This document shows positions 1 through 39,154 of a DNA stretch of 39,154 bases, piece by piece; position 1 is the first letter of the stretch, and every line of letters begins with the position of its first letter. Position numbers and translations under genes: made by a program. Source of the stretch: Pseudomonadota bacterium (GTDB taxonomy: Bacteria > Pseudomonadota > Gammaproteobacteria > Burkholderiales > SG8-39). The notes under the pieces were generated by a model, which worked only from the letters and a program-made list of their open reading frames with translations, was not told the origin of the DNA and did no database searches. The DNA lies in assembly GCA_021813275.1 (NCBI GenBank), contig JAKALD010000003.1, forward strand, positions 1-39,154, read 5' to 3'.

Positions 1-1214
<1,214 letters not shown>

Positions 1215-1408
1215 GCTCGGCTGCTGGCTCGCCGGGACCTCGGCAGAGCGCCTGAAGGGCCCGCGCGCGGAGGGGATTCGGCAGTGGTCGAAAAACGCGA
1301 AATTTTAGCACGCAGGGTGCGCTTCGAGACCGCGCTCCGCAGGAGCGCAACGCGCTGCCGCTGCGCTAGAATCGCCGCGAGGCCCCGCCGCGGCGGGGCC
1401 TTTCCTTC

Positions 1409-2755
1409 ATGGCCGATTCCTTCCTCATTCGGGCGCGCTGGATCGTCCCGGTCGAGCCCGAGCACGCGCTGCTCGAGGACCACGCCGTCGCGGTGAGCGA
1501 CGGCCGGATCGAGGCGCTGCTGCCGGCCGCGGAAGCGGCGCGGCGCTTTCCCGGGCGGCCCACCGTCGAGCTCGCCGAGCACGTGCTCATCCCGGGGCTG
1601 GTGAACGCGCACACGCACGCGGCCATGGCGCTGCTGCGCGGGATCGCCGACGACCTGCCGCTGATGCGCTGGCTGCAGGAGTACATCTGGCCGGCGGAGA
1701 CGCGCCACGCCTCGCCGCAGTTCGTGCACGACGGCACGCTGCTCGCCTGCGCGGAGATGCTGCGCGGCGGCGTGACCTGCTTCAACGACATGTACTACTT
1801 CCCCGAGGCCGCGCTCGAGGCCGCGCTCGCCGCGGGCATGCGCGCCTCGCTCGGCATGATCGTGATCGAGTTCCCGACCGCCTACGCGAGCGACCCGGAG
1901 GACTACCTGCGCAAGGGGCTCGCGCTGCGCGACCGTTACGCCGGGCACCCGCTCGCGTCGTTCTGCCTCGCGCCGCACGCGCCCTACACGGTCTCCGACG
2001 CCACGTTCCGCGAAGTGGCGAAGCTGTGCGCCGAGCTCGGCGTGCCGGTGCACGTGCACGTGCACGAGACGCTCGAGGAGGTCGAGCGCTCGGTCCTCGA
2101 GCACGGCGTGCGCCCGCTCGAGCGGCTGCGCCGCCTGGGGCTCCTGGGGCCCGAGCTGATCGCGGTGCACGCGGTGCACCTTGCGCCCGAGGAGATCGAG
2201 CTCCTCGCGCGGCACGGCGCGTCGGTGGCGCATTGCCCCTCCTCCAACCTCAAGCTCGCGAGCGGCTTCGCACCGGTCGCGCAGCTCGCGGGCGCGGGCG
2301 TGAACGTGGCGCTCGGCACCGACGGCGCGGCGAGCAACAACCGGCTCGACGTCTTCCAGGAGATGCGCACTTGCGCGATGCTCGCCAAGGCCGCGGCGGG
2401 CGACGCCGAGGCAATGCCCGCGCATGCGGCGCTGCGCGCCGCGACGCTCGCCGGCGCCGAAGCCCTCGGCCTGGGCGAGCGGACCGGCTCGATCGTCCCG
2501 GGCAAGGCGGCCGACCTGACGGCGGTGCGCCTCGCCGGGCCCGAGCTCTCGCCCTGCCACGACCCAGTCTCGCACCTGGTCTACGCGGCCGGCCGCGAGC
2601 ACGTCACGCACGTCTGGGTGGAAGGCCGCCCCCGGGTGCTTGACGGTGTGCTGCAAGGTATTGATTTGATGGACTTGGATTCCCGTTGCAAGTTGTGGCA
2701 GAATAGGCTTGCAAGTCGTCCTGTCTCCGCAACACGAAGAACTTCGGAAAAGTAA
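1409..2755 (+). CDS. TRZ/ATZ family amidohydrolase (adenosine/SAH deaminase-like)
   Basis: LIPGLVNAHTHAAMALLRG metal site, HVHVHET, GTDGAASNN; sits before the ompA-like gene and ubiG. The last ~25 aa are atypical and overlap the ompA promoter region. Confidence 0.9.
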   Translation: MADSFLIRARWIVPVEPEHALLEDHAVAVSDGRIEALLPAAEAARRFPGRPTVELAEHVLIPGLVNAHTHAAMALLRGIADDLPLMRWLQEYIWPAETRHASPQFVHDGTLLACAEMLRGGVTCFNDMYYFPEAALEAALAAGMRASLGMIVIEFPTAYASDPEDYLRKGLALRDRYAGHPLASFCLAPHAPYTVSDATFREVAKLCAELGVPVHVHVHETLEEVERSVLEHGVRPLERLRRLGLLGPELIAVHAVHLAPEEIELLARHGASVAHCPSSNLKLASGFAPVAQLAGAGVNVALGTDGAASNNRLDVFQEMRTCAMLAKAAAGDAEAMPAHAALRAATLAGAEALGLGERTGSIVPGKAADLTAVRLAGPELSPCHDPVSHLVYAAGREHVTHVWVEGRPRVLDGVLQGIDLMDLDSRCKLWQNRLASRPVSATRRTSEK

Positions 2756-2767
2756 GAAGGGGATACC

Positions 2768-3427
2768 ATGATCAAGAAACTGTGGGCGCCGTTGCTGCTG
2801 AGCGCTGGTGTCGCGCTCTCCGCCGTGTCGGTCAACGCACTGGCCCAGGCCAATCCGAACGAGGGCTACTGGACCAGCAGCAATCAAAAGGACGTCTGGA
2901 AGAGCGGCACGGGCCTGTGCTGGCGCGCCGGCTACTGGACGCCCGCCATGGCGACCGAGGAATGCGATCCCGAGCTGGTGAAGAAGGCGGCGGCCCCGGC
3001 GCCGGCGCCCGCTCCTGCCCCGACGCCCGCGCCGGCGCCGCGTCCGGTCGCGCAGAAGATCACCCTCTCGGCCGACGTGCTGTTCGACTTCGACAAGTCG
3101 GCGCTCAAGCCGGCCGGCAAGGAGAAGCTCGACGAGCTGGTGGGCAAGATCAAGGACATCAACCTCGAGGTGATCATCGCGGTGGGCTACACCGACCGGA
3201 TCGGCAGCGTCGCCTACAACCAGCGGCTGTCGGTGCGCCGCGCCGAATCGGTGAAGCGCTACTTCGTCTCCAAGGGCATCGAGGCGAACCGCATCTACAC
3301 CGAGGGCAAGGGCAAGTCGCAGCCGGTCAAGACCTGCCCGCGCCACATGAAGAGCGTGAAGGCCCTGATCGCGTGCCTGGCGCCGAACCGCCGCGTCGAG
3401 ATCGAGGTCATCGGCACGCGCAAGTAG
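2768..3427 (+). CDS. OmpA family outer membrane protein
   Basis: Signal peptide, PA-rich linker (APAPAPAPAPTPAPAPRP), OmpA C-terminal peptidoglycan-binding domain (LSADVLFDFDKSALKPAGKEKLDEL...NQRLSVRRAESVKRYFVSKGI...NRRVEIEV). Confidence 0.93.
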   Translation: MIKKLWAPLLLSAGVALSAVSVNALAQANPNEGYWTSSNQKDVWKSGTGLCWRAGYWTPAMATEECDPELVKKAAAPAPAPAPAPTPAPAPRPVAQKITLSADVLFDFDKSALKPAGKEKLDELVGKIKDINLEVIIAVGYTDRIGSVAYNQRLSVRRAESVKRYFVSKGIEANRIYTEGKGKSQPVKTCPRHMKSVKALIACLAPNRRVEIEVIGTRK

Positions 3428-3448
3428 CTCCGCGCCTCGCCGACAAGA

Positions 3449-3475
3449 AGGCCCTGCCCCGGCAGGGCCTTTTTA
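3449..3475 (+). terminator. Rho-independent terminator after the ompA-like gene
   Basis: AGGCCCTG-CCCCGG-CAGGGCCT stem-loop followed by TTTTT. Confidence 0.85.
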
Positions 3476-3511
3476 TTTGAACTCGCCCCGCCGCGGGCGC
3501 ACTAACCGACC

Positions 3512-4219
3512 GTGAGCATCGCGCCGAACGTCGATCCCGCGGAGCTGGAGAAGTTCAGCCAGCTCGCGCACCGCTGGTGGGACCCGCACAGCGAGTTTCG
3601 CCCGTTGCACGAGATCAACCCGCTGCGGCTGGCGTGGATCGGCGAGCATGCGGCGATCGCCGGGCGCAACGTCCTGGACGTCGGCTGCGGCGGCGGGATC
3701 CTCGCCGAGGCGATGGCGCGGCTCGGGGCGCGCGTCACCGGCATCGACCTCTCGGAGAACGCGCTCAGGGTCGCGCAGCTGCACCTGCTCGAGAGCAACC
3801 TCCCGGTGCGCTACGAGATGGCCGGCGCCGAGGACTACGCGCAGGCGCACGCCGGCGAGTTCGACGTGGTGACCTGCATGGAGCTGCTCGAGCACGTTCC
3901 CGACCCGGCGCGCACGGTCGAGGCCTGCGCGCGGCTCGCGGCGCCCGGCGCGCGTGTGTTCTTCTCCACGATCAACCGCAACCCGAAGTCGTACCTGTTC
4001 GCCGTCATCGGCGCCGAGTACCTGCTGAAGCTCCTGCCTCGGGGCACGCACGACTACACGCGCTTCATCAGGCCCTCGGAGCTCGCGCGCTGGAGCCGCG
4101 AGGCGGGGCTCCGCCCGGCCGAGCTGACCGGCATGAGCTACAACCCGCTCACCAAGCGCTATCGGCTCGGGCCGGACTGCGGCGTCAACTACATCATCTC
4201 CTGCGTGAAGGATGCCTGA
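3512..4219 (+). CDS. ubiG: Ubiquinone biosynthesis O-methyltransferase
   Basis: [34 protein letters not shown] and SAM motif [16 protein letters not shown] start. Confidence 0.95.
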
Positions 4220-4877
4220 GCGTTTGACGGGTCTCGGCGCGGCCCTCTTCGACCTCGACGGCACGCTCGCCGACACCGCGCCCGACCTCGGCGCGGCGTT
4301 GAACCGCCTGCGCGCCGAGCGCGGCCTCGAGGAGCTTCCGGTCGCGGCCGTGCGGCCGTACGCATCGATGGGCGCGCGCGGCCTGCTGCGCGCGGGCTTC
4401 GGCCTGGCGCCCGAGGATCCCGGCTACGACGCGCTGCGCGACGCGTTCCTCGAGCATTACGCGGAGCGCGTGTGCGAGCGCACGCGGCTCTTCCCAGGAA
4501 TGCCGGAGCTCCTCGCCGCCCTCGAGGCCCGAGGCGTCGCCTGGGGCATCGTCACCAACAAGGCCGCGCGCTTCACCGAGCCGCTCGTCGCGGCGCTCGG
4601 GCTCGCGGGCCGCGTCGGCTGCGTCGTGAGCGGCGACACCACCGCCAACTCGAAGCCGCACCCGGAGCCGCTGCTGCACGCCGCGAAGTGCCTCGGCCTC
4701 GCGCCCGAGCGCTGCTGCTACGTCGGCGACGACCTGCGCGACGTGCAGGCGGCGCGCTCGGCCGGAATGACGCCGATCGCCGCGCAATGGGGCTACCATC
4801 CTCCCGATCACGGAGGCCCCCGGAGCTGGGGGGCCGACGTCATCGCGCATCCCATGGAGCTGCTGGAGTACCTATGA
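4212..4877 (+). CDS. gph: HAD-family phosphoglycolate phosphatase
   Basis: [45 protein letters not shown]; overlaps the 3' end of ubiG. Confidence 0.9.
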
Positions 4878-5839
4878 AAGCCGTCGCCCACACCTTCGCC
4901 GACATCGAGCTTCCCAGGCCCGCGCCCGCCGGCCGCGACCTTCTCGTGAAGGTCGAAGCGGTCTCGGTCAACCCGGTCGACTTCAAGCAGCGCATCGCCA
5001 GCCCACCCGCGCCGCTGCGGGTCCTCGGCTGGGATGCGGCCGGCATCGTCGAGGCGGTAGGGAGCGAAGTCTCGCTCTTCAAGCCCGGGGACGCCGTCTT
5101 CTACGCCGGGGACGTGACGCGCCCGGGCTGCGACAGCGAGTACCACCTCGTCGACGAGCGCATCGTCGGCAGGAAGCCGAAGAGCCTCGATCTTGCGCAG
5201 GCGGCCGCAGTGCCGCTCACCGCGATCACCGCCTGGGAGGGGCTCTTCGACCGGCTGAAAGTCAAGGCGGGCGGGATGATCCTGGTCATCGGCGGGGCGG
5301 GCGGCGTCGGCTCGATCGCCATCCAGCTCGCGCGCATCGCCGGCCTCACCGTCGTCGCCACCGCCTCGCGGCCGGAGTCGGTCGCCTGGGTGAAGGAGAT
5401 GGGCGCCGAGCACGTCGTTAGCCACCGCGAGCCGCTGCGGGCGCAGATGGAGGCGATCGGCAGGAAGGAAGTCGAGTACATCGCCTGCTTCAACGACCTC
5501 GACCAGCACTGGCCGGCGATCGGCGAGCTGATCGCGCCGCAGGGAGGGATCGTCGCGATCGTCGCCAACCGCAACCCCCTGTCGATGGACGCCGTGCGCG
5601 CCAAGAGCGCGACGCTCGCCTGGGAGCTCATGTTCACCCGGCCGCGCTTCAAGACCCCGGACATGATCGAGCAGCACCGGCTGCTCGGCCAGGTCGCCGA
5701 CTGGCTCGATTCCGGGAAACTGCGCGGGACCCTGCGCGAGAAGCTCTCGCCGATCAACGGCGAGAACCTGCGCAAGGCGCACGAGCGCGTCCAGTCGGGG
5801 ACCATGATCGGGAAGCTCGTGCTCGCCGGCTGGAGCTGA
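4874..5839 (+). CDS. Zinc-type alcohol dehydrogenase / quinone oxidoreductase family protein
   Basis: ATG at 4874 (overlapping the gph stop) inside ORF 4472-5839; MKAVAHTF..., VNPVDFKQRIA, ILVIGGAGGVGSIAIQLAR. Confidence 0.88.
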   Translation: MKAVAHTFADIELPRPAPAGRDLLVKVEAVSVNPVDFKQRIASPPAPLRVLGWDAAGIVEAVGSEVSLFKPGDAVFYAGDVTRPGCDSEYHLVDERIVGRKPKSLDLAQAAAVPLTAITAWEGLFDRLKVKAGGMILVIGGAGGVGSIAIQLARIAGLTVVATASRPESVAWVKEMGAEHVVSHREPLRAQMEAIGRKEVEYIACFNDLDQHWPAIGELIAPQGGIVAIVANRNPLSMDAVRAKSATLAWELMFTRPRFKTPDMIEQHRLLGQVADWLDSGKLRGTLREKLSPINGENLRKAHERVQSGTMIGKLVLAGWS

Positions 5840-5895
5840 TCTGCCGGGTCTTGAAGCTGCGGCGTTCGCCCCGATATGGGAAACTGTGCAGCTTC

Positions 5896-6264
5896 GGGGG
5901 CGACCTGGTTTCGACGTGGGTCGCGAAGCAGCGCAGGGCATGCCGAGGACCAGATCACCTCGCAAATCCAGTCTGGAAACACACAAACGCCAACGACGAG
6001 CGTTTCGCTCTCGCGGCCTAACACCCGCGGGACGCTGCACTAGCCTGCTGATGGGCTAGGCCCTCGAAAGAGGGTGCAGCGTCATTCACATCAGCCTCTC
6101 TTCCGGGTCTGGCCGCTTGGCCCGGGGGATCCGTCGAAGCGGCTGGCCAAGCGTCAGCCCGCCGGCCGGCGGTCGCGAGGCGAGATCCAAATGGCCAGGC
6201 TAAGCATGTAGGCCTGACTGCGGAGGACTTACGGACGCGGGTTCGATTCCCGCCGCCTCCACCA
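5896..6264 (+). ncRNA. ssrA: tmRNA (one-piece)
   Basis: GGGGGCGACCTGGTTTCGACGTGG at the 5' end; tag reading frame 5989-6021 GCC AAC GAC GAG CGT TTC GCT CTC GCG GCC TAA = ANDERFALAA; 3' T-arm GCGGGTTCGATTCCCGC and CGCCTCC-A-CCA pairing with the 5' GGGGGCG. Confidence 0.96.
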
Positions 6265-6341
6265 TAAATTCAAAGTGTTATGTATTATTGGGGCGTTTTG
6301 GGGGCTAGACCCCGCCCTGCTGCGCCAGTGCCCAACCGATC

Positions 6342-6428
6342 CTAAGCACTTCCCGCCTGTGCCAGTACGTCCTGCGTCGCCTTCTGCTGCTTGTCCGGCC
6401 CATAGCCGCACTTGCGCAGGACGCGTAC
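6342..6428 (-). pseudogene. Remnant of the C-terminus of a type I restriction endonuclease HsdR
   Basis: Reverse translation VRVLRKCGYGPDKQQKATQDVLAQAGSA* resembles the HsdR C-terminal motif (xLRKxGYPPDkQekATqtVLeQAe). In-frame stop TGA at 6432-6434 just upstream. Confidence 0.72.
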
Positions 6429-6478
6429 CCGTCAATTAAGCGGCTCGCTAGGGGTACGCCTCGCGGGCGACGTTGCAC

Positions 6479-9400
6479 CTAGGCACGCAGCACCGTGACG
6501 AACTCCGCCAGGATCGCAACACGTCCGGCGTCGTCTTCTGTGAGCACGATCGGCTGAAAATCCGGATTCGTCGGCGACAACACGACGCGCGTGTGCCGCC
6601 AGCCGCCCTCGTCGTTGCCCTCCTTCTCGGACGAGTAGCGCTTCACCGTGAACGCGCCGCCGGTCTCGGGGTCCGCAGGCCCCCGATACTGCGCGAGCAC
6701 AATCTTCCCCTGCCTCGTTCCAGCCGGTTTCGCCCGAAAAACGATGTAGTCGCCGTCTCGGATGGTCGGCTCCATCGACCGGCCAACAGCCCGGCACACG
6801 AACATCCGGTCGTCGATTCGCCCGACGCCGTCGGCCTCTACCCAGCCTTCGGGCTCCACGGCCTCGCCACTCCCGAAGTACCCTGCTGCGGCCTTAAGCG
6901 TATAGATCGGTAGCAGGGACCTGAAGGCATCGCGCCTCACGCGCTCGTCCTCTAGCGAGATCAAGCGGAGCTGCGGCTCCGGGCGGGCCCGAACCAACGC
7001 ATCGGAGAGCTCCGCCAGCGACCGGACACCCCCCGCCAGCGCGGCCTCCAACTTTCGTTGCTGCACGAACATGTAGCGCCATTGCCCATACTTAGTGGCG
7101 CTCATCTTCTCGCACCAGAGTCGTGCCGCCTCGCTCTTCAACGCCGTGTTCGGCCGAATCTCGCCTTTGGTCTCCGCGAGCCACATGACCTCGCGACCGT
7201 CCTGGTCGCGCGCAGCGATCATAAAGTCCGGGTAATACTGCCGCGGCCGGTTGCTCTCATAGTAGGTGACGGAGAACCCCAGCCGCTCGTTCTTGAAGTA
7301 GCGGACGACGTCCTTCGCGCCATCGAGGAAATCGGCGAAGCGCTTCTCGAGGTCCGTGTGACACGGCACCTTGTTGGTATGACAACGCTTGCCCTCGGCG
7401 ACGATTCCGGTCCACTGGAAGCGGCGCAGGTTCGCCGAATCGAGCCACTCAGGCGATCCGAGGATCGGCACCGCCTCGACGCCCGCCACGCCTGAGCCGC
7501 GGATCGCGTTCTCCAGCACGTCCAAAGCGGGACCTCGCCAGTACGGGATGCCGATGTCGCGCGGGTCGCTTCGCTGTCCGCCGACCTCCATCGTTACCAC
7601 GCGCCGGTCGACGTATCGCCGGCTCACCTCAAGCAGCTCCTCGAACGTGGGGCCAATGCCAAGCTCCGCCGCCTCTCCTGGGTTGGTCTGCTGGTGCAGT
7701 TCCTCGGCAATGCGGAAGGCGCTTCGCAGTGTCGGCCACTCGGCACGGAACTCCTCGAGATGCATCACGATCTCCGGTGCGCCGCCCACGACGGGTCTCA
7801 TCCGCACGTCCGGAGGCGTCTCTTTCGGGTTGATCCGGATCTGCGGCAAGTCCTCCACCCGGATCAAGTCCGCCAGCGACTCCGCCACGCCGACCGCCCA
7901 CGACCGCACGTTCGGCACCTGCACGCGGTACTTCGCCTTCTTCGGATCGGCCTCGATCCAGACCGGCTTCTGGCCCCACTCGCCGGTCTTGGGACGCTTG
8001 CGCTTCTCGACCGGGAAACCGACGAAGGGGATGCCGAAGGCGTCCACCGTCTCCTCGCTTCCCTCCGATCGTTCCTCGATCGGCTGGTTCAGCACGTCGT
8101 AGTTCGTGCGCCGCAATCCTCGACCGATGATTTGCTCGGTAAGGAGCGGCGAACCGAAGGCGCGCAGGCCGAGGATGTGCGTGACGCTCTTCACGTCCCA
8201 GCCCTCGGAGAGCATGTTCACGCTCACGATGGCGCGCACGTGCTCGCCAGGCTTTCCCTTCGAACCGACGGTGTTCACCATTTCGCGCAGCACCGCTTCG
8301 TTGCCCTTGTCGGCGTCGAAGACCTTGGAGTCGATCGGGATCGTCATCCAGCGCGTGCGGTCGTCGTCGTCCGGGTTGCGCAGCAGCTCGTACTCTCGGG
8401 TGAGGTGCTCGAAGAGCCACGCTGCACGCTGGGCACTGTCCGTCACGCAAAGGAGCACGGGGCTCGGCCCGGCCCGCATCGTCTCGAACGTGCCCGACCA
8501 CTCGTCGTGATCCTTCCTCCACGAGGAATAGATGCTCGCGATCGCGCCCTTGCAAGCGCGCAGGTACTCCTCCTTGGTCCTGGCGCCCTTCACCAGATCC
8601 CACAAGTCGAGATACACCCGCCCGTGCTCGTCCGGGTCGGGCAGGCGCACGACCTTCACCAGCCCAGACTCGAACGCGTCGTAGACCGAGAAATCGCAAA
8701 CCAGCCATTCGAAGAGCGTGCCCTCCGGCTTCGGCGAGCCGGAGCCGTACCAGGGCGTCGCCGACAGGTCGATCACCAGGCTCACGCGCGCGGCCTTGCC
8801 GATGCGCTGGAGGATCTTGCTCCACTTGATGTGTTCGGGCTCCTCACCCTTCCGGCCGCGCTTCTCGCCGTAGACGTGGTGCGCCTCGTCGTTGATCACC
8901 ACGAGGTCGCGCCATCCGCCGAGCAGCCGCCGGATCGGCGCGTTCGGGTCTTGCCGGGCACGACGCTGCATAGCGCGCAGCACCGCCTGCGGGACGAACC
9001 GCCCCTCCTCGAGCGGCACCTCGCCCTCGCCGATCCAATCCTCGCGCTTGTTCTCGAGTGGGATGCCCTGCCAGTTGCGCACCAGCACGTTCGGGTGGAA
9101 CTCCTCCCGGTACTCCGGCGGCACCATCTCGAAGCCGTCGTACAGGTTATGCTCGCCAGACGGCTCGAGCCCGTCGCCGCGCGGCTGCCCGCGCACTCTA
9201 TCGCGCACCGTAAGGTTCGGCACAAGCACCAGAAAGTTCGCCGAGAGCGACGAGCCGCTCACCTTGCGCTTGTGCAGCGTCGCCCAGGTGACGAAGAGCG
9301 CCATCACCACGGTCTTGCCGGTCCCGGTCGCGAGCTTAAGTGCGTAGCGCACCAGGTCGCCAGTCTCCGGCATCTTCCTCCGGCCCTGCACCTCGTACAG

Positions 9401-9799
9401 GTAGATGACCGTCTCGACCGCCTCCTGCTGGCAGAAGAAGAAGCGCTTGCCAGTCGCCTGGCGCTCCTCGTCGCGCTCGAACCACCACTCGAGCAGCCGC
9501 CGCGTCACCACCGCCGTGCCCTGGTAGCCGGCCTCGCGCCACGCGCGCACTTCGTTGCGGAGTTGGTTGACGAACTCGTTGAGTTCGGCAGCAGAGGCCG
9601 AGAGGTCGTCGAACAGCTGCGCTTCCTTCCCGACGACGCCGGCGATGCCGCCCTTCACGTCCTTGGCGGAGGCGAGGAAGCGCATAGAGGGACGGCGAGT
9701 CTCGACGCGCTTCGAGCGCCCGCCCGGCAGGAGCTGGTAGTGTCGGTCCGGCTCGCGGAAGGCGTCGCAGATGACGACCCGATCGACAACGTAAGCCAC
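6479..9799 (-). CDS. Type III-like restriction enzyme (SF2 helicase + PD-(D/E)XK nuclease) fused to a C-terminal LexA/UmuD-type S24 peptidase domain
   Basis: 1106 aa. Walker A ATGTGKT, DEAH box INDEAHHVYG, motif III LSATPWYG, motif VI QIIGRGLRRTNY, nuclease YYPDFMI...LAETKGE. C-terminus PIYTLKAAAGYFG...MFVCRAVGRSMEPTIRDGDYIVF...FTVKRYSS...TNPDFQPIVL is S24/LexA-like. Confidence 0.92.
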   Translation of the reverse strand: MAYVVDRVVICDAFREPDRHYQLLPGGRSKRVETRRPSMRFLASAKDVKGGIAGVVGKEAQLFDDLSASAAELNEFVNQLRNEVRAWREAGYQGTAVVTRRLLEWWFERDEERQATGKRFFFCQQEAVETVIYLYEVQGRRKMPETGDLVRYALKLATGTGKTVVMALFVTWATLHKRKVSGSSLSANFLVLVPNLTVRDRVRGQPRGDGLEPSGEHNLYDGFEMVPPEYREEFHPNVLVRNWQGIPLENKREDWIGEGEVPLEEGRFVPQAVLRAMQRRARQDPNAPIRRLLGGWRDLVVINDEAHHVYGEKRGRKGEEPEHIKWSKILQRIGKAARVSLVIDLSATPWYGSGSPKPEGTLFEWLVCDFSVYDAFESGLVKVVRLPDPDEHGRVYLDLWDLVKGARTKEEYLRACKGAIASIYSSWRKDHDEWSGTFETMRAGPSPVLLCVTDSAQRAAWLFEHLTREYELLRNPDDDDRTRWMTIPIDSKVFDADKGNEAVLREMVNTVGSKGKPGEHVRAIVSVNMLSEGWDVKSVTHILGLRAFGSPLLTEQIIGRGLRRTNYDVLNQPIEERSEGSEETVDAFGIPFVGFPVEKRKRPKTGEWGQKPVWIEADPKKAKYRVQVPNVRSWAVGVAESLADLIRVEDLPQIRINPKETPPDVRMRPVVGGAPEIVMHLEEFRAEWPTLRSAFRIAEELHQQTNPGEAAELGIGPTFEELLEVSRRYVDRRVVTMEVGGQRSDPRDIGIPYWRGPALDVLENAIRGSGVAGVEAVPILGSPEWLDSANLRRFQWTGIVAEGKRCHTNKVPCHTDLEKRFADFLDGAKDVVRYFKNERLGFSVTYYESNRPRQYYPDFMIAARDQDGREVMWLAETKGEIRPNTALKSEAARLWCEKMSATKYGQWRYMFVQQRKLEAALAGGVRSLAELSDALVRARPEPQLRLISLEDERVRRDAFRSLLPIYTLKAAAGYFGSGEAVEPEGWVEADGVGRIDDRMFVCRAVGRSMEPTIRDGDYIVFRAKPAGTRQGKIVLAQYRGPADPETGGAFTVKRYSSEKEGNDEGGWRHTRVVLSPTNPDFQPIVLTEDDAGRVAILAEFVTVLRA

Positions 9800-9813
9800 G
9801 AGTTACACTGCCG

Positions 9814-10026
9814 TTACGAATTCACCAGCGAATCCCACGCCGCTCGCCAGGTCGGCTTCTTCGCATTGAATTTGTACCAACGAAGTCCGCCGATGGAAAT
9901 AACGAGGGTCCCTTTGTGCTTTTTGCCCCATTTGTCCCACACCTTGATCGAGATCCCCTTCTTCCCTAGCCAGACAGATTCGTCGATGTCTAGCTTTGCC
10001 CACTTACTCGGTTTTCCCTTGGCCAT
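9814..10026 (-). CDS. Small conserved-looking protein of unknown function (70 aa) between mod and res
   Basis: MAKGKPSKWAKLDIDESVWLGKKGISIKVWDKWGKKHKGTLVISIGGLRWYKFNAKKPTWRAAWDSLVNS. Tight spacing: 23 bp after the mod stop, 14 bp before the res start. Confidence 0.7.
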   Translation of the reverse strand: MAKGKPSKWAKLDIDESVWLGKKGISIKVWDKWGKKHKGTLVISIGGLRWYKFNAKKPTWRAAWDSLVNS

Positions 10027-10049
10027 CCCTGTTTCCTCCTTTCGCTTCC

Positions 10050-12563
10050 TCAGATCAGATCTCTAACTACCGTGGACTCGTTGCCGTACACGTCCACGAC
10101 CTTCACTGCAATCCGCTTGTACCCCCGTACCGGGAACGGCTCAGAGTCGAGCTTTAGCGAAAATTCTTCCGGGTCCACCTCCACTCTTAGCGCGGCCTTG
10201 ATGTTCGGCGCTTTCTTGAAGTCAAAGAACATCTGGCAGTCCACGAAGCAGTCGCCGTCGTAGTCCTCGTCGAGATACCACGCCGATACGTAGCCCGAGT
10301 CCGCACCCTTGTACTCGGTCGTACGGCGCTTGCGGTCGAAGAGGGCCACGCCCTTGAGCGTGACACGGAGCTGCTTCTCCTTGCCGTCCTTTGCGGCCTT
10401 AACCTCGATGTCGGGCAGCGCGAGCGGAGAAAAAAGCGTCTCCGGCTGGGTCGCCTTGAGCCCCTCGGCAAGCGTATCCGGGCGGATCATGATCAGCTCG
10501 ACCTTGACCTTGCCCCGCTTCTCGAGCTGCGACTTCACTTCGCCGACGTTAGCCTCGAAGGCCCAGCCGAGCACGTGCACCTCAAGGATGCCGGAGGCGA
10601 GCGCGTCCTGGACGGCGTCGTTAATCTGCTTGCCGGTCACTCGGCCCGAGAGCGGCCCGATAGACATTGCGATCTTCGCGTTCTCAGTCTCCGCCACCGC
10701 GTGCACGAGCCCCGTCGCACCCTGGATTGCCGCATCCCTCCGATAGAGGCGGCAGACGACCTCGATGTAGTTCTCGAGTTTTGCCGCCTCACCGATCCCC
10801 GGCTCCCGGACGACGTAACCCTTCCAGTCCTCGACGGAGTAGCGGCCGAGGGACATGACTTCGAAGGGCCCTGTGACCCGGAGGGCAGATTCGTCCACCT
10901 CTGGCTTGTCTACCAACAAGAGATCGCCTGTCTCCCGCTCGTTCGAGACCGCACCCAACGTCACCTTTTCTGGCGACTCATAGACAAATCCGCTCCCCAA
11001 ACCCTGACCCCAGGTCTTGAAGTGCGGGAACACGGCAGCCAGAATTGCCTTTCGGGCGACGTTGATCGCAACTCGAGAAGTGTCACATGTGATCCAGCGC
11101 CTCCCCCATCGTTCACTGCATAACGCAGTCACGCCGGATCCGCAGGTAATGTCCAGCACCAAATCTCCAGGGCCGGTGGTCATGTGTATACAGCGCTCCA
11201 CTACCTTCTCCGACGTTTGCACAGCGTAGCGCTTGCCACTTGCGCCCTGAGTGTCGCTCCAGAGGTTCGTTACCTCCATGTACGGAAAGTCATCAAAGAA
11301 GAACACGTACTGAAGGCTGTCGCCTGGGGCCTCCAGTCGACGCTGCTCTATCAGGCGCTTCATGCCAGCCGGATTAGTCTTCCAGCTGTGGCCTTCGCGC
11401 GGTGAGAACTTCCTCCCTTCAAACTTTACGTCGAAGACACACGAAGGTGTCAGGCCCGACGAATTCAAGTCAATCAGGCGGTAGATCTTGGCTCCGTCCG
11501 GAAGTGACGTCGGGTCCTCCCGTTCTTCATCCGACATTGACCGGCGACTGCCGTCCGGAAGTTCAACACGAGTAAACTGCGTACCGGATCCTACGCCTCG
11601 GTCGGTGTAGATCTTTTGGTAGCGGACCTGTGGCTTGTCCTTCGAGTACCACAGCAGATAGTCGCAAATGCCTGCGAGTAACGTATTGCGAAGCGGAATC
11701 TTCGTACGGAAGGAAATCTGAGCAACGAAGTTGGACGCACCGAACACTTCGTCCATCAAGGCCCGTGCCCTGTGGACGTGCTCGTCCCCAATCTGAACGA
11801 ACACGCTGCCGCTGCCCCGGAGCAACTCCCGGCAGAGATACAGCCGCTCTTCGAGATACGAGAGCCAAGAATGAACCCCAAGCGCCCATGTATCTCGAAA
11901 TGCCTTGATGGTCAGGACATCGTCGGCTGATTCGTTTTCCTTGTTCTTCGTCGAATCCACCCGCTGCTGGAAGTTCGAGTCGTACTTGATGCCATACGGC
12001 GGGTCGATGTAGATCATCTGCACTTTGCCGCGTAGGTTCTCGTAGTGGAGCAGCGACTCCATCACGTGCAGCGAGTCGCCGCAGATAAGCTTATTCTTCC
12101 AACCCTCCTCGTGGGTGTAGAACTCGACGCGCTTGCTCCGGTCGGTCTCGCGCAGCGTCTTCTCGAGGTCGGCGAAGAGGTGCCCCTGGCGCGCCGCACC
12201 TGACTTCTCCTCGGCCGCCCGGCGCGCGCGCTCGATGATTTGCGCGATGCGCGACTCGGACACGATCTCGTTGCGCTGGAGCGGCAGCACCGGCACCTCG
12301 CGCCGGTTGCGCTTGCCCGCCCAGAAGAGCACCGGGTCCGCCGCCGGGTCCATGTCCACGACCACCGGCCGCTCGTCGCCCTCCGGCAGCTTGCCGACGT
12401 GAATGGCCTTGCTCCAGCCGTTGTCCATCGGCAGCGTCACCATCTGGTCCTCGGCCGGCAGGAGAGACGTGTGCCCGGTCTCGGGCGCGCGCGGCTCCTT
12501 GATGTCCTCGTAGGTGTAGCGGGTGACCTTCTTCTCAGCCTTGGGCTTCGGGGTGCGGGCCAT
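10050..12563 (-). CDS. Site-specific DNA methyltransferase (type III Mod-like, DPPY class)
   Basis: Start placed at ATG 12561-12563 (MARTPKPKAEKKVTRYTYEDIKEPR...). Catalytic motif IV MIYIDPPYGIKYDSNF (DPPY at 11994-12005) precedes SAM motif I VLDITCGSGVTAL, i.e. beta-class order. Confidence 0.92.
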   Translation of the reverse strand: MARTPKPKAEKKVTRYTYEDIKEPRAPETGHTSLLPAEDQMVTLPMDNGWSKAIHVGKLPEGDERPVVVDMDPAADPVLFWAGKRNRREVPVLPLQRNEIVSESRIAQIIERARRAAEEKSGAARQGHLFADLEKTLRETDRSKRVEFYTHEEGWKNKLICGDSLHVMESLLHYENLRGKVQMIYIDPPYGIKYDSNFQQRVDSTKNKENESADDVLTIKAFRDTWALGVHSWLSYLEERLYLCRELLRGSGSVFVQIGDEHVHRARALMDEVFGASNFVAQISFRTKIPLRNTLLAGICDYLLWYSKDKPQVRYQKIYTDRGVGSGTQFTRVELPDGSRRSMSDEEREDPTSLPDGAKIYRLIDLNSSGLTPSCVFDVKFEGRKFSPREGHSWKTNPAGMKRLIEQRRLEAPGDSLQYVFFFDDFPYMEVTNLWSDTQGASGKRYAVQTSEKVVERCIHMTTGPGDLVLDITCGSGVTALCSERWGRRWITCDTSRVAINVARKAILAAVFPHFKTWGQGLGSGFVYESPEKVTLGAVSNERETGDLLLVDKPEVDESALRVTGPFEVMSLGRYSVEDWKGYVVREPGIGEAAKLENYIEVVCRLYRRDAAIQGATGLVHAVAETENAKIAMSIGPLSGRVTGKQINDAVQDALASGILEVHVLGWAFEANVGEVKSQLEKRGKVKVELIMIRPDTLAEGLKATQPETLFSPLALPDIEVKAAKDGKEKQLRVTLKGVALFDRKRRTTEYKGADSGYVSAWYLDEDYDGDCFVDCQMFFDFKKAPNIKAALRVEVDPEEFSLKLDSEPFPVRGYKRIAVKVVDVYGNESTVVRDLI

Positions 12564-12580
12564 ATCGGTCTTGTCCCTCG

Positions 12581-15340
12581 TCACTTGGTTCCGGCAACGG
12601 CTCGGCCGGTAGTGCACATGCCACGATAGTCGCAGGCTCCGCACTTCTTCGGCCCCGCCACGGTCGGCAGCGAAGCCGTGCGAAGTGCCTCGGCCGCTTC
12701 GCGGACCTTCGACTTCACGTCTGCGATGAAGTCGTCGTCCACCGACCGCGGCTTGCGCTTGCGCTCGTCTAGCTCGTAGATCTCGACGTAGTCCGGCCGC
12801 CGGCCGGTGAGGTCCTGGTAGCCCAGCGCGTACACGTGGAGCTGCGCCTCGGTGACCTCTTCGGGCTGGGCACGGTCGGTCGACTTGAGATCGACGATCG
12901 TGGTTTCTCCGGTGTCGATGCGACGGACCAAATCGATGCGCCCGACGATGCTTACGCCGTCGCCGAGACTCACCTCGATCTGCTTCTCCGAGAACTCGAT
13001 CTTGTCGAACAACGCCGCGTTGTCGGCCAGGTAGTCGCGGAGCACGCGTTCGGCCGTCGCCTCGAGCTCCTGCCGGAGCGCCGGGTAAGCGTAAGGCGCG
13101 TGCAGATGCGTCTCGACCAGCCGCGGCACCTCGCTCGCGTTGGCCACGTCGCCGCGCAGGGCGCGAGCGTGCACCTCTGCCAACGCGTCATGCAGCGACT
13201 TGCCGTAGCCCAGCGCCTCGTGGATCGGCGCATTGAAGCCGTACAGGATGCGCAGCTTGAACTGGTAGGGACACTCGAAGAAGTACTTCAGGTCGGAGAA
13301 GGAAAAGACGACGTTGGCGACGCCAGCGCGCGGTCTCGGCGGGAGGCGCTTGCGCGTCGAGTAGTCGGGCGCGCGGCGTTTGACGTACTTCGAGGCGAGG
13401 ATGTCGTCCCAGAACTGCGAGCGCTTCTGGAAGAGCTGGTTGCCTGGGATCGGCGCCCAAGTCAGGTGCAGGAATTTCTGGCTACGCGTCATGGCGACGT
13501 AGAAGAGCCGCCGTTCATCCTCGATCGTCCCCTCGAAGCGTACTTGCCCCTTGATGCCGGCACGCGGCAGCAGATGCCAAACATTCCGCCCGCCTGGCTT
13601 CTTGGCGGGAAACCGGTTCTTGAGCAGTGCAGGCACGAACACCACCGGCCACTGCATCCCCTTGGCCTGATGGATGGTCATGATCCGCACGGCGTCGAGG
13701 TTGGCGTACTGATTGTCCTGCCAGCCCTCAGGGTAGGCGTCCTCGGCGCGGTACTGCAGGAAGTCGGCGAACGAGCCGTACTTCTCGACCGGCTTCGACT
13801 GGAAGTGGATCGTCTCGAAGTCCGAGATGACCTGGCTGAACTTGCCGAGGTTGTAGAAAACCACTTCGCCACGGCCGCCTGGAATCAGCTCCTCGCGGAC
13901 ACCGGCCTGCTCGAGGAACGCTAAGAAGACGCGCTGGATCGAGTACTGTCCCCAGCGCCTCTGGTCGGGATCGATCAACGCCGCCTTGGCAGCGGCAGCA
14001 CCCGCGATCGCCTGATCGAGTGCTGCCGGTTCGAGGCCGAGACCGGCGGACTCCCAGGCGGCTTTCAAGGCTGCGGCGTCCACTCCCGGTCGATCGGCGA
14101 TGAAGTAGAACAGCTGCCGGGCAGCTCCCGCCTCGGCAGTGCCGAACAGATTGGTCATGCCGGTGACGACGAACGGGATTCCGGCCGCCCGAAGAGCTCG
14201 CGTGATGGGCTCGGCGTTCGCCTTCACGCTGCGGAGCAAGACCGCCATGTCGGACCACGACAGGCCACGCTCGACCTCGTCCTCCTTGAACGCGACGCCG
14301 CGGAGAGCTCGAATCGTCTCGACGATGTGCCGGGCCTCGGCATCCGGATCGGCGAACGACAGTGCCACGACGTCGCCGCTCTCGTAGGGCTGCGCGCCGG
14401 TCGGTTTCATCGCCTTCGTGAGCCGCGCGCCGTTCTGCTCGATGAAGCCGCGCGCCGTCTCAATCACGCCCTCGCATGAGCGGAAGTTCTCCTCCAGAGG
14501 AATCTGCTCAACGGCCGGGTAACGTCTCTCAAACGTGAGGATGTTCTCGACGTCGCTGCCGCGCCACTGGTAGATAGTCTGGTCGTCGTCGCCGACCACG
14601 CAGATGCGCGCCCCCAGTTCGTGCAGCGACCAGACGATCGCTTCCTGCACGGGGTTGACGTCCTGATACTCGTCCACGATGACGTACTTCACGCGCTCGG
14701 CGACCCGTGCTCGCAGGCCCTGGTCGTTGGTGAGGAGCGTCACAGCCTCTTCGAGGATCGACGAGTAATCCAGGTAGCTCTTGTCATCGAGCAGCTTCTG
14801 GTAGGCCGGGAGGCCGTTGAGTACGGAGCAGCCGTTGAGCTGAGCATCGTCGCGCTCCGCTTCTCGCAGGATCGACAGCGCAGTGACGTAGTGCTTTGTG
14901 TCGAGATAGCGCCTCAGCGCGGCACCGTTGAGGTCTGTAGACGTGGTGAGCCCGCTCTTGCTGCTGTTCCGATCGACGAAGAGCCCCTGCTGGACCTCGT
15001 TCAGGACCTCGAACTTGAGGTGCTTCGGCGATTCGGACTTCAGAAGCTCCAAGCAAAAGGCGTGGATCGTGCCGACGAACATCTCTGCCATCCCGGGCAT
15101 GTCGCCAAGCGCCTGGCGGGTGCGCGTGACGATCCGCTCCTTCAGTTCGGCCGCGGCCTTGTCCGTGAAGGTGAAGGCGATGATGTTGCGCGGGGCAAGC
15201 GAGTCTTCTCTGCCCGGCGTCAGCAAATGGACCACGCGCCGTGCGACGACCTCGGTCTTTCCCGAGCCGGCGCAAGCGATGAGCTGCAGGTTGCGGCCAT
15301 CGAACTCAATGGCCTTCTTCTGTGACGCGGTGAGTTTCAT
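12581..15340 (-). CDS. UvrD/PcrA-like SF1A helicase with C-terminal PD-(D/E)XK nuclease and putative Fe-S cysteine cluster
   Basis: LIACAGSGKTEVVARR, VDEYQDVNPVQE, VGDDDQTIYQWRG, MTIHQAKGMQWPVVFVP, RRLFYVAMTRS; C-terminal FFECPYQFKLR...IVGRIDLV...TTIVDLKST...QLHVYALGY...KKCGACDYRGMC. Confidence 0.93.
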   Translation of the reverse strand: MKLTASQKKAIEFDGRNLQLIACAGSGKTEVVARRVVHLLTPGREDSLAPRNIIAFTFTDKAAAELKERIVTRTRQALGDMPGMAEMFVGTIHAFCLELLKSESPKHLKFEVLNEVQQGLFVDRNSSKSGLTTSTDLNGAALRRYLDTKHYVTALSILREAERDDAQLNGCSVLNGLPAYQKLLDDKSYLDYSSILEEAVTLLTNDQGLRARVAERVKYVIVDEYQDVNPVQEAIVWSLHELGARICVVGDDDQTIYQWRGSDVENILTFERRYPAVEQIPLEENFRSCEGVIETARGFIEQNGARLTKAMKPTGAQPYESGDVVALSFADPDAEARHIVETIRALRGVAFKEDEVERGLSWSDMAVLLRSVKANAEPITRALRAAGIPFVVTGMTNLFGTAEAGAARQLFYFIADRPGVDAAALKAAWESAGLGLEPAALDQAIAGAAAAKAALIDPDQRRWGQYSIQRVFLAFLEQAGVREELIPGGRGEVVFYNLGKFSQVISDFETIHFQSKPVEKYGSFADFLQYRAEDAYPEGWQDNQYANLDAVRIMTIHQAKGMQWPVVFVPALLKNRFPAKKPGGRNVWHLLPRAGIKGQVRFEGTIEDERRLFYVAMTRSQKFLHLTWAPIPGNQLFQKRSQFWDDILASKYVKRRAPDYSTRKRLPPRPRAGVANVVFSFSDLKYFFECPYQFKLRILYGFNAPIHEALGYGKSLHDALAEVHARALRGDVANASEVPRLVETHLHAPYAYPALRQELEATAERVLRDYLADNAALFDKIEFSEKQIEVSLGDGVSIVGRIDLVRRIDTGETTIVDLKSTDRAQPEEVTEAQLHVYALGYQDLTGRRPDYVEIYELDERKRKPRSVDDDFIADVKSKVREAAEALRTASLPTVAGPKKCGACDYRGMCTTGRAVAGTK

Positions 15341-15632
15341 ACCGCGCGACTGTGAGGCGCGGCGTACGACAACCCGGCGACGCGAGCCGTGCGATGCGCC
15401 AACTCTCCCTCGCGCGACTGGTTCGACGACAACACGCCATTCGCGAGCACGAAGCCAGCTACGCCCCCATGCGTGAGGTAGTGGACGACGCGCTTGTATT
15501 CCGCGGCGTCGATCCTGCCGCGCAGCGCATCGGCCAGCTGCCGAAGTTGCGCTTCATACCCTAAAGTCGCACCGTTTGCCGCAATCTTCTTCGCCACGCC
15601 CCTACCCCTTTTCTTGCTCAATTTCACCATAT
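15337..15632 (-). pseudogene. Internally deleted HsdM (type I DNA methylase) relic ORF
   Basis: KKIAANGATLGYEAQLRQLADALRGRIDAAEYKRVV (HsdM N-terminus-like) is joined directly to HYLTHGGVAGFVLANGVLSSNQSREGE (HsdM region after the NPPF motif), followed by unrelated residues. Its TGA overlaps the helicase ATG (ATGA). Confidence 0.75.
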
Positions 15633-15854
15633 CATTGCACGGTGGCATCACCAATTATCCGGCCTCCTACACAGTCCGGAGCCCCAGACCCTACTCAAAG
15701 CCCGTCAACCCTAAGCGCCACCCAAAAGAGCCGCAACCTGCGCGCCAGGTTCCCTGTCACCCGGTTGCTGATTCACGACGCGGGCCGCCGCGTCGCTTCG
15801 CAAAGCTTGAAGATCTTAAACGCGCCGCCCGGCGCGGGTCGTAGCTGTCCCTTT

Positions 15855-15890
15855 CTTTCGCCCCTCATCTTCGAGTGAAGGGGACGAAAG
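15855..15890. other. Hairpin in the leader of the radC-like gene
   Basis: CTTTCGCCCCT - loop - AGGGG-a-CGAAAG (one-base bulge). Confidence 0.5.
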
Positions 15891-15908
15891 CGTGAGCCGC
15901 TGGAGCAA

Positions 15909-15927
15909 GCCGCCAGAGCCTGGCGGC
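15909..15927. other. Second hairpin in the leader of the radC-like gene
   Basis: GCCGCCA-gagcc-TGGCGGC, perfect 7-bp stem. Confidence 0.45.
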
Positions 15928-16028
15928 TAAAGCGTCTCCAAAGCAGAACCTCCCTCTCCCGTCCCCCAGAGGAGGCGAAGAGAACTCCGCATGAGCAGCA
16001 GTTTTTTCACAGCGCACAGGAGGCGCAC

Positions 16029-16661
16029 ATGCTGCTCAGCAACGAAGTAACCCACGCAACCGACCTCGACCTGCTCACCGTTGTCCTCGGCAACCGCAGC
16101 ACAGCCGGAGCACTGCTCAAGAAGGCCGGCGGATCGCTCTCCAACCTGCTCCACGCCATACCTTCCGAGAACGGGGATCTTTTCTGCGCCCAAGGCTCGA
16201 GCGCCTACGCGCCGGGCCCGATCGCCAAACTACAAGCAGCACGCGAGCTTGCAGCGCCCGGCATCGCGGAGAATCTGAGGGGACGGGATTGTCTGACGAG
16301 CCCGGGAGCGGTGCGGGACTTCCTCAAGCTACGGCTTGCGGGGCGGCCACACGAATTCTTTGTCTGTATCCAGCTCGACGCGCAGCATCGCGTAATCGCG
16401 ATCGAAGAGCTTTTCCGAGGGACACTGACGCAGACGAGCGTTTATCCGCGGGAAGTCGTCAAGGCCTCGCTACGGGCGAACACCGCAGCGGTGATCTTTG
16501 CGCACAATCACCCCTCGGGCGTCGCGCAGCCGAGCCAAGCCGACGAGCTCCTGACCCGCACGCTCAAGGAAGCCCTGGCCCTGGTGGACGTCAAAGTCCT
16601 CGATCACTTCGTCGTCGCAGGCACGAGCACGCTTTCCTTCGCCGAGCGCGGCCTGCTCTGA
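16029..16661 (+). CDS. RadC-like JAB/MPN domain protein
   Basis: [96 protein letters not shown] motif. Confidence 0.93.
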
Positions 16662-16932
16662 TCCACAACTGCGCGGAGAACCCTCGCGAAGCGCCAGCGA
16701 TGTTCCCCTCGCGCGCCCCTGCCCAGCGCTCACGACTTCAAGAGCTTTGGATGCCGCTTTTTCAACCACTCGAGAACGCTGTCCCGCAGCTCACTCGCCA
16801 GCTCGTGAATTTCCCGCGCCTCGCGCTCGGACATCACGCCGGCAGACTCGCAGCATGAGGCACGATGCGCGCCGTACGCGCGCGCTTTCTCAAGTACGGG
16901 TGCATCAACGCCTGACAACGAGCCTAACGGGC

Positions 16933-16948
16933 CGAGCCGAAAGGCTCG
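16933..16948. other. Hairpin with GNRA-type loop in the gap between radC-like and higA-like genes
   Basis: CGAGCC-GAAA-GGCTCG; perfect stem, no U tract. Confidence 0.45.
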
Positions 16949-16970
16949 ACCTCCTGCAGTCCAAGAAGAG

Positions 16971-16993
16971 GCGAGGGGCACACATCCCCTCGC
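16971..16993. other. Perfect inverted repeat downstream of the higA-like gene
   Basis: GCGAGGGG-cacacat-CCCCTCGC, 8-bp stem. Confidence 0.45.
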
Positions 16994-17007
16994 GCACCCC
17001 ACCCGTC

Positions 17008-17301
17008 CTACGCCGCGCGCTTCTCGATCGGCCTAACCCCCAGACGAAGCCCGGTAGCGGCAAGTAGCGCACTGAGACTTCGAAGTTCCGGATTTCCCGC
17101 CTTCGAGAGCATTCTGTACACCGCCTCACGAGTGAGTCCCGCGCGACGTGCCACTTCCGCAATGCCGCCCTGCGCCTGCGCGATCTGACGAAGTGCCAGC
17201 AGGATCGCGCCTTGGTCGCCGTCCTCGAGCACGGCCTCGAGGTAGCCGGCAGCATGAGCCGGGTCCTTCAGCTGGTCGATGAGCCAGGGCTCGTACGGCA
17301 C
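17008..17301 (-). CDS. HigA-family addiction-module antitoxin (HTH)
   Basis: VPYEPWLIDQLKDPAHAAGYLEAVLEDGDQGAILLALRQIAQAQGGIAEVARRAGLTREAVYRMLSKAGNPELRSLSALLAATGLRLGVRP. GTG at 17299-17301, one base after the toxin stop. Confidence 0.88.
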   Translation of the reverse strand: MPYEPWLIDQLKDPAHAAGYLEAVLEDGDQGAILLALRQIAQAQGGIAEVARRAGLTREAVYRMLSKAGNPELRSLSALLAATGLRLGVRPIEKRAA

Positions 17302-17302
17302 G

Positions 17303-17584
17303 CTAGCGGGAACCGCGCGGCCTTTGCCGCGCGGTGCGCGCCTTGTAGTCCTTGAAGTACTCTTTCGCACGCTCGATGTCCTTATCCTGCGTCCTCTTGT
17401 CCCCTCCGCGAAGGAGAAGCACCACCACCTGGCCGAGCCGCGCGAAATAGACGCGGTAGCCCGGGCCCCAATCGATCCTCAGTTCCAGCACGCCTTCGCC
17501 CACCGGCTCGGTGTCGCCGAAGTTCCCTTGTGCCAGACGCGCAAGCCGCGCCTCTATCCGGCTGACCGCTTGCACGTCCCGCAA
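17303..17584 (-). CDS. RelE/ParE (HigB, Gp49-like) family toxin; N-terminus uncertain
   Basis: RIEARLARLAQGNFGDTEPVGEGVLELRIDWGPGYRVYFARLGQVVVLLLRGGDKRTQDKDIERAKEYFKDY. The coding-like frame extends upstream to 17659 (VTITLEIYFYQDAEGRQPVRDWLLGL) but has no canonical start there. Confidence 0.83.
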   Translation of the reverse strand: MRDVQAVSRIEARLARLAQGNFGDTEPVGEGVLELRIDWGPGYRVYFARLGQVVVLLLRGGDKRTQDKDIERAKEYFKDYKARTARQRPRGSR

Positions 17585-17748
17585 ACCGAGCAGCCAATCG
17601 CGGACCGGTTGCCTGCCCTCCGCATCCTGGTAGAAGTAAATCTCGAGCGTGATTGTAACCTAAAGGTTGCCCAAGGGGTAACTCGCGCTCGACAATCGCG
17701 GACAGCGCCGCGATTTCTTCGGCGCTCGACTCGTGCGGGCTAAGCCAC

Positions 17749-18216
17749 TTATTTCTTTGCCAGCCGGCCAAGCTCATGCTCGTCCCCGATCAGGAACATC
17801 TTCTCGCCCTTCAGCACCGTGCGCAGGAAATGCTGCTCCGCCGCGAGCCTGGCCCGGAAATCCTCCGGCGCATACACCGAAGGGTTGATCTCGCGGCCGA
17901 TCGCCTTCTGCGCCTTGCCGAGCGCGTCGGAAACCTCCGCGAAGGACGCTTCCCCGATCACCATGACGTCCACGTCGCTCGCGCGCCGCTCGGTCCCTTT
18001 CGCGATCGACCCGTAGACGAACGCGACGCGGATCCTGTCGGCAAGCGGCGCGAGCGCTGCCCGGACCGCATCCCCTACCCCCGCGGTCTTTGCGACCAGG
18101 CCACGCAGCTCGGCGTAGATCGGCGAGCCCGGGTTCGCCTGGTAGTACACCTGCCGGCCGCGCACCGCGCGTCGGACCACCCCGGCGCGCGCGAGGAACT
18201 CGAGCTCGCGCTGCAC
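17749..18216 (-). CDS. Winged-helix regulator with nucleotidyltransferase (MNT-like) domain; N-terminus uncertain
   Basis: AFVYGSIAKGTERRASDVDVMVIG NTase signature. The frame is open up to 18354 and encodes the rest of the wHTH (SLFGKTRQTLLALLYSRADEEHLQESLIQLGGLGRGAVQREL). Confidence 0.82.
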   Translation of the reverse strand: MQRELEFLARAGVVRRAVRGRQVYYQANPGSPIYAELRGLVAKTAGVGDAVRAALAPLADRIRVAFVYGSIAKGTERRASDVDVMVIGEASFAEVSDALGKAQKAIGREINPSVYAPEDFRARLAAEQHFLRTVLKGEKMFLIGDEHELGRLAKK

Positions 18217-18355
18217 TGCGCCGCGCCCGAGCCCGCCGAGCTGGATCAGGCTCTCCTGGAGGTGCTCCTCGTCGGCGCGCGAGTACAGGAGCGCCAGCAG
18301 CGTCTGGCGCGTCTTGCCGAAGAGCGACGGTGCCGCTCCGGGGATGGCCCTCGCC

Positions 18356-18391
18356 TACCCGTCAAGGGTAGCGGAATACCCACCGAGGGTA
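18356..18391. promoter_or_regulatory. Tandem palindromic operator
   Basis: TACCC-GTCAA-GGGTA (18356-18370) and TACCC-ACCGA-GGGTA (18377-18391), centres 21 bp apart, immediately upstream of the wHTH-NTase frame. Confidence 0.72.
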
Positions 18392-18561
18392 GCCCCGTGA
18401 CCGCCGCCGAGCCGCTTCACATTCGCTCGCACTCGGGCACGCACATGAGACCTCGCCAACCGCGATCGCGCCGCCGCCGGCATGACCGCCCGCCCGGCTC
18501 CCCGCGGGACCGGACCGTTTCCCCGTGCTACACTGTCCCAACTAGTTAACCAGGTCATCTC

Positions 18562-18810
18562 GTGGACAAGCTGAGCGTATTCGAAGCGAAGGCCCGCTTC
18601 TCGGAGGTCGTCAATCGCGCGCAAGAAGGGAAACAGACGGTCATCACCAAACGTGGCAAGGCGGTCGCGCGCGTCGTTCCCGAGAAGGCGAAGCGCGCCG
18701 AACGCTGGGACCGCTCCGAGGCGATCGGACGGATCGCCGCGTTCAGCAAGACCTGCCGCATCCGCCGCAAAGTGGATCTGCAGAAGCTCATCGAGGAAGG
18801 CCGGCCGTAG
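18562..18810 (+). CDS. Phd/YefM-family antitoxin (VapB-like)
   Basis: MDKLSVFEAKARFSEVVNRAQEGKQTVITKRGKAVARVVP; GTG start, upstream palindrome AACTAGTT at 18540-18547. Confidence 0.9.
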   Translation: MDKLSVFEAKARFSEVVNRAQEGKQTVITKRGKAVARVVPEKAKRAERWDRSEAIGRIAAFSKTCRIRRKVDLQKLIEEGRP

Positions 18811-19211
18811 TGCCGCTCATCGTGGACGCGAGCGTCGCGCTCGCGTGGTTCGTGCGTACCCAGGCGACCGGCTACACGGACCGCATCAGGCGCCACGCGC
18901 GCCGCGAGCGCCTGCACGTCCCCGGCGTCTGGCCCCTGGAATTCACGAACGCGCTCCGGCAGCTCGAACGCCGCAAGCTGCTGACGGCGCAGCAGGTCGA
19001 CACGATCATCGACCTGGTCGAGCCGCTGGACATCGTCGTCCACGGCGAGCCGCCGGAGCGCCGGCGCGTGCTGGCGATCGCCAGGGAGCACGACCTGACG
19101 ACTTACGACGCTGCGTATCTCGATCTCGCGACCGCGCTTCGCTACCCGGTCGCATGCCGGGACGGAGCGCTGCGCAAGGCGCTCCGCGCCGCGGGTTTGA
19201 AGCTCGCGTAG
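18810..19211 (+). CDS. vapC: PIN-domain toxin VapC
   Basis: MPLIVDASVALAWFV...EFTNALRQLERR...DLTTYDAAYLDLA...PVACRDGALRKA; GTG start overlaps the antitoxin stop. Confidence 0.92.
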   Translation: MPLIVDASVALAWFVRTQATGYTDRIRRHARRERLHVPGVWPLEFTNALRQLERRKLLTAQQVDTIIDLVEPLDIVVHGEPPERRRVLAIAREHDLTTYDAAYLDLATALRYPVACRDGALRKALRAAGLKLA

Positions 19212-19227
19212 GCTCGGCCCTGGCGGT

Positions 19228-20526
19228 CTAGGATCGCGCCACCGGCGCGGTGGCAGCTCCCCCGGCCTTCAACGCCGAGTGCACACGCTCCTCAACCCGC
19301 AGCAGCCCCACCGCCTTCAGGAGCTGCGCGTCCTTGCTCGCCGCGAATCGCCGCGCGCTCATCGCCTCGAGCATCTCCGGATAAACGGGATCGGTTTGCG
19401 CCGCGAGCGCCACCTTCACGGACGGACTGATACCCTTGTGCCAGATCGTATGCCCCGCCGGCGTGAGCCACTCGCGCACGGCGAGCATCAGCGCCGAGCC
19501 ATCGCTCAGCTTGAATTCGTTCAGCACCGTCCCGGTGCCGAAGGTCTTCTGGCCCACAACGGTCGCGCGCTTCGCATCCTGCAGCGCGCCGGTGACGATC
19601 TCGGCGGCGCTCGCGGTGCCGCCGTTGACGAGCACCGCCATCGGCAGCTCGAGCGGGTCCTTCTCGTGCTTGGCCGCTACCGCCTGCACGTGCCCCTTGG
19701 CGTCGCGCTCGAGCAGCACGTTGCCGCCGCGCAGGAACTCGCTCGCCACCGAGATCGCCTGGTCGAGCAGCCCGCCCGGGTCGTTACGCAGGTCGAGCAC
19801 CACGGCGCGCGCGCCCGCCTTGCGCAGTGCCGCGATCGCGCGCCGCAGGCTCGCCGCGGTCCCGGTGCTGAAGTCGGCGATGCGCACGTCCGCAACGCGC
19901 GTCCCAGGCACGAGATGCCAGCTCACGCTGTGCACGTGGATCACGGCGCGCACGATCGCGACGCTCCGCGCCTGGTCGCTGCCGGGATCGCGTATGGTCA
20001 GGACCACCTTGCTGTGGACCGGCCCGCGGATCTCGCGCACCACCTCCTGCAGGGTCTCGCCGGTCACGTCCTTGCCGTCGACCTTGAAGATGATGTCGCC
20101 CGCGCGTAATCCCGCCTTCTGCGCCGGCGAGCCGTCGAGCGGCGCGACGACGACCACCTGCTTGCCGCGCATGCGCACTTCGGCGCCGATGCCCGGGAAA
20201 TGGCCCTGCAGCTGCTCGCGCGACTCGCGCACCATGCGCGGCGTGAGGAACACGCTGTGCCCGGTGTCGCCGAGCGAGTCGACCATGCCGGTGATCGCCG
20301 CGTAGGTCATGCGCCGCGGCCGGATCGCCTTGCGATCGACGTAGTGCCGCCCGATGAGGTTCCACGCCTGCCCGATCAGCGCGAAGTCCGGCCCGGCGCC
20401 GCCGGGGTCGGCGAGCACGTTGCGCTCGAGGAGCGCGCCGCCCGCGATCGAGCTCAGCACCAGGCCGAGCAGGCCCGCGAGCGTCAGCCGGTACCAGCCC
20501 GTGCGGCGCGGGTCGTCGTGCGGCAT
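19228..20526 (-). CDS. S41 family C-terminal processing peptidase with PDZ domain
   Basis: PDZ GIGAEVRMRGKQVVVVAPLDGSPAQKAGLRAGDIIFKVDG; DLRNDPGGLLDQAISVASEFL; VLVNGGTASAAEIVTGALQD. Confidence 0.92.
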   Translation of the reverse strand: MPHDDPRRTGWYRLTLAGLLGLVLSSIAGGALLERNVLADPGGAGPDFALIGQAWNLIGRHYVDRKAIRPRRMTYAAITGMVDSLGDTGHSVFLTPRMVRESREQLQGHFPGIGAEVRMRGKQVVVVAPLDGSPAQKAGLRAGDIIFKVDGKDVTGETLQEVVREIRGPVHSKVVLTIRDPGSDQARSVAIVRAVIHVHSVSWHLVPGTRVADVRIADFSTGTAASLRRAIAALRKAGARAVVLDLRNDPGGLLDQAISVASEFLRGGNVLLERDAKGHVQAVAAKHEKDPLELPMAVLVNGGTASAAEIVTGALQDAKRATVVGQKTFGTGTVLNEFKLSDGSALMLAVREWLTPAGHTIWHKGISPSVKVALAAQTDPVYPEMLEAMSARRFAASKDAQLLKAVGLLRVEERVHSALKAGGAATAPVARS

Positions 20527-20570
20527 GCCGGTGGCTCGTCGAGCGCTTTGCAGCGGCAGTCAGGCCGCCG

Positions 20571-20981
20571 TCACTTCGCCGGATGACGGAACAGGCGCGA
20601 GGCGTGCCACAGGTAGAACGTGACGGGCTGCGAGGCGGCGAGCACCTTGCCGTTCGCGTCGAGCAGCTCCGCCTTGAGGGTATGGGCGCCGCGGTCGATG
20701 CCGTGCAGCTGGATCACACCGCCGCTGGTGGGCTTGGGCAGCGCGGTGCCGTCGACGAGCAGGCGCACGCTCCCCCCCGGGTCGCCGCCCGAGCTCTGCA
20801 CCTTGACGGTCACGTCACCGAGGTTGCTGTGGATGGTCTCCTGGTCGGCCGGCTGCACGATCGAAATCTCGGCCGCGCGCGCGAGCGGCGCGGCGGCCAA
20901 AGCGAGAAACGACAGCAGGACGAAAGCTCGAATCCGGCCCTCTCCCAAGAAGCTCCGCCGGTCAGTGCCTTGTGCGCGCAT
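20571..20981 (-). CDS. Secreted protein of unknown function (Ig-like/DUF type)
   Basis: Signal peptide AFVLLSFLALAAAPLARAAE then ISIVQPADQETIHSNLGDVTVKVQ...GVIQLHGIDRGAHTLKAELLDANGKVLAASQPVTFYL. Confidence 0.75.
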   Translation of the reverse strand: MRAQGTDRRSFLGEGRIRAFVLLSFLALAAAPLARAAEISIVQPADQETIHSNLGDVTVKVQSSGGDPGGSVRLLVDGTALPKPTSGGVIQLHGIDRGAHTLKAELLDANGKVLAASQPVTFYLWHASRLFRHPAK

Positions 20982-21027
20982 CTTGCGGCTCCTTTACACA
21001 GCTTGGACCGCGCGGCGCGGCGCGAAT

Positions 21028-22380
21028 TCACCGCTTTTCGCGCCGCGCGAGCACCCGGTCCACGATCGCGCCGGCCTGCCCGAGGTAATTGGCCGGATCG
21101 CACAGCCGCGCGAGTGCCTCGCGGTCGAGGTGCCGCGCGATCTCCGCATCGGCCGCGAGCACCTCGAGCAGCGGCCGGTCCTGACGGATCGCCTCCCTGC
21201 AAAGATCATACACGAGGTCGTGCGCGCGCTCGCGGCCCATGTGCGGCGCAAGCCCCATCATCACGGCCTCCGACACGATGAGGCCGCGGGTGGCCTCGAG
21301 ATTCGCGCGCATGCGCTGCGCGTCGACCTCGAGCCCCGCGAGTACGAACTTCGCCTGCTTGAGCGCCCCGGCGAGGAGGCAGAACGCCTCGGGCAGCACG
21401 ATCCACTCGATCTCCCACGGCCCGGTCGAGCGCTCGTGGTCGGCGACCATGGCGTCGAGCAACGCGGCCGCGTGCTGGCGCAGCACTGCGACGGCGGCGT
21501 GGATATAGCAGCACGAGATGGGATTGCGCTTCTGCGGCATCGTGCTAGAAGACCCGCGCCCGGGCGCGAAGGGCTCGGAGACCTCGCCGACCTCGGTCTG
21601 CATCATGAGCTTCACGTCCATGGAGAGCTTGCCGAGCGTGCCGCCGACGAGGCCGAGGAAGCAGCCCGTCTCGGCAATGCAGTCGCGGATCGTGTGCCAC
21701 GCGATCTGCGGCTGCCCCAGGCCGAGCTCGCGCATCAGCGCCTCCTGGGTCTCCAGCGCGCCGCGCTCGAGCGAGGCGAGCGTGCCCGCCGCGCCGGCGA
21801 ATTCGCCCACAAGGACGCGCGGGCGCAGCTGCGCGAGCCGCTCGCGGTGGCGCTCGATCGCCGCGAGCAGGCCCGCCATCTTGTAGCCGAAGGTCACCGG
21901 AACGGCCTGCTGCAGGTTGCTGCGCCCGGCGAGCGGCGTGTCGCGATGGCGCGCCGCGAGCCGCGCGAGCTCGCCCGAGATGGCGCGCAGCTCCTCGTCG
22001 ACGAGCGCGAGCGAGTCCCGGATCTGGAGCACCGTCGCGGTATCGGTGATGTCCTGGGTGGTCGCGCCCCAGTGGCAGTATTCGCCGAGCCGGTCGCGGC
22101 ACAGCGCGTTCAACTGCGAGACGACCCCGAGCACCGGGTAGCCGATGCGCTCGGTCTGCGCCCGGAGCTTCTGCATGTCGATTCGCTCGATCGCGCAGTG
22201 GCGCGCGATCTCGTCGGCCGCCTCCTGCGGGATGATCCCGAGGCGGCCCTGCACCCGCGCGAGCGCCGCCTCGATCTCGAGGTAGCGGGCGGTGCGGCTC
22301 TCGTCCGACCAGACCCTGCGCATCGCCTCGCTGCTGAACAGGTTGCCGAAGATCGACGAATCGATGATGGTGGCCGCCAC
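21028..22380 (-). CDS. Adenylosuccinate lyase / 3-carboxy-cis,cis-muconate cycloisomerase family lyase
   Basis: Superfamily signature GSSTMPQKRNP, HWGATTQDITDTA. Start placed at GTG 22378-22380 with upstream GGAGAG; the long N-terminal ORF extension is not supported. Confidence 0.9.
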   Translation of the reverse strand: MAATIIDSSIFGNLFSSEAMRRVWSDESRTARYLEIEAALARVQGRLGIIPQEAADEIARHCAIERIDMQKLRAQTERIGYPVLGVVSQLNALCRDRLGEYCHWGATTQDITDTATVLQIRDSLALVDEELRAISGELARLAARHRDTPLAGRSNLQQAVPVTFGYKMAGLLAAIERHRERLAQLRPRVLVGEFAGAAGTLASLERGALETQEALMRELGLGQPQIAWHTIRDCIAETGCFLGLVGGTLGKLSMDVKLMMQTEVGEVSEPFAPGRGSSSTMPQKRNPISCCYIHAAVAVLRQHAAALLDAMVADHERSTGPWEIEWIVLPEAFCLLAGALKQAKFVLAGLEVDAQRMRANLEATRGLIVSEAVMMGLAPHMGRERAHDLVYDLCREAIRQDRPLLEVLAADAEIARHLDREALARLCDPANYLGQAGAIVDRVLARREKR

Positions 22381-22636
22381 GTTGCTCTCCTCCGGATGTG
22401 CGAACCCGCCGCGTCGCCGTGTGGCGACAAGAGAGTCCTTGACCGTCAATACCTTCGCAGATGTGCGGGGATTGCGTCGCCGCCAGGCGACGCGCGCTCT
22501 CCTCGCCGCTGCGCGCGCTTCAGCATAGCGCATTGTTTTCCCGCCGTTATGTCCGCTGGCATGCAATTCGCAAGGAGACCGCGGCCGGCGCGCGCAGCGC
22601 GCCTGCTCTTTCTCGCATCCGTGAAAGGAGAATGCC

Positions 22637-23158
22637 ATGCATGCGACGCAGTCAGGACTGGACCTTGCGCGGCGCGCCGTCGCGCTCCTCGCGCTCGGCG
22701 CGGCCTCGGCGCTCGGCGTCCGCGCGGCGCTCGCCGACAGCACCGCGGCCGCCGCGCACGACTCCGGGGTGCTCAAGCTCTACGACAGCAACGGGGACGG
22801 CAGCGTGTCGCTCAAGGAATGGCTGAGCCACCACGGCTCGGAGCGCGCTTTCCGCGCCGCCGACGCCAACCACGACGGCCGGCTCGACGCCGCCGAGGTC
22901 GTCAAGGCCAATTCCTACGACGATCGCATCCGCGCCGCGGAATTCGCCGGGGACGCGTGGATCACCGCGAAGGTGAAGGCGGCCCTGGTGCAGGACGGCG
23001 CGGTGCCGGTGCTCGGGGTGCAGGTGCAGACGCAGGACGGCACCGTCCAGCTCTCGGGCTTCGTGACGAGCGCGCAGCAGGCGGCACGCGCCGCGCAGAT
23101 CGCCGCGCACGTGGACGGCGTGAAGAAGGTGATCAACTCGCTGGTGGTCAAGTCTTGA
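22637..23158 (+). CDS. Exported EF-hand plus BON domain protein
   Basis: EF loops DSNGDGSVSLKEW and DANHDGRLDAAEV, then BON DAWITAKVKAALVQDGAVPVLGVQVQTQDGTVQLSGFVTSAQQAARAAQIAAHVDGVKKVINSL. Confidence 0.9.
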   Translation: MHATQSGLDLARRAVALLALGAASALGVRAALADSTAAAAHDSGVLKLYDSNGDGSVSLKEWLSHHGSERAFRAADANHDGRLDAAEVVKANSYDDRIRAAEFAGDAWITAKVKAALVQDGAVPVLGVQVQTQDGTVQLSGFVTSAQQAARAAQIAAHVDGVKKVINSLVVKS

Positions 23159-23276
23159 GGCGCCCCGCGGCACCCGCCCGAGCGCCGGCGATGCCGGCCG
23201 CGCGCGGTAAGATGCGCGGGTTCGCGCCGGCCGCCATGCTGCGGCCGCGCCCTGCCCCTGGAGGACCGTCCCCGAC

Positions 23277-23825
23277 ATGGCGTCGTCGATCGGATCGCTC
23301 GCGATCGTCGCCGGCCTCGGCGCCGCGCTGGTGGTCGCGCTGGTCTTTTCGGAGAAGCTCCGCGCCAAGCTCTATCCGCCGGAAAAGTTCTGGCCTTATT
23401 TCGCGCGCCGGGTGCTCAGCCCCGCCGAGCAGCTTCTTTATGGGAGACTGGTCGAGGCGCTACCCGAGCACATGGTGCTCGCGCAGCTGCCGCTCGCGAA
23501 GGTGATCGCGGTCAAGCGGCAGCCGTACGCGGAGACCTGGGCGAACCGCATCGCGCACCGGACGCTCGACTTCGTGGTGTGCCGGCCGGATTCCACGGTG
23601 GTGGCGGCGATCCAGCTCGAGGACCCGGGCCGGCGCGATCCGCTCCCGAGGCAGGCCGATCGCTTCATCGATAACGCGCTCGCCGCGGCCGGCATCGCGC
23701 TGCTGCGCTGGAACGCCGCCGCGCTGCCGAGCGAGGCCGAGATCCGGCGGCTTATCGCGCCCGGCCCGGTGGGCGCTCCGGCCCGGGCGCGCGAGGATCT
23801 GCGCGCTGCCAGATCCCGTCGATGA
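23277..23825 (+). CDS. Membrane-anchored DUF2726-like protein
   Basis: N-terminal TM segment, then LSPAEQLLYGRLVEALPEHMVLAQLPLAKVI...LDFVVCRPDSTVVAAIQLEDPGR. Confidence 0.8.
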   Translation: MASSIGSLAIVAGLGAALVVALVFSEKLRAKLYPPEKFWPYFARRVLSPAEQLLYGRLVEALPEHMVLAQLPLAKVIAVKRQPYAETWANRIAHRTLDFVVCRPDSTVVAAIQLEDPGRRDPLPRQADRFIDNALAAAGIALLRWNAAALPSEAEIRRLIAPGPVGAPARAREDLRAARSRR

Positions 23826-24681
23826 CGGCCGCGCGCGCGGCCTCGCCCGGGGGCTGCAGGCCGTACATGGCGGCGAGCGTGCGCAGCACGCTGTAGTGGT
23901 CGATGCGCTCGGCGTACTTGCCGGGGCGCACGTGCGCGCCCACGAAGAGCGTCGGAATGTGGTTGCGGATCGATCCGTCGTCTTCGTCCCAGGTGAGGAC
24001 CAGCAGGCTGTCGTGCGTGCGCGCCCAGCGCACGTAGCCCTCCAGGTTGCGCTGGAGCCAGCGGTCGCCCGCCGCGATCGCTTCCGCCTGCGGGCCGTCG
24101 TGCATGTCGTTCACCATGTTCGGCACCACGATCGCTACGGTCGGCAGCTTCGCGTAGTCGGCGGGAAACGCGTCGAACGGCAGGTTCGCGGCCGCAGGGA
24201 CGTTGACGCCCTGCCAGTTCACCGCCGGGTTGTGCTTGCGCTCGTAGAGCCCGGCCGCGCAGCCGGCATAGCCCGGATGCGGCAGCGACTCGGAGTAGGT
24301 CGCGAAGCTGTAGCCCTTGGCGAGCAGCTCGCTCGCGAGGTTTGCGCCCGAGAGCACAGCGAGGCAACCGTCGTCGCGCACGCCGTGCGTGCTGCCGGAG
24401 AAAAGCGCCAGGTAGTTCGGCTGGCTGGGGTGCGTGACGGCGTGGGACTGCGTGAAGAGCGCGCCCTCGCGCGCGAGCGCGTTGATGTAAGGCGCCTCTG
24501 GGTTGCCGATGATCTGCCGGAACGCCTTGTTTTCCTCGATCACGATCACGACGTGAGCGGGCCGCGGAAGGGCCTGCGGCTCGGCCGCCGAAGCGGCGAG
24601 CGGAGCCCAGAGTCCCAGGCACAGGGCGGCGGCCGCTGCCAGGGCGCGCGCGGCGCCGAAGGCCCGCTCAGAAGAACTCAT
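23752..24681 (-). CDS. Secreted phosphoesterase family protein (AcpA/phospholipase C-like acid phosphatase)
   Basis: Start ATG 24679-24681 with signal peptide; HVVIVIEENKAFRQIIGNPEAPYINALAREGALFTQSHAVTHPSQPNYLALFSGS...LLVLTWDEDDG. Confidence 0.88.
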   Translation of the reverse strand: MSSSERAFGAARALAAAAALCLGLWAPLAASAAEPQALPRPAHVVIVIEENKAFRQIIGNPEAPYINALAREGALFTQSHAVTHPSQPNYLALFSGSTHGVRDDGCLAVLSGANLASELLAKGYSFATYSESLPHPGYAGCAAGLYERKHNPAVNWQGVNVPAAANLPFDAFPADYAKLPTVAIVVPNMVNDMHDGPQAEAIAAGDRWLQRNLEGYVRWARTHDSLLVLTWDEDDGSIRNHIPTLFVGAHVRPGKYAERIDHYSVLRTLAAMYGLQPPGEAARAAVIDGIWQRADPRAPGPERPPGRAR

Positions 24682-25411
24682 ATTCAATGTGCGCGAGGAA
24701 GGTCTGGCTGGGCGCCGCCGCATTGACGCCGAACACGACCCCGACCCGATACGCGAGCTCGCTGCCGCGGGCGCTCCGCAGCTCGCCGGTGAGCACAGGG
24801 CCGGCCTGGATCGCATTGTCGCTCGGCCGCAGGTACGCCTCGAAGCCCGGCGCGATCGCGGGCGTGATCCGGTAGGTGAGGCTGTAGGCGCTGCGGAACT
24901 CGAATTTCCCGCTGGCGCCCCCGCCGACCTCTTTTTCCCAGATCAGGTTGAGGCGGTGGTTGAAGCGGCCGCTCTGCTTCGCGATGAGCGGCCCGAATTC
25001 GACCGCGTTCGGCACGTCGGGCTGGACGTTGCGCTCGTACGAGAGCAGGAAGCCGACGTCCGCCCAGTACTCGCCCTGCGGGGTGAGCTGGAACACGTTC
25101 TCGAACTCGTTGCCGACGCGCCGCTGACCCTCGCCCGGCTGGCGCGCGTATTCGCCCAGGTAGATCTCGGGACGCCACCAGTCGGTGAAGGCGTGGCCGA
25201 CCGCGATCTCGTAGGCGCGCTCGCCGCTTACCGCCGGATCGCTGTCCCGAACCTGGAAGCCGCGGACTTCGAGCTCCGTCTGCCCTTTGGTGACGTAGGG
25301 CGAGTACACGATGAAATCGTCGGCGCGGCACGCAAGCGGGACGAGCGCCAGCGCCGAAGCGGCGAGCACGGGCCCGAGAGCGGCCTGCCGGAGGGAACGC
25401 ATCGCGCGCAT
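24668..25411 (-). CDS. Outer-membrane beta-barrel protein
   Basis: MRAMRSLRQAALGPVLAASALALVPLACRADDFIVYSPYVTKGQTELEVRGF...THIEYEFF-type ending (AHIEYEFF, C-terminal aromatic); overlaps the phosphoesterase start. Confidence 0.78.
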   Translation of the reverse strand: MRAMRSLRQAALGPVLAASALALVPLACRADDFIVYSPYVTKGQTELEVRGFQVRDSDPAVSGERAYEIAVGHAFTDWWRPEIYLGEYARQPGEGQRRVGNEFENVFQLTPQGEYWADVGFLLSYERNVQPDVPNAVEFGPLIAKQSGRFNHRLNLIWEKEVGGGASGKFEFRSAYSLTYRITPAIAPGFEAYLRPSDNAIQAGPVLTGELRSARGSELAYRVGVVFGVNAAAPSQTFLAHIEYEFF

Positions 25412-25425
25412 CGTCGGACGCGCCG

Positions 25426-25773
25426 CTACTTCGCCGGCGGAGCGACCACGACCCAGCCTTGCATGGACTGGTCGAAGTCGTTGAAGAACTTGTAGCGGCC
25501 GGGCTTGAGCGGACCGATGTACACGGTCACCTGGCTGTGCGCCGGCACCACGATCTCGCGCGACAGGTCGTAGCTCTCGAACTCCGCCGGCAGCGCGCCG
25601 TCGTTGCGGATGAGGAGCTTGACGCGCGTGTTCGCCGGGACCGTCAGCTCGGCGGGCGAGAACTGATGCTTCGTGATGACGAGCTGCTTCGCCGGGATTT
25701 CGTCGGCGAGAGCCGGGGTGCCGAGCCCGAGCGCGAAGCACAGAGCCGGCCACGCCAGGTGCGATTTCGTCAC
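25426..25773 (-). CDS. Periplasmic cupredoxin-domain protein
   Basis: Signal peptide, KQLVITKHQFSPAELTVPANTRVKLLIRNDGALPAEFESYDLSREIVVPAHSQVTVYIGPLKPGRYKFFNDF. Confidence 0.88.
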   Translation of the reverse strand: MTKSHLAWPALCFALGLGTPALADEIPAKQLVITKHQFSPAELTVPANTRVKLLIRNDGALPAEFESYDLSREIVVPAHSQVTVYIGPLKPGRYKFFNDFDQSMQGWVVVAPPAK

Positions 25774-25830
25774 TGCTTTTCTCCAGGCCGCGCGGTCGGC
25801 ATTTGGGCAGCCGGGCGCAGGTAATTAACA

Positions 25831-25883
25831 AGAATAGTTCTCATCATCAGGCCAAGCGGCGTAGTTGTCAATAATTCTCATTT
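25831..25883 (-). promoter_or_regulatory. Two Fur-box-like sites
   Basis: Reverse strand AAATGAGAATTATTG (25869-25883) and ATGATGAGAACTATTCT (25831-25847), upstream of the cupredoxin gene. Confidence 0.6.
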
Positions 25884-25948
25884 GCACTACGGCCGCAAGA
25901 CTGGCAGAGCTTGCGCTCGACAGAGCCGCAAGCTTTTGATTTTTAGTC

Positions 25949-27448
25949 CTAGACGGGCAGACCGAAGTCCACCCCCTCCACAACGTGGTGATCGGCAGCG
26001 ATCGGGAAGGCATCGAGGTCCTTGGTGATCGCCGCGCGCAGGAACGCGTCGACCCACCAGAACACGTCGTGCTCGCGCACCGAGCGCCGGAGCCTGCGCA
26101 TGCGGGCGCGCCGCTCGGCCGCGTCCATCTGGTAGGCAAGGCGAATGGCGTCGGCGACCCCTTCGATGTCGTAGGGATTGACGAGCAGCGCGCCCTTCGC
26201 AAGCTGCACGGCCGCGCCGGCGAACTCCGACAGGATCAGGACGCAGTCCTCCTCGATGCTGCACGCGCAATACTCCTTCGCCACCAGGTTCATGCCGTCC
26301 TTGAGCGGGGTGATGAGCGCGATGTCGGCGGCGCGATAGTAGGCGAGCAGCTCCATCCGCGACAGGCTGCGGTAGGCGTACCACACCGGCACCCAGCCGC
26401 CCGGGCGCGCGAAGCTGCCGTTGATCTTGCCGGTGAGCTGCTCGATCTCGGACTTCAGCCCGCGGTACTCCGCGATGTCCTCGCGGCTCGGCACCACGAC
26501 CTGGATGAGCGAGATGCGCTCGCGCAGCTCGGGGTAGCGCTCGAGCACGTTCTGGAACGCCTTGAGCCGCAGCGGGATGCCCTTGGTGTAGTCGAGCCGG
26601 TCGATGCCGAGGATCAGCTTGCGCTTGGGCAGCAGCGCGTGCAGCTCGCGCGCGCCCGCCGCCACCTCCGCGCTCGCCGCCTGGCGCATGAAGGCGTTGT
26701 AGTCGATGCTGATCGGAAAGGCGCCGATGCGGGTCGTGCGCCCGCGGTGCGTGGCGAGCAGCACCTGGCCGCGCCCCTCGATGCGCGCGTCCTTGAGCAG
26801 CGCGCGCACGCACTGCGTGAAGTTGTGCCGGTCGCGAACCGTCTGCAGCCCGACGAGATCGTACTCGAGCAGCGCCTCGAGCAGCTGCATGCGCCACGGC
26901 AGCTTGAGGAAGATGTCGAGCGGCGGAAACGGGATGTGCAGGAAGAACCCGATGCGCGAGGCCACGTCGAGCCGCCGCAGCTCGGCCGCGACGTTCATCA
27001 GGTGGTAGTCGTGCACCCAGATGAAGTCCTCCTGGCTGCTCGCCTCGCGCACCACGTAGGCGAACTTGCGGTTCACGGTGCAGTAGGCCTGCCAGTAGCC
27101 GGGGTCGAAGTTGCACAGCGACTGCAGGTCGTGGAACAGCGGCCAGATGACCTCGTTGGCGAAGCCCTCGTAGAAGCCGCGCACTTCCTCCGCGGTCAGC
27201 GCGACCCCGCGCAGCGCATAGCCCGCGTCCTCGCTCGCCGCGGCGAGCTCCTGGCTCAGGTCGGGCATCGACTCGGACGCGCCGGGCCATCCGATCCACG
27301 TGCCGCCGCGGTGGCGCAGCACCGGCAGCAGCGCGGTGACCAGTCCGCCGGCGCCGGGCAGCGCGCGCCAGCGCCCGGAGGGCTCGCGGCGGAAGGCGAA
27401 CGGGAGGCGGTTGGACACCACGACCAGCTGTCCGCGTTTGGCTTGCAT
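25949..27448 (-). CDS. otsA: Trehalose-6-phosphate synthase
   Basis: LVVVSNRLPFAF...WIGWPG...FIWVHDYHLM...FFLHIPFPP...GIDRLDYTKGIPLRLKAF...LITPLKDGMNLVAKEY; ATG at 27446-27448. Confidence 0.95.
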   Translation of the reverse strand: MQAKRGQLVVVSNRLPFAFRREPSGRWRALPGAGGLVTALLPVLRHRGGTWIGWPGASESMPDLSQELAAASEDAGYALRGVALTAEEVRGFYEGFANEVIWPLFHDLQSLCNFDPGYWQAYCTVNRKFAYVVREASSQEDFIWVHDYHLMNVAAELRRLDVASRIGFFLHIPFPPLDIFLKLPWRMQLLEALLEYDLVGLQTVRDRHNFTQCVRALLKDARIEGRGQVLLATHRGRTTRIGAFPISIDYNAFMRQAASAEVAAGARELHALLPKRKLILGIDRLDYTKGIPLRLKAFQNVLERYPELRERISLIQVVVPSREDIAEYRGLKSEIEQLTGKINGSFARPGGWVPVWYAYRSLSRMELLAYYRAADIALITPLKDGMNLVAKEYCACSIEEDCVLILSEFAGAAVQLAKGALLVNPYDIEGVADAIRLAYQMDAAERRARMRRLRRSVREHDVFWWVDAFLRAAITKDLDAFPIAADHHVVEGVDFGLPV

Positions 27449-27595
27449 GGCAACAGTCTCCCGAAGTCGTGGACAGGACGCGCCGCGGCGCAAGCGCGCC
27501 GCGCGCAGCCGTCGCGCGGCGCGATCCCGATTATCGCGCAACGCCGGGGCCCGGCGCGCGGCGGCGCGTTATCATGCACGCGGTATTCGCCGCGC

Positions 27596-28681
27596 ATGAC
27601 CCAGCCCCGGACCGAAAACATCAACGTGGCGTCGCTGGACGCCATGCCTTCGCCGCGCGAGCTGAAGGCGCGCGTTCCGCTCGGCGACGCGGCCGCGGCC
27701 TCGGTCGCCGAGTCGCGCGCGACGCTGTGCCGGATCCTCGACCACAGCGATCACCGCCTGTTCGTCGTGGTCGGGCCCTGCTCCATCCACGATCCGCGCG
27801 CCGGGCTCGAGTACGCACAGCGGCTCGCCGCGCTCGCGCGCGAGCTGCGCGACACCTTCTACCTCGTGATGCGGGTGTATTTCGAGAAGCCGCGCACGGT
27901 CTCCGGCTGGAAAGGCTACATCAACGATCCGCGCATGGACGACTCGTTCCACATCGAGGAAGGCATGGAGCGCGCGCGCGCCTTCCTGCGCGCGGTGGCC
28001 GAGCTCGGCCTGCCGGCCGCGACCGAGGCGCTCGACCCGATCGCGCCGCAGTACCTGGGCGACCTGGTCGCCTGGTACGCGATCGGCGCGCGCACCAGCG
28101 AGTCGCAGACGCATCGCGAGATGGCGAGCGGGCTCTCGGCGCCGGTGGGCTTCAAGAACGGCACCGACGGCGACGTGGGCGTCGCGATCAACGCGATCCG
28201 CTCGGCGAGCCGCCCGCACAGCTTCCTCGGCATCAGCCAGGACGGCGTCTCGGCCATCGTGCGCACGCGCGGCAACCGCTACGGCCACCTGGTGCTGCGC
28301 GGCGGCCAGGCGGGCCCCAATTACGACACCGCGCACGTCGCGCTCGCCGAGCAGGCGCTCGCGCAGGCCGGCCTCGCGGCGAACATCGTGGTCGACTGCT
28401 CGCACGCGAACTCGTTCAAGAAACCGGAGCTGCAGCCGCTCGTGTTCCGCGACTGCATCCACCAGATCGTCGAGGGCAACGCCTCGCTCGTCGGGCTGAT
28501 GCTCGAGAGCAACCTGGTGGGCGGCAACCAGCCGATCCCCGAGGACCGCTCGAAGCTCGTCTACGGCTGCTCGGTCACCGATCCGTGCATCGACTGGGAG
28601 ACGACCGCCGCGCTGCTGCGCGCGAGCGCCCCGCAGGCCGGCCCGGCGCTGCGCGCCCGAGCGCCGCGCGCAGTCAGCTAG
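27596..28681 (+). CDS. aroG: 3-deoxy-7-phosphoheptulonate synthase (class I)
   Basis: VVVGPCSIHDPRAGLEYA, MRVYFEKPRTVSGWKGYINDP, GARTSESQTHREMASGLSAPVGFKNGTDG, VDCSHANSFK. Confidence 0.95.
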   Translation: MTQPRTENINVASLDAMPSPRELKARVPLGDAAAASVAESRATLCRILDHSDHRLFVVVGPCSIHDPRAGLEYAQRLAALARELRDTFYLVMRVYFEKPRTVSGWKGYINDPRMDDSFHIEEGMERARAFLRAVAELGLPAATEALDPIAPQYLGDLVAWYAIGARTSESQTHREMASGLSAPVGFKNGTDGDVGVAINAIRSASRPHSFLGISQDGVSAIVRTRGNRYGHLVLRGGQAGPNYDTAHVALAEQALAQAGLAANIVVDCSHANSFKKPELQPLVFRDCIHQIVEGNASLVGLMLESNLVGGNQPIPEDRSKLVYGCSVTDPCIDWETTAALLRASAPQAGPALRARAPRAVS

Positions 28682-28718
28682 GCCGCGTAATATTCCGAAC
28701 CTCGTTCTCGCCGAGCCC

Positions 28719-29858
28719 ATGGCGCTCAGTCGAGCCTCCGAATCTCCCGCCGCCGTGCAACTCGTGCCGCGCGAGGCGGGCGCCGAGCTGCGCTGCGCCG
28801 GGGCCTGGGTCGTGCACAGCATCGCCGGGCTGGAGCGCCGCCTGGACGCGATCGAGTGGCCCGCCGCCGGAAGCCTGGTGATCGACGCTTCGGCCGTCGA
28901 CGCCATGGACACCTCGGGCGCCTGGGTGCTGCAGCGGACCGTGCGCGCGCTGCGCGCGCGCGGCCGCGAGGTCGAGCTGCGCGGAATGCGCCCCGCGTTC
29001 GAGGCCCTGCTGCAGCTGGTGACGGAGCGCAGCGCCGCCGCCGCGCCGGCCGCCCCGCAGGCGCCGGGCGCGCTGTTCCGCATCGGCGGCGCGACGGTGG
29101 AGGCACTGCGCAGCGCGCTCGGGCTCGTCGCCTTCCTCGGCGAAGCGGCGCTCGTTCTCGGGCGCTCGCTCGCCCAGCCGCGGCGCATCCGCTGGCGCGC
29201 GATCCTGCACAACCTGCAGAGCGCCGGCTACGAAGCGCTGCCGATCACCGGGCTGCTGTCGTTCCTGATGGGGGTCGTGATCGCCTACCAGGGCGCGGAG
29301 CAGCTCGCGCGCTTCGGCGCCAACATCTACATCGCCGACCTGGTCGGCCTGTCGATGGCGCGCGAGCTCTCGCCGCTGCTTACCGCGATCATCGTCGCCG
29401 GCCGGTCGGGATCCGCCTACGCGGCGCAGATCGGGACCATGAAGGTCACCGAGGAGATCGACGCGCTGCGCACCATCGGCGTCGTTCCCATGGAGCTGCT
29501 GGTGCTGCCCAAGATGCTGGCGCTCGTCATCGCGCTGCCGCTGCTCACCGTGTACACCGACGTCATGGGCGTGTTCGGCGGCATGGTCATGGCGAGCGCG
29601 CAGGTCGGCGTCGGCTTCGGCGCGTTTATCGACCGCCTCGAGCACGCGATGACGCTCTCCTCGTACCTGACGGGGATCGGCAAGACCCCCGTGTTCGCGG
29701 TCATCGTGGCGCTGGTGGGGTGCTATCAGGGCTTTCAGGCCACCGGCAGCGCTGACAGCGTGGGCCGGCAGACCACGGTGAGCGTCGTGCAATCCATCTT
29801 CCTGGTGATCGTCAGCGACGCGCTGTTCTCGATCGCGTTCAGCCGCTTCCACCTATGA
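28719..29858 (+). CDS. mlaE: Mla-type lipid ABC transporter permease with N-terminal STAS domain
   Basis: STAS-like VIDASAVDAMDTSGAWVLQRTVRAL; MlaE ITGLLSFLMGVVIAYQGAEQL...ELSPLLTAIIVAGRSGSAYAAQIGTMKVTEEIDAL. Confidence 0.92.
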   Translation: MALSRASESPAAVQLVPREAGAELRCAGAWVVHSIAGLERRLDAIEWPAAGSLVIDASAVDAMDTSGAWVLQRTVRALRARGREVELRGMRPAFEALLQLVTERSAAAAPAAPQAPGALFRIGGATVEALRSALGLVAFLGEAALVLGRSLAQPRRIRWRAILHNLQSAGYEALPITGLLSFLMGVVIAYQGAEQLARFGANIYIADLVGLSMARELSPLLTAIIVAGRSGSAYAAQIGTMKVTEEIDALRTIGVVPMELLVLPKMLALVIALPLLTVYTDVMGVFGGMVMASAQVGVGFGAFIDRLEHAMTLSSYLTGIGKTPVFAVIVALVGCYQGFQATGSADSVGRQTTVSVVQSIFLVIVSDALFSIAFSRFHL

Positions 29859-30658
29859 GCGCCCCGATCGAGCCGATGCAGGGCAGCGCCCCGATGGTCG
29901 AGATCCGGGACCTGAACACGCGCTTCGGAGCAGCGGTGGTGCACGAGAACGTGAGCCTCGCGGTGCGCCCCGGCGAGATCTTCGCGCTGGTCGGCGCGAG
30001 CGGCTGCGGCAAGTCGACGCTCCTGCGCGAGACGATCGTGCTGCAGCCGCCGCAGTCCGGCTCGATCCGCGTCTTCGGGCTGGAGGTGATCGGGCTGAGC
30101 GATCGCGACGCCCTGCCGCTGCGCCGCAGGTGGGGCGTCATGTTCGAGCGCGGCGCGCTGTTCAGCTCGCTGACGGTGCTGGAGAACGTGGGCATGGTGC
30201 TGCGCGAGCACACGCAGCTCGGCGAGCGGCTGATCGACGAGATCGCGGCGCTCAAGGTCGCGCTGACCGGGCTCCCGCCGGACGCGTGCGCCAAGTACCC
30301 GAGCGAGCTGAGCGGCGGCATGCGCAAGCGCGCGGCGCTCGCGCGCGCCCTCGCGCTCGACCCCGAGCTGCTGTTCCTCGACGAGCCCACCGCCGGCCTC
30401 GATCCGCTGAGCGCGAGCGGCATCGACGTCCTGATCCGGCATCTGAAGGAGTCGCTCGGGCTGACCATCATGCTGGTGACGCACGACCTCGACCTGCTGT
30501 GGCGCACCGCCGACCGCGTGGCGGTCATGGGCGAGTCGCGCATCCTCGGAATCGGCACCATGGAGGAGCTGTCGCGCTCCGAGCACCCGCTGATCCGCGA
30601 GTACTTCTACGGGCCGCGCGGGCGCGCGGCGCGCGAGCAGGCATGGAAACGAAAGTAA
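29855..30658 (+). CDS. mlaF: Mla-type lipid ABC transporter ATPase
   Basis: Walker A LVGASGCGKSTLLRE, signature LSGGMRKRAALARALALDPELLFLDEPTAGLDP; overlaps the mlaE stop. Confidence 0.93.
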   Translation: MSAPIEPMQGSAPMVEIRDLNTRFGAAVVHENVSLAVRPGEIFALVGASGCGKSTLLRETIVLQPPQSGSIRVFGLEVIGLSDRDALPLRRRWGVMFERGALFSSLTVLENVGMVLREHTQLGERLIDEIAALKVALTGLPPDACAKYPSELSGGMRKRAALARALALDPELLFLDEPTAGLDPLSASGIDVLIRHLKESLGLTIMLVTHDLDLLWRTADRVAVMGESRILGIGTMEELSRSEHPLIREYFYGPRGRAAREQAWKRK

Positions 30659-31542
30659 GCTACGTCGCGGTCGGAATTTTCGTGCTCGTCCTCGGCGCGG
30701 CGCTGATCGGCGGCGTGCTGTGGATCTCGAGCGGCACCGCGTACCGCGCCGCGTACGAAACCTACGTGACCTACATGAGCGAGTCGGTCGCCGGCCTGAG
30801 CCTCAGCGCTCCGGTGCGCGATCACGGAGTCGAGGTGGGCCAGGTGCGCCGCATCGCGCTCGCGCCGCTCGACCCGGAGCAGGTCGAGCTGACGCTCGAC
30901 ATCGAGCGCGGCACGCCCGTGAAGCAGGACACCTTCGCGACGCTGCGCACCCAGGGGCTGACCGGCATCGCCTTCGTCGAGCTCTCCGGCGGCAGCCGCG
31001 GCTCGCCGCCATTGCGCGCCCTGCCCGGCCAGCCGCACCCGGTGATCCCCAGCAAGCCTTCCTTCATGCTGGGCCTCGAGAAGCAGGTGAGCGCGCTGCT
31101 CGCCAACCTCGACCGCACCAGCGAGCGGCTGAACGCCATCATGGACGACGACAACCGCCGTTCGATCGCGCAGACGCTGCGCAACCTCGACCGGCTCTCG
31201 CAGACGCTCGCCGCGCGCTCGGCGGCGATCGACTCGAGCCTGGCCGACGCGGCGCGCGCCATGCGCGACACCGCGCGCGTCACCGCCGAGCTGCCCGAGC
31301 TGGTCGAGCGCCTGCAGCGCAGCGCCGTCGCGTTCGAGCGCATGGCGAACGAAGTGGGGCGCGCGAGCGCGAGCGCGAGCGAGACGCTGGCCGGCACAAC
31401 CCTGCCGCAGGTGAATGCGCTGGTGGGCGAGCTGCGCGAGCTCACCGGCTCGCTGCAGCGCTTCAGCGGCGAGCTGGAGCGCAACCCGAGCGTGCTGCTG
31501 TACGGCCGGCCCGCGCCGAAGCCCGGGCCGGGGGAGCGATGA
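30643..31542 (+). CDS. mlaD: MCE-family substrate-binding protein (MlaD-like)
   Basis: METKVSYVAVGIFVLVLGAALIGGVLWIS...VAGLSLSAPVRDHGVEVGQVRRIAL...PVKQDTFATLRTQGLTGIAFVELSGGS. Confidence 0.92.
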   Translation: METKVSYVAVGIFVLVLGAALIGGVLWISSGTAYRAAYETYVTYMSESVAGLSLSAPVRDHGVEVGQVRRIALAPLDPEQVELTLDIERGTPVKQDTFATLRTQGLTGIAFVELSGGSRGSPPLRALPGQPHPVIPSKPSFMLGLEKQVSALLANLDRTSERLNAIMDDDNRRSIAQTLRNLDRLSQTLAARSAAIDSSLADAARAMRDTARVTAELPELVERLQRSAVAFERMANEVGRASASASETLAGTTLPQVNALVGELRELTGSLQRFSGELERNPSVLLYGRPAPKPGPGER

Positions 31543-32162
31543 GCCCGACGGGCAGCCGCCTGCGCGCCGCGGCGGCGCTCCTCGTCGGGGCGCTCGCTGC
31601 CGGCTGCGCGCCGCAGCCGCCGCGCGCCGCGGCCGCGAACGTGTACCTGCTCAGCGCGCTTCCGGCCGCGAGTTCCCACCGCCCCGCTCGGCGCGAGGGC
31701 GTACTGGCGGTGAGCCCGCCGCGCGCGCAGCCCGGTTTCGACACGGACCGAATGGTCTACGTGCAGCGCCCCTACGAGATCGAGTACTTCGCGGACAACC
31801 GCTGGGCCGAGCCGCCCGCGCGCATGCTCGCTCCGCTCCTCGCGCAGGCGCTCGAGCGAAGCGGCGCCTTTCGCGCGGTCGTCCAGGCCCCGAGCGCGGT
31901 CGCGGCCGACCTGCGGCTCGACACCGAGCTCGTGCGGCTGCAGCAGGACTTCAGCACTCGTCCCAGCCGGATCGAGCTCACGCTGCGCGCGCAGCTCGTC
32001 GACCTGCGCCACGGGCGCAGCCTCGCCACCCGCGAATTCGACGTGACGGAGCCCGCCCCGCACGACGATCCCTACGGAGGCGTCGTCGCCGCCAACCAGG
32101 CGGTTGCGCGCATGCTCGGCCAGCTCGTCGCGTTCTGCGCCGACGCTGCGGCAAACCCCTGA
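31539..32162 (+). CDS. ABC-type transport auxiliary lipoprotein (PqiC/ABC_trans_aux-like)
   Basis: Lipobox LAAGC; YLLSALPA...YVQRPYEIEYFADNRWAEPPARMLAPLLAQALERSGAFRAVV; ATGA overlap with the MCE gene. Confidence 0.87.
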   Translation: MSPTGSRLRAAAALLVGALAAGCAPQPPRAAAANVYLLSALPAASSHRPARREGVLAVSPPRAQPGFDTDRMVYVQRPYEIEYFADNRWAEPPARMLAPLLAQALERSGAFRAVVQAPSAVAADLRLDTELVRLQQDFSTRPSRIELTLRAQLVDLRHGRSLATREFDVTEPAPHDDPYGGVVAANQAVARMLGQLVAFCADAAANP

Positions 32163-32177
32163 CGCTCCCCCTCGCCG

Positions 32178-32795
32178 ATGCTCCAGCGCCTGATCGAGCT
32201 GCGCGAGCGCACGGTCTATTACGTCGCAGGATCCCGGCCCGCGGCCTATTTCATCGCCGACGTTGAGGCGCAGGGCGTCCTCGTCAACTCGCCCGCCTTC
32301 GATCCCCGCCTGCTGCAGGGGCTGCAGGCGCTCGCCCCGCTGAAGTACGTGTTTCTCCCGAGCCGGCGCGGCGCGCTCGACCTGGATCGCTGGCGCGGCG
32401 CGAGCGGCGCCGAGACCCTGGCGACCGAGGCCGAGGCGCCCGCGATCGCCGGCACGATCGACTTGATGCTCGCGCGCGGCCGCAAGCTCACCCGGACCAT
32501 CGACTTCCTGCAGATGGCGGGCGTCACCGAAGGCAGCTGCGCGCTGCGCATCCGGAACAACGGCGGCGTGCTGTTCTTCGGTCCGATCCTCGAGCCGGGC
32601 GCCGACGGCTGGCCCGTCCTCGTGCCGCACGCCGACGATCACTCCGCCGAGAACCGCCTGCTGGGCGCGCTTGGCCTGCAGGACCTGCGCTTCGAGTACG
32701 CGTTCACCGACGTCTTCGAGCCCGGCCGAACGCGCTTCGGCCCCGGAGCGGATGCGGCGATCCGGATCCGCCTGCAGCGCCTGCTCGAGGCGTAG
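32178..32795 (+). CDS. Conserved hypothetical protein (possible degenerate metallo-beta-lactamase-like fold)
   Basis: Intact ORF, MLQRLIELRERTVYYVAGSRPAAYFIADVEAQGVLVNSPAF..., co-directional with the mla operon. Confidence 0.6.
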   Translation: MLQRLIELRERTVYYVAGSRPAAYFIADVEAQGVLVNSPAFDPRLLQGLQALAPLKYVFLPSRRGALDLDRWRGASGAETLATEAEAPAIAGTIDLMLARGRKLTRTIDFLQMAGVTEGSCALRIRNNGGVLFFGPILEPGADGWPVLVPHADDHSAENRLLGALGLQDLRFEYAFTDVFEPGRTRFGPGADAAIRIRLQRLLEA

Positions 32796-32801
32796 CCGGC
32801 G

Positions 32802-33113
32802 CTACATGCCGAGCATGCGGCCGATCTGCGCCACGTACTCGGCGACCGTGATGGCTTCCTCGACCACCGCTTCGCGAACGTTCTCGAGGCTGGCGCGCAC
32901 GTTGCGCAGGCCGCGGTGCACCTCACCCTGGTCGCGCTGCGGGGACTTGAGCAGGCGGCGCAGCGCCTCGACCTCGTCGCGCAGCGACTGCAGGTCTTCC
33001 GACCCGCCCTGCACCTTCGCGAGATCCTGCTCGAGCGCGCCGACCAGCCGCGCGACCTCGGCCAGGTCGATCTCCCGGCCCGCGCCGCTCTCGGGTGCCG
33101 CTTTCTTCACCAT
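32802..33113 (-). CDS. Small coiled-coil hypothetical protein
   Basis: MVKKAAPESGAGREIDLAEVARLVGALEQDLAKVQGGSEDLQSLRDEVEALRRLL...; ATG at 33111-33113. Confidence 0.6.
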   Translation of the reverse strand: MVKKAAPESGAGREIDLAEVARLVGALEQDLAKVQGGSEDLQSLRDEVEALRRLLKSPQRDQGEVHRGLRNVRASLENVREAVVEEAITVAEYVAQIGRMLGM

Positions 33114-33136
33114 CGAACGAGCTCTGCGGGCCTTCG

Positions 33137-33571
33137 CTACGAGCCGCTGACGACCGCGAGGTGGTTCTCGACGGCCTTCACGCCCGGTACCGCCGCGGCC
33201 GCTTTCGCCGCCTCGTCGCGCTGCGCGGCATTGGCCACCGTGCCGTACAGCCTCACCTGGCCATCGGACGTCTGCACGTCGATCCCGCCGGCATCGAGCC
33301 CCTTGACCCCGCCCAGGGCCGCCTTGACCTTCGCCGCCAGCGCCTTGTCCGCGCTGCCCTGCTCGGCCGGCTGAGCGGGTGCCGGCGCAGGCGGCTGCGC
33401 GGCCGGCGGCGGTGCAGGCGGGATTTCGGCGGGCTTGACGGCCGGGGCGGCGGCCGGAGGAGGAGGCGGAGGCACCGGCTTCTTCTCGCACGCCGCCAGG
33501 CCCAGGCCGAGAAGGCCCGCCAGCGCGATTCTCACTGCGGAGCGCCTCGCGTTCTTCGTGCCTGTGCTCAT
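33137..33571 (-). CDS. BON-domain lipoprotein with Pro/Ala linker
   Basis: Lipobox LGLAAC, long P/A linker, KALAAKVKAALGGVKGLDAGGIDVQTSDGQVRLYGTVANAAQRDEAAKAAAAVPGVKAVENHL. Confidence 0.85.
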   Translation of the reverse strand: MSTGTKNARRSAVRIALAGLLGLGLAACEKKPVPPPPPPAAAPAVKPAEIPPAPPPAAQPPAPAPAQPAEQGSADKALAAKVKAALGGVKGLDAGGIDVQTSDGQVRLYGTVANAAQRDEAAKAAAAVPGVKAVENHLAVVSGS

Positions 33572-33692
33572 CGCTGCCTCCGTCGGTATTGGTATTCCGC
33601 CGCTATTCTATCCAACCCGACGCCGGCCGCGGCGGCGTGCGCGCCGCCGGGATTCATGCCATCCTTTCCCGCGACCCCGTGCCTGCCGTCCC

Positions 33693-34238
33693 ATGAAGGC
33701 CAGCGTTCCGCCTGTTCACCAGATCTCGCTGCGCGTGCGCGAGCTCGCGCAGCTGTTCAACTCGATGGACCCGACGCCCTTCCATCACAAGGATCTCGAT
33801 CCTGACGCCGAGGAGTTCATCGAGAGCTGGGCGCAGGAATTTCCGCCCGACAGCCGCTTCCAGATCGTCGTTCACCTGCAGCAGCAGCCGGCCGAGAAGG
33901 ATCCCGGCGCGCTCGTGGGCGAGGCGATCCACAACTTCTTCGACTACAAGGCGGGCATGGCGCAGCGCGAGCTGCGCAGGCTGTGGCGCGTGGGCCGGGC
34001 GAGCCTGCTCGTGGGCCTCGCGTTCCTCGCCGCGTGCCTGCTCGCCGCGAACGCGGCCGGCGCGCTGCTGAGCGATCCGGTGCGCACGCTCGCGCGCGAG
34101 AGCCTCACCATCGTCGGCTGGGTCGCGATGTGGCGCCCGATCCAGATCTTCCTGTACGAATGGTGGCCGATCGCGCGCCGCCGGCGCGTCTACCTCAGCC
34201 TGAGCCGCGCGCAGGTCCGCGTCCTGCAGCCGGGCTGA
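33693..34238 (+). CDS. Membrane protein of unknown function
   Basis: ATG at 33693; MKASVPPVHQISLRVRELAQLFNSMDPTPFHHKDLDPDAEEFIESWAQEFP... plus two hydrophobic segments. Confidence 0.78.
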   Translation: MKASVPPVHQISLRVRELAQLFNSMDPTPFHHKDLDPDAEEFIESWAQEFPPDSRFQIVVHLQQQPAEKDPGALVGEAIHNFFDYKAGMAQRELRRLWRVGRASLLVGLAFLAACLLAANAAGALLSDPVRTLARESLTIVGWVAMWRPIQIFLYEWWPIARRRRVYLSLSRAQVRVLQPG

Positions 34239-34304
34239 GCGCCCGGTATCGGATTTGCGCCCGGGCGCGTCTGTTGTAGGCTTTTTGCAAAGGAGCTCCA
34301 CCCG

Positions 34305-34976
34305 GTGCGCATCCTGGTCGTGGAAGACGACGCGGTGCTGGCGGCGGCGCTGACGCGGGCGCTGCAGCAGGCGGCCTACGCCGTCGACCTGGTCGAAGAC
34401 GGCGCGCAGGCCGAAGGTGCGCTCGCGGCAGGAGACTACGACCTCGTGCTGCTCGACCTGGCCCTGCCCCGCCTCGACGGGCTCGAGGTGCTCAAGCGGC
34501 TGCGGGCGCGCGGCTCGCACGTGCCGGTGCTCGTGCTCACCGCGCGCGACACGCTGCAGGATCGCGTCGCCGGGCTCGACCTCGGCGCCGACGACTACCT
34601 GACGAAGCCTTTCGACCTGCCGGAATTCGAGGCGCGGGTGCGCGCGCTGCTGCGGCGGGCGAACTACACCGCCGGCACGAGCCTCACGCACGGCAAGCTG
34701 CGCTTCGATAGCGCGGGCCGGCGCCTGTTCTGGGAGGACCGGCCGATCGACCTGTCGATGCGCGAGCTCGCCGTCATCGAGCTGCTGCTGTCGCGCCAGG
34801 GACGCGTGGTCAGCAAGGAGCAGATGCTCGACCACCTGTTCGGGTGGGGCGAGGGCGCCGGCTCCAACGCGATCGAGGTGTACGTGCACCGGGTGCGCAG
34901 GAAGCTCGAGCCGTTCGGCATCGACATCCGCACCGTGCGCGGCATGGGTTACCTGCTTGAGCGCCGCGGCGAGTGA
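34305..34976 (+). CDS. OmpR-family response regulator
   Basis: MRILVVEDDAVLAAAL, DLVLLDLALPRLDG, TARDTLQDRVAGLDLGADDYLTKPF, C-terminal wHTH SNAIEVYVHRVRRKLEP...GMGYLL. Confidence 0.95.
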   Translation: MRILVVEDDAVLAAALTRALQQAAYAVDLVEDGAQAEGALAAGDYDLVLLDLALPRLDGLEVLKRLRARGSHVPVLVLTARDTLQDRVAGLDLGADDYLTKPFDLPEFEARVRALLRRANYTAGTSLTHGKLRFDSAGRRLFWEDRPIDLSMRELAVIELLLSRQGRVVSKEQMLDHLFGWGEGAGSNAIEVYVHRVRRKLEPFGIDIRTVRGMGYLLERRGE

Positions 34977-36384
34977 ACCGGGCGTCACGCTGCGGCGCAA
35001 GCTGCTCGCTTGGATCCTGCCGCCGCTGCTCGCCGTGTTCGTGCTGGACGCGGTCGGCAGCTGGTTCGTCGCGGCGCGGGTCTCGGCCAGGATCTACGAC
35101 GCGGAGCTCGCGGAGATCGCGCGCGAGCTGCTGCTGCACGTGAGGACGCCGTCGCCGGCCGCGCTCGACTTCGAGCTGTCGCCCCAGGCCGAGCGCATCC
35201 TGCTGCTCGACGAATCCGACCAGGTCACCTACTCGGTGAGCTCCGGCGCGGGACAACTGGTGGCCGGCGACCCGCAGCTGCCCGCCGCCGTGCCCGGGCG
35301 CGACGGGATCGACTATGGCGACGCGACGCTCGGCGGCGTCCCGCTGCGCGTGGTGCAGCTCGCCGCGAGTCCGCCGGGCGGCGCCCCGGGGCAGACGGCG
35401 ATCATCCGGGTGGCCGAGACGCTGAACAAGCGCCACCGGCTCTCGGAGCTGATCCTGGTCGGGATCATCGTGCCGCAGCTCGCCCTCATCCTCGTGGCCG
35501 CGCTGTTCATCGCGCTCGGCGTCGCGCGCGGGTTGCTGCCGCTCGCGCGGCTCAGGGAGGCGGTGGCCGCGCGCTCGCATCGCGATCTGTCGCCGATCGC
35601 GGTCGGCGGCGTGCCGGGCGAGGTGCGCCCGCTCGCCGAGGCGGTGAACGACCTGATGCGCCGGCTCGACGGTGTGCTCACCTCGCAGAACCGTTTCGTC
35701 GCCGATGCCGCGCACCAGCTGCGCACGCCGGTCGCCGGCCTCAAGGCGCACATCGAGGTCGCGCTGCGCGAGCAGGATCTCGAGCAGACCCGGCGGGCCC
35801 TTGCGCACCTCTATACGAGCGTCGAGCGGCTCTCGCGGCTGGTCGCGCAGCTGCTGACGCTCGCGCGCAACGAGCCGAGCGCGCTGCCCGCCGTCGCCTT
35901 CGCGCCGCTCGACCTGAACAGGCTGGCCCTGGAGACCACCATGGAATGGGTGCCCGAGGCCTACCGCAGGAGCATCGACCTGGGCTTCGAGGGGGCGCCC
36001 GCGGCGGTGACGGTCGAGGGCGATGCCGCGCGCCTCACCGAGCTCGTCAACAACCTGCTGGACAACGCGGTGCGCTACACGCGCGCCGGCGGCCGGGTCA
36101 CGGTGCGCGTGATTCCCGGCGAGCGGCCGGCCGTCTCGGTGAGCGACGACGGCCCGCGCATCCCGCCGGAAGAACGGCAGCGCGTGTTCGAGCGCTTCCG
36201 CCGGCTGCTCGGGACGCACGCCGACGGCAGCGGGCTCGGCCTCGCGATCGCGCGCGAGATCGCGAACCTGCACGGCGCCGAAATCACGCTCGAGGACGAC
36301 GTCGACGGCGTGGGCAACACCTTCAGCGTGAGTTTCCCGGCACCCGCCCCGCCGCCGCGCCCTGCAGCCGAAAGCATCGCGTAA
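34957..36384 (+). CDS. Sensor histidine kinase
   Basis: H-box FVADAAHQLRTPVAGLKAHIEVAL, N-box ELVNNLLDNAVRYT, G boxes SDDGPRIPPEERQRVFERF and GSGLGLAIAREIANLH; overlaps the regulator gene. Confidence 0.94.
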   Translation: MSAAASEPGVTLRRKLLAWILPPLLAVFVLDAVGSWFVAARVSARIYDAELAEIARELLLHVRTPSPAALDFELSPQAERILLLDESDQVTYSVSSGAGQLVAGDPQLPAAVPGRDGIDYGDATLGGVPLRVVQLAASPPGGAPGQTAIIRVAETLNKRHRLSELILVGIIVPQLALILVAALFIALGVARGLLPLARLREAVAARSHRDLSPIAVGGVPGEVRPLAEAVNDLMRRLDGVLTSQNRFVADAAHQLRTPVAGLKAHIEVALREQDLEQTRRALAHLYTSVERLSRLVAQLLTLARNEPSALPAVAFAPLDLNRLALETTMEWVPEAYRRSIDLGFEGAPAAVTVEGDAARLTELVNNLLDNAVRYTRAGGRVTVRVIPGERPAVSVSDDGPRIPPEERQRVFERFRRLLGTHADGSGLGLAIAREIANLHGAEITLEDDVDGVGNTFSVSFPAPAPPPRPAAESIA

Positions 36385-36406
36385 GGTTCGCGTAACGGTC
36401 CCGTAA
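36380..36406 (+). promoter_or_regulatory. Three CGTAA direct repeats at 11-bp period
   Basis: CGTAAGGTTCG (36380) CGTAACGGTCC (36391) CGTAATTCCTG (36402); overlaps the kinase stop, upstream of the TerC-family gene. Confidence 0.65.
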
Positions 36407-36477
36407 TTCCTGGGAAAGTAGCGCGTCATCGCGCACTCCTAGTCTGGAGCCTCCGCGCCGAGAAGGAGGCCCCGGAC

Positions 36478-37182
36478 ATGCCGGGCATGCTGGCCGACCC
36501 CTCGATCTGGATCGCGCTCATCCAGATCTGCGTGATCAACGTGCTGCTGAGCGGCGACAACGCTGTGGTCATCGCGCTCGCCTGCCGCTCGCTCCCGCCG
36601 CGGCAGCAGCGCCAGGCGTTCGTCGCGGGCGCGGCCGGCATCGTCGTGCTGATGACCGCGCTCACGGCGGCGGCCGCCTACCTGCTCAGCCTGCGCTACC
36701 TCGAGCTGGTCGGGGCGCTGCTGCTGCTGTGGATCGGGGTGCGCCTGCTCGTCCCGGAGGACGACGCCGGCGACATCGAGGACAGCAGCGGCTTCTGGGC
36801 CGCAGTGCGGACCATCATCATCGCCGACATCGTGATGAGCCTGGACAACGTGCTCGGCATGGCGGCCGCGGCGCGCGGCCATCTCGGCATGCTGTTCGTG
36901 GGACTGATCATCACGATCCCGCTCATCCTGTTCGGCAGCGCGCTCATCATGCGGCTGATGGAGCGCTTCCCGATCTTCATCACCCTCGGCGCCGGGCTGC
37001 TCGGCTGGGTAGCCGGCGAGATGGCGGTCGCCGACCCCAGCGTCAAGAACATCGTCGGAACGCGCGCCCATGCGGTCGAAACGCTGGCGCCGCTCCTTGG
37101 CGCGCTCTCGGTGGTCGCGGTCGGCACGCTGCTCGCGCGCCGCCGCGCGGCATCCGGCATGCCGGAAAGGACCGGCCCGTGA
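36478..37182 (+). CDS. TerC family (YjbE-like) integral membrane protein
   Basis: INVLLSGDNAVVIALACRSLPPRQQRQAFVAGAAGIVVLM...IIIADIVMSLDNVLGMAAAARGH. Confidence 0.92.
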   Translation: MPGMLADPSIWIALIQICVINVLLSGDNAVVIALACRSLPPRQQRQAFVAGAAGIVVLMTALTAAAAYLLSLRYLELVGALLLLWIGVRLLVPEDDAGDIEDSSGFWAAVRTIIIADIVMSLDNVLGMAAAARGHLGMLFVGLIITIPLILFGSALIMRLMERFPIFITLGAGLLGWVAGEMAVADPSVKNIVGTRAHAVETLAPLLGALSVVAVGTLLARRRAASGMPERTGP

Positions 37183-37598
37183 AAAGCATCCTGGTGAGCG
37201 TGGAGGACGGCGGCCACCCTGGCCTCCACTACGTCGTCGACCTCGCGCGGCGCGAGCCGCTGCGCGTGCACCTGCTCAGCGTGCGCGCGCCGCTGCCGCA
37301 GTACGTCGGCCGCTTCTTCTCGGCCGATGCGATCCGCAGGCTGCACCGCGAGGACGGCGAGCGGGCGCTCGCCCCGGCCCGCCGCGTTCTCGACCAGGCC
37401 GGGGTCGAGCACCGCGACCACGTGCGGGTGGGCTACAAGGCCGAAACGATCGTGCGCGCCGCCCGCGAGCTGGGCTGCGAGCGGATTGTCCTGGCGGGCC
37501 AAGGGCCGGCGCTGCTTTCGAGAATGCGCCTCGGTACGGTCGCGGGCCAGGTTCGCCATCTGCTCGCGAGCGCGCACCTCGGCTGCGAGGTCGTGTAG
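37179..37598 (+). CDS. Universal stress protein (UspA family)
   Basis: MKSILVSVEDGGHPGLHYVVDLARREPLRVHLLSV...VGYKAETIVRAARELGCERIVLAGQG; GTG overlapping the TerC-family stop. Confidence 0.85.
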   Translation: MKSILVSVEDGGHPGLHYVVDLARREPLRVHLLSVRAPLPQYVGRFFSADAIRRLHREDGERALAPARRVLDQAGVEHRDHVRVGYKAETIVRAARELGCERIVLAGQGPALLSRMRLGTVAGQVRHLLASAHLGCEVV

Positions 37599-37710
37599 CC
37601 CGCGCTGCGCCGCCGCGCGACCGCGCCGCGGCGATTGACGGTACCATTACGCCCGGAACCCAAGATAGGCGCCCGGCGCCCGCGCACGGCCGGGGCGAGG
37701 CGCCCGGGCC

Positions 37711-38766
37711 GTGGACAACGCGAACAACGCGATCTTCAGCATCGAGCAGGAGGAATTGCGCGGCGCGGCACGCACGGTCGCCGAGATCGAGTGGCTGCTG
37801 CTGATCCTGGTCCTGCTGTTCCTGGTCGTGTCGCACGTCACGCCGCTCGCGCGGCCCGCGATCCAGGCGGCGCTGCTCTTCTACGGCGCCTTCATCCTCG
37901 CGTTCCACTACGCCAACTTCTACCGCAGGGAGTCGCGCTGGAAGATCGCGATCGAGACCTGGGTGATGCTCGCGTTCATCACCTGGACCCTGTGGTTCAC
38001 CGGCGACCTGTCGAGCCCGCTGCTCAACCTTTACCTGCTGGTGGTGATCACCAGCGCCCTCAGCCTGGGCAAGGCGGCCACCCTCGTCGAGATGGGGTTC
38101 ATCGCCGCGTGCTACGTGCTGCTCGACTCGGCGCGCACGCCCCTGGCGTCGTGGTCCGTCAGGCACGGCCTGGGGCTGCTCGCCCAGCTCGCCCCGGTCA
38201 TCCTGGTGGCCTACGTCACGACCATGTTCTCGGCCGACATCCGCTACGGCCTGAACAAGGCCAAGCAGCTCTCGGAAACCGACGAGCTGACGGGCGTGCT
38301 CAACGTGCGCGGGCTTTCGGCGCTGTTCGACCGCGCGTTCTCGCAGGCCGCGCGCTACGCGCGCCCGCTCAGCCTGCTGATGATCGACTGCGACAACCTG
38401 AAGGCGGTGAACGACCGCTACGGCCACGATGCCGGCAACGAGCTGCTCAAGCAGCTCTCGCGCAGCATCGTGCGCGAGCTGCGCGCGACCGATATCGTCG
38501 CCCGCTACGGCGGCGACGAGTTCGTGGCGGTGCTGCCGGAAACCGACCGCGGCCGCGCGCAGGAGGTGGCGCAGAGGATCGTCGAGGTGATCGCGCGCGA
38601 GCGGCTGCAGTTCCGCGGCCAGACGATCGAGAGCGGCGTGAGCGTCGGGATCGCGAGCTATCCGGAGGACGGGCGCACCATCGACAACCTCATGCTGCGC
38701 GCCGACAGCGCGATGTACCGCGCCAAGCAGACCGGCAGGGGGCGCGTCGCCTCCGCGGCGAGCTGA
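37711..38766 (+). CDS. Membrane-bound GGDEF diguanylate cyclase
   Basis: Several hydrophobic segments, then TDELTGVLNVRGLSALFDRAF...LLMIDCDNLKAVNDRYGHDAGNELL...ARYGGDEFVAVLPETD. Confidence 0.94.
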   Translation: MDNANNAIFSIEQEELRGAARTVAEIEWLLLILVLLFLVVSHVTPLARPAIQAALLFYGAFILAFHYANFYRRESRWKIAIETWVMLAFITWTLWFTGDLSSPLLNLYLLVVITSALSLGKAATLVEMGFIAACYVLLDSARTPLASWSVRHGLGLLAQLAPVILVAYVTTMFSADIRYGLNKAKQLSETDELTGVLNVRGLSALFDRAFSQAARYARPLSLLMIDCDNLKAVNDRYGHDAGNELLKQLSRSIVRELRATDIVARYGGDEFVAVLPETDRGRAQEVAQRIVEVIARERLQFRGQTIESGVSVGIASYPEDGRTIDNLMLRADSAMYRAKQTGRGRVASAAS

Positions 38767-38775
38767 GGGCCGCGC

Positions 38776-39126
38776 TCAGTCGGGCGCGAGCGCGAACTCG
38801 CGCGCCGGCGAGGAGTAGCAGAGCACGATCTCCGCGGGATCGCTCCCGACGTTGCGGATCGCGTGCACCGCGCCGCGCGGCACCACCGAGCGCTCGCCCG
38901 CGGCGAGCGCGGCCTGCTCCGCGCCGAGCCGGCATTGCACCTTGCCGCGCACCACGTAGATCGATTCCTCGCAGTTGGCGTGCACGTGCGTATCGGTCGC
39001 CATGCCCGGCCGCAGCAGCATGCGGGCGAGCGACATCTCTCTGCTGTTGCCGACCTCGCCGCTCACGAGCCACTCGATCGAACCCCACTCGAACTCGTTG
39101 CGAATCGTCGCCTTCGATGCCTGCAT
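38776..39126 (-). CDS. Cupin-domain protein
   Basis: MLLRPGMATDTHVHANCEESIYVVRGKVQCRLGAEQAALAAGERSVVPRGAVHAIRNVGSDPAEIVLCYSSPAREFAL. Confidence 0.87.
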   Translation of the reverse strand: MQASKATIRNEFEWGSIEWLVSGEVGNSREMSLARMLLRPGMATDTHVHANCEESIYVVRGKVQCRLGAEQAALAAGERSVVPRGAVHAIRNVGSDPAEIVLCYSSPAREFALAPD

Positions 39127-39154
39127 GATCGCGTCCCTCGCTGCGTGGATGGCC

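Follow-up and report, generated by a model that had tools for sequence, protein, structure and literature searches.

Why should a restriction subunit end in a self-cleaving peptidase domain of the type known from LexA and UmuD? The question is raised by an operon on contig JAKALD010000003.1 of a gammaproteobacterial genome (Pseudomonadota bacterium, lineage SG8-39; GenBank assembly GCA_021813275.1), of which positions 1 to 39,154 of the forward strand, that is, the whole stretch of DNA analysed here, are hereafter designated the window. An initial annotation had recognised a complete S24 domain at the C-terminus of a 1106-aa Res-like protein, and we have followed this domain through its anatomy, its predicted fold and its occurrence on other enzymes.

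Domain architecture of Res-S24

The protein in question (hereafter designated Res-S24; 6479..9799, minus strand; 1106 aa, GTG start) is an SF2 helicase-nuclease restriction subunit with a C-terminal S24 module. Its N-terminal part contains a ResIII helicase region (residues 123-349; 8753..9433, minus strand; PF04851, 3.2e-11) with the Walker A motif ATGTGKT, DEAH and SATP, followed by a Helicase_C stretch (residues 520-563; 8111..8242, minus strand) in which motif VI, QIIGRGLRR, was read directly, the PF00271 match of 0.0018 being below the curated cut-off. Further downstream is a PD-(D/E)xK nuclease domain (residues 810-899; 7103..7372, minus strand) with the motifs YPDF...AETKGE and a match to PF19778 (RE_endonuc, 8.5e-4) that is likewise below the curated cut-off. 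Because these helicase and nuclease motifs are all intact, Res-S24 looks like a working restriction subunit. In PADLOC it matched REase_III (1.2e-12), and its score of 581 bits against NF046055 (BPTD_3080 family), for which the curated cut-off is 800, makes it a relative rather than a member of that family. Since, moreover, no match was found by phmmer between Res and solved structures, the enzyme is called type III-like rather than type III. A model of full-length Res reached a pLDDT of only 30 from an alignment of 3 sequences and was too poor for fold comparison with EcoP15I Res.

The translation gives the C-terminus quoted in the initial annotation, and the Pfam profile Peptidase_S24 (PF00717) matched Res-S24 with 39.1 bits (6.8e-10) against a gathering score of 23.3, and the isolated domain with 6.8e-12. 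The module was found to begin near residue 963 (residues 963-1106; 6482..6913, minus strand), slightly upstream of the interval originally given, and its assignment draws on the Pfam match, conservation, AlphaFold2 and Foldseek. The candidate active-site residues are located as first proposed, namely, the scissile bond A972-G973 in LKAAA/GYFG (cut at the slash; 6881..6886, minus strand), the nucleophile S1008 in GRSM (6776..6778, minus strand) and the general base K1053 in TVKRY (6641..6643, minus strand). The distance of 35 residues from G973 to S1008 bears out the likeness to UmuD that had been pointed out, in which 35 residues lie between the cleavage-site Gly and Ser. Cleavage at the candidate bond is predicted to yield fragments of 110.6 and 14.6 kDa, replacing the earlier estimate of ~107 and ~15 kDa.

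The module shares with LexA, UmuD and lambda-type CI the S24 fold and the Ser-Lys dyad, and with UmuD the Ala-Gly site 35 residues before Ser, but differs from all three in its Ser-Lys spacing (45 residues versus 37) and in an additional YxSEK...WxH stretch. The helix-turn-helix (HTH) DNA-binding domain that forms the N-terminal part of LexA and CI is absent, its place being taken, according to Pfam, by the ResIII helicase and PD-(D/E)xK nuclease; lacking the HTH, Res-S24 does not count as a repressor of the LexA or CI type. In contrast to those proteins, the part that would be regulated by the putative autocleavage is a restriction helicase-nuclease.

The restriction-modification operon and its surroundings

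Res-S24 belongs to a three-gene restriction-modification (R-M) operon, of which the first gene (12581..15340, minus strand) encodes a UvrD-type helicase with a C-terminal PD-(D/E)xK (Cas4/RecB-like) nuclease, as assigned by Pfam. Next to Res-S24 lies the gene for Mod, a type III-like DNA methyltransferase (10050..12644, minus strand), whose longest open reading frame starts from GTG, an ATG 27 codons in being the likelier start. Mod matched MTase_III of PADLOC (3.3e-129), N6_N4_Mtase of Pfam (9.7e-30) and EcoP15I Mod (3.9e-16). A Mod gene adjoining Res, and a Res with a ResIII helicase followed by a PD-(D/E)xK nuclease, are common to the window operon and the type III R-M systems EcoP15I and EcoP1I, whereas the S24 module and the UvrD-PD-(D/E)xK gene are extra to the window operon.

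A full-length Res-S24 with 87% identity is encoded in the same three-gene order in a metagenome-assembled genome of Rhodanobacteraceae (locus L012). The window operon follows closely on the 3' end of the tmRNA gene (ssrA; 5896..6264, plus strand; ARAGORN), a gene that is a common integration site. Because the L012 locus has the same gene order and no tmRNA was found there, the R-M operon with Res-S24 appears to be mobile; a direct repeat of the tmRNA end, as an island border, was not found in the window. Adjoining the operon, and likewise past the tmRNA gene, are genes for a RadC-like JAB protein (16029-16661) and a HigA-type (dnstrm_HI1420) antitoxin (17008-17370), both typical island cargo. 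Mod of the window (10050-12644) and that of L012 (2514-5126) are 72% identical, compared with 87% for Res, and the middle of Mod is devoid of a DNA-level match; the comparison suggests that the recognition specificity of Mod may have changed between the two loci. The host genome encodes LexA, ClpX and RecA, the last as a fragment at a contig edge, and no LexA box of the form CTGT-N8-ACAG was found in the window.

Predicted fold and conservation of the S24 module

AlphaFold2 modelling of residues 955-1106, for which the window was aligned with homologues from other genomes (69 sequences in all), gave a pLDDT of 88.6 and a pTM of 0.84. The comparison with LexA and UmuD structures suggested by the initial annotation was carried out with Foldseek, in which the best solved-structure match was LexA 1jhe (E-value 5.7e-7; TM 0.84 by target; rmsd 2.5 A), followed by the LexA-RecA complexes 8gms, 8trg and 8s7g, and also by CI-RecA complexes and UmuD'. 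The entry 1jhe is a mutant of E. coli LexA in whose structure the cleavage loop is docked into the active site. The predicted structure of the module thus comes nearest to the cleavable form of LexA and to the RecA-bound forms of LexA and CI. The assignment of the C-terminal part of Res to peptidase family S24 is well supported by the sequence profile, the predicted fold and the dyad alike.

The conservation figures come from the best 80 of 361 relatives, a set biased towards the query, of which 79 modules could be aligned; the pattern used in the genome scan held none of Ser, Lys and the cleavage site, while the tblastn ranking favours close relatives. Within this set, both Ser and Lys were retained in every module (79/79 each), and the spacing between them was 45 in 77/79. 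The P1 residue was Ala in 77/79 modules and Cys in 2/79, and the P1' residue was Gly in 58, Ser in 11 and Thr in 10 of the 79. Also invariant across the aligned modules were W986, F1000, M1009, I1013, F1021, G1027 and E1099, and the YxSEK...WxH stretch is conserved specifically in this family. Between Res of the window and that of L012, dN/dS was 0.061 for the S24 part, 0.105 for the helicase and 0.033 for the nuclease domain. Judged from these values, the S24 module is under purifying selection, by which its putative catalytic and cleavage-site residues are kept. A chance or pseudogene origin is ruled out by the 87% identity and common three-gene operon of L012 together with the low dN/dS of the S24 part. 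In a more distant helicase-fused S24 (L008, minus strand, last 130 aa), Ser is kept and Lys is apparently replaced by Arg, so that this copy is possibly catalytically dead.

Occurrence of the module on diverse enzymes

A profile of the S24 domain detected 361 relatives in 84,980 species genomes, and the best 80 of them span at least 18 named phyla. The search for the same fusion elsewhere, which the initial annotation had advised, thereby led to S24 modules on many other restriction enzymes. When the non-module part of each protein was clustered and representatives were scanned with Pfam and PADLOC, the hosts among the best 80 of 361 were found to comprise HsdR of type I (24), SLFN-g3 helicases (19), DruE/MrfA-like MZB helicases (9), type ISP enzymes (8), EcoEI-type HsdR (3), the Res class of the window (3, window included), type III-like DEAD proteins (2), HIT-PLD-DEAD type IV-like proteins (2) and HNH proteins (2), the rest being fragments or unassigned. 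The partners of the module are ATP-dependent restriction enzymes and defence helicases. An intact open reading frame in which 200 aa or more precede the module was present in 60 cases of this set, and the module was usually C-terminal among the relatives examined. The Druantia DruE, type ISP, HsdR and SLFN-g3 hosts (L053, L031, L013, L026 and others) share with Res of the window both the module and its invariant residues, although their effector enzymes are different.

Several individual proteins may be recorded here. The DruE-like (Druantia) helicase at L053:1-3465 combines a match to a DUF559/MTES_1575-type nuclease with a C-terminal S24 module. Two proteins of Verrucomicrobiota (L052:609-2486 and L058:6618-8462) are HNH_4 proteins of ~620 aa with an S24 module, Pfam having been run on the former, for which no PADLOC match was found. 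At L002:5977-8447 and L067:6139-8441, an SLFN-g3 helicase and an S24 module are encoded in two overlapping frames, reflecting a frameshift, a sequencing error or separate genes.

The module was absent from 50,697 phage records, was found once among 72,556 plasmid records, and gave a strong match in 6 of 321 sampled genomes of the same class. Capture of a phage-repressor fragment by readthrough is ruled out, since no match was obtained in the phage records, viral contigs gave only ~30% matches, and the module forms a family of its own.

Comparison with relatives of the host enzymes pointed to an add-on. Thus, an HsdR relative (H17, 56% identical) and a type ISP relative (H32, 55% identical) both stop where the module begins, and the S24 search of the same class sample revealed no S24 part on the Res relatives present in 24 other genomes of the class. 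In three EcoEI-type HsdR proteins (L075:1999-4740, L086 and L090:7824-10556), the module is internal, being inserted in the HSDR_N nuclease domain between its first helix and the catalytic GRADYVL...IEAKK, so that a cut would split this domain; an empty insertion site was found in a cyanobacterial plasmid copy (L179:2501-3637) that is 79% identical over the aligned N-terminal part to the EcoEI-type HsdR. At least 22 changes of enzyme class are required on the tree of the modules. A single ancient fusion is ruled out for type ISP (AU p 3e-9) and SLFN-g3 (AU p 4e-6), whose modules do not form one clade each, and a single origin of the module on the three ResIII proteins was not rejected (p 0.19). 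Near-identical modules occur on different enzyme classes (L036/L046, HsdR; L041/L055, type ISP), a sign of recent module exchange. Collectively, the sequence comparisons indicate that the S24 module has been added to enzymes already complete in its absence, and repeatedly exchanged between enzyme classes as a putative mobile regulatory part.

A putative damage-triggered switch

The reading that we favour, and to which we give an even chance, is that the module is a portable self-cleavage switch on a type III-like restriction subunit, most likely a damage-triggered off switch that amounts to built-in restriction alleviation. Intact Res-S24 would restrict foreign DNA. On damage to the host chromosome, also by Res itself, for example before full host methylation, RecA-ssDNA filaments would stabilise the cleavable conformation, and S1008 and K1053 would cut A972-G973, giving a ~111-kDa restriction fragment with the new C-terminus LKAAA. 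Cleavage leaves LexA with a similar C-terminus (RVAA in the LexA of the same genome), known to present a signal to ClpXP, and the cleaved subunit of Res-S24 would presumably be removed or be unable to assemble. We infer that Res-S24 cleaves itself, that RecA is the trigger, that the switch turns restriction off rather than on, and that ClpXP degrades the product.

As for the direction, the comparative evidence leans towards off. The relatives are complete without the module and are presumably active as they stand, which speaks for a brake rather than an activator; in EcoEI-type HsdR, a cut would run through the nuclease; and LexA-type new ends (xAA) are known signals for ClpXP, by which HsdR is removed in restriction alleviation. 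Removal of HsdR by ClpXP under DNA damage is an established route to avoid self-restriction (PMC4231737, PMC12707154), and exposure of ClpX signals by LexA cleavage is described in PMC10584840, which cites Neher 2003. The outcome proposed to be shared with the ClpXP-dependent alleviation of EcoKI is the post-translational loss of the restriction subunit when host DNA is endangered. The analogy holds in outcome only, because the alleviation of EcoKI does not belong to the SOS response (PMC11109961); the degron of EcoKI HsdR has not been found (PMC4231737, PMC11109961), whereas Res-S24 would carry its own sensor. EcoKI HsdR is not known to carry an S24 part. Some further features speak against the off switch, among them the lack of a CTGT-N8-ACAG LexA box in the window. 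At P1', where LexA and UmuD have Gly, 21/79 modules have Ser or Thr, which is unusual. The three Ala residues in front of the cut may only mirror the specificity of the peptidase, signal peptidases, which are related, preferring A-x-A. The degron idea also cannot be general, because the new C-terminus in the three EcoEI-type proteins would fall on the small N-terminal piece.

The same anatomy of Pfam match, dyad and fold model would also fit a switch of the opposite sign, in which the enzyme is kept inactive by the intact S24 part until RecA filaments, formed on phage DNA or on damaged DNA, cause a cleavage that frees the active nuclease, resulting in damage-activated restriction or cell suicide. 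It is established that cleavage of this kind activates UmuD rather than inactivating it, and many of the partners are defence enzymes that would be harmful if unregulated. However, close relatives of the host enzymes do without the S24 part, so that the architecture needs no activation step, and a cut in EcoEI-type HsdR would divide the nuclease domain; we regard activation as unlikely. It seems rather improbable that the trigger is something other than RecA, be it a phage protein, a DNA-bound translocating state or an alkaline or nucleotide signal, cutting or reshaping the module as a phage- or conflict-sensing element. A mechanical or DNA-state trigger is conceivable, most partners being DNA translocases, and YxSEK...WxH together with the invariant W986, F1000, F1021 and E1099 could form a special interface; yet LexA and CI bound to RecA are among the closest structures, and nothing was found that links the module to a phage protein, the phage records surveyed being free of it.

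The least probable reading takes the module as a part for assembly or dimerisation, or as a constitutive maturation site, that cuts at once during folding or never and has no switching role. The C-terminal S24 domains of LexA and CI are established to dimerise as well, and the Arg at the Lys position of L008 implies that non-catalytic use may exist nearby. A pure assembly part, however, would not need Ser, Lys and a small P1 residue, which are kept in 79/79 modules on at least eight enzyme types. With the off switch as the preferred reading, its extension to the whole family, in which we place somewhat less than even confidence, is that one S24 family serves as an exchangeable RecA-sensing safety catch across type I, ISP, III and IV-like, DruE-like and SLFN-g3 enzymes, in which self-cleavage would destroy the enzyme as a direct response to self-damage, with no need for transcription.

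Significance

S24 peptidases and restriction enzymes are each well known, and a dedicated S24 family recurrently placed on restriction enzymes was not found in the open-licence literature, where we met no description of S24 domains on such enzymes; a prior description elsewhere is possible. A 2025 review of R-M systems mentions LexA and S24 nowhere. If cleavage is shown, a new regulatory principle is plausible. How cells protect their own genome from restriction enzymes is a long-standing question, to which a self-cleaving damage sensor inside the enzyme, exchanged between classes, would, if true, be a simple general answer. LexA-type autocleavage would then extend beyond repressors and polymerase subunits to the nuclease effectors of immunity.
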